Source: Erythrobacter sp. (GTDB lineage Bacteria > Pseudomonadota > Alphaproteobacteria > Sphingomonadales > Sphingomonadaceae). Taken from it: a DNA stretch of 64,000 nt. Position 1 is the stretch's first letter; every line of letters begins with the position of its first letter. Under the pieces are notes generated by a model. The model was not told the DNA's origin, did no database searches, and was given only the letters and a program-made list of their open reading frames with translations. Of the stretch, positions 1 through 64,000 are shown in pieces. Location: contig NZOF01000106.1 of NCBI GenBank assembly GCA_002695185.1, forward strand, positions 7,150 to 71,149, given 5' to 3'. The translations under genes were made by a program, and so were the position numbers.

Positions 1-198
1 GTCGCCTTGAGGTACGATTATCTCACACCGGAGGCCGTGATCAATGTGCTGGAGCGCCGCGGAAACACGCGCGTCATCCTGACAGGCCGCGATGCGATGC
101 CCGAGCTGATGGAATATGCCGATACGGTTAGCGAGATGCGCGAAATCAAGCACGCCTTCCATGCCGGAATCCGGGCGCAGCAGGGGCTTGACTTCTGA
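1..198 (+). CDS. cobO: Cob(I)yrinic acid a,c-diamide adenosyltransferase, C-terminal end (5' truncated by window)
   Basis: The frame is open from base 1 and ends with TGA at 196-198, so only about 65 C-terminal residues are visible. They match the end of the CobO/BtuR family: a helix, a strand ending in VILTGR, then ADTVSEMREIKHAF and a tail with GI-AQ-GLDF. CobO puts the 5'-deoxyadenosyl group on the cobalt of corrinoids in the cytoplasm. The ATP-binding N-terminus lies outside the window. It sits directly upstream of a cobalamin riboswitch and corrinoid uptake and assembly genes, which supports the call. The TTG at base 7 is internal, not the start. Confidence 0.9.
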   Translation, partial: VALRYDYLTPEAVINVLERRGNTRVILTGRDAMPELMEYADTVSEMREIKHAFHAGIRAQQGLDF

Positions 199-245
199 CC
201 GGGCAGGATTGACAGCGGCCATCTCTCCGCCCATTGGCGCCGGCA

Positions 246-440
246 GACGGTGCATCAGGTGCAAAACGCCTGAAGCTAAGAGGGAAGTCGGTGAGCCCAG
301 TTGGGCAAATCCGACGCTGTGCCCGCAACTGTAAGCCGGGAGCCCCGGACCACTTATGCCACTGGCAATGCCCATCAAAAGGCGTCCCCGGGAAGGCGGT
401 TCGAAGGCGATGATCGGCAAGTCAGGAAACCTGCCGTCGC
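246..440 (+). promoter_or_regulatory. Adenosylcobalamin riboswitch in the btuB leader
   Basis: The conserved cobalamin-riboswitch blocks occur in order: GGTGCATCAGGTGC (about 249-262), AAGAGGGAAGTCGGTGAG (278-295), AATCCGACGCTGTGCCCGCA (308-327) followed by ACTGTAAGC, GCCACTG (358-364), and the B12 box AAGTCAGGAAACCTGCC (419-435). Such elements bind adenosylcobalamin and shut down expression of the downstream gene, here btuB and probably the coupled operon. The expression platform should lie in 440-612; short hairpins there (for example GCCGG-TTA-CCGGC near 510-522) are possible parts of it, but the switching mechanism cannot be read reliably. Confidence 0.95.
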
Positions 441-612
441 GTCGTTCGTCCGGGGCCGGGTCCAGCCCAATGGGACAGGAAAGTTATTTTCCGAAGTAAC
501 GGCAGCCAGGCCGGTTACCGGCGCTGCGACCATGATTGTCGCAGTGTGGCCATCTGTCGATTTAACCTGGCGGGCGCCGGAGCCCCTGCCTGGTATGGCT
601 TTGGATTTCTTG

Positions 613-2505
613 ATGAAACCCGCATTCTATACATCTTCCGCAGCGGCTGTGCTTGCCCTGTGTTCAACCGGCGCTTTCGCGCGATCGACCGACTTTCCTG
701 TAGCAACCGATACCGATGACGAGATCATCGTGGTGACAGCCAATCGCACCGGTCGTGCGATCAGCCAGGTCGGTGAATCGGTAACCGTGATCGGCGAAAC
801 AGAAATCGTGAACCGCCAGCCCAGCGAAGTTCTCGACCTGCTGCGTACGGTTCCCGGTGTCACCTTCAACCGCAATGGCGGCCTCGGGACGAGTACCAGC
901 GTTTCCATCCGCGGTGCGGATAGCGACCAGACCGTGGTCCTTATCGACGGCATCAAGCTCAACGATCCGGCTTCACCGGGCGGGGGGTTCAACTTCGGCA
1001 CTCTGCTGACCGGCAACATCTCCCGGGTTGAAATTGTGCGCGGCTCCCAAAGCGTGCTTTACGGAAGTCAGGCGATCGGCGGTGTGATCAATCTGATTAC
1101 GCGTGAACCCAGCGACGACCTCGGCGTCTTTCTGAGCGGGGAATACGGGGAGCGCGATACGGCGGAACTGGTCGGCAATGTGGCCGGTCGCTTCGGACCC
1201 GTAGGTGCCAGCGTCGGCGCAACGTACCTGCGGACGGACGGCATCTCTGCCTTCAGCGAAGCCCGGGGCGGCCAGGAGAAGGACGGTTTCGAGAGCCTTG
1301 GCGTCAACGGCAAGCTCGACATTGCCGTGGCGGATAACGTCTCGCTCGACTTGCGCGCATTTTATGCAGACGGCGAGACGGACATCGACGGTTTCGGGGC
1401 CGATGGTTTCGGGGATACGCAAGAGGTGTCCTATCGCAACGACTTCGTCGGATATGCCGGTATCAAGGCTGATCTGCTCGACGGGCGAATGCGCAACCGC
1501 TTGGGTTTCGCCTATACCAATATCGATCGCCGCAATTTCGACTTCGGCAGCGACAGCGAGACTTTCGATGCGAATGGCGAAAACCGTCGCTACGAATATC
1601 AGGGCGTTTTCGACGCAACCACCTTCGCCGAACTTGTATTCGGTGCCGAGCGCGAAGAGTCCGAATTCCGCAGTTCAAGCTATGGCGGCACGCCGGAAAA
1701 GGCCGATGTATGGCTCAACAGCGCCTATGGCCAGCTCAACCTCACCCCATTCAGCGGCCTCTCGCTGACGGGGGGCGTTCGCTACGACGATCACGAGACC
1801 TATGGCGACGAAACGACCTTCGCCGCCAGTGGCGCATATTCGCCTAATGCGGGCGCAACGGTGCTGCGGGCAAGCTATGGCGAAGGGTTCAAGGCCCCAT
1901 CGCTTTACCAGCTATACAGCGTTTACGGGAACACGGCGCTTATGCCGGAGACGTCCGAGAGCTGGGACGTCGGACTCACCCATCGCTTTCTCGACGGTCG
2001 GGCCCAGGTCGGCGCTACATATTTCGAACGCGATTCAAAGAACCTGATCGGGTTCGTGTCGACCGACACCGATCCTTACGGCTTCTACGACAATACGGAA
2101 CTCGCTTCAGCCCATGGCTGGGAGTTTGGCGTAGCCATGCGCCCGGTCGATGGCTTCGATGTTGCGTTAAATTACACTACGATCGATGCAGTCGATGAGA
2201 CGACCGGCAATTTCCTTCCCCGACGGGCCAAGGACAAGGCCAGTGTAGTGGTGGACTACAGGCTGGAAAGCGGCATCGGGATCGGTGCGACCGTCCTGAT
2301 GGTCGGCGACAGCTTCGATAATGCCAGCAACAGCCGCGAACTCGATGGGTATGTCGTGACCGATGTTCGCGCGAGCTACGGTCTTACTGACAACCTTGAA
2401 GTTTTCGGACGCATCGAGAACCTCTTCGATGCCGAGTATGAAACCGTGTTCCGGTACGGCCAGCTTGGGCGTGCAGCATTCGGCGGCGTGCGTTACCGGC
2501 TCTGA
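613..2505 (+). CDS. btuB: TonB-dependent outer-membrane cobalamin receptor (BtuB-like)
   Basis: Energised uptake of corrinoids across the outer membrane. The start at 613 gives a 630-residue precursor with a Sec signal peptide of about 23 residues ending A-F-A. A TonB box (EIIVVTA, about residues 37-43) follows, then the plug domain with SIRGADSDQTVVLIDG and the RVEIVRGSQSVLYGSQAIGGVINL signature, and a beta-barrel. It ends in aromatic-rich strands (AAFGGVRYRL). The length fits BtuB (about 600-650). The frame stays open upstream to 301 but that part is the riboswitch, so the longer start is not credible; ATG 595 is an alternative. The substrate call rests on the upstream riboswitch and the downstream BtuFCD and cob genes. 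The stop overlaps the next start (TGATG). Confidence 0.93.
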   Translation: MKPAFYTSSAAAVLALCSTGAFARSTDFPVATDTDDEIIVVTANRTGRAISQVGESVTVIGETEIVNRQPSEVLDLLRTVPGVTFNRNGGLGTSTSVSIRGADSDQTVVLIDGIKLNDPASPGGGFNFGTLLTGNISRVEIVRGSQSVLYGSQAIGGVINLITREPSDDLGVFLSGEYGERDTAELVGNVAGRFGPVGASVGATYLRTDGISAFSEARGGQEKDGFESLGVNGKLDIAVADNVSLDLRAFYADGETDIDGFGADGFGDTQEVSYRNDFVGYAGIKADLLDGRMRNRLGFAYTNIDRRNFDFGSDSETFDANGENRRYEYQGVFDATTFAELVFGAEREESEFRSSSYGGTPEKADVWLNSAYGQLNLTPFSGLSLTGGVRYDDHETYGDETTFAASGAYSPNAGATVLRASYGEGFKAPSLYQLYSVYGNTALMPETSESWDVGLTHRFLDGRAQVGATYFERDSKNLIGFVSTDTDPYGFYDNTELASAHGWEFGVAMRPVDGFDVALNYTTIDAVDETTGNFLPRRAKDKASVVVDYRLESGIGIGATVLMVGDSFDNASNSRELDGYVVTDVRASYGLTDNLEVFGRIENLFDAEYETVFRYGQLGRAAFGGVRYRL

Positions 2506-3344
2506 TGATCCGGCTGGCGATCCTCGCGGCGTTGGCAAGCCTTTCCCTCGCAGCCTGTGCGCAGGCTCCGGGGCCAAGGGCTGACGCTGACGCGCCGCGG
2601 CGGATCGTCAGCCTCGATTACTGTGCGGATCAATATGTGCTGAAGTTCGCTGACCGGGGTGACATACTCGCTCTGTCACCCGATGCCGAAAAGAGCTTCT
2701 CCTACATGCGGGCGGAAGCCGGGGGCATTCGGACAGTTCGCCCGCGCACGGCAGATGTCCTTGCACTTCAACCCGATCTGGTGGTGCGAACCTATGGCGG
2801 GGGGCATGACATCGCCAACTTTCTTGAGAAACCCGGAGTTCCGGTGATCCAGATCGGCTTTCCGCAGACGCTGGACGAAGTTCGCAGCGAAGTGTTGCGC
2901 GTCGGGACCGCGCTTGGAAAACCCGAAAAAGCTGAAGGATTGGTGGCCGAAATGGATAGCCGGCTCCGGGCGATATCGGCACGAAAACACCCACGAAGGA
3001 GTGCGCTGTATATGACACCAGCGGGCGTCACGACCGGAGAAGGAACCTTGGTGCACGAACTGTTCGTGGCTGCGGGGGTGGATAATTTCCAGGGTCGGCC
3101 CGGCTGGAATCCGCTTCCGCTGGAGCGGCTCGCTTACGAAAAGCCGGATCTGATTGCCGCATCATTCTTCGATGGAGGGACGAACCACGTCGACAACTGG
3201 AGCGCTGCGCGTCATACGGTGGCCCAAGCCCAGTTGAGGGATTTGCCCGTGGTGCCGCTGGAAGGGGCGTGGACTGCATGCGGCGGGTGGTTCGTGGTTG
3301 ATGCCGTGGAGGCCCTGGCTGCAGCGGCGGAGGAACCGTCGTGA
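2505..3344 (+). CDS. btuF: Cobalamin ABC transporter substrate-binding protein (BtuF-like)
   Basis: A 279-residue periplasmic binding protein of the TroA/BtuF fold. The N-terminus has a hydrophobic signal with a lipobox-like L-A-A-C, so it may be a lipoprotein. The fold is visible in RIVSLDYCADQYVLKFAD, the block ADVLALQPDLVVRTYGG, PGVPVIQIGFPQTLDEV and the later strand-helix repeats. The family captures corrinoid (or iron siderophore) released into the periplasm and hands it to the FecCD-type permease. Linkage to the B12 riboswitch, btuB and cob genes argues for corrinoid. It overlaps btuB by one base and btuC by four, so the products are probably translationally coupled. Confidence 0.9.
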   Translation: MIRLAILAALASLSLAACAQAPGPRADADAPRRIVSLDYCADQYVLKFADRGDILALSPDAEKSFSYMRAEAGGIRTVRPRTADVLALQPDLVVRTYGGGHDIANFLEKPGVPVIQIGFPQTLDEVRSEVLRVGTALGKPEKAEGLVAEMDSRLRAISARKHPRRSALYMTPAGVTTGEGTLVHELFVAAGVDNFQGRPGWNPLPLERLAYEKPDLIAASFFDGGTNHVDNWSAARHTVAQAQLRDLPVVPLEGAWTACGGWFVVDAVEALAAAAEEPS

Positions 3345-4318
3345 ACCGGGTTGTGGCCATGCTCGGCGCTACACTGATAGCGGCCTTATTGCTTTCGGTG
3401 ACGCTGGGGTCGGTATCCTTGCCAATCGAACGCTTGCTGGCTGCGCTCGCCTTCCAGGGCAGCGAGGGGGATAGGTTGGTCGTCTGGCAAATCCGTCTCC
3501 CCCGCGCGCTGGCTGCGGCCATGGTAGGTGCAGCGCTTGGCATGAGCGGCGCGGCGCTTCAGGGCCTCCTTCGCAATCCGCTCGCAGAACCGGGAATTCT
3601 CGGGGTCTCCGCAACGGCCGCCCTATTCGCGACTTTCGTGCTCTACTTCGGTTTCGCCGCCTTTGGGCCATTGATTTTGCCACTGGCGGCAGTCGCCGGT
3701 GCGCTGCTTGCGACACTGGTCGTGGCTCTGGCGGCGATCCGGACTCGCTCGGTCGTCACACTGATCCTGATCGGCGTTGGCCTGTCGAGCTTTTCTGCTG
3801 CGATCATGGCGCTTTTGATGAACTTTGCCCCCAATCCCTTCAGCCTCGCCGATATGGTGAACTGGATGTTGGGAACGGTCGACAATCGCAGTTTCGCTGA
3901 TCTGGCATTTGCTTCTCCTTTCATGATCGCAGGTGCAGCCGTGCTGTTGCTCTCGCGGCGCGGTTTGTCGGCATTGGCGCTGGGCGACGAGGCAGCCGAA
4001 GGCCTGGGGCTCGATCTGCGCCGCCAGCGGCTGGCGGTCATCATCGGGGCAGGGCTCGCCACCGGCGCGGCGGTCTCACTTGCCGGAGCGATTGGCTTTG
4101 TCGGTATCGTGGCGCCGCATCTCGTGCGGCCATTCCTGCGATATGATCCGGCACGTCTGCTCATACCTTCCGCCTTGCTCGGCGCATTTATCCTGGTCGT
4201 GGCCGATATCGGCGTGCGCGTTCTGCCGACCGACAGCGAACTAAAGCTGGGTGTTGTTGCGTCGCTGTTGGGGGCGCCGGTATTCATCTGGATCGCGGCA
4301 CGGAGGAGGCTGGCATGA
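3341..4318 (+). CDS. btuC: Cobalamin ABC transporter permease (FecCD/BtuC family)
   Basis: A 325-residue inner-membrane permease with about ten hydrophobic segments, the normal FecCD length. Family landmarks include WQIRLPRALAAAMVGAALG near the N-terminus, the block GAALQGLLRNPLAEPGILGV, and a late GFVGIVAPHLVRPFLRYD segment that contacts the ATPase. The start is GTG at 3341, overlapping the btuF stop as GTGA; the 3' end overlaps btuD as ATGA. It forms the translocation path of the BtuFCD importer. FecCD permeases also serve ferric siderophores, so the specificity comes from context. Confidence 0.92.
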   Translation: MNRVVAMLGATLIAALLLSVTLGSVSLPIERLLAALAFQGSEGDRLVVWQIRLPRALAAAMVGAALGMSGAALQGLLRNPLAEPGILGVSATAALFATFVLYFGFAAFGPLILPLAAVAGALLATLVVALAAIRTRSVVTLILIGVGLSSFSAAIMALLMNFAPNPFSLADMVNWMLGTVDNRSFADLAFASPFMIAGAAVLLLSRRGLSALALGDEAAEGLGLDLRRQRLAVIIGAGLATGAAVSLAGAIGFVGIVAPHLVRPFLRYDPARLLIPSALLGAFILVVADIGVRVLPTDSELKLGVVASLLGAPVFIWIAARRRLA

Positions 4319-5088
4319 CTCTGCTCGATGCCCGGAACTTGAGCTATGCCGTCGACGGCAAGCAGCTTGTGGCAGATGCCAGTTTTTCGCTGAAAGCAGG
4401 CACGCTGACGGCGCTGATCGGCCCGAACGGCTCTGGCAAGACGTCTCTTCTGCGCCTCGCGCTTGGCTTGATGCCCAGCGATACCGGCAGCGCTTCTCTC
4501 GGCGGGGGCGCAGTCATGGACCTGTCACCTCTGGAACGGGCTCGCCGGGTGGCGTATCTTCCTCAGACCCGCCCCTTGGTCTGGCCGCAACCGGTCGAGG
4601 ACATCGTTGCCCTGGGCCGCTTTGCCTATGGCGCAGCGCTGGGCCGCCTTTCGCCGGAAGATGAAGGGGCAGTGGCCCGCGCAATCGCCGCCTGCCAGCT
4701 GGAGGGTTTCGAGCAACGGGCTGCCGATACTCTGTCCGGAGGCGAATTGGCCCGCGTTCACCTCGCCCGCGCGCTTGCTTCGGAGACACCGCTGGTGGTT
4801 GCCGACGAGCCGGTCGCCGCTCTCGATCCCCGGCACCAGCATCAAACCATGGGTTTGTTTGCCGAAATGGCTCGCGAAGGTCGCGGCGTGCTTACGGTGA
4901 TCCACGATCTGGACCTCGCCATGCGCTATGCGGATCGCGTTATATGGATGCACGCCGGTCGGATCGTTGCGGATGGTACCCCACAGGAGACATGCACCCC
5001 CGAAATGTTGCATAAGGTGTTCGGCATTGCTTCACGCGTCACGCAGCAGAGCGAAGGGCTGCGTCTCGATATCGAAGGGCCAGCGTAA
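4315..5088 (+). CDS. btuD: Cobalamin ABC transporter ATP-binding protein (BtuD-like)
   Basis: A 257-residue ABC ATPase. Walker A is GPNGSGKT (residues 36-43), the signature LSGGE lies near 141-145, Walker B with the catalytic Glu is VVADEP near 160-165, and the switch His is in VIHDLD near 195. It powers the BtuC permease from the cytoplasm. The order receptor, binding protein, permease, ATPase with four-base overlaps makes a complete corrinoid importer. Seven bases separate it from cobQ. Confidence 0.93.
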   Translation: MTLLDARNLSYAVDGKQLVADASFSLKAGTLTALIGPNGSGKTSLLRLALGLMPSDTGSASLGGGAVMDLSPLERARRVAYLPQTRPLVWPQPVEDIVALGRFAYGAALGRLSPEDEGAVARAIAACQLEGFEQRAADTLSGGELARVHLARALASETPLVVADEPVAALDPRHQHQTMGLFAEMAREGRGVLTVIHDLDLAMRYADRVIWMHAGRIVADGTPQETCTPEMLHKVFGIASRVTQQSEGLRLDIEGPA

Positions 5089-5095
5089 TTCCGCG

Positions 5096-6556
5096 ATGGG
5101 CGCACGGGCGATCATGCTTCAGGGTACGGGTTCGGACGTCGGCAAGTCGCTTCTCGTCGCTGCCCTGTGCCGCATTGCACATCGCCGAGGGATAAGGGTC
5201 GCGCCCTTCAAGCCACAGAACATGTCGAACAACGCGGCCGCCTGTTCGGATGGCGGAGAAATCGGGCGGGCCCAGGCGCTGCAGGCACGTGCAGCTGGGC
5301 TCGAACCCTCGACTGACATGAACCCTGTGCTGCTGAAGCCCGAAGGTGATCGGCGCGCGCAGGTCGTCGTCAACGGCACTGCGCTGCGAAGCGATGAGGC
5401 AGCGCAGTACATGGCCAAACGTGGAAGCCTGCTTGCTCCCGTTCTGGCAGCGTTCGAGCGTCTGCGCGATACGTATGATCTGGTGATCGTCGAGGGCGCA
5501 GGGAGTCCTGCCGAAGTCAATTTGCGGCAAGGCGACATCGCCAACATGGGGTTTGCGCGCGCCGCCGATGTCCCGGTGGTGCTGGTTGGAGACATTGACC
5601 GTGGCGGGGTCATCGCCTCCATCATCGGGACGAAGGCCGTTATCGATCCGCAGGATGCTGCGATGATTGCGGGCTTCGCAATAAACCGGTTCCGCGGGGA
5701 TCTCTCGCTATTCGACGAAGGCATCCGCTTCATCGAGAAACGGACCGGCTGGCGCTCTTTTGGCGTCGTTCCATGGCTTCCATCGGCTTCGAGACTTCCG
5801 GCAGAAGATGCCGTCGTGCTCGATCGGCGTCTGCCGGAAGGGAAGGGGATTGTCATCGCCGTTCCGATGCTCTCACGGATCAGCAATTTCGACGATCTCG
5901 ATCCCTTGGGAGCGGAAGAAGACGTCGATCATCGTTTCATTCCTCCCGGGCAACCCATTCCCCGCGAATGCGACGCCATCATACTCGCCGGTACCAAGTC
6001 CACTTTGGTGGATCTCGCCATGCTTCGCCGGGAAGGGTGGGATCACGATATTATCGCTGCATTCCGTACCGGGGCGCATATCGTGGGCCTGTGCGGCGGG
6101 TTTCAGCTATTGGGCGCTCGGGTCGAGGATCCAGACGGGCGTGACGGATTGAAGGGGGCTGCTTGCGCCCTCGGTCTGTTCGATATGACAACGGTTATGT
6201 CTGGCGAGAAAACCGTTCGTCCTATACAAGGAAAAACGCTTGCAGATGGCGAGCCCGTGACTGGCTACGAAATTCATTCGGGTCGATCCACCGGTACTGC
6301 TCTCGATGCGCCTTTCTGCCAATTTGATGATGGTACCAATGATGGTGCTGTGGGCGCGGGTGGGCGGCTAATAGGGACTTATCTGCACGGATTGTTCGCT
6401 AGCGATACCTTTCGGACCCGCTGGCTGAGTAACATTCGCAGCGGCAGGACCAGTTCGCTGAACTACGAACAGGATGTGGAACGGGCGCTCGATCAGCTTG
6501 CGGATGGAGTGGAAACGGCACTCGATATAAAAGCGTTGTTCGAACTGGCGCGATGA
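5096..6556 (+). CDS. cobQ: Cobyric acid synthase (glutamine-hydrolysing)
   Basis: Amidates four side-chain carboxylates of adenosylcobyrinic acid a,c-diamide using glutamine and ATP. With ATG at 5096 the protein has 486 residues, the usual CobQ length. The N-terminal synthetase domain starts with IMLQGTGSDVGKS and FKPQNMSNNA and includes EGAGSPAEVNL. The C-terminal class I glutaminase domain has its nucleophile in GLCGGFQLLG (Cys about 333) and the late YLHGLF histidine. The frame extends upstream into btuD, but the family start MGARAIMLQG fixes 5096. The 3' end overlaps cobD as ATGA. Confidence 0.95.
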   Translation: MGARAIMLQGTGSDVGKSLLVAALCRIAHRRGIRVAPFKPQNMSNNAAACSDGGEIGRAQALQARAAGLEPSTDMNPVLLKPEGDRRAQVVVNGTALRSDEAAQYMAKRGSLLAPVLAAFERLRDTYDLVIVEGAGSPAEVNLRQGDIANMGFARAADVPVVLVGDIDRGGVIASIIGTKAVIDPQDAAMIAGFAINRFRGDLSLFDEGIRFIEKRTGWRSFGVVPWLPSASRLPAEDAVVLDRRLPEGKGIVIAVPMLSRISNFDDLDPLGAEEDVDHRFIPPGQPIPRECDAIILAGTKSTLVDLAMLRREGWDHDIIAAFRTGAHIVGLCGGFQLLGARVEDPDGRDGLKGAACALGLFDMTTVMSGEKTVRPIQGKTLADGEPVTGYEIHSGRSTGTALDAPFCQFDDGTNDGAVGAGGRLIGTYLHGLFASDTFRTRWLSNIRSGRTSSLNYEQDVERALDQLADGVETALDIKALFELAR

Positions 6557-7500
6557 CTGCCGCTTGGATCATGCTGGGCGGGCTGGTTCTCGAGGCGTTT
6601 TGCGGCTGGCCCGATAGGCTGGATAAACGGATCGGCCATCCGGTGCGGTGGTTCGGCTGGCTCGTGACGCGGGCCGAACGGTTATTGAACCGGGAAAATA
6701 GCGGGAGGGCCGTTCGCATCCTTCTTGGCGGCATGGCGGCACTTTTCATGATTTCTATCGCGGCATCGGCAGGACTAGCCATCGAAGTTCTAGCGCCTTC
6801 GGGAGTGGTGGGCTTGCTAATCCAGTCAGTGGTCGCTGCCAGTCTAATCGCGGGCCGATCGCTGAACGATCATGTGGCCGCTGTTGCGCAGGCGTTTGCA
6901 CGTAATGGGTTACCGGCCGCCCGATCGTCGCTGAGCAAGATCGTAGGCCGCGAAACGCATTCGCTGAATGAGCAAGCGATCGCGCGCGCGGCTATAGAAA
7001 GCCTGGCGGAGAACACGTCCGACGGTGTAACGGCGCCTTTGTTCTGGGGCGCAATGTTCGGACTGCCTGGGCTGTTCGCGTATAAAGCAATCAACACGCT
7101 CGATTCCATGATCGGGCATCGCAACGCGCAATACGAGGCATTCGGCAAGATAGCCGCACGGATTGACGATATTGCCAATTTCGGTCCTGCGCGCCTGACG
7201 GGTTTCTTGTTCGGTCTTGTAAGCGGTTCAGCGCGATCATTCAGAATCATGGTTCGCGATGCATCGTGCCATCGTTCAATCAATGCTGGCTGGCCGGAAG
7301 CTGCAATGGCTGGTGCACTGGACATCCGGCTTTCCGGTCCCCGATGTTATGGAGACGGTCTCAGGGAAGAGCCTTGGTTGAATGCTGATGGGCGCGATCC
7401 GCCTATGCATGATCTGGCAAAAGCGCTCTCAATCTATCGGCGCTCAGTCATCGCAATGGGCCTTACACTCTTCGCGGTGGGCGGCGTTGTTTCGCTGTGA
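6553..7500 (+). CDS. cobD: Adenosylcobinamide-phosphate synthase (CbiB/CobD)
   Basis: A 315-residue integral membrane protein that joins the aminopropanol arm to adenosylcobyric acid. Family blocks are present: PDRLDKRIGHPVRWFGWLV near the N-terminus, RAAIESLAENTSDGVTAPLF, INTLDSMIGHRNAQYEAFGK and the C-terminal SGPRCYGDGL. Several hydrophobic segments fit the known topology. It overlaps cobQ (ATGA) and cobC (GTGA). In this naming (Pseudomonas style) CobD is the synthase and CobC supplies the aminopropanol precursor; Salmonella names differ. Confidence 0.93.
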   Translation: MTAAWIMLGGLVLEAFCGWPDRLDKRIGHPVRWFGWLVTRAERLLNRENSGRAVRILLGGMAALFMISIAASAGLAIEVLAPSGVVGLLIQSVVAASLIAGRSLNDHVAAVAQAFARNGLPAARSSLSKIVGRETHSLNEQAIARAAIESLAENTSDGVTAPLFWGAMFGLPGLFAYKAINTLDSMIGHRNAQYEAFGKIAARIDDIANFGPARLTGFLFGLVSGSARSFRIMVRDASCHRSINAGWPEAAMAGALDIRLSGPRCYGDGLREEPWLNADGRDPPMHDLAKALSIYRRSVIAMGLTLFAVGGVVSL

Positions 7501-8498
7501 CCGATAACAAGCTCTTTACAGGTCACGGCGGGCGCATCGATGTCATGGCGCGGGCGTTTCCACATGCGCCGGAACCTTGGCTCGACCTTTCGACGGGTAT
7601 CAATCCCTGGCCCTACGTTGTGCCAACCTTGGCGCCAGAAGCGTGGACACGATTGCCGACAGAAGAAGCACGGAAGGCTTGCGAAGGTGCCATGGCGAAC
7701 GCGTTTGGATGTGCTCCCGAGGCTTGCCGGGCTGTCGGTGGGACAGAGATTGTCATCCGACAACTGCCAGCCATTCTCAGATCGCGTTCCGTGGCCGTTC
7801 GGTCTCCAAGCTATGCCGATCACAGACACAGCTGGCATGCTGCGGGAGTGGAAGTGCGGGAATTGGACGATCCGCTCGAAGTGGTCGAAGATGTCGATAC
7901 CGTCGTTCTTGTGAATCCGAATAATCCCGATGGACATTGCTGGTCAGTTGGCGAGATGGAAGAAGCACGGCGAAGGCTTACTAGACGTGGCGGGTGGCTG
8001 ATAGTCGATGAAGCCTATGCCGAACTCGATCCCGAGGCCAGCATGGCTCCAGCAGCAGGTCGCGCAGGGCTGATCGTTTTGCGGTCTTTCGGCAAGTTCT
8101 TCGGTCTCGCGGGAGTACGGCTTGGCGCATTTCTAGCGCCGCCGGCGGTCCTCGACGAGCTTGGAGAAAAAGTCGGCGGTTGGGACGTGTCGGGACCTGC
8201 GCTTGCAGTAGGACAGGCGGCTTACGCAGACGAAACATGGCAGAAAAAAACGCGAGGCCGTTTGGCCGATGCTTCGCTTGCGCTGCAGCATGTTCTCTCT
8301 GGCGCGGGCCTTGAAGACGCGGGTGGAACCGATCTTTTTCGCTACGTCAAAACTAAAGATGCGGCTGCAGTCTGGCGAGGTCTAGCGGAGAACGGCGTTG
8401 CCGTGCGTCGGTTCGAAAACTGCAATCAGGCTCTGCGTATCGGGCTTCCTCCCGACCCTCAATCGCTATCCAGATTGGCTAAGGCACTGGCCGTTTAA
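7497..8498 (+). CDS. cobC: Threonine-phosphate decarboxylase, PLP-dependent
   Basis: A fold-type I aminotransferase-like enzyme of 333 residues. It makes (R)-1-amino-2-propanol O-2-phosphate from threonine phosphate for the CobD step. The N-terminus has the family's GHGGRIDVMARAFP and LDLSTGINPWPY. VNPNNPDGH, VDEAYAELDP and the PLP lysine in RSFGKFFGLAGVRLG (Lys about 200) follow. The GTG start at 7497 overlaps the cobD stop. The last 20 bases overlap the convergent cobU/cobP gene. It is the last gene of the plus-strand cobalamin run. Confidence 0.92.
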   Translation: MTDNKLFTGHGGRIDVMARAFPHAPEPWLDLSTGINPWPYVVPTLAPEAWTRLPTEEARKACEGAMANAFGCAPEACRAVGGTEIVIRQLPAILRSRSVAVRSPSYADHRHSWHAAGVEVRELDDPLEVVEDVDTVVLVNPNNPDGHCWSVGEMEEARRRLTRRGGWLIVDEAYAELDPEASMAPAAGRAGLIVLRSFGKFFGLAGVRLGAFLAPPAVLDELGEKVGGWDVSGPALAVGQAAYADETWQKKTRGRLADASLALQHVLSGAGLEDAGGTDLFRYVKTKDAAAVWRGLAENGVAVRRFENCNQALRIGLPPDPQSLSRLAKALAV

Positions 8499-8997
8499 GG
8501 CTAAGTGGCAGTCCCGCCACAACCAATTCCACCGTGTCGCAAACCTCCGCCAAGCGCTGGTTGAGCCACCCCTGTTGATCCCTAAAGCGGCGCCCGAGCG
8601 GGTGCTCAGGGACGATGCCCGATCCAACCTCGTTACTCACCAGAAGCACCTCGGCTCTTGTGTTCTTGAGACTGTCGATCAGGTCATCTGTGGCAGAGTT
8701 CGCGTCCCGATCGTCAAGCATGAGGTTCGACAGCCAGATCGTGCAGCAGTCTACGACCACCGTGCCTTCCTGTTGGTTCTGAATTGTTTCAGGCAATTTG
8801 AGAGGCGCTTCGACAGTGATCCAGCGTGCATCGCGTTCTGCCCGATGGAGCGCGATCCGGTCTTCCATTTCTGAATCGTAGGCCTGAGCCGTCGCGACGA
8901 ATATATGTGGCGGTGGTTGCGCCTCTGCCAAGGTCAGCGCCCGGCGGCTTTTCCCCGACCGCGCGCCGCCTAGAAGCAGAGTCAAATTGTCCGTCAT
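8479..8997 (-). CDS. cobU: Bifunctional adenosylcobinamide kinase / adenosylcobinamide-phosphate guanylyltransferase
   Basis: A 172-residue nucleotide-binding enzyme (also called cobP) that phosphorylates adenosylcobinamide and then transfers GMP to it, activating it for nucleotide-loop attachment. The P-loop GGARSGKS is at residues 10-17. DCCTIWLSNLM and the VSNEVGSGIVPEHPLGRRFRD block are typical. I chose ATG 8997 because family members begin a few residues before the P-loop; the frame opens earlier at 9024. It runs against the operon and overlaps the cobC 3' end by 20 bases. No riboswitch is visible upstream (8998-9118). The partner genes cobS and cobT are not in the window. Confidence 0.94.
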   Translation of the reverse strand: MTDNLTLLLGGARSGKSRRALTLAEAQPPPHIFVATAQAYDSEMEDRIALHRAERDARWITVEAPLKLPETIQNQQEGTVVVDCCTIWLSNLMLDDRDANSATDDLIDSLKNTRAEVLLVSNEVGSGIVPEHPLGRRFRDQQGWLNQRLAEVCDTVELVVAGLPLSLKRPVP

Positions 8998-9118
8998 ATT
9001 GCCTCGTCCTGCCGCTGTTCTCATAACAGCATCGTGTGGCCAGAGGCACAGCGCACCGGGTTCGTGCCGTCAAGTTGCGATAGGGCGGTTAAGTACAGAG
9101 GTTATCGAACACCCAAAG

Positions 9119-9151
9119 GAAAAAGGCGGGGCATCTGCTGCCCCGCCTTCC
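9119..9151 (-). terminator. Rho-independent terminator of the semialdehyde dehydrogenase gene
   Basis: A perfect 10-bp inverted repeat, AAGGCGGGGC at 9123-9132 and GCCCCGCCTT at 9140-9149, with a 7-base loop. On the minus strand it is followed by CTTTTTCC. It lies 35 bases past the stop of the minus-strand dehydrogenase. Confidence 0.88.
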
Positions 9152-9183
9152 AGATCACTTAGGTTCGGTCCAACTCGCTTAGC

Positions 9184-10746
9184 TTAAAGTTGGTAGGTCC
9201 CATCGACACGGGTGAGGGTGCCGCTCGCGTCGTCTTTCAGCGCTGCCGGAAGCAGGCTTTCGGGGAGATCCTGGTAACAAACCGGACGAAGGAACCGATC
9301 GATCGCCAGCGTACCCACTGATGTGCTGCGGCCATCCGAAGTTGCCGGGTAAGGACCGCCATGGACCATGGCATGGGTGACGTCGACGCCGGTCGGCCAA
9401 GCGTTGGCCAGAATGCGACCCGCGCGCTGCTCCAGGACGGGCAGCAGTTTCGCCGCCTCCTCATGGTCGGCATCGTTCAGGTGGAGGGTCGCGGTGAGCT
9501 GACCTTCCAGACTTTCGAGAATGGCAGAAACTTCGGAAAGATCGCTGCAACGCACGATGATCGAACTCGGGCCGAAAACTTCTTCCTCGAACCCGGCATT
9601 CTTGCGGAAGGCAGACGCTGAAACAGTATAGACCTGCGCGCGACCACAGGCACTCGATCCTTCTTCGCCAACACCGACCGGCTCGGCGCCGTCGAGCGCT
9701 CCAAGCGTACTGATACCGTTGCGATAGGCGTCGCTGATCCCCTTGGTCAGCATGGTCTGGGCAGGTACCGAACCCAGCGCTTCACGCGCCTTTGCGATGA
9801 AGCGATCGGTTGCCTCGCCTTCAACCGTCAGCACGATGCCGGGGTTGGTGCAGAACTGGCCCGCTCCCATCGATAGCGATCCGACGTAAGCTTCCGCCAA
9901 GGCTTCGGGCGCTTCTGCGAGTTTGTTTGGCATGAGGACGACCGGGTTGATGCTGCTCATCTCGGCAAAGACGGGGATGGGCACCTCGCGATTTGCAGCA
10001 TGTTCCATCAGCGCTAGCCCGCCACCGCGCGAACCTGTAAAGCCGACTGCTGCGATCCGCGGGTCCTTTACGAGAGCTTCGCCGAGTTCGAAATCGGTAC
10101 CGGACAGAAGCGAGAAGACCCCTTCTGGCAAACCGCTTTCCTTGACGGCTTCGGCAATTGCGCCGCCCACCAGTTCGGAAGTTCCGGGGTGTGCGGGGTG
10201 CCCCTTGACCACGACGCAGCAGCCCGCGGCAAAGGCAGAGGCAGTGTCTCCCCCTGCAACCGAGAAGGCGAGGGGAAAGTTGCTGGCGCCGAATACAGCG
10301 ACCGGGCCCAACGGAATCTTGCGCATGCGCAGATCGGGCTTGGGCGGAGTACGGTCAGGGTTGGCATGATCGATCCTCAGACCTTGCCACGCGCCGTTCT
10401 CCACCTCGTCGGCGAACAGCCGCAACTGACCGACCGTGCGGCCGCGTTCGCCGTTCAGGCGCGCTTCGGGCAGGCCGCTTTCCGCCATGGCACGCTGGGT
10501 GAGCGTGTCACCAAGCGCGTCAATCTTGTCAGCTGCCAGGCGCAGGAAGGCCGCACGCTTGTCGAGCGCAACGCTCCCGAATACCTTCTGCGCTTCTGCT
10601 GCGGCGGCACAGGCATCGGCAACGTCGGATTTCGATGCTTCGGCGAATTCGGGATCGAGCTTGTCCCCGCTGGCCGCCTCTACGGCCGAGAAAGTGCGAT
10701 TGCCGTTGCGCCATTCGCCCGCGATGTAGTTTTTGCCTGTCAGCAT
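9184..10746 (-). CDS. 2-oxoglutarate semialdehyde (2,5-dioxovalerate) dehydrogenase
   Basis: An aldehyde dehydrogenase of 520 residues, probably oxidising 2-oxoglutarate semialdehyde to 2-oxoglutarate, the last step of the Weimberg xylose pathway (the role of Caulobacter xylA). It has the KGSADH-type N-terminus (GKNYIAGEWR), the NAD(P)-binding FGASNFPLAF, the general base Glu262 in FAEMSS and the nucleophile Cys299 in GAGQFCTNPG. The same enzyme also serves arabinose and glucarate breakdown. ATG 10746 is 9 bases from AGGAG; ATG 10752 is closer to it and also possible. It is divergent from the sugar importer, with a regulon-type palindrome between them, which ties it to the xylan locus. Confidence 0.88.
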   Translation of the reverse strand: MLTGKNYIAGEWRNGNRTFSAVEAASGDKLDPEFAEASKSDVADACAAAAEAQKVFGSVALDKRAAFLRLAADKIDALGDTLTQRAMAESGLPEARLNGERGRTVGQLRLFADEVENGAWQGLRIDHANPDRTPPKPDLRMRKIPLGPVAVFGASNFPLAFSVAGGDTASAFAAGCCVVVKGHPAHPGTSELVGGAIAEAVKESGLPEGVFSLLSGTDFELGEALVKDPRIAAVGFTGSRGGGLALMEHAANREVPIPVFAEMSSINPVVLMPNKLAEAPEALAEAYVGSLSMGAGQFCTNPGIVLTVEGEATDRFIAKAREALGSVPAQTMLTKGISDAYRNGISTLGALDGAEPVGVGEEGSSACGRAQVYTVSASAFRKNAGFEEEVFGPSSIIVRCSDLSEVSAILESLEGQLTATLHLNDADHEEAAKLLPVLEQRAGRILANAWPTGVDVTHAMVHGGPYPATSDGRSTSVGTLAIDRFLRPVCYQDLPESLLPAALKDDASGTLTRVDGTYQL

Positions 10747-10816
10747 GGCCATTCTCTCCTGGATCCAAATTTGTCTTCGTGAAAAGGCGACTTGCAAAGC
10801 CGCAAATTTCCGTGAA

Positions 10817-10830
10817 AGGTAGCGCTAACA
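10817..10830. promoter_or_regulatory. Regulon palindrome 1 (AGGTAGCGCTAACA)
   Basis: A 14-bp near-palindrome centred on GCGC, lying between the divergent dehydrogenase (start 10746) and the sugar importer (start 10872). It is one of six similar sites in this 35-kb locus. Even symmetry with a central CG is the usual form of LacI-family operators. Confidence 0.72.
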
Positions 10831-10871
10831 TATACACACGATTGTGCAACAGCACAGCATGGGAGGGAATT

Positions 10872-12275
10872 TTGGAGAGAGCGCAGACAGGTGCCAATAT
10901 GGCGCTGATTTCCGCAATTGTGGCAGTTGCCACTTTGGGCGGGTTTCTATTCGGATTCGATAGCGGTGTTATCAATGGGACGGTCGATGGTCTGAGGATC
11001 GCGTTCGACTCGGATGAAGTCGGCACCGGCTTCAACGTGGCCTCCATGCTGCTCGGCTGCGCGGTCGGCGCTTTCGTCGCTGGCAGGCTGTCGGATATTC
11101 TCGGGCGCAAGCGCACATTGCTGATCGCAGCCGCGTTCTTCATCATCAGCGCTTACGGTTCGGGTATTGCCGGATCGTCCGGAGAGTTCGTCATCTACCG
11201 CATCATCGGGGGGCTTGCGGTAGGGGCTGCCAGCGTCTTGGCGCCAGCGTACATCAGCGAAGTGACTCCTGCTGCTATGCGCGGACGGCTTTCGAGCCTG
11301 CAGCAGGTCATGATCATCGTCGGCCTTACTGCGGCGTTTCTCTCGAACTATCTGCTGGCTGAGTTCGCTGGTTCTTCGACCGACCAGTTCTGGCTCGGTT
11401 TCGAAGCGTGGCGCTGGATGTTCTGGATGGAACTGATACCGGCAACGATCTTCCTGCTGGCATTATTCTTCATCCCCGAAAGCCCTCGCTACCTCGTCAC
11501 GCGGGGTGATCGCGACAAGGCTCATTCGGTGCTTTACCGACTGTTTGGCCACGAAACGGCGAACCGCAAGGTCGGTGAAATCGAGACCTCCGTCTCCAAC
11601 GATCATGCGCCGAGGCTGTCCGATTTGCTCGACCGCAACACACGCAAGGTTCGCCGGATCGTTTGGGTCGGCATTGGACTAGCGGTCTTCCAGCAACTCG
11701 TTGGCATCAATGTGGTGTTTTATTACGGTGCGGTCTTGTGGCAGGCCGTCGGGTTCAGCGAGTCCGATGCGCTCAAGATTAATATCCTGAGTGGCGCCAT
11801 CTCGATCGCATCTGTCCTGCTGGCGATCGCCCTGATCGACCGGCTTGGCCGCAAACCGCTGTTGTTGATCGGTTCCATCGGTATGGCGGTGACGCTCGCG
11901 ATCATGTCCTTCGCGTTCATGAGCGGATCGCTTGTCGATGGCAAATTGCAGCTATCGGACGGTGCGGGCTTGGCTGCACTGGTAGCCGCGAACATCTATG
12001 TCGCCTTTTTTAACTTCAGCTGGGGCCCTGTCATGTGGGTTATGCTGGGCGAAATGTTCCCCAACCAGATCCGTGGGTCGGGTCTTGCGGTCAGCGGCTT
12101 TGCCCAATGGGTCGCCAATTTCGGCATCACCATGACCTTCCCGATCATGCTGGCGAGTATTGGCCTGACCGGGGCCTATGGCTTCTATGCGATAAGCGCT
12201 GCGGTCTCGGTAGTCTTTGTCTGGCTGATGGTCCGCGAGACCAAGGGTCTCGAACTGGAGCAGATGGAGGGCTAG
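10872..12275 (+). CDS. Sugar porter MFS transporter (proton-sugar symporter, probably xylose or xylo-oligosaccharide products)
   Basis: A 12-segment MFS protein of the sugar porter (XylE/GLUT) family. Hallmarks are GGFLFGFDSGVINGT in helix 1, GRLSDILGRK between helices 2 and 3, PESPRYL after helix 6, QQLVGINVVFYYGAVLW in helix 7, DRLGRKPLLL and a C-terminal RETKG. The start is uncertain: TTG 10872 follows GGGAGGG by four bases and gives 467 residues; ATG 10899 follows only a weak site. Its place in the xylan locus, shared with the 2-oxoglutarate semialdehyde dehydrogenase promoter region, suggests pentose import across the inner membrane. The exact sugar cannot be read. Confidence 0.88.
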   Translation: MERAQTGANMALISAIVAVATLGGFLFGFDSGVINGTVDGLRIAFDSDEVGTGFNVASMLLGCAVGAFVAGRLSDILGRKRTLLIAAAFFIISAYGSGIAGSSGEFVIYRIIGGLAVGAASVLAPAYISEVTPAAMRGRLSSLQQVMIIVGLTAAFLSNYLLAEFAGSSTDQFWLGFEAWRWMFWMELIPATIFLLALFFIPESPRYLVTRGDRDKAHSVLYRLFGHETANRKVGEIETSVSNDHAPRLSDLLDRNTRKVRRIVWVGIGLAVFQQLVGINVVFYYGAVLWQAVGFSESDALKINILSGAISIASVLLAIALIDRLGRKPLLLIGSIGMAVTLAIMSFAFMSGSLVDGKLQLSDGAGLAALVAANIYVAFFNFSWGPVMWVMLGEMFPNQIRGSGLAVSGFAQWVANFGITMTFPIMLASIGLTGAYGFYAISAAVSVVFVWLMVRETKGLELEQMEG

Positions 12276-12348
12276 CGGCCCTTGCACTTTCACAACGGCC
12301 TGCGCCTGACTCTGGTTCGCGTCTTCCCCTGATGATACCGTTCGTCAC

Positions 12349-13890
12349 ATGAAGCAGAGCGGCCAGAGTAGGTCAGGCGGTTCCCGCAAGCGGCGCGTGG
12401 TTGTGCTGGGCGGGGGTACTGCTGGCTGGATGACTGCTGCGGGCCTCGTGCGGTTGCTCCCCGACGCCGTAGACGTGCAATTAGTCGAGAGCGAAGATAT
12501 CGGGATCGTCGGTGTTGGCGAGGCTACGCTGCCACATATTCGGAGTTTCATTGAAACGCTCGGTATCGACGAGGCGGCGTTCATGGAGGCTACTCACGCG
12601 ACCTATAAACTCGGCATCGATTTTCGCGATTTCGGGCGGATCGGCACCAGTTACATTCACCCCTTCGGTTCTTTCGGCGAAGAATTGAATGGGGTCGGGT
12701 TTCATCACTACTGGCTCGAATTGCACAGGCACGGGCTGGCCGGTCAGCTTGGCGACTATTCTCTGGCCGTTGCCGCTGCATTGGCGAACAAGTTTCGCCC
12801 ACCGGCAGCCGACGAAAGCCTCGCTTCGACCTATGGTTATGCCTATCAATTCGATGCCACGCTCTTCGGCCCCTTCATGCGCAGTTTTTCAACCGAAGCG
12901 GGTGTCACACGGCACGAAGGGAAGGTGGTCGCAGTTCAGCGCAACACTGCAAACGGAGATGTCGCTGCCCTCGAACTGGATGATGGGCGTCTAATAGAAG
13001 GCGATCTGTTCGTCGACTGCTCGGGCTTTCGTTCTCTTCTTCTGGGAGAGGAGCTGGGGGAGCAGTGGGAAGATTGGAGCCACTGGCTTCCATGCGACCG
13101 CGCAGCAGCCATGCCGTGTACGCATTCGAGCGAAGACATTTCTCCCTATACCACGGCCACAGCCATGCCTGCAGGGTGGCGATGGCAGATCCCGCTGCAG
13201 CATCGCATGGGTAATGGTTATGTTTTCTCCAGTACGCATGTGAGTGAAGATAGAGCATGCGAGGCAATCATTGGCCACGTAGACGGCAAGCCATTAGCCG
13301 ATCCACGGATTCTGCGCTTTCGCCCGGGAAGAAGGCGCAGGTCGTGGTCCCATAATGTTATTGGGGTAGGGCTTGCGAGTGGGTTTCTCGAACCTCTCGA
13401 ATCCACTTCCATTTACCTAGCGCAAATGGCGATAACCTATCTGATCGAACTCTTTCCCCAAGCCGACGCTATCGACGCGAGTGACAGAGACGAATTCAAT
13501 CGTCTCGTGGATATGGAATACGACCGGATCCGCGATTTCCTAATCCTGCACTACCACGTGACAACCCGCGATGACTCCGAATTCTGGAATGACATGCGCA
13601 CGATGCGGGTACCCGACACTCTCGCCGACAAACTAGAGTTGTGGCGCAGGACCGGCCGGGTCGCAAAATACTCCGAGGGCCTGTTTTTCGAACCGAGTTG
13701 GGTTGCGGTTTATATCGGCCAAGGCCTGCTGCCGGAGCAGCATGACGCCCGTCCGGCTGCACTCGATCGGACGAAACTGACCCGCGCTGTGGACCGTCTG
13801 GAGCAGGCGGTGCGTGCCGAGGTACAGGGCATGCCGCGCCATCGCGATTTCCTGCGCTCCGATGCCTCACGACTAGCCCCTGCGGCATGA
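12349..13890 (+). CDS. Flavin-dependent tryptophan-halogenase family protein A
   Basis: A 513-residue protein of the PrnA-like family. It has the FAD-binding GGGTAGW (residues 21-27), the lysine matching the catalytic Lys of true halogenases in ATYKLGI (Lys87), the WRWQIP form of the W-x-W-x-I-P motif near 276-281 and the LEST glutamate near 350. All catalytic landmarks are therefore present. In sphingomonads and Caulobacter, such genes sit beside carbohydrate TonB receptors and their substrates are unknown, so halogenation of free tryptophan should not be assumed. It follows the importer by 73 bases and overlaps the next gene as ATGA. A leader of basic and small residues precedes the FAD strand. 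Confidence 0.88.
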   Translation: MKQSGQSRSGGSRKRRVVVLGGGTAGWMTAAGLVRLLPDAVDVQLVESEDIGIVGVGEATLPHIRSFIETLGIDEAAFMEATHATYKLGIDFRDFGRIGTSYIHPFGSFGEELNGVGFHHYWLELHRHGLAGQLGDYSLAVAAALANKFRPPAADESLASTYGYAYQFDATLFGPFMRSFSTEAGVTRHEGKVVAVQRNTANGDVAALELDDGRLIEGDLFVDCSGFRSLLLGEELGEQWEDWSHWLPCDRAAAMPCTHSSEDISPYTTATAMPAGWRWQIPLQHRMGNGYVFSSTHVSEDRACEAIIGHVDGKPLADPRILRFRPGRRRRSWSHNVIGVGLASGFLEPLESTSIYLAQMAITYLIELFPQADAIDASDRDEFNRLVDMEYDRIRDFLILHYHVTTRDDSEFWNDMRTMRVPDTLADKLELWRRTGRVAKYSEGLFFEPSWVAVYIGQGLLPEQHDARPAALDRTKLTRAVDRLEQAVRAEVQGMPRHRDFLRSDASRLAPAA

Positions 13891-15362
13891 GTGTCCCGCG
13901 CGAACCCCCAAGTCGCATCGTTGTGGTTGGTGCGGGTCCGCTTGGATTACTTGCCGCAATCGGATTGAAGCGCGCCTCCCCCACCTCAGAACTGGTCGTT
14001 GCGGGTGAAATGCCGGGCGTCAGCTCATTTGCCGACTGGTCCCGTACCGCGATGCCTTTCACTTCTTCCCTTCACGAAAGGCTGGGGATCGCAGAAAGCG
14101 AAATCGTCCAGAAAGCAGGCGGCAGTTACCGTTTGCTGACGCGTTTCATGGGGTGGGATGAGCTCGGTTCAAATGGTGTCTTCTGCTACGGTGATGGCCT
14201 TCCGGCCGAAGTGAAAATAGCGTTCGCTCGCGACTGTGGCTCTGGCAATTCGGGACCAGCATCGCTCGTGCGATTTCCTTATCCGGCCGAGCGGCTTTGC
14301 GCTGCCGGCCGGTTCGCCTCGCCCCCGCCCGATCGGGTCACGCCGTTGAGCCACATTCCCTATGCAATCCGCTGGGATCCACATGCCTATCATCAACTCC
14401 TGGTGGCGAAAGCCCGCGATGTAGGAGTATGCTTTGCCCCAGGTCCGATTACGGCGACAGACTGGGGTAAGGCAGGTTCGCTCGACGCGATTAAAATCGA
14501 AAAGGCAGGCCGCTTAAAGGCGGATTTGTTCGTGGACTGCAGCGGGCCTGATGCGGTTCTTTTGTCGGCCCATCCTGATTTTGCCGCGATCGACTGGTCG
14601 GCTACGCTGCCGACCCGCATGATATACATCGCACGACCGAACCAGCCTGTCATCGCGCTGGAAGACCGTATCGCGCTGCTGGATCTTGGGTGGCAGACAC
14701 AAGTGGCAGGAAGGCAAGGCCTTTGCACTGTCATTGGTGTCGGTGAGGGCATTCCCCACCAGCCAGTGCTTTCTGCACTTGGTGCACCTTTGGAAGCAGG
14801 TGTCGATCTTTCGCCCGGCCGCGCGACCCAGCCTTGGCTCGGGAATGTGATCGCGCTTGGCGATGCGGGCGCGCGTTTCGAGCCGCTTGGTCCCTGGCAC
14901 GCCGATCTTGCTCACCGCCAACTCGACCTGCTGCTGGAACTGCTACCAGGACGCATAATCGAACCGCTTGAACGGGAAGAATATAATCGTCGGGCCGGTC
15001 TTATGATTGATAATATGCACGATATCCTGGCACTGCATTATACCAGTGCTCGGGCGCGCAAGGTTTTTGGAGATCGCCCTCCGCACGCGAATGTCACCAA
15101 TCTAATCGATCAGTTCACGCGTCGCGGCCGCACGCCATTCCGAGAAGAATTTCCACTCTCTTCGCAGGAGCAGTTTTCGTTACTTACCGCGCTTGGTTTC
15201 GCTCCGGGCGTTCCACTCTCTGCCGCCTCGATTGACCCTCGCCATGAGGAGAAAGCAATCGCCGAATTCGACGCGACGGTCGCTAAGGCGCTGGCGTTTG
15301 CGCCGCCATATGAAAAATGGCTAGCTTCCGTTACGCGGGCTTATCCAGTGCGCGGCGGATGA
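13887..15362 (+). CDS. Degenerate tryptophan-halogenase-family flavoprotein B (catalytic residues missing)
   Basis: A 491-residue relative of gene A that overlaps it by four bases. The FAD-binding strand is kept as VVGAGPLG (residues 15-20) in place of GGGTAGW. The usual ATYKLGI is GSYRLLT, so the catalytic Lys is Arg82. The W-x-W-x-I-P region reads LGWQTQVAG (near 267). The LEST glutamate region reads EPLGPWHADL (near 330). It still has VDCSGPDAVLL, matching the family's VDCSGFRSLLL. Thus it probably binds FAD or is structural, but is unlikely to halogenate by the known route. The 3' end overlaps the convergent cupin gene by 32 bases. It may partner protein A. Confidence 0.75.
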   Translation: MSVPREPPSRIVVVGAGPLGLLAAIGLKRASPTSELVVAGEMPGVSSFADWSRTAMPFTSSLHERLGIAESEIVQKAGGSYRLLTRFMGWDELGSNGVFCYGDGLPAEVKIAFARDCGSGNSGPASLVRFPYPAERLCAAGRFASPPPDRVTPLSHIPYAIRWDPHAYHQLLVAKARDVGVCFAPGPITATDWGKAGSLDAIKIEKAGRLKADLFVDCSGPDAVLLSAHPDFAAIDWSATLPTRMIYIARPNQPVIALEDRIALLDLGWQTQVAGRQGLCTVIGVGEGIPHQPVLSALGAPLEAGVDLSPGRATQPWLGNVIALGDAGARFEPLGPWHADLAHRQLDLLLELLPGRIIEPLEREEYNRRAGLMIDNMHDILALHYTSARARKVFGDRPPHANVTNLIDQFTRRGRTPFREEFPLSSQEQFSLLTALGFAPGVPLSAASIDPRHEEKAIAEFDATVAKALAFAPPYEKWLASVTRAYPVRGG

Positions 15363-16356
15363 TCGACCGCAACTGCCCAAACAGGCTGGGGGAAGGCGGG
15401 CCCAGTATGCCCTTGGCATGATCGGGCAGATGCTTCCCGGGATCGCCGTGGCTTTCGAAGACATAGAAATCGAGAATGGTTTTCCAAAAGGCACGTTGAT
15501 CTGGAGGTAGGTGGCGGAAGGCGAGCATGGCATGAAGTAATCCGCCATATGGACTTCCGACCCCCTCAGGTTGGGATGGTTTCCACCAGTAATTAACCAA
15601 TATGCTCACCGGATCGAGCGACTGCACCCCATGCCACCAGCCATAAGGAATGTAGATCGCATCACCGGGTGCAAGAGTCGCCTGCCGTGCATCCTGCCAT
15701 GCGGTGGCGAATCGCGGGAAGCGTTCAAGGTCGGGGGACTCTAGATCGACCATGCTGATAGGCGTTCCGGCGGGTGTCAGCTCGAAGGGCCCGGGATAGA
15801 GATCGCCGGTACGCTCTGGAGGGAAAAGTGTGAAGGAACGGTATCCGGCAACACAGCAGGCGACGTTTTCCTTGGCGTCGTAGTGGGGTGCTACTTTTAT
15901 ACGGTTTCCGATCCAGATACGCGGCGAGATATCGCTTAAAATACTGAGGCCATTCTCTCGTGAGAAATGGGGGATAAGGCTGGCAATATCCTCCGACTGC
16001 ACCGCCATTGCGGGCGGATCGTCCATGTCGCTTGCTTTAAGTAAATCGCTCAGGAAGCGGGAAAGGTGTCCCTTCGCCGTCACGAAGTTCAGTCCCATTA
16101 GATCATCCGTGTAGAAGAAGCGCCCCTTTGCCCCAGGAGATGCAGCAATAGCACTGACCGCGCGAGACGAATTGTGGCTCGTCAAATATCGGATAATTTC
16201 TGCATCACCGCGCCTTGCAGCTTCCACGGCGGGCCAGTCGGCGACCAGGCCTCGAAACACCACCGGCTCGCCATTCGTGCGAACCTGTTCCAGACCTTCT
16301 GTATCGAGCGGACTCTCAAATTCACGAATTGCGGCAGGAGCGGGAAGATCCATCAT
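15331..16356 (-). CDS. Cupin-like (JmjC/Cupin_8) protein, putative Fe(II)/2-oxoglutarate oxygenase
   Basis: A 341-residue protein of the JmjC-type cupin family. The N-terminus has GEPVVFRGLVADWPAV. A probable metal site is H158-x-D160 in APHYDAKEN with H242 in YGWWHGVQ; LAPGDAIYIPYGWWH is the typical second cupin strand. The C-terminus is helical. Such proteins (sometimes called PassA-like) recur with tryptophan-halogenase genes beside carbohydrate TonB receptors. Substrate unknown. ATG 16356 overlaps the stop of halogenase C as ATGA (ATG 16353 is possible). It is the last gene of the D-C-cupin unit. It would consume 2-oxoglutarate, the end product of this locus, if it is a true oxygenase. 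Confidence 0.8.
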   Translation of the reverse strand: MMDLPAPAAIREFESPLDTEGLEQVRTNGEPVVFRGLVADWPAVEAARRGDAEIIRYLTSHNSSRAVSAIAASPGAKGRFFYTDDLMGLNFVTAKGHLSRFLSDLLKASDMDDPPAMAVQSEDIASLIPHFSRENGLSILSDISPRIWIGNRIKVAPHYDAKENVACCVAGYRSFTLFPPERTGDLYPGPFELTPAGTPISMVDLESPDLERFPRFATAWQDARQATLAPGDAIYIPYGWWHGVQSLDPVSILVNYWWKPSQPEGVGSPYGGLLHAMLAFRHLPPDQRAFWKTILDFYVFESHGDPGKHLPDHAKGILGPPSPSLFGQLRSIIRRALDKPA

Positions 16357-17885
16357 GTAGGCGAAATTCTGCCTGCAGTGATAGCGCCGCCCCGCTGCCG
16401 TAGAAAAACGTCCTGCGTGGGCATTTGCGCGACGGTACCCGCGATCGCGTTTCGGATATGTTGCAAGCGATCAAGCGTCTCGGGCCCGTCGAGTAACCGC
16501 GCGGCCGGGTGATAGCGATCCGGTTCGATACCTTGTCCCAGCATGACTGCCATCCAGCTTTCCTCGGTAAATAGCTCGTTGTCTTCACGAAAAATGCGGC
16601 CCGAACTCCGAAACATGGCTATTTTTTCCGCCAACCCATCGGGTGCCTCCAGATTTCGGCAATAGCGCCAGAACTCGGAGTCATCGCGTTCGGTCGCCTT
16701 ATAATGCAGGATCAGGAAGTCGCGTATATCCCGGTACTCTTTTTCGGTTTCGGCGTTGAAGCGGGCAATTTCGAGAGCGGAAAAATCTTTGTCCGGAAAA
16801 AGCGCCATCAAGCGTGCTATGCCGGACTGAACTAGATGGATCGAAGTGGATTCCAGGGGTTCGAGGAAGCCAGCAGCTAGGCCCAGCGCCACCACGTTCT
16901 TCTCCCATGAGCGCTCCCTGCGACCAGCCTTAAAGCTCAGATGTATGGGATCGGCCAGCGGTGCTCCATCAAGGTTATCGAGAAGCGTTTTCGTCGCAAT
17001 ATCGCGCTCCATATGGCCAGAAGAAAAGACGTGGCCATTACCGATGCGGTGCTGCAACGGAATGCGCCATTGCCAGCCAGCGGGTCTCGCAGTGGAGCGA
17101 GTCAGCGGCTCGTTACGGCCCCCTAGTTTGCACGGCACGGCAACGGCGCTGTCACAAGGAAGCCAGCGTGACCAGTCGAGGAAAGGGATCTCGAGTGTCT
17201 GACCGAGCAGAAGCGAGCGAAAGCCGGAGCAATCGATGAACAAATCACCTTCGATTTGCTGCCCATCGACCAGCGTTAGTCCGGTCACGAACCCTGTTTC
17301 GGGGTGTTGGCGAATATCGGCGACCTCGCCTTCTATGCGTGCCACCCCTCTAGCCTCCGCAATCTTTCGCAGAAATCGGGCATAGCGGCCTGCATCGAAC
17401 TGGAAGGCATAAGCCAGCCGCGAGAGAGGTGAGCGGGGCATGTCGGGGCGCGGCCAATCGAACCGCCCGCCCTTCGCAGCCATCGCGGCGATTGAATAGC
17501 TGTCGATGGTCTCAGCTGCGCCCTGTTCCTTGCCGCGCAACCAAAAATGCCTGAACTCGATACCGAGCATGTCGATGCCGAACGAACCGAACGGATGAAC
17601 GTACGAATGCCCTTCGCGGAGCCAATCGACGAATTCGATACCAAGCTTGTAGGTTGCGTGGGTTTCGCGCACGAACTCCATCTCGTCGATGCCCAGAAGC
17701 CGGTTGAAACTGACTATCTGCGGGATGGTCGCTTCACCAACCCCGACGGTCCCGATCGCCTCGCTTTCGACAAGTTTTACCGAGAAACCGGGTATGCCGC
17801 CCATCGCTTTGGATAGTGCAGCGGCGACCATCCAACCCGCCGTGCCGCCGCCCAGAATGACAACTTTCGAGATTGGTTCTGGCAT
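16353..17885 (-). CDS. Flavin-dependent tryptophan-halogenase family protein C
   Basis: 510 residues with all family landmarks: GGGTAGW at 12-18, ATYKLGI with Lys80, the QWRIP motif in GWQWRIPLQHRIGNG, and LEPLESTSIHL. It resembles D more closely than A. The start ATG 17885 overlaps the stop of D (TGATG) and the stop overlaps the cupin gene, so the three are one transcript with coupled translation. The physiological substrate is not deducible; context suggests a role linked to the xylan TonB receptor. Confidence 0.87.
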   Translation of the reverse strand: MPEPISKVVILGGGTAGWMVAAALSKAMGGIPGFSVKLVESEAIGTVGVGEATIPQIVSFNRLLGIDEMEFVRETHATYKLGIEFVDWLREGHSYVHPFGSFGIDMLGIEFRHFWLRGKEQGAAETIDSYSIAAMAAKGGRFDWPRPDMPRSPLSRLAYAFQFDAGRYARFLRKIAEARGVARIEGEVADIRQHPETGFVTGLTLVDGQQIEGDLFIDCSGFRSLLLGQTLEIPFLDWSRWLPCDSAVAVPCKLGGRNEPLTRSTARPAGWQWRIPLQHRIGNGHVFSSGHMERDIATKTLLDNLDGAPLADPIHLSFKAGRRERSWEKNVVALGLAAGFLEPLESTSIHLVQSGIARLMALFPDKDFSALEIARFNAETEKEYRDIRDFLILHYKATERDDSEFWRYCRNLEAPDGLAEKIAMFRSSGRIFREDNELFTEESWMAVMLGQGIEPDRYHPAARLLDGPETLDRLQHIRNAIAGTVAQMPTQDVFLRQRGGAITAGRISPT

Positions 17886-19462
17886 CAAGCCTGATAGTCC
17901 GGCTGTTTGATTTGCATATCCTGCCGGTGATGCCAGCCACCAGACTGACGAAGGAAATCCTCGTGCGTGGGCAGCCTATCTGCCGTTTCGCTATAGGCCT
18001 GTCTCATCTGTACCATCGCGGAAGCGATCTTTTCGGCATCCAGTGTATCGGCGATTGGGTCGTAAGTGTCCGGCCAAACATTCTGGCCTAGCATTACGGC
18101 GATCCAGCTATCCGCGGCAAACAATTCCGCATTCTCGCGGAAAACCCTCCCGTGAAGCTTCCACAGATCCATTTTCCGGGTAAGGCTTTCGGGTATCGGC
18201 ATATGCCGCACATAGCGCCAGAACTCGGTATCTTCCCTCTGGGTCGCCTTGTAATGAAGAATGATAAAGTCGCGGATGTCTTCGTATAATTCGGCCATCC
18301 CGCGATTGTACTCATCACGTTCTATCGGACTGATAGGATTGTCGGGAAAAAGCGCAAACAGCCGCGCGATGCCGTTCTGGATCAGATGTATGCTCGTTGA
18401 TTCCAGGGGTTCAACGAACCCTGCGGAGAGGCCAAGTGACACGACGTTCCTGTTCCAAGCCTTACGCCGCATTCCGCTTCGAAAGGCTAATTTACGCGGG
18501 TCTTGGAGCGCCTCACCTTCTAAGTTCGCGAGAAGAACGTCGAGAGCGGTCTGTTCTTCTATGTAAGCGCTTGAAAAGACGTGGCCATTCCCAATGCGAT
18601 GCTGAAGCGGAATGCGCCACTGCCAGCCCGCACCGTGCGCTATCGATCGCGTAAATGGTGGAGGGGATCCACCATTACTGGAGGGAAGGGCAAGTGCCCG
18701 ATCCATGGGAAGCCACTTGCTCCAGTCGTCATAGCCTGTCTCCAGCGTTTCTTCGATCAGTAGCCCCCGGAAGCCTGAGCAATCGATAAACAGTTCCCCT
18801 TCGATGCGACGGCCGTTGTCGAGCACTACTGCCGTAACGTTCCCGTCCTCGCTATCCTGTTCGACATGCGCGATCCGGCCTTCGGTGCGCGTCACACCGA
18901 GATCCTCTGCAAACCGTCTCAAGAAGGCAGCATAGAGCCCGGCATCGAAATGGTAAGCAAAGGCAATCTGGTTCACGAGGGATTTTGCAGTAGGGGAGGG
19001 GCGACCGAACCTTTGCCTGAGCGCCGCGACGGTGCTCAGCGAATAGTCGCCGATCTTACCTCCATTACCGCTCCGCGCTTTTTCTCGCAGGAACAATTGA
19101 TGGAATGGAATGCCATGGAACGGCTGGCCGTAGCTGCCAAAGGGATGAATATAGCTGTCGCCGATCTCGCCCCAATTCACGAATTCGATCCCGAGTTTGT
19201 AGGTTCCCCGGGTTTCCCTGAGAAATTCGTCCTCTCGTATACCAAGCATTGCATTGAATTTGGCCAAAGGGGGAATGGTTGCCTCACCCACACCGACCGT
19301 GCCGATGGCATCGGACTCAACCAGTTCGATGCTTCGTTGTCCATCGTCGAAAAAGCGCGACAGGGCAGCTGCTGCCATCCATCCGGCAGTCCCACCGCCC
19401 ACTATGACGACGCGTTTGATGCGTCCTCCACCGCCGGTACCGATACCATTTCGTGACGCCAT
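17885..19462 (-). CDS. Flavin-dependent tryptophan-halogenase family protein D
   Basis: 525 residues from ATG 19462. GGGTAGW is at 22-28, GTYKLGI gives Lys89, GWQWRIPLQHRIGNG carries the W-x-W-x-I-P motif, and VEPLESTSIHL the conserved Glu. The frame is open further upstream to 19723, but that would cross the shared regulatory region and the receptor start, so 19462 is preferred. It is the first gene of the minus-strand D-C-cupin unit and diverges from the 1133-residue TonB receptor; one palindrome lies in the 154-base gap between them. Confidence 0.87.
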   Translation of the reverse strand: MASRNGIGTGGGGRIKRVVIVGGGTAGWMAAAALSRFFDDGQRSIELVESDAIGTVGVGEATIPPLAKFNAMLGIREDEFLRETRGTYKLGIEFVNWGEIGDSYIHPFGSYGQPFHGIPFHQLFLREKARSGNGGKIGDYSLSTVAALRQRFGRPSPTAKSLVNQIAFAYHFDAGLYAAFLRRFAEDLGVTRTEGRIAHVEQDSEDGNVTAVVLDNGRRIEGELFIDCSGFRGLLIEETLETGYDDWSKWLPMDRALALPSSNGGSPPPFTRSIAHGAGWQWRIPLQHRIGNGHVFSSAYIEEQTALDVLLANLEGEALQDPRKLAFRSGMRRKAWNRNVVSLGLSAGFVEPLESTSIHLIQNGIARLFALFPDNPISPIERDEYNRGMAELYEDIRDFIILHYKATQREDTEFWRYVRHMPIPESLTRKMDLWKLHGRVFRENAELFAADSWIAVMLGQNVWPDTYDPIADTLDAEKIASAMVQMRQAYSETADRLPTHEDFLRQSGGWHHRQDMQIKQPDYQA

Positions 19463-19589
19463 CCTGCCCAATCCCCTCCGTCTTTCGGGGAATATGACAA
19501 TTTTCTTTATTACGGCAAGCCCGGTCCCTTGCCATCTTGCCGACGTCGCTTTAGGAATGGTGTGAAGCAAGGGAAAGCTGCCTTTAAAT

Positions 19590-19603
19590 TGGTAGCGGTA
19601 ACA
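19590..19603. promoter_or_regulatory. Regulon palindrome 2 (TGGTAGCGGTAACA)
   Basis: A 14-bp imperfect palindrome lying 13 bases before the TonB receptor start and 127 bases from the divergent halogenase D. It has the TGGTAGCG half-site in common with the site in front of aguA. The receptor's ribosome-binding site (GGGAGGGG, 19605-19612) follows directly, so occupancy could block transcription of the receptor. Confidence 0.7.
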
Positions 19604-19616
19604 TGGGAGGGGCTGA

Positions 19617-22600
19617 ATGGCCGAGGCTACATCTAGCCGGACTGCGTCTGCATTTGGGCAGGACGTTTTTTTCAAATCAGTTTTGCGTGCAAGTGCTTCG
19701 GCGCTTGTGGTGGCTGGCGCCACTGTCGCGCCTGTCGCCTATGCGCAGGACAGTCAGCAAACGACGGAAGTCGAGGGCGCTGGCGAACAGCAGGTTGGCG
19801 CGGACCCCACTCTGGTGTCGGACGACGTCATCGTGGTGACTGGCATTCGCCAGTCGCTCGCGAATTCGCAGGATATCAAGCGTGACGCCGATACTATCGT
19901 CGATGCAATCACGGCAGAAGACATCGGCGCTTTGCCTGATCGATCCGTCACCGAAGCTCTGCAGCGCGTGCCCGGTATCGCGATCAATCGCTTCGCCGGC
20001 TCGAACGATCCGGACCATTTCTCGGTAGAAGGTTCGGGCGTGGTCATTCGTGGCCTGAATTTCGTCCGCTCTGAGTTCAACGGTCGTACGGCATTCGCAG
20101 CCGGCGTCGGCGGGCAGGCCCTCAACTTTGCCGATGTCCCCTCCGAGCTTTTAGGTTCGGTAATTGTGAATAAGAATGCCACCGCAGAGATGATCGAAGG
20201 CGGTCTGGCAGGAACGGTAAATCTCAACACGCGCAAGCCGTTCGATCGTGACGGTTTCCATATCGGATTCAGCGCAGAAGCAAACTACAGCGACTTCGTC
20301 GATAAATGGTCGCCGACGGGCTCTGTTCTGGTAAGTAATACTTGGGATACCGATGCCGGGCGCTTTGGTGTGCTGGTGAGCGGCTCTTTCTCGCAGGTGA
20401 AAAGCAGAGCCGACGGAATCCAGGTTGCCAATTATCAGACGCGTGATGGAATGCTTGTCGGCCTGGCCAATGAGTCGGACCGCTTCATTTGTCGCACTCG
20501 CCTGCCTACGGGGACCGACACCATGACATTGCCGCCTCCTGGGTCAGCCTGTGGCGACCTTGGCGCGGACGGTGCTGACGGGTTTGCCGATTATGCGGAT
20601 TACCGCGTTGCTCCAGTAGGCGCACAGTTCCGGACGCAGGAGTTTGACCGAAAGCGCGATGGCTTTGCTGTCTCTGCGCAGTGGGAGAGTCTGGACGAGC
20701 GTACCCTATTCACGGCCGAATATATTCGTTCGCATACAACCAACGATTGGGGCGAATACACCTACGAGGTTGCCCCCGATCTTTCGGAATATTCAACTTT
20801 CCCCATCGGCTGCCAGCAGAATTCGAATGGTCCGCCGATTGTAGATAGCAATAATGCGGTCAATCCGGATGATGAGGTTCCCCCGCGAGCTCAGTGTCCA
20901 GTCGGTGAATTCACCGACTACGTCTACGATGAGAATGGGCTGTTTCAGTCAGGCTATATCGTTGATGTTAGCGACGGCTGGCGCGGTGACCCCGCTCTTT
21001 CTCCGTTCGTCCCGATTGGCGGATCTCAATATACCTTGGCACGCCGACAGGTTGAGGAAGAAACCCTTAACCAGGATTTCAGCCTTAATCTTCAGCACCA
21101 GCTGACGGAACGCGCCCATCTTTCTCTCGACGCGCAATATGCAAAATCGCACAGGGAAAATCTGGACTTCAGCGTTTTCGGATCGAATTTTGCCGACAAC
21201 GAACTCGATGTGTCGGGCGATTACCCGGTCGGCATCGTGCATAAGCCTCAATTCCTCGGATACACTTGGTCTACGCCCGGAGACGCTCTGGCAAACTCCA
21301 GCGAAGAGGAATATTTTAACGATCCTCGGTTCCAGTTCTGGCGTTCGGCGATGGATCACGCCGAGGACAGCGAGGGCGAGCAATTCGCATTCCAAGCTGA
21401 TCTAGATTACGAAATCGGTGATGACGCCTTCATCCGGCGCGCCAAGTTCGGGGCTCGTTTTCAGGACCGTGATCAGACTGTTCGCTACTCGCAATACAAC
21501 TGGGGTATGCTGAGCGAAGTGTGGTCCGGCGACAGGCCGGTGAATTTCGGCGATACGGCCGAAGATGGCAATCAAGAGCGGTACGAGTTTCCAGACTTCT
21601 TCCGTGGCGAAGTCCCCGGTCCCCCGGGCGCATTTTACTACAGCGGGGATTTGACCGGCGACTATCAGGATACGGTCGATTACCTTTTGACAATACAGGA
21701 CCGCGCCCGCGAACTGGGCGCTTCGCCATCATGGAATCCACTGGCCCAACGGCCCGGGGCAGTTTCTGGATCGCCTTTCCTGCCATCCGAAGTCCAGACG
21801 GTGAGCCAGGCCGATAGCGCTCTTTATGCAATGGTCAGCTTCGGCAGTGACGATCTGTTTGGTGACATTCGCTTTTCGGGTAATGCGGGCGTCCGCTACG
21901 TTCACACATCGGTTCGTTCGGCCAGTTCGCGTGGCCCAGGCTCGGCGGCTTCCCTCAATATCGCCGATCCCTATGATGTTCGCTGTGCACTCAGATCGCG
22001 GCCAGACGCACTCGGGGGCGGAGAAGTTCGCCCGGGCGGGATCTGTAATCTGAGCGAGGGCGAGTACAATGCACTGCAATCTTTTGCTGATGGCAGCTTC
22101 CAGTACACTTCGATCACCAACGAATATGACTATTTCCTGCCGAGTGTGAACCTGAAGTTCGGTCTGACCGATGACATTATTTTCCGGTTAGCTGGATCAA
22201 AAGTCCTTACCCGGCCGGAAAACAGCTATATTCGGAATTACTTTACCTCGAGCATCGACACGTCCGGAAATCTCACCGGTACCGCCGGCGATCCCACATT
22301 GCTTCCGGCTACTGCGTGGCAATTCGACGCCACGCTCGAGTGGTACTTCGCGCGTGTGGGTTCGCTGACCCTCAACGGGTTCTACAAATCGATCGATAAT
22401 TTCTTCTTCCAGTCGGTCAGGCCCGAGACGATCAGCAATGCAAGCGGTGAGACGCGCGACGTGCTTGTCCGTGGACCGGCAAATTTCGATGGCACCGGGA
22501 AGATCAAGGGCTTCGAAGTCGCCTATCAGCAGACATTCGATTTCCTGCCTGAGCCACTCGATGGTTTCGGTGTGCAGGCTAACTACACCTATATCGACAG

Positions 22601-23018
22601 CACCGGCTTGCCGAACACGTTCCTTAACGGTGGGGAGGTGCCTGATCCGTCGACCATTCCACCCGGCAATTTGCCGCTGGAGCAGTTGTCGAAGCATAAT
22701 TATAACGTAGCTGGCTTCTACGAAAAGGGACCGATCTCTCTCAGAGCTGCCTACAATTGGCGATCGCGCTTCTTGTTGACAGCTTCTGACGTGATCTTTC
22801 CCTATTATTCGATCTTTAACGAGCCGACGGGGCAGCTGGACGCTTCCGTATTCTTCAATGTTAGCGACAACATCAAGATCGGCGCGCAGGGCGTGAACCT
22901 GCTGAACGAAGTGACGAAAACGACCCAGGCATACACGGGCAATCCGTCCGACCTGGCGCCGCGCTCCTTCTTCATGAACGACCGAAGGTTCTCCTTCATC
23001 ATTCGCGGCAATTTCTAG
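19617..23018 (+). CDS. Large TonB-dependent receptor, probably for xylan oligosaccharides
   Basis: 1133 residues, the long form typical of carbohydrate receptors in Caulobacter and sphingomonads. A signal peptide ends near residue 43 (AYAQD). The TonB box DVIVVTGIR is at 70-78. The plug has DIGALPDRSVTEALQRVPGI and VVIRGLNF. The barrel has the late GFEVAYQQTFDF and GVNLLNE strands and ends in RFSFIIRGNF with a terminal Phe. A strong site GGGAGGGG lies five bases before ATG 19617. It would bring xylan fragments into the periplasm, where the GH43, GH67 and GH3 enzymes act. The substrate is inferred from neighbours; no ligand motif is readable. A strong terminator follows. Confidence 0.9.
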   Translation: MAEATSSRTASAFGQDVFFKSVLRASASALVVAGATVAPVAYAQDSQQTTEVEGAGEQQVGADPTLVSDDVIVVTGIRQSLANSQDIKRDADTIVDAITAEDIGALPDRSVTEALQRVPGIAINRFAGSNDPDHFSVEGSGVVIRGLNFVRSEFNGRTAFAAGVGGQALNFADVPSELLGSVIVNKNATAEMIEGGLAGTVNLNTRKPFDRDGFHIGFSAEANYSDFVDKWSPTGSVLVSNTWDTDAGRFGVLVSGSFSQVKSRADGIQVANYQTRDGMLVGLANESDRFICRTRLPTGTDTMTLPPPGSACGDLGADGADGFADYADYRVAPVGAQFRTQEFDRKRDGFAVSAQWESLDERTLFTAEYIRSHTTNDWGEYTYEVAPDLSEYSTFPIGCQQNSNGPPIVDSNNAVNPDDEVPPRAQCPVGEFTDYVYDENGLFQSGYIVDVSDGWRGDPALSPFVPIGGSQYTLARRQVEEETLNQDFSLNLQHQLTERAHLSLDAQYAKSHRENLDFSVFGSNFADNELDVSGDYPVGIVHKPQFLGYTWSTPGDALANSSEEEYFNDPRFQFWRSAMDHAEDSEGEQFAFQADLDYEIGDDAFIRRAKFGARFQDRDQTVRYSQYNWGMLSEVWSGDRPVNFGDTAEDGNQERYEFPDFFRGEVPGPPGAFYYSGDLTGDYQDTVDYLLTIQDRARELGASPSWNPLAQRPGAVSGSPFLPSEVQTVSQADSALYAMVSFGSDDLFGDIRFSGNAGVRYVHTSVRSASSRGPGSAASLNIADPYDVRCALRSRPDALGGGEVRPGGICNLSEGEYNALQSFADGSFQYTSITNEYDYFLPSVNLKFGLTDDIIFRLAGSKVLTRPENSYIRNYFTSSIDTSGNLTGTAGDPTLLPATAWQFDATLEWYFARVGSLTLNGFYKSIDNFFFQSVRPETISNASGETRDVLVRGPANFDGTGKIKGFEVAYQQTFDFLPEPLDGFGVQANYTYIDSTGLPNTFLNGGEVPDPSTIPPGNLPLEQLSKHNYNVAGFYEKGPISLRAAYNWRSRFLLTASDVIFPYYSIFNEPTGQLDASVFFNVSDNIKIGAQGVNLLNEVTKTTQAYTGNPSDLAPRSFFMNDRRFSFIIRGNF

Positions 23019-23034
23019 CGGCCACGAAGTGCAG

Positions 23035-23075
23035 AAAAAAAGCCGCGTCACCCTAATGGTGGCGCGGCTTTTTTA
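23035..23075 (+). terminator. Rho-independent terminator after the TonB receptor
   Basis: AGCCGCGTCACC (23041-23052) pairs with GGTGGCGCGGCT (23058-23069) around a five-base loop, with one G-T pair. A run of A precedes it and six T follow, so it may also work on the other strand. Position 23075-23198 holds no gene that I can support. Confidence 0.9.
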
Positions 23076-23198
23076 CGTCACTGTCTTTGAAGCTATAGTC
23101 TACGCAGCGCCTACGACCCTACGTAGAATTAGAATGCGGACGAAGCATATCTGCCCGCCGGTTCCGGCAGGCAGATTTATGTGCGATTTGGGCTCCCG

Positions 23199-24392
23199 TT
23201 AAAAGTCGAGCTGCTCGGCGATTGCTGTTCTGAGCGGCTTGACCTCGTAGTCGGAGCTGTATGGAGTGCCCCGTACCTGAAGACCGTCAGGCCTTTCTGC
23301 TGGCTCGAAATACTGCAACCAGTTGAACATGTCGGTCATGCCCCATGCGAGGATATCGTCGAGGTGATCGCCATATTCGAGCATGACATCGAAATAGCGC
23401 CGGGCGAACTCGGCGACCTTTTGATCGCGCTCCGCAATATTGGCCGGCAGCGCCTTGTCCTTCACGTCGAACTCGGTGATCAGCAGCCTCAGGCCCATCC
23501 CGGTCACTTCGTCGAGGAAACGCCGCCATTCCCGCTCAATGTAAGGACCGACTTCGGTTGCCGGATCGATGGAGAACATCTCGATGTGTGACTGGATACC
23601 CAGAGCATCTACCGGAACGCCGCGCTTCACCATACCTTCGAGCAGCCGTAGGACATCGTCGCAATGCTTGCGATGGTCCGGCTCCCAGCTCATGTAATCG
23701 TTATAGACCAGCTGGGCATCAGGCAGTTCGTCGCGAGCAGTATGGAATGCCAGGTCGATGACCGCTTCGGGGCTACCCATGGCACGGCTGAGGCTTGTTT
23801 CTATCGGTGCATTGCGATCATGATCGATTGCCTCGTTGACGACATCGTAGCTGGTAATCTGCCCACGGTAGCGCCGCGTAACCGTCCTGATATGATCTAC
23901 AAGCAACCTCTCTGCCTCGGCAGAGGGATTGGCGCCAAAATCATAGGTATTGAGCCAGTCGGGAAACCACTGCGGCCGGTGCCAGAGCAGCGTGTGGCCG
24001 CGAAGCTCCATGTCGTTTTGCTTCGCCCAAGCCGCGATGGAGTCCATTCGTGAGAAATCGTAAGTGTCCCGCGTCGGACGGACGGTTTGCCATTTCATCT
24101 CGTTTTCAGGCACCACCAGCCCGCATTCGGCTTTGATGAGTTCCATGTAACGCGGGTTCTGGATCGATCCTTGGTCGGTACGCCCCGGTGTCGAGGCCAC
24201 CGCGCTGCCGAACCTGCGGCCGTTCCTGCGGGCAAGTGCATCTAGACTGGGCTTCGGGTAGGGAGAGCCACCGCCCGTGGCATCAGACGAGAGAACCGAA
24301 CTCCCCCCATAATTTGAAGCGCATCCTACAAGAGGAATGGCAGCAAGGCCGGTCAGTGCTTCGCGGCGGGAAAGGCGTAAATCCCGTGCCAT
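23199..24392 (-). CDS. Endo-1,4-beta-xylanase, glycoside hydrolase family 10
   Basis: Cuts the xylan backbone. 397 residues. The N-terminus carries a twin-arginine-like SRREAL and a lipobox L-V-G-C (Cys24), so it may be a Tat-exported lipoprotein held at a membrane. The GH10 barrel includes VVPENEMKW, LRGHTLLWH, the acid/base Glu187 in YDVVNEAID and the nucleophile Glu307 in LLITEFDV. No carbohydrate-binding module is seen. ATG 24392 lies one base after the stop of the upstream GH3 gene (TGA-C-ATG), so it is the last gene of a GH3-GH3-GH10 operon. Confidence 0.96.
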   Translation of the reverse strand: MARDLRLSRREALTGLAAIPLVGCASNYGGSSVLSSDATGGGSPYPKPSLDALARRNGRRFGSAVASTPGRTDQGSIQNPRYMELIKAECGLVVPENEMKWQTVRPTRDTYDFSRMDSIAAWAKQNDMELRGHTLLWHRPQWFPDWLNTYDFGANPSAEAERLLVDHIRTVTRRYRGQITSYDVVNEAIDHDRNAPIETSLSRAMGSPEAVIDLAFHTARDELPDAQLVYNDYMSWEPDHRKHCDDVLRLLEGMVKRGVPVDALGIQSHIEMFSIDPATEVGPYIEREWRRFLDEVTGMGLRLLITEFDVKDKALPANIAERDQKVAEFARRYFDVMLEYGDHLDDILAWGMTDMFNWLQYFEPAERPDGLQVRGTPYSSDYEVKPLRTAIAEQLDF

Positions 24393-24393
24393 G

Positions 24394-26781
24394 TCAGACG
24401 ATCTCCACAAGGATTGAATCGAGGTTTACGGAGCTATTGCCCACAGAAAGCTTGACCGGGCCTGGTTCGTTCACTTCATTGAAGTCTCTGTTCCAGAAGG
24501 CCAGCTGGCTTGGTGACAGGGTGAACGCGATAGTGCGTTGCTCACCCGGCTTCAGAGTCAGGCGTTCGAACCCTTTCAAGTCCAGGACCGGTCTAGTGAC
24601 GGACACATCGCTCCGCGTGATATACAGTTGAACGACCTCGTCACCGGCGAGGGAGCCGGTATTATGTACATCCACTGCGACTTCTATCGTCTCATCTGCC
24701 CGGTATGTTTTCTTCGAAGTGCGCGGCGCTGAAATAGCGAACTGAGTATAACTCAGGCCGTGACCGAACGCGAACAGAGGTTCCTTATTGTCGAACAGGT
24801 AGCCGCGCCGTGCGCTGGGCTTGTGGTTGTAAAAGAAGGGTATCTGTCCTTCATTGCGCACAACCGTGACCGGCAGCTTGGCGCCTGGATTTACCGTTCC
24901 CAGAAGAGTTTCGGCCACGGCCAGTCCGCCCTCCTGTCCCGGGTACCAGCACTCCAAGACGGCATCGGCCTTCTCGACCACATTGGGCCAGCTCGGCGGT
25001 CTGCCGTTATAGGCGGTAACGATCAAAGGCTTGCCCAGCGCTGCCAACGCATCGACCAGCGCATTCTGTTCGCCGACGATATCGATATCGGTGCGATCAC
25101 CCAGATGATTTTTTGCAAAGCCTTCACGGCTGGTTTGTTCGGTATCGCCGATTGCGAGGATGATCGTATCGGCAGTCCTGGCAAGCTGGACAGCCTCTTC
25201 GATGAGGCTGAGATTCTTCTCGCGATCCGCCAGTTCAATCAGGTCCTGTGAGCGATCTTCGCTCGTGGTTATGAATACCCCTTGTGCGGTTACGAAGTCA
25301 GCTTCGGGCGCAATCTCACGCAGTCCTTCGATAAGACTGATGGTCTGTTTCGGCACGCTGGAATAACCGCCAAGGCGTGCGATCGCATGGTTGGGGCCGA
25401 TCACTGCGACACGGCCCATCGTGTTGCGGTTCAGGGGCAGGGCCTTATTGCGGTTTGTGAGCAAGCACAGCGATTTGCGCGCGGCCTCTAGGGCCAGAGC
25501 CCGTGCCTCCCCATTGCCCGTGATCTGCTCCGACCGCTCCCAATCGCCATAAGGATCTTCGAACAGGCCGGCGCGAAATTTGAGCGTCAACATGCGTGCG
25601 CATGCGATGTCGACCAGCTCCATTGGCACGCGTCCGTCGCGCACCGCTTCCGTGAGGGTAGCATAGGCCATGCCTTCGGGAAGCTCGCTATCGACGCCAG
25701 CTTCCAGCGACTGACGGGCGGCATCCTCCAGACTATCGGCTACCTTGTGCAGGGTTTGGAGCTCATGGACGCCGCCGTAATCGCTTACGATCACGCCATC
25801 GAAACCCCATTCGCCGCGAAGAACGTCGCCAAGCAGCCAGATATTCGCGTGGCTGGGAACGCCGTCGATCTCGTTATAGCTCGGCATAACGGCGCCGACC
25901 GAAGTGCGGCGGACTATTTCGCGGAAGGGCGGGAAGAAATATTCGCGGAGCTCGCGCTCGGCCACTTGAGCGGGCGACACGTTGTTCCCGGCCTCGGGCT
26001 GGCCGTGACCCGTCATGTGCTTGAGCGTAGCGAACACCTTGCCGTCGCGAAGCTTTTCGAACTTACCGGGCCCCTGCAGGCCCTCTACCGCGGCAACCCC
26101 CATTTCTCCGACGAGATAGGGGTCTTCGCCCCATGTCTCCTCAATCCTGCCCCATTTCGGATCACGGACGATATCGACGACCGGAGAAAGGACCAGTGGT
26201 ACACCGCGAGACCGGACTTCGCGCGCAATGACCGACTGTACCCGGCGCATCAGATCAAGGTCGAACGATCCGGCAAGACCAATTGCCTGGGGAAACATAG
26301 TGGCTTCTGTGGCCATGTATCCGTGCAGCGATTCCTCATGCAGAAGTACTGGAATGCCGAGCCGGGTTTTCTCCACGGCCCACCGCTGGAGCGCGTTGAT
26401 GAACTCGACCGTCTGACGGGGTGTCCGCCACCGGGCCGCCGTCCCGCCTGCCGCTCCGGAAATGCCGGGTACGCCGCGCTTGTCGCTTGGGCGTGTTACA
26501 TGCCCGATGCCATCGGGAAAGGCCGCGCTGGCCTTTGCAGGGTTGAACGCCAGATCATCGATCATGTCCCCCTTGGCAGCCCAAGCCGTGCGGATCTGAG
26601 CGATCTTCTCTTCCAAAGTCATGCGCGCCATGAGGTCGGCGACGCGGACGGAGATCGGTGCGGACGGGTCTTTGTAGTGCGCTGCGCCCTGGGCGAAAGC
26701 CGCAGGCGCCTGCATGAAGGCGAGAGCCGAAAGGCTCCCGCCAGCAAGCAGTTTCAAGGCACCTCTGCGGTGCATGCTCAT
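24394..26781 (-). CDS. Glycoside hydrolase family 3 enzyme, probable beta-xylosidase/beta-glucosidase (first paralogue)
   Basis: 795 residues. The N-terminus has a twin-arginine-like HRRGALKLLAGG signal ending in A-F-A. The (beta/alpha)8 domain starts with LMARMTLEEKIAQ, contains LKHMTGHGQPE, and has its nucleophile in VIVSDYGG (Asp334). The second domain and the C-terminal fibronectin-III-like domain (ETIEVAVDVHNTGSLAGDEV) are complete. It resembles the next gene along its whole length, which points to a local duplication. Trimming of xylo-oligosaccharides is inferred from the neighbours. The start overlaps the upstream gene as ATGA. Confidence 0.9.
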   Translation of the reverse strand: MSMHRRGALKLLAGGSLSALAFMQAPAAFAQGAAHYKDPSAPISVRVADLMARMTLEEKIAQIRTAWAAKGDMIDDLAFNPAKASAAFPDGIGHVTRPSDKRGVPGISGAAGGTAARWRTPRQTVEFINALQRWAVEKTRLGIPVLLHEESLHGYMATEATMFPQAIGLAGSFDLDLMRRVQSVIAREVRSRGVPLVLSPVVDIVRDPKWGRIEETWGEDPYLVGEMGVAAVEGLQGPGKFEKLRDGKVFATLKHMTGHGQPEAGNNVSPAQVAERELREYFFPPFREIVRRTSVGAVMPSYNEIDGVPSHANIWLLGDVLRGEWGFDGVIVSDYGGVHELQTLHKVADSLEDAARQSLEAGVDSELPEGMAYATLTEAVRDGRVPMELVDIACARMLTLKFRAGLFEDPYGDWERSEQITGNGEARALALEAARKSLCLLTNRNKALPLNRNTMGRVAVIGPNHAIARLGGYSSVPKQTISLIEGLREIAPEADFVTAQGVFITTSEDRSQDLIELADREKNLSLIEEAVQLARTADTIILAIGDTEQTSREGFAKNHLGDRTDIDIVGEQNALVDALAALGKPLIVTAYNGRPPSWPNVVEKADAVLECWYPGQEGGLAVAETLLGTVNPGAKLPVTVVRNEGQIPFFYNHKPSARRGYLFDNKEPLFAFGHGLSYTQFAISAPRTSKKTYRADETIEVAVDVHNTGSLAGDEVVQLYITRSDVSVTRPVLDLKGFERLTLKPGEQRTIAFTLSPSQLAFWNRDFNEVNEPGPVKLSVGNSSVNLDSILVEIV

Positions 26782-29183
26782 GGTCGAACCGTCAGAGTTA
26801 CTTCTTTCAGGTCCTCGGAATTCGGACCCACCATGATGGTGAAATCACCCGGTTCGACCACGCGTTCCATATCCCTGTCCCACATCATGAAGGCGCGAGG
26901 TTCGATGGCGATATCGACCTGCCGTGTTTCGCCGGGCTGGAGCGTGATACGCTGGAAACCGACCAGTTCCTTGACCGGGCGCGTCACCGAGCTGATGTCG
27001 TCCCTCAGGTAGACCTGCACCACCTCGTCACCCATCATATCGCCGGTGTTGCTAACCGGAACTCGAACGGTGACGCCCTCTCCTGCCGCAATGCTCTTGG
27101 CGGACAGTACCGGGGCTCCGATATCGAAGCTGGTATAAGAGAGGCCATAGCCGAACGGATACAGCGGCGTTACCTCATCGAAGAGATAACCACGCCGCGC
27201 GCTTGGCTTGTAGTTATAGAAGTTGGGCAGCTGGCCCACATTGCGGGCAGTCGTTACGGGCATCTTGCCGCCCGGGTTGATACGACCGAAAAGCGCATCG
27301 GCAATTGCCGTGCCCTGCTGTTCCCCGGCATACCAGGTTTCGAGGATCGCGTCGGCCTGCTCGGCAACTTCGGTATAGCTTGGCGGACGTCCATTCACGA
27401 GCACCGCGACAACAGGCTTGCCCAGGGCTTTCATCGCCTGGAAAAGTTCGTCCTGCTCGCCCACGAGGTCGAGACTGGTACGGTCGCCGAGGTGGCCGGG
27501 GGCCCAGCCCTCACGGCTCGTCTTTTCGGTGTCACCGATGAAAAGGAGGACGGTGTCTGCATCCTTCGCGACTTCCACGGCTTCAGCAATACGGCGCCGG
27601 TTTTCCTCCGGATCGCCGAGCTCAACCTCGTCATCCCACCAGTCGTCATCACCCTTGGTGATCTCTACCCCGAGGGAATGAACGATATTTGCGCGGTCGC
27701 CGACAAGAGCACGAATACCCTCCAGCGGAGTAACGCTGGCACGCGGTTCGCCGTAATAGCCGCCAAGCCGCGCGACGTCGGCATTCGGGCCGATCACGGC
27801 AATGGTCGGCTTCACCGCGCCAGCATCGGGAAGGGCGAGCGGCAGCACGCCGTCATTTTTCAGAAGAACCAGTGATTGCGCTGCCGCCTTGCGAGCGAGA
27901 GCGACGCCTTCCGGCCCATTCGACTGCTGAGCCAAAGCAAGATCGGGCCAAGGATTATCGAAGAGGCCTGCGTTGAACTTCATTGTCAGGAAGCGGCGGA
28001 CGGCGGTGTCCAACTGTTCCATCGACACCTTGCCCTCGCGCACGCTGGCAGCCAGGTTCTCGAAACCGTCGCCTTCCGGGAGATCGACATCGACGCCGGA
28101 TGTGAGGGCGAGTTCGCCGGCCGCCTTGTAGTCGGGCACGATCTTGTGCAGCCGCGCCATGTCCTCGATTGCGTAGTAATCGCTGACGACAGCGCCCTGA
28201 TAGCCCCACTCGCCGCGCAGAACGTCATTGAGCAGCCAGCTGTTGGAATGTGACGGAATGCCGTCGATTTCGTTATAGCTTGCCATCACGGCATCGATTG
28301 CCGTGCGGGTGACGACCTGCTCGAACGGCGGGAAGAACATTTCGCGCAGCGTGCGCTCGCTGATCTGCGCCGGGCCGACATTGGTGCCGCTTTCCGGCTG
28401 TCCGTGACCGGTCATATGCTTGAGCGTCGCCATGACCTGCCCATCGCGCAGTTTGCGATCCGTGCCGATGCCGGTCAGGCCTTCGACAGAGGCCACGCCC
28501 ATTTCGCCGACGAGATAGGGATCTTCGCCGAACGTTTCCTCGATCCGGCCCCAGCGCGGATCGCGCGCGACGTCTACCACCGGGGAGAGGACGAGGTGGA
28601 CGCCGCGCGCGCGGACCTCGCCTGCAATGAGATCGTTTATCTCACGGATGAGATCGGGATTCCATGTGCTGGCGAGGCCAATCGATTGGGGAAAGGCAGT
28701 GGCATCCTTGGCGGCGAAGCCGTGGAGCGATTCTTCGTGGAAGAGAACCGGAATGCCCAAGCGGGTTTCTTCCATTGCCCACTTCTGCGCGTCGATTACA
28801 TACTGGATGCTGTCTTCGATATTTCTGCGCGGTACTTCGCGCGGGCTGGATGGGCCGAGCCGGTCAGACGGGCGGGCAATCTGCCCGATACCATTGGGAA
28901 AGCGGCGTGAAGCCTTCGCGGGATCGAAGTCGTCGCCCTGGCCCTGAATTTCGCCTTTGCTGTCCCAGATCGTGATGATCTGCGCGACCTTTTCTTCAAG
29001 CGTCATCCGCGCGAGAAGATCTTCGACCCGCTGGGCGACCGGCAGGCTGCTATCCCAGTAAGGTGCATCCTTCATCGCCCTTTCGACAGCGACTTCCTGA
29101 GCCGTTGCGGGTGTAACTGAAGTAAGCTGGAGCGCTGCCAGGCAGACGCCCATGGCGAGCGCAGTTCGCTTGATTCGACGCAT
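26778..29183 (-). CDS. Glycoside hydrolase family 3 enzyme, probable beta-xylosidase/beta-glucosidase (second paralogue)
   Basis: 801 residues with a Sec-type signal peptide (cleavage near A-T-A-Q), unlike its twin-arginine paralogue. Domain order is the same: LLARMTLEEKVAQ, LFHEESLHGF, LKHMTGHGQPE, nucleophile in VVSDYYAIE (Asp335), then the second domain and the fibronectin-III-like tail. It is the first gene of the GH3-GH3-GH10 operon and starts 46 bases from a regulon palindrome shared with the divergent alpha-glucuronidase. Activity on xylobiose and longer products is likely from context. Confidence 0.91.
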   Translation of the reverse strand: MRRIKRTALAMGVCLAALQLTSVTPATAQEVAVERAMKDAPYWDSSLPVAQRVEDLLARMTLEEKVAQIITIWDSKGEIQGQGDDFDPAKASRRFPNGIGQIARPSDRLGPSSPREVPRRNIEDSIQYVIDAQKWAMEETRLGIPVLFHEESLHGFAAKDATAFPQSIGLASTWNPDLIREINDLIAGEVRARGVHLVLSPVVDVARDPRWGRIEETFGEDPYLVGEMGVASVEGLTGIGTDRKLRDGQVMATLKHMTGHGQPESGTNVGPAQISERTLREMFFPPFEQVVTRTAIDAVMASYNEIDGIPSHSNSWLLNDVLRGEWGYQGAVVSDYYAIEDMARLHKIVPDYKAAGELALTSGVDVDLPEGDGFENLAASVREGKVSMEQLDTAVRRFLTMKFNAGLFDNPWPDLALAQQSNGPEGVALARKAAAQSLVLLKNDGVLPLALPDAGAVKPTIAVIGPNADVARLGGYYGEPRASVTPLEGIRALVGDRANIVHSLGVEITKGDDDWWDDEVELGDPEENRRRIAEAVEVAKDADTVLLFIGDTEKTSREGWAPGHLGDRTSLDLVGEQDELFQAMKALGKPVVAVLVNGRPPSYTEVAEQADAILETWYAGEQQGTAIADALFGRINPGGKMPVTTARNVGQLPNFYNYKPSARRGYLFDEVTPLYPFGYGLSYTSFDIGAPVLSAKSIAAGEGVTVRVPVSNTGDMMGDEVVQVYLRDDISSVTRPVKELVGFQRITLQPGETRQVDIAIEPRAFMMWDRDMERVVEPGDFTIMVGPNSEDLKEVTLTVRP

Positions 29184-29229
29184 GATCTTGTCCCTCTCCC
29201 GTGGGGCGACTTGACTGCCGCCGCCGTTG

Positions 29230-29243
29230 TGGTAGCGCTACCA
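29230..29243. promoter_or_regulatory. Regulon palindrome 3 (TGGTAGCGCTACCA, perfect)
   Basis: A perfect 14-bp palindrome in the 59-base gap between the divergent GH3 operon and aguA; the two units must share control. It is the best match to the consensus of all six sites. Its last base is the A of the proposed aguA ATG, which either means operator and start overlap or that aguA starts further in. Confidence 0.82.
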
Positions 29244-31354
29244 TGATGAGAGGGAGAAGGCTTGTCAACTGGCTTCAACGCCTGTTTGTGGCGATGGCGG
29301 TATGCAGTGCTGGGACGGCGCCCGCACATGCCGAAGACGGATATGATCTGTGGCTGCGCTATGTGCCCCTGCAAGGCGGGGCGCTGGCAGATCTGCAGGC
29401 GAATTCGCCGGTTGCTGCGCTGGCAAATGGCACGACGTCGAGCGCGACTCTCGACATCGCGATGGACGAGCTGTCGCGCGGGTTTGCCGGTCTTCAGGGA
29501 GTAAGGGATCAGCAACCGAAACCAGGTTCGGTAACGGTTCTGCTCGATTGCGGTGAGGATATCGGTGACGGACTGCGCGGGTATCGTCTGCAACCGGAAC
29601 TGGACGTGGAGCGGAGCGCATTTGTTGTCGCCGCCGAAGATCACCTCGGGTGCCTTTATGGAAGTTTCGCGCTGCTCCGTGAATTGAGCACGGGCAAGCC
29701 ACTTTCCGAAATCGCGGTCGCAGAAGCTCCGGCGATGCCAATGCGCATGCTGAACCATTGGGACAACCCCGCCGGACACGTGGAGCGCGGCTATGCCGGA
29801 CGCTCGATCTTCGACTGGTGGCACCTGCCCGAACGCCTCGACCAGCGGATGATCGACTATGCCCGAGCAAATGCGTCGCTTGGCATAAACGGCGTGGTGG
29901 TCAACAACGTAAACGCGAAATCCTTCATGCTGGAGCCGCGCTATATCGCCAAGCTCGCGCGGCTTGCCGATGCGTGGCGCCCCTACGGTATTCGCATCTT
30001 CCTGTCGGCTCGGTTCAGCGCGCCGCGTGATATCGGCGGTCTCGGAACGGCAGATCCGCTCGACCCGGCGGTCCGTGAATGGTGGCAAGCGAAGGCGGAC
30101 GAGATCTATGCCGCCGTGCCGGATTTCGGTGGGTTTCTGGTCAAGGCTAATAGCGAGGGGCAACCGGGGCCGCAGGACTACGGACGCACCCATGCCGATG
30201 GCGCGAACATGCTCGCAACGGCGCTGGGGAAGCGGGGCACGGTGGTCTGGCGCGCCTTCGTCTATTCTGCCGAAGACGAGAACGATCGCGCCAAGCAGGC
30301 CTATGAGGAATTCGTCCCGCTCGACGGTCAGTTCGCGGAAAATGTGATCGTGCAGGTCAAGAACGGCCCGGTCGATTTTCAGCCGCGCGAGCCCTTCCAT
30401 CCGATGTTCGGCGCGATGCCGGAAACCAAGCTGATGCTCGAAGCACAGATCACGAAGGAATATCTCGGTTTCGCAAGCCATCTCGCCTTCCTTGCACCCA
30501 TGTGGAAGGAAGTGCTGGATGCCGATACCGGCCGCGGCGGAACGGTTGCGCAGATCATCGCGCCGGTGGGCATCGCCGGGGTCGCCAATACCGGATCGGA
30601 CCGAAACTGGAGCGGTTCGGATTTCGACCAGGCCAACTGGTATGCGTTCGGCCGCCTGGCCTGGGATCCACACCTGTCGAGCGAAGAAATAGCGAGCGAA
30701 TGGGCAGCCCAGACATTCACCCGCGATCCTGGCGCGCTAGACACCATTACCGCAATGATGCTGGAAAGCCGCGAGGCGGTGGTGAGCTATATGACTCCGC
30801 TCGGTCTTGCGCATCAGATGGACACCGGCCACCATTACGGGCCGGGCCCGTGGGTTTGCGATCTGGCGAGGCCGGAATGGAACCCTTGCTATTACCACCG
30901 GGCGGACCGTTCGGGCATCGGTTTCGACCGGACCGAGAGCGGATCGGATGCCTTGTCCCAATATGCACCAACGGTTGCAGCGCAGTGGGCAGATCCCAAG
31001 GAAATCGATCCGAAATATCTCCTCTGGTTCCACCATGTCGCATGGGACGATGTCCTGCCGAGCGGTCGCACGATTTGGCAGGAACTGGTCTACGAATACG
31101 ATCGCGGGGTGGCGACTGTCGATGACATGGCCCGGAAATGGGCAGGTCTGCGCGGGAAGATAGATGCCGAACGCTATCGCGCTGTGGCAGAAAACCTCAA
31201 AATCCAGCAGGCCGAAGCGCGCTGGTGGCGCGATGCGTCCATTGCTTACTGGCAATCGGTCAACGGACTGCCGATGCCCGCCGGGTCTCCTCCTCCAGCC
31301 GAAACGCTGGAAGCCTACAAGGCCCGCCAATTTCCCGAAGCGCCCGGGCAGTGA
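29243..31354 (+). CDS. aguA: Alpha-glucuronidase, glycoside hydrolase family 67
   Basis: Removes 4-O-methyl-glucuronic acid from the end of xylo-oligosaccharides. 703 residues with a basic start and a signal peptide ending A-H-A, so it is periplasmic or surface exposed. Family blocks include MRMLNHWDNPAGHVERGYAG, LGINGVVVNNVN, a probable acid Glu305 in KANSEGQPGP, the probable base pair Asp378 (VDFQPREP) and Glu406 (ITKEYLG), and HHYGPGPW near the end. The start is uncertain: ATG 29243 and ATG 29246 lack a proper upstream site, and the purine-rich AGAGGGAGAAGG lies downstream of both. It heads an aguA-lacI-xylD unit. Confidence 0.93.
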   Translation: MMRGRRLVNWLQRLFVAMAVCSAGTAPAHAEDGYDLWLRYVPLQGGALADLQANSPVAALANGTTSSATLDIAMDELSRGFAGLQGVRDQQPKPGSVTVLLDCGEDIGDGLRGYRLQPELDVERSAFVVAAEDHLGCLYGSFALLRELSTGKPLSEIAVAEAPAMPMRMLNHWDNPAGHVERGYAGRSIFDWWHLPERLDQRMIDYARANASLGINGVVVNNVNAKSFMLEPRYIAKLARLADAWRPYGIRIFLSARFSAPRDIGGLGTADPLDPAVREWWQAKADEIYAAVPDFGGFLVKANSEGQPGPQDYGRTHADGANMLATALGKRGTVVWRAFVYSAEDENDRAKQAYEEFVPLDGQFAENVIVQVKNGPVDFQPREPFHPMFGAMPETKLMLEAQITKEYLGFASHLAFLAPMWKEVLDADTGRGGTVAQIIAPVGIAGVANTGSDRNWSGSDFDQANWYAFGRLAWDPHLSSEEIASEWAAQTFTRDPGALDTITAMMLESREAVVSYMTPLGLAHQMDTGHHYGPGPWVCDLARPEWNPCYYHRADRSGIGFDRTESGSDALSQYAPTVAAQWADPKEIDPKYLLWFHHVAWDDVLPSGRTIWQELVYEYDRGVATVDDMARKWAGLRGKIDAERYRAVAENLKIQQAEARWWRDASIAYWQSVNGLPMPAGSPPPAETLEAYKARQFPEAPGQ

Positions 31355-31385
31355 TGGCCCTTGCCGATCTTGCAAGCATGGCTTT

Positions 31386-32510
31386 ATGGCTCTGCGCATG
31401 ACCGGAACCGAAGGGACAGCCGCCAGCAGGCGGAAGCGCAGCGCACGCCGCAACAACACCGCACCGACCATCGCCGACGTTGCCCGCGAAGCGCAGTGTT
31501 CGCCGATGACGGTCAGCCGGGTCATCAATGGTGAGGAAAATGTGCGCGATCACACGCGCGAAACCGTTCTCGCCGCTGTGAAGAAACTCAATTACGTGCC
31601 CAATCGCGCGGCGCGCTCTCTTGCCGGGGGATCGCAGCTCAGGATTGCACTGCTGTTCGATAATCCGTCTGCATCTTACCTCAGCGAATTCCTGATGGGG
31701 GCTCTGGAAGAAGCCAGCCGCCGCGACATCTATCTGGTCGTGCAAAGCCAGGAAGCGGTCGCCCACAGCAGCGAACTGGTCCGGGGCCTGATCGAAGGCG
31801 GCATCAGCGGTTTCATCCTGCCACCCCCGCTGTGCGACGATCAGCGCGTACTCGATCTGATCGAGGAGGCGGGAGCAACCGCAGTCGCCGTGGGGCCGGG
31901 CAAGGCCCGCGGGTCCTATGGATCGGTCCTGATCGATGAATATCAGGCCGCCTATGACATGACCCGCCATATCATTGGCCTGGGACATGAACGCATCGGC
32001 TTCATCATCGGCAACCCCGAACAGATCGCCAGTGGCAGCCGTTTGAAGGGCTATCGCGAAGCGATGGAAGCTTCAGGACTGACCGTCGACGAAAGCCTGA
32101 TCGCACAAGGGCAGTTTACCTATCGTTCCGGCATGGTCGCTGCAGAAAAGCTGCTAAGCGCCGCCCATCGGCCCACCGCGATTTTCGCCTCCAACGACGA
32201 TATGGCCGCCGCCACCGTAGCCATGGCGCATCGTCGCCATCTGGACGTGCCCAACGATATCACCGTTTGCGGCTTCGACGATACCGAGCTGGCCCGTTCG
32301 ATCTGGCCGGAACTCACCACGATCCGGCAGCCGATCCGGGAAATGACCGCCCAGGCAGTGGTGCTGATTTCGCAAGCTCACAACAAGTCGAGCCGGTCGC
32401 TGCGCGGGAAGAGCGAAGAGATTCTCTTCCCCTACGAACTCATCCGTCGCAATTCCGATGCGGGGCCCAGCCTTGCATCATCCTTCAATCCAAAGGGCGA
32501 GAAGCCATGA
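31386..32510 (+). CDS. LacI-family transcriptional regulator, probable repressor of the xylan/xylose regulon
   Basis: 374 residues. The N-terminal helix-turn-helix is TIADVAREAQCSPMTVSRVI with the hinge helix RAARSLAGG. The effector domain has the periplasmic-binding fold (LRIALLFDNPSASYLSEFL, GHERIGFIIGNPE, AIFASNDDMAAATV, ITVCGFDDTELA). A basic Arg/Ser tail precedes the DNA-binding domain. ATG 31386 or 31398 are both plausible; neither has a strong ribosome site. It lies between aguA and xylD and is the only LacI regulator in the window, so it is the natural candidate for the 14-bp palindromes. It would be induced by xylose or an oligosaccharide or acid derivative; which one is not readable. 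Confidence 0.92.
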   Translation: MALRMTGTEGTAASRRKRSARRNNTAPTIADVAREAQCSPMTVSRVINGEENVRDHTRETVLAAVKKLNYVPNRAARSLAGGSQLRIALLFDNPSASYLSEFLMGALEEASRRDIYLVVQSQEAVAHSSELVRGLIEGGISGFILPPPLCDDQRVLDLIEEAGATAVAVGPGKARGSYGSVLIDEYQAAYDMTRHIIGLGHERIGFIIGNPEQIASGSRLKGYREAMEASGLTVDESLIAQGQFTYRSGMVAAEKLLSAAHRPTAIFASNDDMAAATVAMAHRRHLDVPNDITVCGFDDTELARSIWPELTTIRQPIREMTAQAVVLISQAHNKSSRSLRGKSEEILFPYELIRRNSDAGPSLASSFNPKGEKP

Positions 32511-34288
32511 CAGAGCGCAGTGGCGCCAAATTGAGATCGCGTGACTGGTTCGACAACCACGAACGCATGGACATGACCGCGCTCTATCTTGAGCGGTTCA
32601 TGAATTACGGCGTCACTCCGGAAGAATTGCGCAGCGGCAAGCCGATCATCGGCATCGCGCAAAGCGGCAGCGACTTGTCGCCTTGCAACCGCATTCACCT
32701 GGAACTGGCCAAGCGCACGCGCGACGGTATCCGCGATGCAGGCGGTATCCCGATCGAATTTCCCGTCCACCCCATTTTCGAAAATTGCCGCCGCCCAACC
32801 GCCGCGCTCGACCGCAATCTGCTCTATCTCGGGCTGGTCGAGCTGCTTAATGGCTATCCGATCGATGGCGTGGTGCTGACCACCGGCTGCGACAAGACAA
32901 CGCCGAGCCAGATCATGGCGGCATCGACGGTCGATATTCCCGCCATCGTGCTCAGCGGCGGGCCGATGCTCGACGGCTGGCACGACGGCGAGCTGGTCGG
33001 CAGCGGCACGGTAATCTGGCGCAGCCGCCGCAAGCTGGCAGCGGGCGAGATCGACGAGGAAGAGTTCCTCAATCGCGCAACCTCAAGCGCGCCGAGCGCG
33101 GGGCATTGCAATTCGATGGGCACTGCCAGCACCATGAACGCGGTGGCCGAAACGCTCGGGCTCAGCCTGACCGGTTGCGCCGCGATCCCCGCCCCCTATC
33201 GCGAACGTGGGCAAGTTGCCTATCGCACCGGGCGGCGGATCGTGGAAATGGTGCATGAGGATTTGAAGCCCTCGGACATTCTGACGCACGATGCCTTCCT
33301 CAACGCAGTCGCCGCAGTCAGCGTGCTGGGCGGATCGTCCAATGCGCAGCCGCATATTCAGGCCATGGCAGCGCATGCGGGCGTGCGGCTTGAGCCGAGC
33401 GTGTGGCAGGATCATGGCTACGATCTGCCGCTACTGCTCAACATGCAGCCTGCGGGCGAATATCTTGGTGAACGCTTCCACCGCGCAGGCGGGGTGCCCG
33501 CTGTGCTGTGGGAATTGCTGGAAGCAGGCGTGCTCAAAGGCAACGTGCGGACCTGCACCGGAGCCACGATGGCGGAAAACCTCACAGGCCGCGAGACGAA
33601 GGATCGCGAGATGATTCGCCCCTTCGGCAATCCGCTGATGGAGAAGGCGGGTTTTCTCGTCCTGTCGGGCAATCTGTTCGACTTCGGCATCCTCAAGACT
33701 TCGGTCATCTCGGACGAATTTCGCGCCCGCTATCTCTCGCGGCCCGGCCACGAAGGCGTGTTCGAGGCGCGCGCCATCGTGTTCGACGGGTCGGACGATT
33801 ACCATCACCGGATCAACGACCCCGATCTCAACATCGACGAAGATTGCATTCTGGTCATCCGTGGATCGGGCGTGATCGGCTGGCCGGGAAGCGCAGAGGT
33901 GGTGAACATGCAACCGCCCGACGCGCTGATCCGTGCGGGTACGCAGTGGCTGCCGACGCTCGGTGACGGTCGCCAATCCGGTACAAGTGACAGCCCGTCG
34001 ATCCTCAATATCTCGCCAGAAAGCGCGGTCGGCGGCGGGCTGGCATGGCTGCGCACCGGCGACATCATCCGCGTCGATCTCAACGAAGGCACCTGCAACG
34101 CCGATGTTGAAGATACAGAGATCGAACGACGGCTGGCCGAGGAGAGCATTCCGGAAACGCCCGCGCACAACACGCCGTGGGAAGAGCTTTTCCGTGAAAA
34201 GACCGGCCAGCTTGGTGAAGGCGGCGTGATGGATTTTGCGCTGAAATATCGCGGCACATCGAGGAAGCTGCCGCGCCATAACCACTGA
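32507..34288 (+). CDS. xylD: D-xylonate dehydratase (IlvD/Edd family)
   Basis: Converts D-xylonate to 2-keto-3-deoxy-D-xylonate. 593 residues from ATG 32507, which overlaps the regulator stop as ATGA. The Fe-S cluster cysteines are visible: Cys60 in DLSPCNRIH, Cys128 in TTGCDKTTPS and Cys201 in GHCNSMGTAST. GTCTGATMAEN-like family blocks appear as RTCTGATMAENL, with the later GPGMPE-type region here GWPGSAEVVNMQPP. Length and motif spacing fit the pentonate branch of the family rather than IlvD or Edd (arabonate activity remains possible). The neighbouring Weimberg genes make xylonate the likely substrate. Confidence 0.92.
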   Translation: MTERSGAKLRSRDWFDNHERMDMTALYLERFMNYGVTPEELRSGKPIIGIAQSGSDLSPCNRIHLELAKRTRDGIRDAGGIPIEFPVHPIFENCRRPTAALDRNLLYLGLVELLNGYPIDGVVLTTGCDKTTPSQIMAASTVDIPAIVLSGGPMLDGWHDGELVGSGTVIWRSRRKLAAGEIDEEEFLNRATSSAPSAGHCNSMGTASTMNAVAETLGLSLTGCAAIPAPYRERGQVAYRTGRRIVEMVHEDLKPSDILTHDAFLNAVAAVSVLGGSSNAQPHIQAMAAHAGVRLEPSVWQDHGYDLPLLLNMQPAGEYLGERFHRAGGVPAVLWELLEAGVLKGNVRTCTGATMAENLTGRETKDREMIRPFGNPLMEKAGFLVLSGNLFDFGILKTSVISDEFRARYLSRPGHEGVFEARAIVFDGSDDYHHRINDPDLNIDEDCILVIRGSGVIGWPGSAEVVNMQPPDALIRAGTQWLPTLGDGRQSGTSDSPSILNISPESAVGGGLAWLRTGDIIRVDLNEGTCNADVEDTEIERRLAEESIPETPAHNTPWEELFREKTGQLGEGGVMDFALKYRGTSRKLPRHNH

Positions 34289-34316
34289 TTATCTGGGGCG
34301 GGCCGCGGCTTCGCGC

Positions 34317-35165
34317 TCAGCCTGCCTCGATCCGCATCGCCACCGAAACGGCACAGCCTTTAGGTGCGCTGGGCACGGAGCCGCTGGCGCGGTTCAGCGC
34401 GTCGGGCGGGTGGTTCACCGGCTCGAGGCAGAGTTCGTTTGATCGGTCCGGCGAAAAGATATGCAGGAAGGGGGCGCCCGATGCGGCGACGGTGATGGTC
34501 CCCTGATCGTCTGCGATGGTGGCGCGGCCTTTCCAGCCAGTGAAGCAGTGATCGACCAGAGTTTCGGGCAGCGCGCTGCCCTTCGACCATTCGGCCATTG
34601 CGTCTGCCGCGTGCACATTTCCATCGGGCAAAAATTCCGCATCTATGCCCAGCATCCCGTCGGCGTCGAAGCAAAGCTGTGTGGTCGCTGACCGGCGGAA
34701 GTAGGGGTGCAGGCCAAGCCCCAGCGGTGCGTCTTCGCTGGCGCGGTTTTCGACCTGCAGCATGATGGTACAGCCTTCTTCGTCCAACATGATGTGCTGC
34801 CGGGCGAGATAGGGCCACGGCCATTCGCCGCCCCCGTCATAGGCATGCTCCAGAACAGCAGAGCCGGTGTCCTGGCGGGCGATCGTCCATGCACTTGTCC
34901 AGCCAAGCCCGTGCAGCGGATGCCGCTGTGGCGCCAAGTTGGGGCCAATCCGCACCTGCCGGTCGCCGAAAGCGAAACGGCCCTCGGCGATGCGATTACA
35001 ATAGGGCACGAGCGGGAAACAGGCAGACGCCAGCACCTCATCCGATTGCTCGGGCATTTCACGCAGGATCGGCAGGCGATCGCGGAACAGACCAGCAAGA
35101 CAGCCGCCGGTTTGCGGGCGAATAACGGCCTCCCACGCGCCCGCGCTCAGGGTAATCTCAGCCAT
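34317..35165 (-). CDS. Aldose 1-epimerase (mutarotase) family protein
   Basis: 282 residues with the galactose-mutarotase-like beta-sandwich: AGLFRDRLPILREMP near the start, FPLVPYCNRIAEGRF, a His in HPLHGLGWTSAW, the second His block LGLGLHPYFRR and the late Glu in NELCLEPVNHPPDALNR. It interconverts alpha and beta anomers, which speeds delivery of the beta-D-xylopyranose form to xylose dehydrogenase. It is the last gene of the minus-strand xylX-xylB-xylC-esterase-mutarotase unit and is convergent with xylD. No signal peptide, so cytoplasmic. Confidence 0.85.
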   Translation of the reverse strand: MAEITLSAGAWEAVIRPQTGGCLAGLFRDRLPILREMPEQSDEVLASACFPLVPYCNRIAEGRFAFGDRQVRIGPNLAPQRHPLHGLGWTSAWTIARQDTGSAVLEHAYDGGGEWPWPYLARQHIMLDEEGCTIMLQVENRASEDAPLGLGLHPYFRRSATTQLCFDADGMLGIDAEFLPDGNVHAADAMAEWSKGSALPETLVDHCFTGWKGRATIADDQGTITVAASGAPFLHIFSPDRSNELCLEPVNHPPDALNRASGSVPSAPKGCAVSVAMRIEAG

Positions 35166-35221
35166 CGACGGCCTCTATCGCTCGCTTGCCATCTTCGTTG
35201 CAGCCCGATCCGGCCAGAGGC

Positions 35222-37129
35222 TCATTCCGTAATGGCGAGTTCGAAGCCGGGTATTGCATCCCCATTGCCGTCATAGAGGTTCACCACCGGCGCATCGGCC
35301 CAGGCATACCGTACCTTCGTCACCGGGGCATCGGGGGCGACCGGGATGACCATGCGATCACCCATCAGTTCCGGCTGGACGAAGCGGCAACTTTCCTGAG
35401 CCTCGCCGCATAGCTCCACGCCGAGCGCCTCCGCGCCGCCATATGCCACCAGCGCGCCGTCGACACCGGTAAACCGGACCGTCACGCTGCCCCCTTCGCG
35501 TTTTGCGCTTTGCGGCATGGGCATCTGCTGACCCATGAAGGCATGCGCCAGACGGCGGCCCAGCGTGTTCTTGTTGGCCGGATGGATATCTCCCGGCTCG
35601 CCCAGATCGATTGCCGTGACCAGCGCCGCATTGGTTGCCGCCATTACTGCATCAAGCTGTTCCTGGCGCAAGTCGGCCCAGCTTGAGGGCCCCGGCTGCG
35701 ACTGGCGCTGGCCAAAATTGGCAAGCTGGACGACCAGCATTTGGGCCTGATCGCCGAACTGCCTGCGCCAACCGGAGAAAAGCCCTTCGAGGCGCTTGTC
35801 GTAATCCGCCTGACCGGCATCGGATTCGCCCTGATACCAGGCCACCGCTGCCAGCCGCATCGGGCCGAGCGGGGCGATCATGGCATTGTGCATCACGCCC
35901 GCTCCGGCATTGGCATCCCATGGCGCGCGCGGCGGTACATCCTGGAACGGGGCGACGGCATATTCCCAGTCTGCCCCGAGCGGTACGGCTTCGCCGCCAT
36001 CGCCGGGAGTGAAGAACAAGCGATCGGGTCCGCCGAAGAAACCGCCCATGTCCCACGCATTGTTGGCGGCAATCAGAATTTCGTTATCGCCGGCTTTCAG
36101 AACTTCGCTGGGCACGCGATAGGTGCGCTCGACACCCCAGCCGAATGTGTAGCCGACAGGCTGGCCGTTGACGAAAGTGAGGTCGAGATCGTCGATTGCG
36201 CCGACGGAAAGCTGCCCGCCCTGTGCGGCCTGTTCCTCGGTCAGCGTCAGCGTCTGGCGCAGCCACACATTGGCGCGCGGTTCGGTGTGGAGTCCGGTGC
36301 CCGTCCACTCGTTCCAGAAAGAGAAGGCCGGGATCGGTGCCCAGTCTAATACCGAACTGTCACGCCACGGTTCGCGGCCATTGTCCTGCGCGCGCCACCA
36401 GTCCATCCAGCGCGGCGCGAAGCTCTGCGTGGCGCGGTAGGGATCGGCTTCATAGGCACGGAGCAGGGCGAGCGTGTCTTCGCCATAAAGGCTGGAGACT
36501 GCTTCAGGTGAAAGCCAGGCGCGGGCCGCGCTGCCGCCCCAGTTCGAGTGAATGAGGCCGACGGGGACTTCGGGCCGCTCGGCGCGCAGTGTCTTGGCCA
36601 TGTAGAAACAGGCGGCCGAAAAATCCGCGACGGTTTCCTTGTCGGCAGCATACCAGGCGACAGGGGAGGCGAAGCTTTCCTGCGGAACGGGGGCCGTCCT
36701 CTGCTGCACTTTCAGCAGGCGGATCCCGTCATCCGCCGCGCGGTTGAGTTGGTTGCCCGCATCGAGCGCGCGCGTGACGGGCAGTTCCATGTTCGACTGG
36801 CCCGAACACAGGATCACATCGCCGATCAGGATATTCTTCAGCTGGGTTGCGCCGGTCGGGTCGGTCAGGGTGAGCGTGGCGGGACTGGCGCTGGCTGCGC
36901 GGGCGGGCAGGGTGACGGTGAAGGCACCTTCCGCATCGGCGCGGGCGCTGGCGCGGGTTTCGCCCATTACCGCAGTGACCGTGGAGCCAGCCTCGGCAGT
37001 CCCGGCAATCACGATCGGCTGCCCCTGCTGGAGGACCATGCCATCGCCATAGGCGGGACCCGGTGTGGGGGCGGCGCTGGCGGCAGCGGCGAGCGAGGCG
37101 AGGGCGGTGCCGAGGAGGAAGTGCTTCAT
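35222..37129 (-). CDS. SGNH carbohydrate acetyl esterase, CE20-like (sialate O-acetylesterase family)
   Basis: 635 residues from ATG 37129 (overlapping xylC as ATGA) with a signal peptide ending A-S-A-A. The SGNH catalytic domain is split: the nucleophile block LCSGQSNMELPV (Ser112) comes first, then an inserted beta-sandwich (LSVGAIDDLDLTFVNGQPVG), then WYQGESDAG and the catalytic D-x-H in GDIHPANKN. This split layout is that of CE20-type esterases. Annotation pipelines often call it sialate acetylesterase, but no sialic-acid genes are here; removal of acetyl groups from xylan oligosaccharides is the likely job. Confidence 0.85.
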   Translation of the reverse strand: MKHFLLGTALASLAAAASAAPTPGPAYGDGMVLQQGQPIVIAGTAEAGSTVTAVMGETRASARADAEGAFTVTLPARAASASPATLTLTDPTGATQLKNILIGDVILCSGQSNMELPVTRALDAGNQLNRAADDGIRLLKVQQRTAPVPQESFASPVAWYAADKETVADFSAACFYMAKTLRAERPEVPVGLIHSNWGGSAARAWLSPEAVSSLYGEDTLALLRAYEADPYRATQSFAPRWMDWWRAQDNGREPWRDSSVLDWAPIPAFSFWNEWTGTGLHTEPRANVWLRQTLTLTEEQAAQGGQLSVGAIDDLDLTFVNGQPVGYTFGWGVERTYRVPSEVLKAGDNEILIAANNAWDMGGFFGGPDRLFFTPGDGGEAVPLGADWEYAVAPFQDVPPRAPWDANAGAGVMHNAMIAPLGPMRLAAVAWYQGESDAGQADYDKRLEGLFSGWRRQFGDQAQMLVVQLANFGQRQSQPGPSSWADLRQEQLDAVMAATNAALVTAIDLGEPGDIHPANKNTLGRRLAHAFMGQQMPMPQSAKREGGSVTVRFTGVDGALVAYGGAEALGVELCGEAQESCRFVQPELMGDRMVIPVAPDAPVTKVRYAWADAPVVNLYDGNGDAIPGFELAITE

Positions 37130-38001
37130 CCCAGCTTCGCCCGCGTCTGCGCGAACCCGGCCACCGGCGCGGCGAAGGCGAACAGGCTGCCCGCTTCGGG
37201 ATAGCGCTCCATATCGGCAGGCGTCATGTTCTTCGTCGCGCTGGTGACATAGGCGGTGCGGAAATCGGACCCGCCGAAAGCCATCTTGGTTACGTCGCGC
37301 GCGGGGATGTCGATGGTGGTGTCGAGCTTGCCGTCCGGACTGAAGCGGGCGACTTTGCTGCCCAGATAGAGCCCGGTCCACACATAACCTTCCGCATCGA
37401 CCACGGGGCCGTCGGGATAGGCATCGGGGAACAGGGCGCCCGTATCGGCAAAGGCCCGTGCTTCGCCCACGCCGCGCGGCGACAAATCGGCGACCATGAT
37501 CTTCTGATCGCTGGTGTTGGTGAAATAGATCCGGTCCCCCGCGGCGTTTACCGCAGGCCCGTTGGTGATGGTGATGCCCGAAGGTCCCGCCGCGCGGATA
37601 TCGCCGCGGTCGAAGACATAGAACCGGCCCGAGGCGCTGTTTTCCCCATCATCCATCGATCCGAACCACACGCGGCCCCACGGGTCGGTGCAGGCATCGT
37701 TGAGCCGGTTGGTCGCCGGTTCGCCGGGCACGGTGCCCAGCTTTTCGAACGAGGCGGTTTCGGGATCGAACAGGTAGAGGCCATCCTTCAGGCCGCATAG
37801 CAATTTGCCGCCTTCCGCCGGGATCGCCCAGCCGATCTGTTCGGGCGCCTCGGCATAGGAATTGCTGCCGTTCGCGGGATCGAAATGCCACAGCCGGTGC
37901 CGCTTGATATCCACGAACCACACTACCTGGCGTTCGGCATCCCACAGGACTCCTTCGCCCAGCTTCGCCTTCGTCGGAAGAACCGTCGTCACATCGGCCA
38001 T
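37126..38001 (-). CDS. xylC: Xylonolactonase (SMP-30/gluconolactonase family)
   Basis: Hydrolyses D-xylonolactone to D-xylonate. 291 residues forming a six-bladed propeller: KLGEGVLWDAERQVVWFVDI at the start with the metal-binding Glu, NRLNDACTDPWGRVWFGSMD in the middle, the FPDAYPDGPVVDAEGYVWTGLY block with the Asp ligand. ATG 38001 is preferred: GGAGG lies nine bases upstream and it overlaps the xylB stop as TGATG; ATG 38010 would abut the site. No signal peptide. Confidence 0.92.
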   Translation of the reverse strand: MADVTTVLPTKAKLGEGVLWDAERQVVWFVDIKRHRLWHFDPANGSNSYAEAPEQIGWAIPAEGGKLLCGLKDGLYLFDPETASFEKLGTVPGEPATNRLNDACTDPWGRVWFGSMDDGENSASGRFYVFDRGDIRAAGPSGITITNGPAVNAAGDRIYFTNTSDQKIMVADLSPRGVGEARAFADTGALFPDAYPDGPVVDAEGYVWTGLYLGSKVARFSPDGKLDTTIDIPARDVTKMAFGGSDFRTAYVTSATKNMTPADMERYPEAGSLFAFAAPVAGFAQTRAKLG

Positions 38002-38786
38002 CAGCGCCATCCTCCATCCACCCAGTAATTATGTGCGGTGCAGAACCGCGCGTCGTCCGAAGCCAGGAACATGATCATGGCCGCAATGTCGACCGGCTGC
38101 AGCCGTCCGTCGAGACACTGCGCAGCCACGATTTCCGCTTCGCCTTCGGGCGTATACCATTTCATCTGCCGCGGCGTCTGGACATTGCCGGGGATCACGG
38201 TGTTCACCCGGATATTGTCGCGGCCCAGTTCGCGCGCCAGGCTGCGCGTCAGCCCTTCGATCGCCGCCTTGGCAGTCTGGTAGATCGTAAGATCGGGCAG
38301 GCCGAGATGCCAGCTGATCGAACCCATGTTGACGATCGAACCGCCGCCGTTCTTCTTCAGGTGTGGCACGACCGCCTTGGCAGCGAAAAACTGGTGCTTG
38401 AGGTTCACCGCCATGCTCTGGTCCCAATAGTCCGAGCTGACTTCCTCGACCGAATGCCGGTCATCGTTGGCGGCATTGTTCACCAGCACATCGCACCCGC
38501 CCAGATGGGCGACGATATCGTCGATCTTGGCGGCATAGCCATCGCAATCGGTAATGTCGCACTGCACGAAATGCGGGGCGATCTCGGCATCGGGTGACAG
38601 GCGCTCGACCAGTTCGCGGCCGGGTTCTTCGAGGATATCAAGGAAGGCCACCCCCGCACCCTGGCGCACGAAGCCTTCCACGATCCCTTCACCGATCCCC
38701 GATGCCCCACCGCTGACGATGACTTTTCGCCCGCGGAGACTCGGATAGACGGCGCCAAGCGCTGCGTTGCGGGGCTCTTCATTCAT
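38001..38786 (-). CDS. xylB: D-xylose 1-dehydrogenase (SDR family)
   Basis: Oxidises D-xylose to D-xylonolactone with NAD(P). 261 residues. The Rossmann motif GGASGIG is at 26-32, NNAAN at 103-107, the catalytic Ser at 156 or 158 (NMGSISW), and Y169-x-x-x-K173. RVNTVIPGNVQTPRQMKWYTPEGE resembles the Caulobacter xylose dehydrogenase substrate loop. ATG 38786 is the first start with the family N-terminus; the frame opens earlier. It lies between xylX and xylC on one transcript. SDR substrate assignment relies on that context and the loop. Confidence 0.9.
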   Translation of the reverse strand: MNEEPRNAALGAVYPSLRGRKVIVSGGASGIGEGIVEGFVRQGAGVAFLDILEEPGRELVERLSPDAEIAPHFVQCDITDCDGYAAKIDDIVAHLGGCDVLVNNAANDDRHSVEEVSSDYWDQSMAVNLKHQFFAAKAVVPHLKKNGGGSIVNMGSISWHLGLPDLTIYQTAKAAIEGLTRSLARELGRDNIRVNTVIPGNVQTPRQMKWYTPEGEAEIVAAQCLDGRLQPVDIAAMIMFLASDDARFCTAHNYWVDGGWR

Positions 38787-38842
38787 GTACTTACTGTCCT
38801 CGTCCCAAGCGGAAACGTGCTGTTCTCGATGCACGCGGCGCT

Positions 38843-39967
38843 TTAAATTTTGTCGATGAGTCCGCGCCCGGCCAGATTGGTGGCGAAGGCGGCAATGCCC
38901 ATTTCCCAAGGCGCGGCATCGCGCGATGTGGTGACCGTGTTCTGCAGCGTGCCGATCCGGTCGGATTTGATAGTGACCTTGTCACCGATCTTGTGCGTGA
39001 AGCCGGCGCCTTCTTCATCGCGATCCTGCGTCGGCGCGAACAGCGTGCCGCAGAACAGCACGAAGCCGTCGGGGTAGTGATGTTCGGACAGGCACTGGGC
39101 CACCAAGTCGAGCGGATCGCGGCTGATCTGGCCCATGATATTGGTGCCTTCGAGGCGATAGCCATCGGGCCCTTCGATGGTAAGATCGACATTGGCCGAC
39201 CGCACATCGTCAATGGTGAAATGCTCGTCGAACAGGCGGATGAAGGGGCCGAGCGAACAGCTGGCCGTATTGTCCTTCGCCTTGGACAGCAGCAATGCGG
39301 AGCGGCCTTCGAAATCGCGCAGGTTCACATCATTGCCCAGCGCGGCGCCGACCACTTCGCCATGCGCATCGCAGGCAAGCACCACTTCGGGTTCGGGATT
39401 GTTCCAGCTGGAATCGGAGCGCACACCGATTTCGGCGCCATGGCCCACCGATGACAGCACTGGCGATTTGGAAAATATTTCCGCATCGGGGCCGATGGCC
39501 ACTTCCAGATATTGCGACCACATGCCTTCTTCGATCAGCGCGGCCTTCAATTGCATGGCCTCATCGCTGCCGGGCACGACAGAGCGGATGCCCGAACCCA
39601 CCTTGCCTTCGAGCTGGGTGCGGATTTCGGAAGCCGCCGCAGCATCGCCGCGTGCCTGTTCTTCGATCACGCGTTCGATGGCGGACAGGGCGAAGGTTAC
39701 GCCCGCCGCCTTGATGCATTGCAGATCGATCGGGGAAAGCAGGCTCCACCCTTCGGGCAGGCCATCGGTCACGGGGCCGATCAGCGTACCGCCATCGAAG
39801 GCGCGCCGCGCGATGGCGCCCGAAACGGAGGCAACGCGGTTGGTCAGATCGTAAAGATTGCCCTGTTCGATCAGGATGACGCAGGGGCCATCGGGTGACT
39901 GGGCCCGCCCCAGAAAACGCCCGCGCTCGTAATCGGCTGGCAGGCTGTCGGAAATATTGTCGGCCAT
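38843..39967 (-). CDS. xylX: 2-keto-3-deoxy-D-xylonate dehydratase (fumarylacetoacetate hydrolase family, XylX-like)
   Basis: Converts 2-keto-3-deoxyxylonate to 2-oxoglutarate semialdehyde. 374 residues from ATG 39967. The C-terminal FAH fold has metal ligands in the E-x-E of NNPEPEVVLA and the Asp of GNDVNLRDFEG. LLSKAKDNTASCSLGPFIRL and LIPTDTV-like SRDPLDLVAQCLSEHHYPDG blocks fit the XylX group. It is the first gene of the minus-strand pathway operon; 24 bases upstream lies a regulon palindrome shared with the GH43 gene. Confidence 0.9.
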   Translation of the reverse strand: MADNISDSLPADYERGRFLGRAQSPDGPCVILIEQGNLYDLTNRVASVSGAIARRAFDGGTLIGPVTDGLPEGWSLLSPIDLQCIKAAGVTFALSAIERVIEEQARGDAAAASEIRTQLEGKVGSGIRSVVPGSDEAMQLKAALIEEGMWSQYLEVAIGPDAEIFSKSPVLSSVGHGAEIGVRSDSSWNNPEPEVVLACDAHGEVVGAALGNDVNLRDFEGRSALLLSKAKDNTASCSLGPFIRLFDEHFTIDDVRSANVDLTIEGPDGYRLEGTNIMGQISRDPLDLVAQCLSEHHYPDGFVLFCGTLFAPTQDRDEEGAGFTHKIGDKVTIKSDRIGTLQNTVTTSRDAAPWEMGIAAFATNLAGRGLIDKI

Positions 39968-39990
39968 ATTCTGGCTCTTGCCCTCCCTTG

Positions 39991-40004
39991 TGATAGCGCT
40001 ACCA
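39991..40004. promoter_or_regulatory. Regulon palindrome 4 (TGATAGCGCTACCA)
   Basis: A 14-bp near-palindrome in the 91-base gap between divergent xylX (start 39967) and the GH43 gene (start 40059). It differs from the perfect aguA site at one base. It would put both the intracellular pathway operon and a xylosidase under the same regulator. Confidence 0.78.
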
Positions 40005-40058
40005 TAAGCACGAGACCGCGAGGGAACAAGCCCCATCGCGGCCAATGGAGGGAGAGAG

Positions 40059-41729
40059 ATGAAGTTTATTAGCAAAACCGCATTGCTCGGCTGTGCGGCG
40101 GCCTTGTTGCCCGCTGGCGTACCGGTGCAGGCCCAAGGGCAGGGACCGGCGAAATCCACCGCAAGTTTCGATTATATGGAATATAAGGCGGTGAACGAAG
40201 CGCCCTCTGCGCCGGAAGGCAGCTATCGCAATCCGGTGATCCCTGGCTTCCATCCCGATCCATCCATCGTGCGAGTCGGCGATGATTTCTACGCCGTCAC
40301 ATCCACTTTCAGCTGGTTTCCCGGCCTGCCGATTCTCCACAGCACCGATCTGGTGAACTGGACGCTGATCGGCAATGCGATCGACCGCCCGGGCCAGATG
40401 GATTTCAGCGGGCTGGGGACCAATCGCGGGCTCTTCGCCCCGGCCATTTCCCATCACGATGGCAAGTTCTGGATCGTAAACACCTGCATCGAATGCGGGG
40501 ACAATTTCGTGATCACCGCCGATGATCCGGCAGGGCCGTGGAGCGATCCGACCTGGCTTGATTTCGGCGGGATCGATCCCTCGCTCTATTTCGCCGACGA
40601 TGGCACGGCGTGGATCGTCTATAACGATGCCCCGCCGACAGAGCCGCGGTATGAAGGCCACCGCGCCTTGTGGCTGCAGCAATTTGATCTGGATACGATG
40701 CAGGTCCTGCCCGACCGCACGCTGCTGGTCGATGGCGGGGTCGATCCGTCGACCAATCCGATCTGGGCGGAAGGGCCGCATATCTATCATGTCGATGGCT
40801 GGTATTACCTGCTGACCGCGGAAGGCGGCACGGCGGACCAGCATTCGCAGACCATCTATCGTTCGCGCGATCTGAAGGGGCCTTACGAGCCAGGCGATTT
40901 CAACCCGATCCTGACCCAGCGGGATATGCCGACTGACCGGCCCGACCGGGTGGAGGCGACCGGCCATGCCGATATCGTGCAGCTGGACGATGGCAGCTGG
41001 TGGGGCGTCTTCCTCGCCACGCGGCCCTTCGAAGGCCAGGCGACGTTGTTGGGGCGCGAGACTTTCCTGCTGCCGCTGGAATGGAAAGACGGCTGGCCGC
41101 GCTTCCTCGATCGGGGCGAAGCCGTGCCCATGGTGGCGAAGCGGCCCAATCTGCCGGTGGGCAAGGGCACCGACTGGTCGCAGTGGCGCGAAGATTTCAG
41201 CGCGCCGCTATCCGATGAATGGATCGGCATTCGCAACCCGACAGCGGAACAGTCGCTGATGATAGGCGATGGCAGCCTGCATGTGATTTCCGGCAATGCT
41301 GCCGCGGGCAGTCTGGGCAAGCCCGCTTTCACGGGCCGCCGGATGCGCCATCCTTCCGCCGATTTCACTACTAGCGTGGATTTCGATCCCGGTTCCTCCA
41401 ATGATTTCGCGGGGCTGCTCGCGTTCATGGACGAAAGCCATTTCCTCGCTTTCGGGCAGGAAGGGGACCGGCTGGTCGTGCGGCTGCGGACCGATGGCGA
41501 TCAATCGGATGAGGGCGAACTGGTGGCCCAGCAGGCGCTGGCCACGGATGGCCCGATCGAACTCAAGCTCGCCATCAGGGAAGGCGATGCGCAGGCCTGG
41601 TGGCGCGCGAAGGGTGCTTCGCAATGGCAGGCTGTCGGCGGCGAAATCGACGTCGAACCGCTCGCCTCGGTTCATGCCGGGTTGTTCACCGGCGTTGTCG
41701 TCGGCCCCTATGCCTATTCGAAACGCTAA
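40059..41729 (+). CDS. Glycoside hydrolase family 43 enzyme, probable beta-xylosidase/alpha-L-arabinofuranosidase
   Basis: 556 residues with a signal peptide ending near V-Q-A. The five-bladed propeller has the three GH43 acidic residues: base Asp67 in FHPDPSIV, the pKa-modulating Asp173 in GIDPSLYF and the acid Glu238 in WAEGPHIY. A C-terminal beta-sandwich from about residue 375 (WREDFSAPLSDEWIGIRNP, then DFTTSVDFDPGSSNDFAGLL) is the XynB-type accessory domain. GGAGGGAGAG precedes ATG 40059 closely. It should trim xylo-oligosaccharides or arabinose side chains in the periplasm. Confidence 0.93.
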   Translation: MKFISKTALLGCAAALLPAGVPVQAQGQGPAKSTASFDYMEYKAVNEAPSAPEGSYRNPVIPGFHPDPSIVRVGDDFYAVTSTFSWFPGLPILHSTDLVNWTLIGNAIDRPGQMDFSGLGTNRGLFAPAISHHDGKFWIVNTCIECGDNFVITADDPAGPWSDPTWLDFGGIDPSLYFADDGTAWIVYNDAPPTEPRYEGHRALWLQQFDLDTMQVLPDRTLLVDGGVDPSTNPIWAEGPHIYHVDGWYYLLTAEGGTADQHSQTIYRSRDLKGPYEPGDFNPILTQRDMPTDRPDRVEATGHADIVQLDDGSWWGVFLATRPFEGQATLLGRETFLLPLEWKDGWPRFLDRGEAVPMVAKRPNLPVGKGTDWSQWREDFSAPLSDEWIGIRNPTAEQSLMIGDGSLHVISGNAAAGSLGKPAFTGRRMRHPSADFTTSVDFDPGSSNDFAGLLAFMDESHFLAFGQEGDRLVVRLRTDGDQSDEGELVAQQALATDGPIELKLAIREGDAQAWWRAKGASQWQAVGGEIDVEPLASVHAGLFTGVVVGPYAYSKR

Positions 41730-41768
41730 GGGCTGATCGAACGGCGCGGGCTGCACCGCGCGTGAAGG

Positions 41769-41799
41769 GGTGCCCGGCGGCGATGCCGGGCACCTTTTT
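41769..41799 (+). terminator. Rho-independent terminator after the GH43 gene
   Basis: GGTGCCCGGC (41769-41778) pairs perfectly with GCCGGGCACC (41785-41794), then five T. It lies between the convergent GH43 and GH5 genes and its T-run favours the plus strand. Confidence 0.9.
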
Positions 41800-41808
41800 C
41801 ATGGGTAA

Positions 41809-42840
41809 TCAGTCTTCCGGCTTCAGGCCGATGGCTTCAAGCATGCCGGGCAACCACTGGCCTTTCTGATGATCGTAGAAGGGGAAGGTGTTGGTATAGG
41901 CCCAGACGCACATTCCGATGCCGGTTGACGCGAAGGCATCATGGATGGTGCGGTGATAGGTCACCCGGTCTTCCAGCGGGATATGCCGGTCGAACGCGCC
42001 GGTCTCGCCCATGAAGGGCGTCTTGCCGGTGCGCGCCTTGTATGCCTCGATCACCGCGACATCGCGCTTCAGCATCGCCTCGTCCTCGGCGGTGGGGAAG
42101 GTGCGGCCGACCGGCGGGATGTCGGGACCGGCCCATTCCGCACCCTGGTGGGTGTAGGCGAAGGGTTCGTAGTAATGGAAGGTCGGATGGATGTTGGGAT
42201 CTTCGGGCAGGGGCAGCGTCTCGAGCGATTTGATCCCGCTCCAGTTTTCGCCGCCGATGATGACCGCCCGCGTGGGGTGAAGCTTGCGTATCTCGGCCAG
42301 CCCCGGGGCCAGCGTCTGCAGCAGGTTCGAATGGTCGAACTTATTGTGCGGCTCGTTTTCCAGTTCGAACCACAGCGTGTCTTCGGGGTAGCCTGCGAAC
42401 CGCTCGGCGATCTGTTTCCAGACGCCGCCGTGCCATTCGGCCACCTCAAGCGGGCGCTCGTAGATCGGATCGAAATGGTGGCTGTTGAGGATCACGTTGA
42501 GATCGGCGGCCAGCGCCCAGTCGACTATCTCCTGCACCCGGTCCATCCAGGCCGCGTCCACCGTATAGGGCGGCTCGCTCAGCGACTTGTTGTGCCAGCG
42601 CACCGGGATGCGAATGGTGTCGAAGCCGGCGGCGGCAATCCGCTCCATGTCTTCCTTGGTTACCGTGGCGCCGCCCCAGGCTCCTTCGGTCTCAGGCTCC
42701 AGCGTGTTGCCCAGATTGACGCAGGTGCCGACGGGCAGCGGATCCTGCTCAACCGGCGCGGACGGAGTTTGCGCAATGGACTGCGTCGCCAGCGAAGTGG
42801 CGCACAGGATCATCGATGATCGCAGCAAAAATCGCTTCAT
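41809..42840 (-). CDS. Glycoside hydrolase family 5 enzyme (endoglucanase-like)
   Basis: 343 residues with a signal peptide ending S-I-A-Q. GH5 landmarks: VNLGNTLEPETEGAWGG at the start of the barrel, TIRIPVRWH, the acid/base Glu163 in ELENEPH and the nucleophile Glu279 in FMGETGAF. GH5 covers cellulases, mannanases, xylanases and glucosidases; the subfamily and substrate cannot be fixed by eye. It is preceded by an ExoP-like GH3 gene with 98 bases of hairpin-rich DNA between, so together they probably attack a beta-glucan accompanying xylan. GGGAGAGAAAAC directly precedes the ATG. Confidence 0.92.
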   Translation of the reverse strand: MKRFLLRSSMILCATSLATQSIAQTPSAPVEQDPLPVGTCVNLGNTLEPETEGAWGGATVTKEDMERIAAAGFDTIRIPVRWHNKSLSEPPYTVDAAWMDRVQEIVDWALAADLNVILNSHHFDPIYERPLEVAEWHGGVWKQIAERFAGYPEDTLWFELENEPHNKFDHSNLLQTLAPGLAEIRKLHPTRAVIIGGENWSGIKSLETLPLPEDPNIHPTFHYYEPFAYTHQGAEWAGPDIPPVGRTFPTAEDEAMLKRDVAVIEAYKARTGKTPFMGETGAFDRHIPLEDRVTYHRTIHDAFASTGIGMCVWAYTNTFPFYDHQKGQWLPGMLEAIGLKPED

Positions 42841-42842
42841 GT

Positions 42843-42928
42843 TTTCTCTCCCACAATATCTTGGCCGCTCCCGATTTTTCGGGAGAGAAACCCTCTTGAT
42901 CGGGCGTATCGGCTCCGATCAAGAGGGT
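42843..42928 (-). promoter_or_regulatory. Paired hairpins between GH3 and GH5 genes (terminator/attenuator candidate)
   Basis: Two inverted repeats are exact: ACCCTCTTGATCGG (42890-42903) with CCGATCAAGAGGGT (42915-42928), and CTCCCGA (42868-42874) with TCGGGAG (42879-42885). A third, TTTCTCTCCC (42843-42852) with GGGAGAGAAA (42881-42890), overlaps both. On the minus-strand RNA the third pairing would tie up the GH5 ribosome-binding site, which lies at 42852-42843. Neither hairpin has a long U-run after it. The structures suggest differential expression of GH5 relative to GH3; the mechanism is inference. Confidence 0.55.
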
Positions 42929-42938
42929 GTTCGGTCCA

Positions 42939-45470
42939 TTATCCGCAACGCAAGACGGTCTCCGCATCGCTGCCCAGCCGCACTTCGCCGATGGCGTAAT
43001 CGGTCTTTCCTTGCGTTTCCAGCACGAAAGGCTGCGTCAGATTGGTGACATCCGCGCCCTGTTCCTTGAGGCATTTGAGCGGGATACCATAGCGCACGTA
43101 ATCGCTGGTCACGGGCATATCGAGATCGATGAAACCCTCGCTATCGGGCCCGATCGCGCCGAGCCGCGCACTGTCGGGTGCGTCCCAAACCTTCAACGTT
43201 ACCAGTAACATAACGTCCGCATTCGTTTCGCGATCAATGTTCACCGGCTCGAAATTGCGGAGCTGGACGGAGGACATTCCGGAGTCGATCGCAAAGCGCC
43301 GCGCCCCTTCCTGCACCAGGTAATTGTCAGCCGTGACCGTCGCCCGGCCCGAGAGAACTTCGGCCGGCACATTGGTAATGCGGATCTGGTCCCCATCATC
43401 CCCGCCGCCCACAAGCAGCGACCACCGCGCCGCCGGAGCCCCCGCACTGAACCACAAACGGCTGTCTCCCGCCAGTTCCGTGGTGTCGAGTTCGGGTAAA
43501 TCGGCCCAATCCGAAGCCTCGCTGGCATAGGTCAGACCATAACCGTAATCATAAAGCACGCCGTCATCGATCTGCGTGGTGCGCGGCCAGGCAGCGGGCA
43601 GTTTGCCTGTAAAGTCGAAGCGCGGTTTTCCGTCGTTTTTCGCGACGAGAACGTCGGCGACGCCGCCGCCTTCGCTACCGGGAAGCCATGCCACCACGAA
43701 GGCGTCGGCATCGTTGAGGGCGGGGTTCACATAGAGCGGGCGTCCGGTAATCATTAGCGCAACCACCGGAATCCCCTGCGCTTTCAGCTTGCGCATGGTC
43801 TCGAAAGGTGCGGTCAGCTCAGGGTCGAGCGCGAGTGCTTCGCGGTCCCCCTGAAACTCCGCATAAGGCGTTTCGCCGAAGACGACCACGGCCGCATCCG
43901 GACGGGTCTCGAAAGTCCCGTCCGGCGACAGCTCCGCGCTGCCCCCTGCCGCTTTGACCGCCTGATCCAGACCGCTCCAGATGGAGGTCGCGCCCGGGAA
44001 ATGGCTGTTGTTTACCCCGGTTCCCTGCCAGCTCAGCGTCCAGCCACCCGACTGACGGGCGATATCGTCGGCCCCGTCGCCAGCTACCAGCAAGCGGCCC
44101 CCGGGCTTGAGCGGCAAGACGCCCTGGTTCTTGAGCAGGACGAGGCTCTTGCGCACAGCTTCACGGGCAATGGCGCGATGCTCCGGCGATCCCAGTTCCT
44201 CGTAATCGCCCGAGTAAGGGCGATCGGATGGCTTGCCTGCCTCGAACAGACCGACACGGCCCTTCACGCGAAGGATTCGCGCCACCGCATCATCGATCCG
44301 GGACATCGGTATGGTACCGGCCTTCGCGCGCGCCAGAAGGTCTTCATAGATCGGCTTCCACGTATCGGGTGCCATATACATGTCGATACCGGCCATCAGG
44401 GCCTGAGGGCAACTTTCGTTGCTGCAGCCCTCGACCTGCCCATGCGCGTTCCAGTCGGATACCACGAACCCGCCGAAATCCATCCGGTCCTTCAGTACAC
44501 CTGTCACCAGCGACCGGTTGCCGGTCATCTTCTTGCCCTGCCAGCTGGAGAAACTGACCATGACGGTGGAGACGCCCTCTGCGATGGCTGGGCCATAAGG
44601 CTTGCCGTGAATATCGCGCAGCTCTTCTTCGCTGATCGAACTGTCGCCCTGATCGACGCCGCCATCGGTTCCGCCATCGGCGAGGAAATGCTTGGTCGAG
44701 GCAATGACATAAGGCCCTGCCAGCAGGTCGTCGTTGGACGGAGGGCCTTGCAATCCGCGGACCATTGCGCCGACATAGGACGCCACAAGATCGGGATCGG
44801 ATGAATAGCCTTCATACGCGCGGCCCCAGCGGAAATCCTGCGGTACTGCCACGGTGGGGGCAAAGGTCCATTCCTGCCCCGTCACGCGAATTTCCTTCGC
44901 GGTAGCTGCGCCGATCTTCTGGATGAGATCCGCGTCGCGCATGGCGCCAAGGCCGATATTATGCGGGAAAATCGTGGCGCCGATGATGTTGGAGTGCCCG
45001 TGAACGGCATCGGTCCCCCAGATCAGCGGAATTCCGACGCCGCCATCGCTCTTGTCGACAGAAGCAAGATAGAAGTCATCAGCCGCCGCCAGCCATACCG
45101 GGGCCGGGGCCAGATCGTTGCCGCCGGGGCCGCTGTTCCCCCCGACCAGGATCGATCCGAGATTGTATTCGCGGACGTCTTCCGGAGTGACGCAGCAAAG
45201 ATCCGCCTGAACGAGCTGGCCGATCTTCTCCTCCAGCGTCATCTTGGAGAGTAGGGCCGTAATACGCGCTTCGTCATCGGGCTGAACCGAAACGGGGTAC
45301 TCATACGCAGGCCAGATTTCGGGATGGGCAAGGCCGGCGCCGGAGATGGCCGGGCTAGCGGCGCCGGCTGCATCGGCCCGGGGATCGCTCGCGACCGAAT
45401 AGGTCGAGCACCCCGCAAGGAGCGCGCTGGCGCCGAAAAGCGCGACGATACCGACGGATTTCACGGACAT
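42939..45470 (-). CDS. Glycoside hydrolase family 3 lipoprotein, ExoP-like exo-1,4-beta-glucosidase/xylosidase
   Basis: 843 residues from ATG 45470, which follows AAGGGGAGGAATA. The signal has a lipobox L-A-G-C (Cys21). The layout is that of ExoP-type marine GH3 enzymes: LLSKMTLEEKIGQLVQAD, PLIWGTDAVHGHSN, TKHFLADGGTDGGVDQG, the nucleophile in FVVSDWNAHG (Asp339), a second domain, and a long C-terminal beta-sandwich instead of the fibronectin-like domain of the other two GH3 proteins. It is therefore not a third copy of that pair. It probably releases glucose or xylose from beta-linked oligosaccharides at a membrane surface. Confidence 0.92.
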   Translation of the reverse strand: MSVKSVGIVALFGASALLAGCSTYSVASDPRADAAGAASPAISGAGLAHPEIWPAYEYPVSVQPDDEARITALLSKMTLEEKIGQLVQADLCCVTPEDVREYNLGSILVGGNSGPGGNDLAPAPVWLAAADDFYLASVDKSDGGVGIPLIWGTDAVHGHSNIIGATIFPHNIGLGAMRDADLIQKIGAATAKEIRVTGQEWTFAPTVAVPQDFRWGRAYEGYSSDPDLVASYVGAMVRGLQGPPSNDDLLAGPYVIASTKHFLADGGTDGGVDQGDSSISEEELRDIHGKPYGPAIAEGVSTVMVSFSSWQGKKMTGNRSLVTGVLKDRMDFGGFVVSDWNAHGQVEGCSNESCPQALMAGIDMYMAPDTWKPIYEDLLARAKAGTIPMSRIDDAVARILRVKGRVGLFEAGKPSDRPYSGDYEELGSPEHRAIAREAVRKSLVLLKNQGVLPLKPGGRLLVAGDGADDIARQSGGWTLSWQGTGVNNSHFPGATSIWSGLDQAVKAAGGSAELSPDGTFETRPDAAVVVFGETPYAEFQGDREALALDPELTAPFETMRKLKAQGIPVVALMITGRPLYVNPALNDADAFVVAWLPGSEGGGVADVLVAKNDGKPRFDFTGKLPAAWPRTTQIDDGVLYDYGYGLTYASEASDWADLPELDTTELAGDSRLWFSAGAPAARWSLLVGGGDDGDQIRITNVPAEVLSGRATVTADNYLVQEGARRFAIDSGMSSVQLRNFEPVNIDRETNADVMLLVTLKVWDAPDSARLGAIGPDSEGFIDLDMPVTSDYVRYGIPLKCLKEQGADVTNLTQPFVLETQGKTDYAIGEVRLGSDAETVLRCG

Positions 45471-45521
45471 TATTCCTCCCCTTGGACAGCCTGCCTGTTG
45501 GCTCGGCCAGGCGCACCGACA

Positions 45522-45535
45522 TGTGAGCGCTATCA
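45522..45535. promoter_or_regulatory. Regulon palindrome 5 (TGTGAGCGCTATCA)
   Basis: A 14-bp near-palindrome 51 bases before the ExoP-like GH3 start. It shares TG-x-x-AGCGCTA-x-CA with the aguA site. It would extend the regulon to the GH3-GH5 unit. Confidence 0.68.
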
Positions 45536-45637
45536 TCACGCTATAAAACGGCGGTTATGCTGTCAATTGCGCTAAAGCTGGCAAGGTCTTCGATCTACCA
45601 ACCCAAAAAAGCGAAGGCTCGCGGACAACACGTGGTA

Positions 45638-45651
45638 TGATAGCGGTATCA
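45638..45651. promoter_or_regulatory. Regulon palindrome 6 (TGATAGCGGTATCA)
   Basis: A second site 116 bases (centre to centre, about eleven helical turns) upstream of site 5 and 23 bases past the Nudix stop. It has outer half-sites TGATA/TATCA and a G-G mismatch at the centre. It may be an auxiliary operator for looping, or a chance match; it precedes no other gene start on either strand. Confidence 0.5.
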
Positions 45652-45674
45652 ACAGGCGCTTGCGAGACTCCGAC

Positions 45675-46457
45675 TTACCCTCTTGCGACAGTCTCGATTG
45701 CTTCTGCAGTTACGGGATATCCGAGGTCGTCGTCGATACACAGCCACTGCCTTCCATCGCGCTTCTCGGTGAAGGGGGTGATGGTGCGAACTTCAAAACG
45801 CTCGGCATGCTCCTTTACTTCAACAAAGCTGTCGAACTGCGCGAGCCGTTCGAGGTTGCGGCGCGTAGGGAAGATGATCTTGATTTCCCCTTTCTCCGCT
45901 GCATCAAGCGCGCCTTGGGCACTGGTCCAGAAGAGGTGGGTATTTTCGGCAAGATCGGCTTCGATTTCAACTGCGCCGGTCCCCAGATCGGCGATGTAAA
46001 ATCGGGTGTCGAAAAGGCGGGTCAACCGCTCGTTCTTCGGGAACCACCGGGCGAATGGGGTCAACTGATCCAGGTCCAGCTCCCAAGCGAAATGATCCAG
46101 TACGGTTGCCAGATCACCGGTCTGAAGCAGAAAGGCGCGAGCCTTACGGGCCTTTTCTGCGTCGATCTCTCCGGACAGGCCAATCGCTAGCCCGGTTTCC
46201 TCAAGAGTTTCGCGCACGACTGCGATCTGATGCGCCGCCTCCTCCGGATCCAGCGGGCCGCCGATCATTGCGCCGAGATCATAGTCACCCGGATCTACCC
46301 GCCCCCCGGGGAACACGGCCATACCACCAGCGAAGACCATCTCGCGTGACCGGATGGTCATCAGGATCTCCGGCGGACCTCTGCCGGGGGAGTCCCGGAA
46401 TACGATTACCGTGGCAGCGGGTATTCCGTCTGAGGGATCGGTCTGCAAATTCGTCAT
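45675..46457 (-). CDS. Nudix-family hydrolase (NUDT19/RppH-unlike, long form)
   Basis: 260 residues. The Nudix box is recognisable but carries an insertion: GGRVDPGDYDLG, then about 20 residues, then RETLEETGLAIG with the metal-binding Glu residues. Proteins with this split box and a C-terminal half of this kind (TPFARWFPKNERLTRLFDTRFYIAD) belong to the group related to NUDT19 (CoA diphosphatase-like). The substrate is not deducible. ATG 46457 is preferred over the TTG at 46481. It marks the end of the xylan locus. Confidence 0.85.
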   Translation of the reverse strand: MTNLQTDPSDGIPAATVIVFRDSPGRGPPEILMTIRSREMVFAGGMAVFPGGRVDPGDYDLGAMIGGPLDPEEAAHQIAVVRETLEETGLAIGLSGEIDAEKARKARAFLLQTGDLATVLDHFAWELDLDQLTPFARWFPKNERLTRLFDTRFYIADLGTGAVEIEADLAENTHLFWTSAQGALDAAEKGEIKIIFPTRRNLERLAQFDSFVEVKEHAERFEVRTITPFTEKRDGRQWLCIDDDLGYPVTAEAIETVARG

Positions 46458-46677
46458 CGCGGCGCAGTCTGGCGGCAACAAGCTGGAATGCCAAGCGATG
46501 AAGAAATTCCGGTACTGTCGGAATTCCTTACACGCCGGTGAATTGCTGTGTAGCCGTTAACCACCGTGTCCGCGGGTTTCTGCGGGAAGCAGGGGTGCTG
46601 GCACAGGCCCTGCATGGGAATGGGCGTCCCTATAGTCTTCTAGAGGCGCGCATTCTGGTCTTGCGATGCCTCCCCGA

Positions 46678-46721
46678 TAAAAAAAACCCGCCCGGTGGTC
46701 CCCCGGGCGGGTTTTATTTTT
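46678..46721. terminator. Strong bidirectional terminator (grxD end)
   Basis: CCCGCCCGG (46687-46695) pairs with CCGGGCGGG (46703-46711), flanked by A8 on the left and TTTTATTTTT on the right. On the minus strand it ends the grxD transcript 18 bases past its stop. On the plus strand it would end any transcript from 46460-46680, where I see no coding sequence. Confidence 0.9.
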
Positions 46722-46738
46722 CGCAATCGGAAGAAAGG

Positions 46739-47071
46739 TCAGCCTTGGGCCTTGGCCACCTGCTTTTCATCCATCAGCTGCTTCAATTCACCAGCTTCGA
46801 ACATTTCCATCATGATGTCGCTTCCGCCCAGGAACTCGCCTTTGACGTATAGCTGAGGAATGGTCGGCCAGTCGGAATAGGCCTTGATGCCTTGACGGAT
46901 TTCCATGTCCTGCAGCACGTCGACGCTTTCGTAAGCGACACCGCAGTGGTCGAGAATGGCCACGGCGCGGCTAGAAAAACCGCATTGTGGGAAGAGCGGC
47001 GTGCCCTTCATGAAGAGCACAACGTCATTTTCCTTGACGATGTCGGAGATGCGCGAATTTACGTCGGACAT
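46739..47071 (-). CDS. grxD: Monothiol glutaredoxin, Grx4 type
   Basis: 110 residues. The active site is C-G-F-S (FPQCGFSSRA), with the preceding VVLFMKGTP and the following DWPTIPQLYVKGEFLGGSDIM that binds glutathione. This class holds a [2Fe-2S] cluster between two monomers or with BolA and passes it on; it does not act mainly as a disulfide reductase. A bolA-family gene lies 39 bases upstream on the same strand, the common pairing. Confidence 0.96.
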   Translation of the reverse strand: MSDVNSRISDIVKENDVVLFMKGTPLFPQCGFSSRAVAILDHCGVAYESVDVLQDMEIRQGIKAYSDWPTIPQLYVKGEFLGGSDIMMEMFEAGELKQLMDEKQVAKAQG

Positions 47072-47110
47072 GTGAGCCCTGCCTTTGGTATTGCTGAATT
47101 TGTCAGGGAA

Positions 47111-47344
47111 TCAGTTGGGGGCTTCGGTAGTCAGTTGCAAGGCGTGGAGTTCCCCGCCCATGCGATCACCCAGCGCATCGTAGACCAGCTTGTGCTGGGC
47201 GACCCGGGTCTTTCCCGTAAATTGCGGGGCCGTGACCTTGGCTGCCCAATGATCATTATCGCCCGCAAGATCGCGCATCTCGACCGTGGCGCCCGGAAGC
47301 GCGGCTTCGATCAGCGCCACGATGTCTTCTGCTGGCATCGGCAT
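47111..47344 (-). CDS. BolA-family protein (IbaG/BolA2-like)
   Basis: 77 residues, the short BolA form. It has the family core VEMRDLAGDNDHWAAKV, a histidine that may bind the cluster, and HKLVYDALGDRMGGELHALQL with the conserved His and the final strand. It partners monothiol glutaredoxin in Fe-S delivery or iron sensing. It starts four bases after the zeta-subunit gene, so the three genes (zeta, bolA, grxD) are likely cotranscribed. Confidence 0.92.
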   Translation of the reverse strand: MPMPAEDIVALIEAALPGATVEMRDLAGDNDHWAAKVTAPQFTGKTRVAQHKLVYDALGDRMGGELHALQLTTEAPN

Positions 47345-47348
47345 AGGA

Positions 47349-47675
47349 TTACCTCTGGTCGCTCATGAACTGACGGCGCGCTTCGATGGCACAGTCGTCC
47401 AGCTTGGCGCGGATGTCCGCTTCGCTCACGTCGCAATCGGCGGCCGTAAGATCCCCGAGAAGCTTGCGGACCACGTCTTCGTCACCCGCTTCTTCGAAAT
47501 CGGCCTGCACGACCGCCTTCTTGTAAGCATCGGTTTCTTCTTCCGTGAGGCCCATCTTTTCGGCAGCCCATTCGCCAAGAAGCCGGTTGCGGCGCGCGGC
47601 GATCTTGAATTCGTTTTCCTGATCGAAAGCGAATTTGGTTTCCTCTCCGCGTTCGCGATCCTTGAAGTCGGTCAT
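47349..47675 (-). CDS. F1-ATPase inhibitor zeta subunit (DUF1476 family)
   Basis: 108 residues from ATG 47675. It opens with the family hallmark MTDFKDRERGEETKFA, then a four-helix bundle with RRNRLLGEWAAEKMG and ADFEEAGDEDVVRKL. In Paracoccus the zeta protein inhibits ATP hydrolysis by the alphaproteobacterial F1 motor through its N-terminal region. The frame opens earlier (47717), but the extra residues are not family-like. Confidence 0.9.
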   Translation of the reverse strand: MTDFKDRERGEETKFAFDQENEFKIAARRNRLLGEWAAEKMGLTEEETDAYKKAVVQADFEEAGDEDVVRKLLGDLTAADCDVSEADIRAKLDDCAIEARRQFMSDQR

Positions 47676-47745
47676 GTCATTTCCCTTGAAGAAGTTGCCA
47701 TCCGAATAGGGACGCAAGGCGCGAGCGGCAAGGAGGTAGGCGCTA

Positions 47746-48744
47746 TTATTCCATCGTCACCACGAGCTTTCCGATCGCGCCGCGGTTCTCCAGCTTGGTG
47801 ATCGCCTCGTGCGCTCGTTCGATCGGGTAGGTCTCGCTGACAAGGGGACTGATCTTCCCGGCCTTCCAAAGATCGAACAGTTCGGCGATGTTGGCATTGT
47901 TCCGTTCGGGTTCTCGCGCGGTGAATGCGCCCCAGAACACACCGCGGATGTCGCAGCTTTTCAGAAGAGTGAGGTTGAGGGGCATTTTGGCAATGCCTGC
48001 CGGAAAGCCGACCACCAGGAAGCGGCCTTCCCAAGCGATTGATCGTAAAGCCGGTTCGGAATAGTCGCCGCCCACAATGTCGTAGACGATATCCGCGCCA
48101 TCCGAGCCGACGGCTTCCTTGAAGTCATTCGCCAGCTTTTTCGAGATGTCTTTGTCGAAAGGCGCGCGGGGATAGATCACCACCTCGTCGGCCCCTGCAT
48201 TTCGTGCAACCTCGGCTTTCTCTTCTGTCGAAACGGCGGCGACGACGCGGCAGCCGTAAGCCTTTGCGAGTTCCACTGCGGAAAGGCCAACACCACCTGC
48301 CGCGCCCAATACGAGGACGGTTTCGCCCTCCTTGATTTCGCCGCGATCTTTGAGACCGTGGATCGTGGTTCCGTAGGTCATCAGGAGGGCGGAAGCCTGG
48401 ACCAGGTCTATGCCCTCAGGGACCTTAAACAGTTTTGCAGCCGGTGTAGTGACCTTTTCCTGCAAGCCGCCATTGCCCAGCCCACAGATTACGCGATCGC
48501 CGACCGCGAAATCTTCCACACCCTCGCCAAGCTCTTCGATCGTGCCCGAAATTTCGCTTCCCGGAGCGAAGGGACGGGGCGGCTTGAACTGATACATGTC
48601 GCGGATGATCAGTGTGTCGGGAAAATTGATGGCGCAGGCGGCAACCTTGATAAGCACTTCACCCTTGCCTGGGGTGGGAGCTTCGACCTCCTCGACAACA
48701 AGAGTGTCGGGACCGCCGGTTTCCTTCGACAGGACTGCTTTCAT
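47746..48744 (-). CDS. NADPH:quinone oxidoreductase family protein (zinc-free MDR)
   Basis: 332 residues of the medium-chain dehydrogenase/reductase fold without the catalytic zinc ligands. It has [17 protein letters not shown] and [16 protein letters not shown] in the catalytic domain and the nucleotide-binding [19 protein letters not shown]. Members reduce quinones or enoyl-CoA-like substrates with NADPH; the specific substrate is unknown. Its ATG overlaps the leuD stop as ATGA, an odd partner for leucine genes but clearly cotranscribed. Confidence 0.9.
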
Positions 48745-49352
48745 GCGTATTCTCTCCGGTTATTTCGTGGCGCGTCTAGCCAGGGTAGTCTGGCTGCACG
48801 CTTTGTTTCGTGTTTTTCTATTTCGGCATCCCGCTCCAGCGTCAGGCCGATTTCATCAAGGCCGTTGCTCAGGCAATGCTTGCGAAAAGGATCGATCTCG
48901 AATGCAAATCGATCCTGGAACGGGGTGGTGACAACCTGATTTTCGAGGTCGATGGTCAACGGATATTCGCGAGCGACTTCGAGTAACCGATCGACCTGTT
49001 CCTGCGGCAATTCGACTGCGAGGATACCGTTTTTGAAGGCATTGCCGGAAAATATGTCCGAAAAGCTCGGGGCTATGACTGCGGTAAGGCCCATGTCCAG
49101 CATAGCCCAGGCAGCATGCTCTCGGCTGGAGCCGCAGCCGAAATTGTCACCCGCTATAAGGATCGGGGCATTTGCGAAATCCTCGACATCGAAGGGATTG
49201 CCGGGTGACTGGCGGATCGTTTCGAACGCGCCCCGGCCAAGCCCTTCTCGGCTGACCGTTTTGAGCCAGTGCGCCGGAATGATGACATCGGTATCGACGT
49301 TCTTCAGGCCCAGCGGAATGGCGCGGCCGTGGATTGTCGATACCTGTTTCAT
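48741..49352 (-). CDS. leuD: 3-isopropylmalate dehydratase small subunit
   Basis: 203 residues. It has the swivel-domain landmarks [36 protein letters not shown] and [11 protein letters not shown]. With LeuC it isomerises 2- to 3-isopropylmalate in leucine synthesis. ATG 49352 overlaps the stop of the 52-residue peptide gene as TGATG; GGAGACAGATTG precedes it. Confidence 0.96.
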
Positions 49353-49510
49353 CAATCTGTCTCCGGGTTTTCGCCTGAGGGGATTGGTCCCGGCTGGTGC
49401 GGTTTGTTCTTCTTTTCGCGGCGCTTGTTCGCATAGAGAAGCGCTGCTGCAATAGCGGCGGAACCGATGGCGCCAGCGATGGCGGCCTTGCCTTTGGGGA
49501 GTTTCGTCAT
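49352..49510 (-). CDS. Small single-span membrane peptide between leuC and leuD (52 aa)
   Basis: I read an open frame from ATG 49510 to TGA at 49354-49352. The product has 52 residues: MTKLPKGK, a 17-residue Ala/Ile/Gly-rich hydrophobic stretch (about 9-25) ending [13 protein letters not shown], and a Pro-rich polar tail ([16 protein letters not shown]). The stop overlaps the leuD ATG, so it is translationally coupled to leuD. Its N-terminus starts 39 bases after the leuC stop. A basic stretch after the hydrophobic part suggests an N-out or single-anchor topology. Similar small frames between leuC and leuD in related genomes are sometimes mislabelled as isopropylmalate isomerase. Function unknown. 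Confidence 0.72.
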
Positions 49511-49549
49511 GCGCCCCTCATGGTATGTGGTTTGGGTGAGGGCAAGGGG

Positions 49550-50986
49550 TCATGTGCCCATCAGTTTCCGAACATCGGTGAGGCGCCCGGTCACCGCTGC
49601 TGCGGCGGCCATCGCCGGGCTCAGTAGGTGAGTACGTGCGCCCGGGCCCTGCCTTCCCACGAAATTGCGGTTCGACGTGGAGGCGCAGCGCTCGCCCGGC
49701 GGAACCTTGTCGGGGTTCATTGCAAGGCAGGCAGAACAGCCCGGTTCGCGCCATTCGAAACCGGCATCGGTGAATATGCGATCAAGCCCTTCCTGTTCGG
49801 CTTGGCGCTTCACCAGTCCGGATCCCGGCACCACGATGGCCCAGCGCACATTCGCGGCTTTGGCCCGACCTTTGAGAACCTCCGCAGCTGCGCGAAGATC
49901 TTCGATCCTGCTGTTGGTGCATGAGCCGATGAAGATATTCTCGACCGGGACGGTCTCGAGCGGAGTTCCTGGTTCGAGACCCATATAATCTAAGCTTTTG
50001 AGGGCAGCTTCTTTCTTGGTGGGATCGGCAAAACTGTCGGGGAAGGGGACGGTGCCGCCAATAGCCACCACGTCTTCGGGACTCGTTCCCCAGCTTACGG
50101 TGGGTTCGATATCAGAGGCATTGATCACCACGCTCTTGTCGAATGCAGCGCCCTCATCGGTAGTGAGCGACCGCCACCAGTCGACAGCCTTCTCCCAAGC
50201 GTCTCCTGTCGGCGAGTAGGGACGGCCTTTGAGATAGGCGAACACGCTATCATCGGGGGCAATCAGGCCGGCGCGCGCTCCGCCTTCGATGCTCATATTG
50301 CAGGCGGTCAGGCGGCCTTCCACGCTCATCTTATCGAAAACTTCGCCGCGATATTCGATCACATGGCCGGTTCCGCCAGCGGTACCGATAATGCCTATGA
50401 CGTGGAGAATAAGATCCTTCGCGGTCACACCGGGACCAAGTGCGCCATCGACCCGCACTTCCATCGTCTTGCTTTGCCGCAAAAGAAGCGTTTGTGTGGC
50501 AAGGACATGTTCGACCTCGCTAGTGCCGATCCCGAATGCGAGTGCGCCGATTCCGCCATGCGCGGCAGTGTGGCTGTCGCCACATACGATGGTTGATCCG
50601 GGCAAGGAAAAGCCCTGTTCGGGCCCGACAACGTGAACGATGCCTTGTTCAGGCGCGACAGCATCGATGTAATCGATACCGAAAGACGGTGCATTACGCT
50701 CCAGCGCGGCGAGCTGGGTCGCGCTCTGTTTGTCCTCAATGGGAAGACGCTTACCGGCGGTGTCCAGGCGGGCGGTGGTGGGCAGGTTGTGATCTGGCAC
50801 GGCTAGCGTAAGGTCGGGGCGACGGACCTTCCGGCCTGCAAGGCAGAGCGCTTCGAAGGCTTGTGGACTGGTCACCTCGTGCACGAGATGCCGGTCAATG
50901 TAGATCAGGCAGGTGCCATCGTCATGCCGCTCCACGACATGGGCATCCCAGATTTTTTCGTAAAGTGTCCGTGGTTTGGTCGCCAT
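49550..50986 (-). CDS. leuC: 3-isopropylmalate dehydratase large subunit
   Basis: 478 residues, the bacterial LeuC length, with an aconitase-type [4Fe-4S] cluster. Cluster cysteines are in [12 protein letters not shown] and the C-x-x-C of [46 protein letters not shown] is the typical central block; [19 protein letters not shown] closes the active site. It heads the leuC-peptide-leuD-oxidoreductase unit, divergent from the thioesterase gene. leuA and leuB are not in the window. Confidence 0.96.
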
Positions 50987-51075
50987 GACAACCTTGTGGT
51001 CCCGGATTGCTCCGGGCGCAAAAAGGCAAATCCAGAGTCTTCCAAACTTAACCTTTCTGTGCTTTACTTACATTC

Positions 51076-51498
51076 ATGTCAGCAAAGCCATTCAGCTTCC
51101 CGATCAAAGTCCTTCCCGGCGATATCGATTTCATGGGGCACGTGAACAATGCACGCTACCTAAATTGGGTGCAGGACACGGTTCTGGCGCATTGGCAGAA
51201 GCTGGCGCCTGCAGAGGAAGTGGCGAGCAAGGCTTGGGTCGCTCTCAAGCATGAGATCACTTATCGCAAACCCGCCTTTCTCGATGACGAGGTCATTGCG
51301 GAAACGGTGCTGGAGAAGATCAAGGGCGCACGCAGTTTCTACAACACGGTGATTCGCCGGGGCGAAGACGTGCTGGCTGAGGTTAAAAGCATGTGGTGCT
51401 GCCTTGATGCCGACAGTCACCGCCCGGCGCGCATCAGCGCCGATGTGGCGGAGAAGTATTTTGGTATCTGTCGCAAGAGCGGTGTCGCCACCGACTAA
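51076..51498 (+). CDS. Acyl-CoA thioesterase (4-hydroxybenzoyl-CoA thioesterase fold)
   Basis: 140 residues of the hot-dog fold. The catalytic block DIDFMGHVNNARYLNWVQDT has the Asp and Asn-rich turn of YbgC/4HBT enzymes; ITYRKPAFLDDEV and SFYNTVIRRGEDVLAEVKSMW form the beta-sheet. It hydrolyses acyl-CoA esters in the cytoplasm; chain length is not readable. It lies 40 bases before crtW on the same strand, but whether they share a transcript is open. Confidence 0.88.
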   Translation: MSAKPFSFPIKVLPGDIDFMGHVNNARYLNWVQDTVLAHWQKLAPAEEVASKAWVALKHEITYRKPAFLDDEVIAETVLEKIKGARSFYNTVIRRGEDVLAEVKSMWCCLDADSHRPARISADVAEKYFGICRKSGVATD

Positions 51499-51538
51499 GT
51501 CTTTTGCGCTGGGCAGCCGTACATCCTATATAGGCGGC

Positions 51539-52312
51539 ATGCGAGATACAGATCAGGTCGCGAGGATGCCGTTATCGGTCCGTCGCCAGGCGGTGACTGG
51601 TCTGGCTTTGGCTTTTGCCATCGTTTTCGGTTGGGCGTGCTTACACGTGTATGCCATGTTCTTTTTCGAGTTGCGCTGGGCGACCATCCCGCTCGCGCTC
51701 GCGATAGTATTGATACAATGCTGGCTTTCCGTGGGGCTGTTCATTGTCAGCCACGATGCGATGCATGGTTCACTCGTTCCCCGTGGCGGTCGGATAAATG
51801 ACATTGTCGGGGGCTTTCTCCTTTTCATCTATGCCGGTTTTTCGTGGCGACGAATGCGAGACGCGCATTTCGCCCATCATCGGGCGCCGGGAAGTGCGGA
51901 CGATCCCGATTTCAGCGCGGATCATCCTTCGCATTTCTGGCCCTGGTATGCCGAATTTTTGAAGCGCTATTTCGGTTGGCAGTCGGTGGTTTTCGTCTTC
52001 ACCGTAGTGCTTACTTACTGGCTGGCATTTGGCGTGCCGGTGGAAAAGATCGTGCTGCTCTACGGCGTTCCGGCGATCGCTTCATCAATGCAGTTGTTCT
52101 ATTTCGGCACCTTCCGTCCCCACCGACATCGTGACGATCGTTTTGCTGATCATCATAATGCGAGGTCCGACAGCTTCGGGACCATGGCGTCTCTCGCCAC
52201 CTGCTTCCATTTCGGCTATCATCACGAACATCACCTCGCACCTCATGTGCCGTGGTGGCAATTGCCGGCAGCACGCCGGTCGGCATCCAGCGACCAACAA
52301 GTGACAGCATGA
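51539..52312 (+). CDS. crtW: Beta-carotene 4,4'-ketolase
   Basis: Adds keto groups at C4 of carotenoid beta-rings. 257 residues with several membrane segments and the fatty-acid-desaturase-like His clusters: SHDAMHG, DAHFAHHRAPGS and the C-terminal GYHHEHHLAPHVPWWQLP. These bind two irons. The start ATG 51539 fits the family; the frame opens earlier inside the thioesterase gene. The crtZ start overlaps its stop as ATGA. Together they predict canthaxanthin- and astaxanthin-type pigments if crtB, crtI and crtY are elsewhere. Confidence 0.95.
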   Translation: MRDTDQVARMPLSVRRQAVTGLALAFAIVFGWACLHVYAMFFFELRWATIPLALAIVLIQCWLSVGLFIVSHDAMHGSLVPRGGRINDIVGGFLLFIYAGFSWRRMRDAHFAHHRAPGSADDPDFSADHPSHFWPWYAEFLKRYFGWQSVVFVFTVVLTYWLAFGVPVEKIVLLYGVPAIASSMQLFYFGTFRPHRHRDDRFADHHNARSDSFGTMASLATCFHFGYHHEHHLAPHVPWWQLPAARRSASSDQQVTA

Positions 52313-52809
52313 CCGTTCCAGCCATCCTTCTCACCGTTTTCCTTTCCCTTGTCGGAATGGAGATATTTGCTTGGTGGGCGCACAAATATGTCATGCATGG
52401 CTGGGGCTGGGGGTGGCACAGGGATCACCACGAACCGCACGATAACACGTTCGAGAAGAACGATCTTTATGCAGTAACCTTCGGCACGATTGTCTTCGCG
52501 ATGTTCGCCATCGGTTATGTCTGGTCGGATCTGCTTTGGTGGATAGCCTTCGGTATCACCTGCTATGGGCTCATCTATACTTTCGTCCACGACGGCCTGG
52601 TGCATCAGCGTTATTTCCGGTGGGTGCCGAAGAGCGGCTATGCCAAGCGTTTGGTTCAGGCCCACAAACTTCACCACGCGACCATCGGCAGAGAGGGTGG
52701 CGTAAGCTTCGGCTTTGTTTTTGCTCAGGAACCCGCCAAGTTGAAAGCAGAACTGCGACGTCAGCGTGAGGCAGGAGAGGCAGTGGTGCGCGAAAGCGCC
52801 GGGGCTTGA
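52309..52809 (+). CDS. crtZ: Beta-carotene 3-hydroxylase
   Basis: 166 residues, the usual CrtZ size, an integral-membrane di-iron hydroxylase of carotenoid rings. His clusters: HKYVMHG, HRDHHEPHD, HDGLVHQRY and the AHKLHHA block. The start ATG 52309 overlaps the crtW stop by four bases. Two enzymes that act on the same rings being translationally coupled supports joint synthesis of ketohydroxy carotenoids. Confidence 0.95.
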   Translation: MTVPAILLTVFLSLVGMEIFAWWAHKYVMHGWGWGWHRDHHEPHDNTFEKNDLYAVTFGTIVFAMFAIGYVWSDLLWWIAFGITCYGLIYTFVHDGLVHQRYFRWVPKSGYAKRLVQAHKLHHATIGREGGVSFGFVFAQEPAKLKAELRRQREAGEAVVRESAGA

Positions 52810-52875
52810 AGTCCACTCTCAATGGCTTCTGACGTCAGGAGCTTATCCATGAACTCTCCGGTGATGGCCCTGCGC

Positions 52876-53223
52876 TCATTCATTTCTGGTGGCGATCCAG
52901 CTTCCTGCGATTACTAAAATCGCTACAGAAATTAGATACCAGGGATGGCCAAGCGTGAAATAGGTGAAGATCGCACCGGTTGCCATAGCGCCTATGGCGA
53001 TGGTTTTCGATGACCGGCTGATCGCGCGCCGATCGCGCCAGTCCTTCACCTGCGGCCCCCAATGCGGGTGATCGAGGATCTTCTGCTCCAGTTCGGGGCT
53101 TGAACGGGCGAAGAAGTAAACCGCCAGAAGCAAGAACGGTACTGTCGGCATAATGGGCAAGATGGCCCCGATCGCGCCAAGGCCCACCGCAATATAGCCT
53201 AATATGCGGTACACATGACGCAT
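52876..53223 (-). CDS. DUF454 (YbaN-like) inner-membrane protein
   Basis: 115 residues. The family opening RILGYIAVGLGAIGAILPIMPTVPFLLLA is the first membrane segment pair, followed by FFARSSPELEQKILDHPHWGPQVKDWRDRRAIS and a C-terminal hydrophobic hairpin. Function is not established for the family. ATG 53223 is one base after the sufE stop, so the two are one transcript. The frame opens earlier, within sufE. Confidence 0.85.
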   Translation of the reverse strand: MRHVYRILGYIAVGLGAIGAILPIMPTVPFLLLAVYFFARSSPELEQKILDHPHWGPQVKDWRDRRAISRSSKTIAIGAMATGAIFTYFTLGHPWYLISVAILVIAGSWIATRNE

Positions 53224-53224
53224 C

Positions 53225-53638
53225 TTACTCTGTCGCGATGCGCGAGGCGTGTTCCTGGACCAGTGCAATCATGTTCGGAACCCCTTGGGTACGATTGCTC
53301 GAAAGCTGGTTCTTCAGGTCGAAGGGGGCGAGCGCGTGATGGATGTCCATCGCTGCAACTTCCCGAGCCGGCTTGTCTTGTACAGCGGAGATAACCAGAG
53401 CGACGATGCCTTTTGTTATGGCGGCGTTGCTGTCGGCAAGAAAGTGGAGCTCATCGACCTCGCCGGTCGGATAGACCCACACACTTGCGGAACATCCGCG
53501 TACCAGTGTGGCGTCAGTCTTGAGCGCATCCGGCATGGGATCCAGTTCGCGCCCGAGCTCGATCAGCAAGCGATAGCGTTCATCGCCTTCGAGAAATTCA
53601 TATTCTTCCTGGATATCGTCGAGACTTCTCACGGACAC
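53225..53638 (-). CDS. sufE: Cysteine desulfuration protein SufE
   Basis: 137 residues. It accepts persulfide sulfur from SufS and passes it to the Suf scaffold for Fe-S assembly. The active cysteine is in LVRGCSASVWVY; YRLLIELGRELDPMP near the start and HALAPFDLKNQLSSNRTQGVPNMIA near the end are typical. The rest of the suf operon is not nearby. It lies 127 bases past the last small psp-array gene; I saw no clear terminator in that gap. Confidence 0.93.
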   Translation of the reverse strand: MSVRSLDDIQEEYEFLEGDERYRLLIELGRELDPMPDALKTDATLVRGCSASVWVYPTGEVDELHFLADSNAAITKGIVALVISAVQDKPAREVAAMDIHHALAPFDLKNQLSSNRTQGVPNMIALVQEHASRIATE

Positions 53639-53765
53639 TCCGTCGTTCTGTTTATATCGAAAGTTCGATCTCGTGGTGCGGCGGGGCGCTAAGGGAAAAA
53701 TCCGCCAGATGCCAGTTGATCGATTTCGTTACGATACGTTCAGGACGAACGGGAAGCGGATTGGT

Positions 53766-54002
53766 TCACAGGTCGACCCCGCTGGCGATTGCTTCCAGCT
53801 TTTTAATCCGCTCCTTCAAGTCGGCCAGCTCGATCCGGGCTGCGCCAATTGTGGATCCTTCTTCCGAACGGGGAGCCGAATGGCCCTCCAGTTCGCGGCG
53901 CTTGAGCTCAAGCCATCCCTGCCACCCTCGCAGCAAAGCTGCTGCTACGATGACTAGGCCGGTAAGGCTCGCCGCTGCAATTATGATTGTCGGCTCGAAC
54001 AT
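53766..54002 (-). CDS. Small membrane/coiled-coil protein 6 of the psp array (78 aa)
   Basis: The last and shortest member. One hydrophobic segment (about residues 5-24), then a basic turn and a charged helix. The shared motif is cut short: LKERIKKLEAIASGVDL ends the protein, matching R-[VI]-x-x-LE-x-I-[VA]-[ST] of its relatives but lacking the following helix with E-I-E-x-L-R. No domain I can name. It starts 41 bases after protein 5, the only gap of that size within the array. Confidence 0.8.
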   Translation of the reverse strand: MFEPTIIIAAASLTGLVIVAAALLRGWQGWLELKRRELEGHSAPRSEEGSTIGAARIELADLKERIKKLEAIASGVDL

Positions 54003-54043
54003 TTCCCCATGTCCTCCTTGAACCAGTGTCTATCCCTACCGCT

Positions 54044-54304
54044 TCAATCGGCCTGCTTGTCGCGCAGAGCTTCGATTTCGGCGGAAATTCTTTTTGTTTC
54101 CTGGGCGCTCGGCGAATTGCCATCCGTGGCAATCCGTTCGAGCACCTTGATGCGTTCGCGTAACTCTTCGATTTCCTGCTGGGCGACATCGTCGCGGACT
54201 TCAGGACCATGATCTTGCACGTCCTCTGCCGGTCGTGCCTTGCGCATCTGGACAATTCCCCAGACCACGATGGCCACTAGAGCTACGAGTGCCCAACCGC
54301 TCAC
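54044..54304 (-). CDS. Small membrane/coiled-coil protein 5 of the psp array (86 aa)
   Basis: One N-terminal membrane segment (ALVALVAIVVWGIVQM, then MRKAR), an acidic linker and a coiled coil with the shared motif LRERIKVLERIATDGN followed by AEIEALRDKQAD. This is the closest fit to PspB in overall plan. Start GTG 54304 overlaps the stop of protein 4 as GTGA. Function unknown; a PspB-like role at the inner membrane is inferred. Confidence 0.85.
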   Translation of the reverse strand: MSGWALVALVAIVVWGIVQMRKARPAEDVQDHGPEVRDDVAQQEIEELRERIKVLERIATDGNSPSAQETKRISAEIEALRDKQAD

Positions 54305-54597
54305 GCTGTTTTCTCCTCAGCTGCGTCCAAGAGACGCAGTTCGTCTATCTGTGACGCAAGCACGTCGTTCCTTTCGGTGGCGATGCGTTCCAACACGCGA
54401 ACACGCTCCTCCATCTTGGAGTAGTCGCCCTTGGAAAAACGCAGCTGGTCGGCTTTCGCTTCCTCTTTTCGCGCTTCAAGCTCAAGCTTGCGAGCTTCAT
54501 GTTCCTGCACGCGCTGATTTACGATGTAGGCGAATGGCAGCACCATCATGATGATCGCGAGGATAAAGCCGAATATGAGAAGGAGGTCCGGATCCAT
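54301..54597 (-). CDS. Small membrane/coiled-coil protein 4 of the psp array (98 aa)
   Basis: One membrane segment (about residues 5-26, ending in YIVNQRV), then a long charged helix rich in Glu, Lys and Arg, the motif EERVRVLERIATERND, and SQIDELRLLDAAEE. The ATG overlaps the stop of protein 3 (TGATG). No named domain, no cysteines. Confidence 0.85.
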   Translation of the reverse strand: MDPDLLLIFGFILAIIMMVLPFAYIVNQRVQEHEARKLELEARKEEAKADQLRFSKGDYSKMEERVRVLERIATERNDVLASQIDELRLLDAAEEKTA

Positions 54598-54908
54598 CAG
54601 TTCGCCTCCCGCTTGGCGCGGAGAGATTCGATCTCACTGGTAAGTTGGTATCCGCTGTCCGTGACGATCCGTTCGACATTGCCGAGCCGATCCTTGAGCG
54701 AACCCAGTTCTGCGCGCAATTCGGCGTTTTCCTGCGTGAGCAGCTTGACGCGTTCGATCGCCTGATCGTTTTTGGGGTAGATTGCCTTGCCCCAGCTGTT
54801 CTCGAGCGGATAGCCATTCTTGATCCGCAACCAGGTGGTGAAGACCCAGCCGGCAACCCCAGCAATTCCGATCACCGCAACGACTTCCGATGTGATTTCG
54901 ATAGGCAT
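54597..54908 (-). CDS. Small membrane/coiled-coil protein 3 of the psp array (103 aa)
   Basis: An N-terminal hydrophobic segment (VVAVIGIAGVAGWVFTTW) then RIKNGYPLENSWGKA, closely matching protein 2 (RAKHGYSLENEWGGM), so the two are recent duplicates. The coiled coil has LKDRLGNVERIVTDSGYQL and SEIESLRAKREAN. ATG 54908 overlaps the stop of protein 2; GTG 54911 is also possible. Confidence 0.85.
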   Translation of the reverse strand: MPIEITSEVVAVIGIAGVAGWVFTTWLRIKNGYPLENSWGKAIYPKNDQAIERVKLLTQENAELRAELGSLKDRLGNVERIVTDSGYQLTSEIESLRAKREAN

Positions 54909-55243
54909 CACGACTTCTCCGATGTCCGCGCGTTCACAGGAACGCCAGTGTGAGATGAATCGTGGCGTAGCGCTTCAATCTCTTCGCTTAGCGAATAGCC
55001 ACGATCGGTAACGATCTTCTCCAGCACCACCATGCGATCCTGCATGGTGTCGAGCTTGTCGTTCAGTTCGCGGTTCTCAGCGCGCAAGCGCTTGGTTTCC
55101 GCGGTATCAGCCGGTTCGGTCATCCCGCCCCATTCGTTCTCGAGAGAATAGCCGTGCTTGGCCCTGATCCAGTTGTTGATCAGCCATCCACCGGTACTGA
55201 CGGCGATAATGGCGATGATGAAAGAGGGGTCTCCGAAATCCAT
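54908..55243 (-). CDS. Small membrane/coiled-coil protein 2 of the psp array (111 aa)
   Basis: A membrane segment at about 8-26 (FIIAIIAVSTGGWLINNW), the RAKHGYSLENEWGG element shared with protein 3, and a coiled coil with MQDRMVVLEKIVTDRGYSL and EEIEALRHD. A polar tail follows. The start overlaps the stop of protein 1 by one base. Confidence 0.86.
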   Translation of the reverse strand: MDFGDPSFIIAIIAVSTGGWLINNWIRAKHGYSLENEWGGMTEPADTAETKRLRAENRELNDKLDTMQDRMVVLEKIVTDRGYSLSEEIEALRHDSSHTGVPVNARTSEKS

Positions 55244-55551
55244 TACGCACGCTCCCCTTGCTTGACATCCAGAGGAACGGCGCTGCCCTTGTCCTCAACT
55301 TCGCGCTGATCGCGCAGGGCCTCGATCTGGGTGGCCACATCATAACCGCGGTCAGTTACGATCCGCTCGAGAACCTGCACCCGCTGCTCCAGTTCCACGA
55401 TGCGGCTGACATGCTGTGCGGTATGTTCAGCGGTTTGAGCGGCGGTCGCTTCGATACGCTTTTCTTCCAAGGCGCGCTGGTTCTTGGACCACACAATGAA
55501 CGCTACCATCAGGAAAGGCGCCAGCGGGATCAGATATGCCCAGTCAAACAC
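55243..55551 (-). CDS. Small membrane/coiled-coil protein 1 of the psp array (102 aa)
   Basis: The first of six related small proteins. A membrane segment at about 6-21 (LIPLAPFLMVAFIVWSK), then a long helix, the motif LEQRVQVLERIVTDRGYDV and TQIEALRDQREVE. It starts 25 bases after the pspC stop. Its placement in a sigma-54-driven psp operon suggests a role in envelope-stress sensing or PspA docking; this is inference. Confidence 0.86.
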   Translation of the reverse strand: MFDWAYLIPLAPFLMVAFIVWSKNQRALEEKRIEATAAQTAEHTAQHVSRIVELEQRVQVLERIVTDRGYDVATQIEALRDQREVEDKGSAVPLDVKQGERA

Positions 55552-55576
55552 GGTATTCCCCCTTTAATAAGTTGCT

Positions 55577-55954
55577 TTACCGAAGCCGTTCGATTTCGGC
55601 ATTCAGGCGTGGATTGCTGCTGACGTAAAATGTTTCCACGTCGGCCAGGCGGCGATCGACGTCCTTCATCTTCGCGCGAATTTCGCGGGCCGTGCGCTTG
55701 GGGCTCTGGCGAACACGCTGCCAATAGCGCTGCTCGTCAGGCTCCGAGTAGAGATGGGCAGGCTTCTTGTTGAGCAGGATGCCAGCCAGGAAGTAGAACG
55801 GGATCGTCGATCCGCCGGTCATGAAGGTCAGGCCGAGAAAGCCGAGCCGAACCCAGAAGGCGTCGACGCCGGTATAGTCCGCGATGCCAGAGCAGACGCC
55901 CATCAGCTTCGCATTCTGCTTGTCACGATAGAGGGTGGTGCGGGGGCTGTTCAC
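55577..55954 (-). CDS. pspC: Phage shock protein C (PspC), with an extended coiled-coil tail
   Basis: 125 residues. The PspC domain is at the N-terminus: LYRDKQNAKLMGVCSGIADYTGVDAFWVRLGF, then the membrane segment with GGSTIPFYFLAGILL. A helical tail follows with VDRRLADVETFYVSSNPRL and ends exactly at NAEIERLR, the same element as in the small array proteins. PspC and PspB recruit PspA to the inner membrane and free PspF. GTG 55954 overlaps the pspB stop as GTGA. Confidence 0.93.
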   Translation of the reverse strand: MNSPRTTLYRDKQNAKLMGVCSGIADYTGVDAFWVRLGFLGLTFMTGGSTIPFYFLAGILLNKKPAHLYSEPDEQRYWQRVRQSPKRTAREIRAKMKDVDRRLADVETFYVSSNPRLNAEIERLR

Positions 55955-56247
55955 TGGTGAACTCCTTTTTTCTCGGCGATCAGCTGCTCTAGTTCGCGCA
56001 GCTGCTGGTTATCCTGTTCGCTGTCATGGATCAGGCGGGCGGGGCGGAAGTCGGGATTGTCGGAAGCGACAAGGCGCTCAACCGTATCCATGCGCTCATC
56101 CAGCCTTTTGGCGAGGTTGTAGAGCTCTTCGAGCAAGGCCTCGTCGTCGGTCGTGATCGTGGCGGATGTCTTCCACTTGGTTATGTAGTGAAGAACGATC
56201 CACGGCAGGGCGATGAATATCGCTACGACGGCAAATACTTCTTCCAT
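55951..56247 (-). CDS. pspB: Phage shock protein B (PspB)
   Basis: 98 residues: an N-terminal membrane segment (VFAVVAIFIALPWIVLHYI), then TKWK and a coiled coil with DEALLEELYNLAKRLDERMDTVERLV, the normal PspB core. The motif continues ASDNPDF, and a charged tail ends the protein; it is longer than enterobacterial PspB (about 75). It lies three bases after pspA and overlaps pspC. Confidence 0.93.
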   Translation of the reverse strand: MEEVFAVVAIFIALPWIVLHYITKWKTSATITTDDEALLEELYNLAKRLDERMDTVERLVASDNPDFRPARLIHDSEQDNQQLRELEQLIAEKKGVHQ

Positions 56248-56250
56248 GGA

Positions 56251-56943
56251 TCAGCCCTCCTTCTCGGCGCTGTCTGTCTTGCCGAGCGCCTTCTTCATTT
56301 GTGCCAGTTCGTCATCGATCGCATCGGCGCCTTCCAGCGCGGCGATCTCGTCGGATAAGCTTGGTTTTGCCGAACCGTCCGAAATGCTCAGTGCATCCGC
56401 ACGCCCTTCGGCATAGTCGACGCGTCGCTCAAGCTGGTCGAACCGGCTCAAGGCATCGTCCACACGCTCTTCCGTCATCAGACTGCGCAGCTTCACGCGG
56501 TTTTCCGCGCTTTCCAAGCGTGCCGCGATTGCGGTCTGCCGACTGCGAGCCTCGCGCAAGCGGTTCTGCAGCTTGGTGATGTCCTGCTCGTAAGCGCGCA
56601 GCGCATCATCAAGAACTGCGATTTCCTGCTTGAGCTGGTCAGCCATATCGACTGCCTTCTTCTTCTCTACCAAAGCCGCGCGGGCGAGGTCTTCACGATC
56701 CTTCGAGAGCGCAAGCTGGGCCTTCTCGCCCCAATCGGCCTGCAGCTTGTCCAGCTTCACCGTATGGCGATGCATTTCTTTCTGGTCGGCGATGGTGCGC
56801 GCAGCGCTGGCGCGAACTTCGACAAGGGTTTCCTCCATTTCGAGGATGATCATGCGGATCATCTTCTGGGGATCATCCGCCTTATCGAGCATATCGTTGA
56901 AATTGGCCGCGATGATATCGCGGGTACGGCTGAATATTCCCAT
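56251..56943 (-). CDS. pspA: Phage shock protein A (PspA), membrane-stress effector and PspF inhibitor
   Basis: 230 residues from ATG 56943, with GGAG eight bases upstream. It has the amphipathic N-terminal helix MGIFSRTRDIIAANFND, DDPQKMIRMIILEMEETLVEVR and long coiled coils typical of the PspA/IM30 family, ending in an acidic tail. PspA binds PspF in the resting cell and oligomerises on damaged membranes. The same frame is open for 71 more codons to a GTG at 57156 that overlaps the stop of the preceding 50-residue gene; a longer PspA form is possible (see findings). Confidence 0.93.
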   Translation of the reverse strand: MGIFSRTRDIIAANFNDMLDKADDPQKMIRMIILEMEETLVEVRASAARTIADQKEMHRHTVKLDKLQADWGEKAQLALSKDREDLARAALVEKKKAVDMADQLKQEIAVLDDALRAYEQDITKLQNRLREARSRQTAIAARLESAENRVKLRSLMTEERVDDALSRFDQLERRVDYAEGRADALSISDGSAKPSLSDEIAALEGADAIDDELAQMKKALGKTDSAEKEG

Positions 56944-57152
56944 TAAAGGTGCTCCACTGGAGAAAAAGTCTGCGCCCCGATTGCGGGGTTTGTCCTGGGT
57001 CGGAGTAGGCGAACGGCGGAGCCGTTCAACTTCGCTATCGAGACGAGACAAGGTTACCCGTTCGGGGCGGGCCGAAGCGCCGTTTTGCCGAGACGCGTGC
57101 TCGGACTCTTCGGGGACGAGGCGCTCCGGCCCAAGGGGATGCTTGTGATTGG

Positions 57153-57305
57153 TCACGCTATTTCCATCTGCTGGATCGATGCCACCATCGGCATCGGGGT
57201 GGCGACTGTGATCTGCGAACTCAAAGCGACGAATGCAGTCATCATAGCCACGCTTGCAAGGGCGGCTTTGCCGAGGGTCGTGCTGAAGAACTTGCGATCG
57301 TACAT
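57153..57305 (-). CDS. Leader membrane peptide of the psp operon (50 aa)
   Basis: I read ATG 57305 to TGA 57155-57153. GGGAGG lies eight bases upstream, a good ribosome site. The peptide has a basic start (MYDRKFFS), a hydrophobic stretch from about residue 12 to 30 (KAALASVAMMTAFVALSSQ) and a tail with several Met (TPMPMV, IQQME). It could be a single-span membrane protein or an exported peptide. It is the first frame after the sigma-54 promoter. Its stop overlaps the upstream in-frame GTG of pspA as GTGA. No family recognised. Confidence 0.7.
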   Translation of the reverse strand: MYDRKFFSTTLGKAALASVAMMTAFVALSSQITVATPMPMVASIQQMEIA

Positions 57306-57345
57306 GGTGTCCTCCCTGGACGTGAATTTATGTTACCCCCTATTC

Positions 57346-57361
57346 AGCAACGACCGTGCCA
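57346..57361 (-). promoter_or_regulatory. Sigma-54 (RpoN) promoter of the psp operon
   Basis: On the minus strand the sequence is TGGCACGGTCGTTGCT, an exact match to the -24/-12 consensus TGGCACG-N4-TTGCW. The expected transcription start is near 57335, about 30 bases before the 50-residue leader gene. PspF, an enhancer-binding protein for sigma-54, is encoded divergently; its sites should lie in 57362-57461. Confidence 0.92.
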
Positions 57362-57461
57362 AAGTCGTGTAGGCGCGGAAAACCTCCAATTTTATGGCCT
57401 CGCTCCACATCGGGGTTGGTGGCTATTGCCAAGCCTTGGGGAAATTTCCTATGTCTTGGCT

Positions 57462-58487
57462 ATGGAGCGTGAAAACCAGTTCATCGGGCAGTCCGGTGCC
57501 TTTCTCGACGCAGTTGAGCGGGCGAGTAGAGCCGCGCCTATGCGCAGGCCCGTCCTCGTTATCGGTGAGAGGGGTACCGGGAAGGAGTTGATCGCCGAGC
57601 GCCTCCACCGCCTGTCCACGCGTTGGGGCGAGCCATTGGTAACGATGAATTGCGCCGCACTGCCGGAAACCCTCATCGAAGCCGAATTGTTCGGACACGA
57701 AGCTGGGGCGTTCACAGGCGCAACCAAACAGCGTGTGGGACGGTTCGAGGAGGCCGACAAGGGAACCCTCTTTCTTGACGAATTGGGCACACTTTCCATG
57801 GGCGCCCAGGAGCGTCTTTTGCGAGCTGTCGAATACGGAGAGGTTACGCGGATCGGATCTTCCCGCCCAGTCAGAGTGGACGTACGGATCGTTGCCGCCA
57901 CCAATGAAGATCTTCCGGACAAGGCGAGGCGGGGTGAATTTCGGTCCGACCTTCTCGATCGCCTCAGTTTTGAGGTAATCACTTTGCCGCCTCTGCGCGT
58001 GCGCGAAGGAGACATCGAAGTACTGGCGGATTATTTCGGCAGACGGATGGGGGCTGAACTCGGATGGGAAGCTTGGCCAGGCTTCGCCGATCATGTGGCG
58101 GAGCAGCTGGAGAAGCACCTCTGGCCCGGTAATGTGCGTGAATTGCGAAATGTAGTAGAGCGCGCGGTATATAGATGGGACGATTGGTCAAATCCAATCG
58201 GGCATGTCGTTTTCGATCCATTCGACAGCCCATGGAAGCCCGCACCGATGCCTTCGGCAGCAGCTGCTGGCAGGGATCAAGCGGCTTCGGAGGTGATCGA
58301 TGATGGACTTCAGCTGGATGAGATCGACGATCTGAAGGCTGCTGTCGATTCCCATGAAAAGGCGATTCTCGAGCATGCGCTGGGCAAGCATAGGTGGAAT
58401 CAGCGCCAGACTGCGAAGGCACTCGGATTGAGCTATGATCAGTTGCGCCATGCAATAAAGAAGCACGGCCTTACAGATTCCGACTGA
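57462..58487 (+). CDS. pspF: psp operon activator PspF (sigma-54 enhancer-binding AAA+ ATPase)
   Basis: 341 residues, starting directly with the AAA+ domain (no receiver domain), as PspF does. Walker A is GERGTGKE; the sigma-54 contact loop GAFTGA is in FGHEAGAFTGATK; Walker B is LFLDE; VRIVAATNEDL and LWPGNVRELRN follow. The C-terminal Fis-type helix-turn-helix is HRWNQRQTAKALGLSYDQLRHAIKK. ATG 57462 is the family start. It is divergent from the psp operon and is held inactive by PspA in unstressed cells. Confidence 0.95.
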   Translation: MERENQFIGQSGAFLDAVERASRAAPMRRPVLVIGERGTGKELIAERLHRLSTRWGEPLVTMNCAALPETLIEAELFGHEAGAFTGATKQRVGRFEEADKGTLFLDELGTLSMGAQERLLRAVEYGEVTRIGSSRPVRVDVRIVAATNEDLPDKARRGEFRSDLLDRLSFEVITLPPLRVREGDIEVLADYFGRRMGAELGWEAWPGFADHVAEQLEKHLWPGNVRELRNVVERAVYRWDDWSNPIGHVVFDPFDSPWKPAPMPSAAAAGRDQAASEVIDDGLQLDEIDDLKAAVDSHEKAILEHALGKHRWNQRQTAKALGLSYDQLRHAIKKHGLTDSD

Positions 58488-58700
58488 TGTTGCGAATTAT
58501 CGGCAGTAAGTGTGGTCAAAGAGTGATCGAAGGTGCTGTCGAGCGAACCATAGGCGCTTCCTGACCTTAGCCCTTGCCTTTCCGCGAACTCGCGACTATC
58601 TCCCCTTCATCCCGACATTGTCGCAACACTGTGGGGCTGGCGCCGCGAGGGGCCGGCACGATACGCTGTTGCTGCAACGTCATTCGAAGCTGGAGTGTGA

Positions 58701-59258
58701 ATGGCTGATATCGACCGCCTGAACGAAGTCATCGAACCCGAAGCGAAAGCGCTCGGCTTCGACCTTGTGCGTGTGAAGATGATGCCATCTGAAGCTGGCG
58801 ATGGTGGGCAGGCGCTCCAGATAATGGCTGAAGATCCGGCAACCGGACAGCTTGTGATTGAACAATGTGCCGCTCTTTCTCGCCGGGTGTCCGACAAACT
58901 CGACGAACTGGAAGAGCAGGGTGATGTGCTCGTACCGGGCACCTATCATTTGGAAGTGTCGAGCCCCGGCATTGATCGCCCCCTTACGCGGGCAAAGGAT
59001 TTTGCCAACTGGGCTGGGCATGAAGCCAAGATTTCCCTGACCGAGAAAGTTCACGGTCAGCGCACTCTGAAAGGCGATCTCAAAGGTATCGATGGCGACA
59101 TGGTCACGATCGAGGATCACAAGGCGGGAGAAGTTTCCTTCCCCCGCAATCTTATACATTCGGCAAAGCTCGTCTTGACCGACGCGCTGATCGCCGCCAC
59201 CCAGCCGCTCGACACGAGCGGTGCCGACGACATCGAAGAAGAAAAGGCAGACGACTGA
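58701..59258 (+). CDS. rimP: Ribosome maturation factor RimP
   Basis: 185 residues. It has EAKALGFDLVRVKMM, a variable loop, CAALSRRVSDKLDE and YHLEVSSPGIDRPLTRAKDFANWAG, the strongest family block, then a C-terminal SH3-like domain. It assists 30S assembly. A tRNA-Met often precedes rimP in other bacteria, but none is visible in 58488-58700, which holds no gene I can support. The stop overlaps nusA (TGATG). Confidence 0.95.
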   Translation: MADIDRLNEVIEPEAKALGFDLVRVKMMPSEAGDGGQALQIMAEDPATGQLVIEQCAALSRRVSDKLDELEEQGDVLVPGTYHLEVSSPGIDRPLTRAKDFANWAGHEAKISLTEKVHGQRTLKGDLKGIDGDMVTIEDHKAGEVSFPRNLIHSAKLVLTDALIAATQPLDTSGADDIEEEKADD

Positions 59259-60922
59259 TGGCCAGTGCCATTTCCGCCAACAAGGCAGAACTCCTTGCAA
59301 TCGCGAACGCGGTCGCATCGGAAAAGATGATCGACAAGTCCATCGTCATCGAGGCGATGGAAGAGGCGATCCAGAAGTCCGCCCGCAACCGTTACGGCGC
59401 GGAGAACGATATTCGCGCCAAGCTCGATCCGCAAACCGGCGACCTTCGCCTGTGGCGCGTCGTCGAGGTTGTCGAGGAAGTGGAAGACTACTTCAAGCAG
59501 GTCGATCTCAAGGCGGCCCAGAAGCTGGGAGCAGATGCCAAGATCGGTGACTTCATCGTGGATCCGCTGCCGCCGGTGGATCTTGGGCGCATCGATGCCC
59601 AATCGGCAAAGCAGGTTATCTTCCAGAAGGTCCGCGATGCGGAGCGTGAGCGTCAGTTCAACGAATTCCAGGACCGCGCGGGTGAAGTCATTACCGGCGT
59701 GATCAAGTCGGTCGAATTCGGCCATGTGATCGTCAACCTCGGCCGCGCCGAGGGCGTTATTCGCCGTGATCAGCAGATTCCGCGTGAAGCCGCCCGTGTG
59801 GGCGAGCGTGTCCGCGCGCTGATTACCAAGGTGGAGCGCAATAATCGCGGCCCGCAGATTTATCTGAGCCGTGCGCATCCCGACTTCATGAAGAAGCTGT
59901 TCGCGCAGGAAGTGCCCGAAATCTACGATGGCATCATCGAGATCAAGGCTGCTGCCCGCGATCCGGGCAGCCGCGCCAAGATCGGCGTGATCAGCCATGA
60001 CAGCAGCATCGACCCGGTCGGTGCCTGCGTCGGTATGAAGGGTAGCCGCGTTCAGGCCGTCGTGCAGGAACTGCAGGGCGAAAAGATTGACATCATCCCC
60101 TGGTCGGAAGATGGCGCGACATTCATCGTCAACGCGCTGCAGCCTGCCACTGTCAGCCGCGTGGTGCTTGACGAAGAAGATGGCCGTATCGAAGTTGTTG
60201 TCCCCGACGATCAGCTTTCGCTTGCCATTGGCCGCCGCGGCCAGAACGTGCGTCTCGCCAGCCAGCTGACGGGCAACCAGATCGACATCATGACCGAGGA
60301 AGAAGCCTCGGAAAAGCGCAGCAAGGAATTTGCCGAGCGCTCCAAGATGTTCGAAGAAGAACTCGACGTCGACGAAACGCTGTCGCAGCTGCTCGTGGCC
60401 GAAGGCTTCGCCGAACTGGAAGAAGTCGCCTTTGTCGAGCTCGACGAGCTTGCAGCGATCGAGGGCTTCGACGAGGAGCTGGCCGAAGAACTCCAGAACC
60501 GCGCCAAGGAAGCGCTCGACCGTCAGGAAGAGACGTCGCGTACCGAACGCCGCGAACTGGGTGTGGAAGACGATCTGGCAGAGCTGCCGCACATGACCGA
60601 GGCGATGCTGGTCACGCTCGGCAAGGCCGGTCTCAAGACGCTCGACGACGTGGCGGATCTCGCCACCGACGAACTGATCGCCAAGAAGCGCGAAGCGCCG
60701 CGTCGCCGGAACAATACCGATGGCCCGCCGATGCGCCGCGATCGTCCGCAGCGTGAAGCTGATAAGGGCGGTGTGCTTGGTGAGTACGGCCTGACGGAAG
60801 AGCAGGGCAACGAGATCATCATGGCGGCCCGCGCCCACTGGTTCGACGACGAGGAGGAAGCTCCGGCTGCTGCCGAGACGACCGATACGCAGGAGGCCGC
60901 CGATGCGGACTCCACCCAATGA
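59258..60922 (+). CDS. nusA: Transcription termination/antitermination factor NusA
   Basis: 554 residues. Domain order: N-terminal RNA-polymerase-binding domain (to about 130), S1 domain with GEVITGVIKSVEFGHVIVNLG, two KH domains (VGACVGMKGSRVQAVVQEL and LAIGRRGQNVRLASQLTG), then two acidic repeats of the C-terminal kind (LLVAEGFAELEEVAF; MLVTLGKAGLKTLDDVADL). A charged Ala/Glu tail ends it. The last 20 bases overlap the ylxR start. Confidence 0.97.
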   Translation: MASAISANKAELLAIANAVASEKMIDKSIVIEAMEEAIQKSARNRYGAENDIRAKLDPQTGDLRLWRVVEVVEEVEDYFKQVDLKAAQKLGADAKIGDFIVDPLPPVDLGRIDAQSAKQVIFQKVRDAERERQFNEFQDRAGEVITGVIKSVEFGHVIVNLGRAEGVIRRDQQIPREAARVGERVRALITKVERNNRGPQIYLSRAHPDFMKKLFAQEVPEIYDGIIEIKAAARDPGSRAKIGVISHDSSIDPVGACVGMKGSRVQAVVQELQGEKIDIIPWSEDGATFIVNALQPATVSRVVLDEEDGRIEVVVPDDQLSLAIGRRGQNVRLASQLTGNQIDIMTEEEASEKRSKEFAERSKMFEEELDVDETLSQLLVAEGFAELEEVAFVELDELAAIEGFDEELAEELQNRAKEALDRQEETSRTERRELGVEDDLAELPHMTEAMLVTLGKAGLKTLDDVADLATDELIAKKREAPRRRNNTDGPPMRRDRPQREADKGGVLGEYGLTEEQGNEIIMAARAHWFDDEEEAPAAAETTDTQEAADADSTQ

Positions 60923-61646
60923 GAGCCTGACGTCCGACATCGCTGAGGCTGGCAAGGCCCGGAAAGCTTCCGGGCCCGACAAGTCCTGCCCGGAGCGCCG
61001 GTGCATCCTGACGGGTGAGACGGCATCGCGGGATGCACTTGTGCGTCTTGCCGCTTCGCCATCGGGTCTGGTCCTCCCCGACGCGCAGGAAAAGGCGCCG
61101 GGGCGAGGGGCGTGGGTCTGTTCCTCACGCGCCGCGATCGAAGAGGCGCAGGCGAGTGGCAAGCTCAAGGGCGCCCTAGCGCGGGCCTTCAAGACCGGCG
61201 ATCTCGAAATACCCGAAGAACTGCCCCAGAAGATCGAAGATGCGCTCAAACGCGTCTTTCTTGACCGGTTGGGTCTCGAAATGCGCGTCGGAGCTCTTAT
61301 CTTGGGGACGCAGCGCATCGCCGAGACCGCCCGTGCTGGTGGTATCTCGGCGCTTTTCCACGCCAGCGACGCCAGCGAGGATGGGCGCAAGAAGCTCGAT
61401 CAGGCCTGGCGGGTTGGTCGGGATGCCGAAGGCAGCGGAGAGCGCGGCTGGACGCTCCCTCTGGACCGCGACGCTCTGTCTGTGGCATTGGGCCGCGACA
61501 ATGTCGTCCATTTCGGACTGGCGAACGATGCCGCGGCCGCTCGGGTGATGAAGCCCTTGACGCGGCTGATGCATTATTTGGGACAGGAAATTCCCGACGA
61601 ATCCGGGCGTGCGAATTCGCGCGCCGCGACCGATACGAACGATTGA
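60903..61646 (+). CDS. YlxR family (DUF448) RNA-binding protein fused to an L7Ae-like domain
   Basis: 247 residues. The YlxR domain has PERRCILTGE (here the family's R-x-C motif), LVRLAASPSGLVLPD and APGRGAWVCSS. A second half with RVFLDRLGLEMRVGALILGTQRIAETA resembles the L7Ae/L30e ribosomal fold commonly fused to YlxR in alphaproteobacteria. It lies between nusA and infB as usual. YlxR is reported to affect RNase P or transcription in Bacillus; role here not known. Confidence 0.9.
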   Translation: MRTPPNESLTSDIAEAGKARKASGPDKSCPERRCILTGETASRDALVRLAASPSGLVLPDAQEKAPGRGAWVCSSRAAIEEAQASGKLKGALARAFKTGDLEIPEELPQKIEDALKRVFLDRLGLEMRVGALILGTQRIAETARAGGISALFHASDASEDGRKKLDQAWRVGRDAEGSGERGWTLPLDRDALSVALGRDNVVHFGLANDAAAARVMKPLTRLMHYLGQEIPDESGRANSRAATDTND

Positions 61647-61666
61647 ACGAAGAGAAACGAGCAAGA

Positions 61667-64000
61667 ATGAGCGACGACGACAAGAAACCGGCCCGTAAAC
61701 CGCTTACCCTCAAGGGCGCGCAACCGGGCGAGGTCAAGCAGACCTTCAGCCACGGCCGCACCAACAAGGTGGCGGTCGAGGTCAAGCGCCGCCGCAAGCT
61801 CGTGAAACCGGGCGAAGCGGCTCCAGCCCCGACGCCCGCCGAGGCGGCGCCCGCACCTGCTCCGGCGCCCGCACCCGAGCCGACTCCGGCGCCGGCCCCT
61901 GCGGCGAAGAAGCCTGCGCCCAAGAAGGCACCTCCTTCCAACGAAACGCCGCAGGAGCGCGTCGCTCGCCTGCAGCGCGAGGCTGAAGAAGATCGCTTGC
62001 GTCAGGCTGAAGAAGCTCGCAAGCGCGAAGAAGAGAACGCTCGCAAGGCTGCCGAGGACGAAAAGAAGCGCGCCGAGGAAAACCGCAAGGCTGAAGAAGA
62101 AGCGGCGAAGAAGGCCGCCGAAGACGCTGCCAAAGCGCCTGAAAAAGCCGAAGAAGCTGCCCCGGCGGAAGCCGCTCCCGAAGAAAGTGAGCCTGTTGCG
62201 GAAGCTCAGAGTGAAGATGCCTCTGCGCCTGCACCGCGCCGGTTCACTCCGGTCAAGCGTCCGGAAATCAAGAAGCCTGAACGCGCGAAGAAGAAAGAAG
62301 AGAAGCCTGCTCGCGGCGCCACCGCGGAAACACCGGACAAGCGCCGGTCGGGCAAGCTTTCCGTCAAGAAGGCTCTCAACGAAGACGAGGGCCGCCGTGC
62401 GCGCAGCCTCGCCGCGCTCAAGCGTGCGCGTGAAAAAGAGCGCCGCATGCAAGGTGGCGGCTCCAACAAGCCGCGCGAAAAGCAGGTCCGCGATGTTGTC
62501 GTCCCCGAAGCGATCACGGTCGGCGAACTGGCCAAGCGCATGGGCGAGAAGGGTGCCGACCTCGTCAAGGAACTCTTCAATCTCGACATGATGGTGACCG
62601 TCAACCAGACGATCGATCAGGACACTGCCGAATTGCTCGTCGAACAGTTCGGTCACAACATCGAGAAGGTATCCGAGGCCGACGTCGATATCGCCGCCGA
62701 TACGGATGTCGATCCGGAAGAAACGCTCAAGCCGCGTCCTCCGGTCGTGACCATCATGGGTCACGTCGATCACGGGAAGACCTCGCTCTTGGACGCCCTT
62801 CGCGGTGCCAATGTCGTGAAAGGCGAAGCGGGCGGCATCACCCAGCACATCGGCAGCTATCAGGTTAAGACGAAGAACGGCGACAAGGTCACCTTCCTCG
62901 ATACACCTGGCCACGCCGCATTCACGCAAATGCGTCAGCGCGGTGCCAACATCACCGATATCGTGGTGCTTGTGGTCGCTGCGGACGACGGGATCATGCC
63001 GCAGACGATCGAGGCCATCAATCATACCAAGGCCGCTGGCGTCCCCATGATCGTTGCGATCAACAAGATGGACAAGCCGGAAGCCAATCCGGACAACATC
63101 CGTACCCGTTTGCTCGAACACGAAGTCATCGTGGAATCGATGTCGGGCGATGTGCAGGACGTCGAAATCTCCGCCAAGGCGAAGACCGGTCTGGACGATC
63201 TGCTCGACAAGATCGCGCTTCAGGCAGAATTGCTCGAGCTGAAGGCCAATCCCGATCGCCTCGCGGAAGCAACCGTCATCGAAGCGCAGCTCGACAAGGG
63301 CCGCGGTCCTGTGGCGACCGTGCTCGTAACGCGTGGTACGCTTGAGCGGGGCAACACCTTCGTGGTGGGCACCGAGAGCGGCCGCGTCCGTGCGATCGTC
63401 GATGATCAGGGTAAGCAGATCAAGAAGGCCGGACCTTCGATGCCGGTCGAGGTCTTGGGCCTCGGCGGCGTGCCGAGTGCCGGTGACGTTCTGACCGTTG
63501 TCGAAAACGAGCAGCGCGCTCGCGAAGTGGCCGAATATCGTCAGGAAAAGGCGACCGAGAAGCGCACCGCGCTTGCTCCGACCAGTTTCGACACGATGTT
63601 CAACAAGCTTGCCGCCAATGTCATCGAATTCCCTGTACTGGTGAAAGCCGATGTACAGGGTTCGGTCGAGGCGATCACTTCGGCGCTGCACAACCTGTCC
63701 AACGACGAGATCAAGGTCCGCGTCCTGCATGCAGGCGTGGGTGCAATCACCGAAAGCGATGTCAGCCTTGCTTCGGCGTCCAATGCGCCGATCATCGGCT
63801 TCAACGTCCGTCCCAACGCCAAGGCCCGCGAACTGGTCAAGCGCGATGGGGTGGAGATGAAGTATTACGACGTCATCTATCACCTGACCGAGGAAATCGC
63901 GAAGGAGATGGCGGGCGAGCTGGGTCCGGAGCGGATCGAGAACGTCGTTGGTCGTGCCGCGGTCAAGGAAGTGTTCCGTTCGGGCAAGAAGGACAAGGCC
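61667..64000 (+). CDS. infB: Translation initiation factor IF-2, 3' truncated by window end
   Basis: The frame runs open from ATG 61667 to the last base (778 codons). The N-terminus has the alphaproteobacterial TFSHGRTNKVAVEVKRRR, then an Ala/Pro-rich and a Glu/Lys/Ala-rich low-complexity linker (about 50-190). The GTPase domain has G1 GHVDHGKT (365-372), G3 DTPGH and G4 NKMD; domains II and III follow. It delivers initiator tRNA to the 30S subunit. The C-terminal fMet-tRNA-binding domain is only partly present. Confidence 0.97.
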   Translation, partial: MSDDDKKPARKPLTLKGAQPGEVKQTFSHGRTNKVAVEVKRRRKLVKPGEAAPAPTPAEAAPAPAPAPAPEPTPAPAPAAKKPAPKKAPPSNETPQERVARLQREAEEDRLRQAEEARKREEENARKAAEDEKKRAEENRKAEEEAAKKAAEDAAKAPEKAEEAAPAEAAPEESEPVAEAQSEDASAPAPRRFTPVKRPEIKKPERAKKKEEKPARGATAETPDKRRSGKLSVKKALNEDEGRRARSLAALKRAREKERRMQGGGSNKPREKQVRDVVVPEAITVGELAKRMGEKGADLVKELFNLDMMVTVNQTIDQDTAELLVEQFGHNIEKVSEADVDIAADTDVDPEETLKPRPPVVTIMGHVDHGKTSLLDALRGANVVKGEAGGITQHIGSYQVKTKNGDKVTFLDTPGHAAFTQMRQRGANITDIVVLVVAADDGIMPQTIEAINHTKAAGVPMIVAINKMDKPEANPDNIRTRLLEHEVIVESMSGDVQDVEISAKAKTGLDDLLDKIALQAELLELKANPDRLAEATVIEAQLDKGRGPVATVLVTRGTLERGNTFVVGTESGRVRAIVDDQGKQIKKAGPSMPVEVLGLGGVPSAGDVLTVVENEQRAREVAEYRQEKATEKRTALAPTSFDTMFNKLAANVIEFPVLVKADVQGSVEAITSALHNLSNDEIKVRVLHAGVGAITESDVSLASASNAPIIGFNVRPNAKARELVKRDGVEMKYYDVIYHLTEEIAKEMAGELGPERIENVVGRAAVKEVFRSGKKDKA

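Follow-up and report, generated by a model that had tools for sequence, protein, structure and literature searches.

A conserved array of small PspB/PspC-like membrane proteins follows pspC in the psp operon of one bacterial order

The psp operon identified in the window (the whole 64,000-nucleotide stretch of Erythrobacter sp. DNA analysed here) continues beyond pspC with six small genes, hereafter X1 to X6, which we interpret, with a probability of about 0.6, as encoding PspA adaptors of PspB/PspC type, embedded in the membrane and specific to the lineage. The Psp response to membrane stress has been studied extensively, and the tails of PspB and PspC are thought to grip the repair protein PspA. 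We regard the assignment of X1–X5 to small bitopic membrane proteins of PspB/PspC type as firm, and X6 is likely to be of the same type. Extra small membrane proteins in the psp operon, up to eight in number, were found in one bacterial order.

Organization of the psp operon

The locus set comprised 81 loci, including that of the window; two wrong-frame calls (L063 gene 5 and L078 gene 4) were dropped, leaving 420 genes in the tree and in later counts. The features of the window are as follows:

57462–58487, plus strand: pspF, start inferred, inside an ORF at 57330–58487; NtrC-kind AAA+ sequence, judged by eye
57346–57361, minus strand: sigma-54 promoter-like site TGGCAC-N5-TTGCT, pointing toward the psp operon
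57153–57305, minus strand: gene Y, the operon's first ORF; encodes 50 aa with a single hydrophobic segment
56251–57156, minus strand: pspA long frame of 301 aa, in which canonical PspA (TIGR02977 equivalog, 2.5e-83) is preceded by a 71-aa N-terminal extension starting at a GTG
56251–56945, minus strand: pspA core from an internal ATG (MGIFSRT...), whose first base is 56943, within 2 bases
55951–56247, minus strand: pspB (PF06667, 9.7e-22; TIGR02976, 8.7e-27)
55577–55954, minus strand: pspC, C-terminal tail present (PF04024, 3.8e-19; TIGR02978, 3.8e-36)
55243–55551, minus strand: X1, 102 aa, PspB-like membrane protein with tail RVQVLERIVTD...QIEALRD; 87 genes in 80/81 loci
54908–55243, minus strand: X2, 111 aa, membrane segment, GYSLENEWGG loop and tail; in 37/81 loci
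54597–54911, minus strand: X3, 104 aa, membrane segment, GYPLENSWG loop, coiled coil and tail; in 74/81 loci
54301–54597, minus strand: X4, 98 aa, membrane segment and tail; 63 genes in 62/81 loci
54044–54304, minus strand: X5, 86 aa, membrane segment and tail; resembles singleton relatives, with which it was aligned; in 76/81 loci
53766–54002, minus strand: X6, 78 aa, membrane segment and C-terminal AARIELADLKERIKKLEAIASGVDL, half tail only; in 78/81 loci

The small genes, encoding 78–111 aa, lie downstream of pspABC on the same strand, as stated in the preliminary description, which also correctly gave four overlaps of one or four bases. The overlap is one base for X1/X2 and X3/X4, and four bases for X2/X3 and X4/X5. 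There are 25 bases from pspC to the start of X1, and 41 between X5 and the start of X6.

The features of a PspF/sigma-54 regulon are present, with a -24/-12 promoter-like site upstream of the operon and a divergent, adjoining pspF. TGGCAC-N5-TTGCT was the only sigma-54 match in the 64 kb (0.10 expected), and 68 of 75 loci had a match to a looser pattern 5' of gene Y. In the window, pspA, pspB, pspC and X1–X6 stand behind a single sigma-54 site beside pspF, and the X genes would be co-expressed with pspA.

Relationship of the X tails to PspB and PspC

The tail motif proposed in the preliminary description, R-[VILM]-x-x-[LV]-E-[RKA]-I-[VA]-[TS]-[DEG], had been attributed to all six small genes, and it was matched exactly six times among the window's 1197 open frames (30 aa or longer), once per X gene, and never in 20,000 composition shuffles of each X protein. 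Most tails had been said to continue with [EQ]-I-[ED]-x-L-R; [EQ]-I-[ED]-x-L is present in X1–X5 and absent from X6. The broader claim, that eight proteins of the operon share one tail module, was upheld in part: profiles relate X1–X5 to PspB and PspC, but neither PspB nor PspC of the window fits the motif as written, and X6 shares just the proximal half of the tail (17 columns and a probability of 30% in an hhalign comparison with X1). Only profile comparisons reveal that the X tails are related to PspB and PspC.

In these comparisons, the X1–X5 tails gave an hhalign score of 26.8 with non-array PspC tails and 24.6 with PspB, the maxima for heptad-preserving shuffles being 16.5 and 19.1, respectively (0/150 shuffles reached the observed score in either case); the corresponding E-values were modest (4.5e-5 and 1.1e-4), with probabilities of 41% and 28% over 39–44 columns. 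The direct comparison of PspB with PspC tails was weak, with a score of 13.4, the shuffle controls covering the two X-tail comparisons. When 84 array members were scanned against NCBIfam with a threshold of E 0.01, 33 matched TIGR02978 (PspC) and 13 matched TIGR02976 (PspB), the next family having seven; a tail like that at positions 74–121 of TIGR02978 was found both in these 33 members and by hhalign, beyond the shuffles.

Taken singly, the six window proteins fell below every curated Pfam and NCBIfam cut-off, and automatic annotation misses them for this reason. The best PspB scores were 18.6 versus a cut-off of 51.7 bits (TIGR02976, X1) and 11.8 versus 25.6 bits (PF06667, X4); all six were under the TIGR02978 cut-off of 104 bits, and none matched the PspC domain PF04024. 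Among the best 120 of 8000 X3 relatives listed, those with a product name were called hypothetical or uncharacterized. A bridge was provided by a protein from a more diverged genome (L119:1465-1686), which scored 39.3 bits against the Pfam PspB model (cut-off 25.6), was 43% identical over 67 aa to the PspB of its own operon and 42% identical over 59 aa to an X1, and joins X1 to PspB across both the membrane segment and the tail. The expansion of a PspB-like unit suggested in the preliminary description is supported by this bridge, by the X1–X5 tail scores above the heptad-preserving null and by the conservation of the array beside pspC.

The X proteins resemble PspB in their predicted N-terminal membrane helix and cytoplasmic coiled coil, their LE[RS]I core and their operon, with X1 bridged to it, but those of the window lack the PspB ending ILDxExPxWR, X1–X5 ending instead with the PspC-like V/A-T-D/E...EIExLR. 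Their tail profile matches the PspC tail (about 74–121 of TIGR02978) end-to-end over 39 columns, whereas PF04024 is missing from X1–X6.

Predicted topology

A mean Kyte-Doolittle value of 1.6 over 19 residues was reached by 389 of the 420 array genes from the 81 loci, none of which had a second such segment, and K/R residues were more numerous after the membrane segment than before it in 416. Hydropathy and charge agree in predicting one N-terminal membrane segment per small protein, as previously proposed. Each protein is predicted to have an N-out membrane helix, a linker particular to its gene and, on the cytoplasmic side, a coiled-coil tail. AlphaFold2 models of single chains were of low confidence and added little, with one or two helices and pTM values of 0.28 (X1) to 0.35 (X3; helices 8–32 and 49–103, mean pLDDT 76). 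Searches of solved structures gave no match for PspC at E 0.1; the X1 profile weakly matched four helical chains that are unrelated (E 0.31 or worse).

Conservation and distribution

In each of the 80 loci retrieved together with PspC, array genes came after pspC and kept an almost constant order, and the array lay beside pspC in 20/20 hand-picked multi-match genomes. The loose motif was present in 408 of 422 genes, but this count and the overlap counts are not fully independent evidence, because gene chaining favoured frames with the loose motif and starts near the previous stop. Median dN/dS ranged from 0.34 to 0.70 across the six X groups. A phage, plasmid or mobile origin was rejected, given the conservation of the array beside pspC; in a plasmid search with X3, the single match was partial and lay on a Sphingomonas replicon of 880 kb.

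In an order sample of 36 genomes, PspB was found in 28/28 genomes with an X match versus 3/8 without. In a class sample of 289 genomes, PspB was matched in 31, above the cut-off in 30, and these 31 included all seven genomes with an X match. This co-occurrence is confounded by descent, because four of the seven were also in the order sample. In several relatives a lone X copy sits inside the psp operon, following pspC and a second, short pspC.

Orphan X-like genes were found away from psp in 15/15 relatives examined. The pspG gene of E. coli is an orphan of the PspF regulon, but membership of the orphan X-like genes in that regulon on the same pattern was unsupported: none of the 15 had a strict sigma-54 site upstream, and one had the looser pattern (0.3 expected). 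The X tail may thus also work outside the Psp response.

Possible roles of the X proteins

If X1–X6 are adaptors for PspA, their tails would join the coiled-coil network of the PspC tail, where they would bind PspA, pair with the tails of PspB and PspC, or do both. The differing membrane helices and linkers would respond to different membrane disturbances or, alternatively, would determine how many PspA anchor points there are and where they lie. The X proteins might also dock PspA or PspC, or form a hetero-oligomeric membrane stress sensor, as guessed in the preliminary description. As each X protein ends in a tail resembling the putative PspA-gripping tails of PspB and PspC, cells may possess a whole set of membrane sensors, versus two in E. 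coli. PspA binding by the X tails is suggested by analogy with E. coli and Yersinia; stress induction and a division of labour among the X proteins would be expected. It is possible, if speculative, that Sphingomonadales run a combinatorial Psp response, with three to eight adaptors, each with its own helix and linker and a common PspA-engaging tail, recruiting PspA to different damage, and with an Erythrobacteraceae-type PspA in two forms, canonical and with a low-complexity N-terminal extension before the membrane-curving helix. In such a natural paralog series, where the tail is common and the membrane parts differ, evolution has separated sensing from PspA binding, so that damage sensing by PspB and PspC becomes directly testable.

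The extra tails might instead act as decoys, pairing with PspC and PspB tails and setting the response threshold without anchoring PspA or sensing. The X tails score about equally against PspB and PspC (24.6 versus 26.8), and interactions between the cytoplasmic domains of PspB and PspC reportedly silence the response (Flores-Kim and Darwin, 2016), with Yersinia PspB said to silence PspC. However, it is not obvious why decoys should come in five or six kinds that differ in membrane segment and linker and keep an almost constant order, and we consider this reading unlikely. Somewhat less probable still is the capture into the psp operon of a general family of small membrane coiled-coil scaffolds whose role extends beyond PspA, for instance to local membrane organisation. 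The orphan copies lacking a strict sigma-54 site and the absence of a Pfam family covering the window's six proteins above cut-off fit this idea, but the association with PspB in the order (28/28 versus 3/8) and class (7/7) samples, and the relatives whose lone copy sits within the psp operon, argue against it. Generic coiled-coil resemblance between unrelated small membrane genes placed beside pspC by chance is highly improbable and was rejected: the proteins are short and helical, each window protein is below every family cut-off, and ZapB and other coiled-coil families match at similarly weak E-values, but heptad-preserving shuffles fall short of the tail scores, PspC and PspB lead among the NCBIfam models, the motif has only six matches in the window and the bridge protein links X1 to PspB.

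Comparison with known systems

PspD and PspG are small extra proteins of the E. coli PspF regulon, and X1–X6 resemble them in being small additions to the Psp system. E. coli PspG is an inner-membrane effector (PMC3068692). The same paper reports that residues 40–119 of PspC, or 69–119 with PspB, interact with PspA in a leucine zipper-dependent manner, and that PspC, not PspB, contacts PspA; it also considers a periplasmic position or two topologies for the PspC tail (PMC3068692). The preliminary description knew of no system of this composition. "PspB duplicates" in the psp operon, the same phenomenon as the X array, are already mentioned by Ravi et al. (2024; PMC11237479), in one sentence with AOL22920.1 as an example, and that section takes the matter no further; an array of six ortholog groups, a tail analysis and the PspA extension have no counterpart in the sections of that paper considered here. 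The section with the duplicates also describes a PspC that carries a divergent PspB at its C-terminus, a fusion that fits a tail common to both proteins.

Gene Y and the N-terminal extension of PspA

Gene Y, the PspA extension with its conserved internal start and the sigma-54 site were all absent from the preliminary description. Gene Y was present in 75 of the 81 loci, including the window, with an SD-like sequence before it in 71 of these 75. The GTG of the long pspA frame overlaps the Y stop codon by four bases, with the same phase in 73/75 loci, and the extension was matched by 53 proteins, the window's own among them. The internal pspA ATG was preceded by an SD-like sequence in all 75 loci, versus 15% of random windows.

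Layout of the psp operon in the window

The psp operon is transcribed from the minus strand in the order Y (its first ORF), pspA, pspB, pspC and X1-X6 (the six small membrane/coiled-coil genes downstream of pspABC), with pspF divergent from it. The principal features are as follows.

57153-57305, minus strand: Y, first ORF downstream of the sigma-54 site, encoding an unnamed 50-aa membrane or exported peptide
56251-57156, minus strand: long frame of pspA, with the canonical start near 56943
55551 down to 53766, minus strand: the X1-X6 array (102, 111, 104, 98, 86 and 78 residues, respectively)
54908-55243, minus strand: X2, with the juxtamembrane loop GY[PS]LExxWG
54597-54911, minus strand: X3, with the same juxtamembrane loop

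Four array junctions show 1- or 4-base overlaps. The loop common to X2 and X3 is largely invariant among aligned orthologs.

The preliminary description proposed that X1-X6, PspB and PspC share a tail module, R-[VILM]-x-x-[LV]-E-[RKA]-I-[VA]-[TS]-[DEG]. This motif was present in each of X1-X6, these being the only six matches among the 64 kb's 1197 open frames with a length of 30 aa or more; 20,000 composition shuffles of each X protein gave 0 matches. Neither PspB nor PspC matches the literal motif, and the tail shared by X1-X5 extends only in part to X6, from which its distal part is absent.

Conservation of the array beside pspC

The best 80 of 90 relatives from a PspC scan of genome contigs were kept, and the window was counted as the 81st locus. 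The loci are therefore those of close relatives and, because PspC was the query, genomes without pspC lie outside this sample. Their titles mostly name Qipengyuania, Erythrobacter, Altererythrobacter and Pontixanthobacter, with some Tsuneonella, Croceibacterium and Novosphingobium; Qipengyuania and Croceibacterium belong to the Erythrobacteraceae (Sphingomonadales). The association of the array with pspC extended to all these relatives, array genes being found in 80/80 of the loci fetched with PspC, although all counts are inflated by relatedness and rest on our own gene calls. Array size ranged from two to eight genes per locus in our gene chains (81 loci, including the window); the two-gene locus (L079) stops near a locus end.

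The tree of the 420 array genes contained six groups, each around one window gene, with five genes left ungrouped. Among the 81 loci, the groups were represented in 80 (X1), 37 (X2), 74 (X3), 62 (X4), 76 (X5) and 78 (X6), and the X1-to-X6 order was held in all but three (L043, L065 and L077). The complete set was found in 21 loci and the composition X1-X3-X4-X5-X6 in 24; some loci had additional copies of X1 or X4. The 341 array junctions included 145 with a 4-base and 114 with a 1-base overlap. Median dN/dS was 0.34-0.70 across the X groups, versus 0.13 for PspA: the X genes are retained yet fast-evolving. The tail was more conserved than the remainder of the protein in X1, X3, X4, X5 and X6, and hardly so in X2 (0.76 versus 0.74).

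Relationship of the X tails to PspB and PspC

None of the six window X proteins scored above any curated cut-off. Judged by three sequence-based tests, the X1-X5 tails are nevertheless PspB/PspC tails. The first was a comparison by hhalign of an X1-X5 tail profile (334 tails, 121 left after redundancy removal, 106 used) with PspC tails from E. coli and from 22 loci in which no X gene adjoined pspC, and with PspB from the same loci. The profile matched the PspC tails over 39 columns with a score of 26.8 (E 4.5e-5) and PspB with a score of 24.6 (E 1.1e-4), whereas 150 column shuffles keeping heptad positions reached maxima of 16.5 and 19.1, respectively. The possibility that the resemblance is only generic coiled-coil similarity thus loses its force for X1-X5; for X6, kinship to the PspB/PspC tails is suggestive only. 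As a point against this kinship, the direct comparison of PspB with PspC tails scored only 13.4, and the X tails therefore join two mutually distant families.

In the second test, a scan of 84 array members against 18,950 NCBIfam models (E 0.01), the PspC model (TIGR02978) was matched by 33, the PspB model (TIGR02976) by 13 and the next family by seven. The third concerned G466 and G371, two genomes of the class (Alphaproteobacteria) sample outside the 196 order-sample genomes, which have two small genes after pspABC. The product of one of them, examined in G466, scored above the Pfam PspB cut-off (PF06667) and was 43% identical over 67 aa to the PspB encoded beside it in the operon and 42% over 59 aa to an X1; because it matches both, the X1-PspB link covers the membrane segment as well as the tail. 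The other small gene encodes a tail of PspC type, 47% identical over 43 aa to that of the neighbouring PspC.

The X proteins would thus present a tail of the PspB/PspC kind on differing membrane segments, and are probably produced in step through coupled translation. Positive charge was greater after the membrane segment than before it in 416/420 X proteins, so the tails are predicted to be cytoplasmic; two topologies of the PspC tail are discussed in an E. coli paper (PMC3068692). Given a tail of the same kind on the predicted cytoplasmic side, the X proteins are probably additional membrane adaptors or sensors for PspA.

Ravi et al. 2024 (PMC11237479) mention PspB duplicates in the psp operon, for which a single accession is given, as well as the fusion of a divergent PspB to PspC. 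Judged by title, this was the only relevant work among the papers found on PspB-like proteins, paralogs, homologs or duplicates. The words Alphaproteobacteria, Sphingo- and Erythrobacter are absent from the main text of a second survey (PMC9239133). The matches listed for Sphingomonas, Erythrobacter and Novosphingobium included no analysis of such an array; one paper on Novosphingobium genomes mentions PspC once.

Distribution across the order and class

An X1 profile matched 168/196 genomes of the order (Sphingomonadales) sample, 118 of them more than once (counted from the listing), and only 7/289 of the class sample, four of these seven also being in the order sample, with which the class sample overlaps. 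A second profile, built from singletons, matched five of the 289, all within the same seven. PspB matches were obtained in 31/289 class genomes (30 above the cut-off), including all seven with an X match. The 20 loci picked for having several matches all had three to six X genes following pspC. Among 30 PspB-centred loci from genomes with single, weak or no matches, 22 had no X gene beside pspC, four had one and three had two, possibly an undercount because later genes may be cut from stretches of about 3.2 kb; in the remaining locus, PspC was absent from the fetched stretch. In several relatives, one X gene comes after pspC and a short second PspC; in L183-L186, this arrangement is followed by an ORF resembling L,D-transpeptidase (by eye).

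X-like genes also occur away from psp. In 15/15 genomes chosen for few or weak X matches, one lay in a fetched stretch (at most about 1.5 kb on either side) without a psp gene; 14 of these genomes have a known psp locus at another position, and in three of the 14 that locus includes a second X-like gene. A strict sigma-54 site was found at 0/15 of these orphans and a looser pattern at 1/15 (0.3 expected). The orphan proteins (L187-L201, order sample) are about 70-115 aa long and combine a membrane segment with a tail whose end resembles LERIATDKxxxLxDEIDxL; L199 has a tandem pair. In G379 of the class sample, two adjacent small X-like genes (L180:5227-5709) lie about 81 kb from pspB.

Promoter, gene Y and the PspA extension

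TGGCAC-N5-TTGCT at 57346-57361 is the window's sole site of this kind, against 0.10 expected, and 68/75 loci have a looser-pattern sigma-54 site no more than 200 bases upstream of Y. Within 52800-57600, there was no sigma-70-like site (1.7 expected) and there were eight terminator-like sites (5.3 expected), one of them on the operon strand, inside pspC.

Y, found in 75/81 loci, has one hydrophobic segment. The PspA frame stays open from Y to canonical PspA, giving an in-frame 71-aa extension (56943-57156, minus strand) ahead of the internal canonical start, with the pattern DPLGPER...SRLDxEVERLRxSPTPT... in relatives. Spacing between the Y stop and the MGIF ATG took 31 different lengths (134-289 bases), but its phase was identical in 73/75 loci. 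In 73, an in-frame start was located close to the Y stop, and in 64 the two overlapped by 4 bases. A Shine-Dalgarno-like sequence preceded the MGIF ATG in 75/75 loci and the upstream PspA start in 11/73, the level of random windows (15%). The open frame of constant phase, the start at the Y stop and the Shine-Dalgarno-like sequence at the internal ATG argue for two PspA forms, likely the canonical one and a long one translated by coupling to Y.

With a median dN/dS of 0.59, the extension has weak support for being coding. It lies directly before helix alpha-0, the membrane-binding part of PspA (PMC12358876), and could tune PspA membrane binding. It was matched by 53 large-database proteins, including that of the window. 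In L159-L178, the PspA frame closes within 45 codons upstream in 12 of the 19 loci in which the PspA start was found; in L174, a similar but shorter extension can be recognised by eye.
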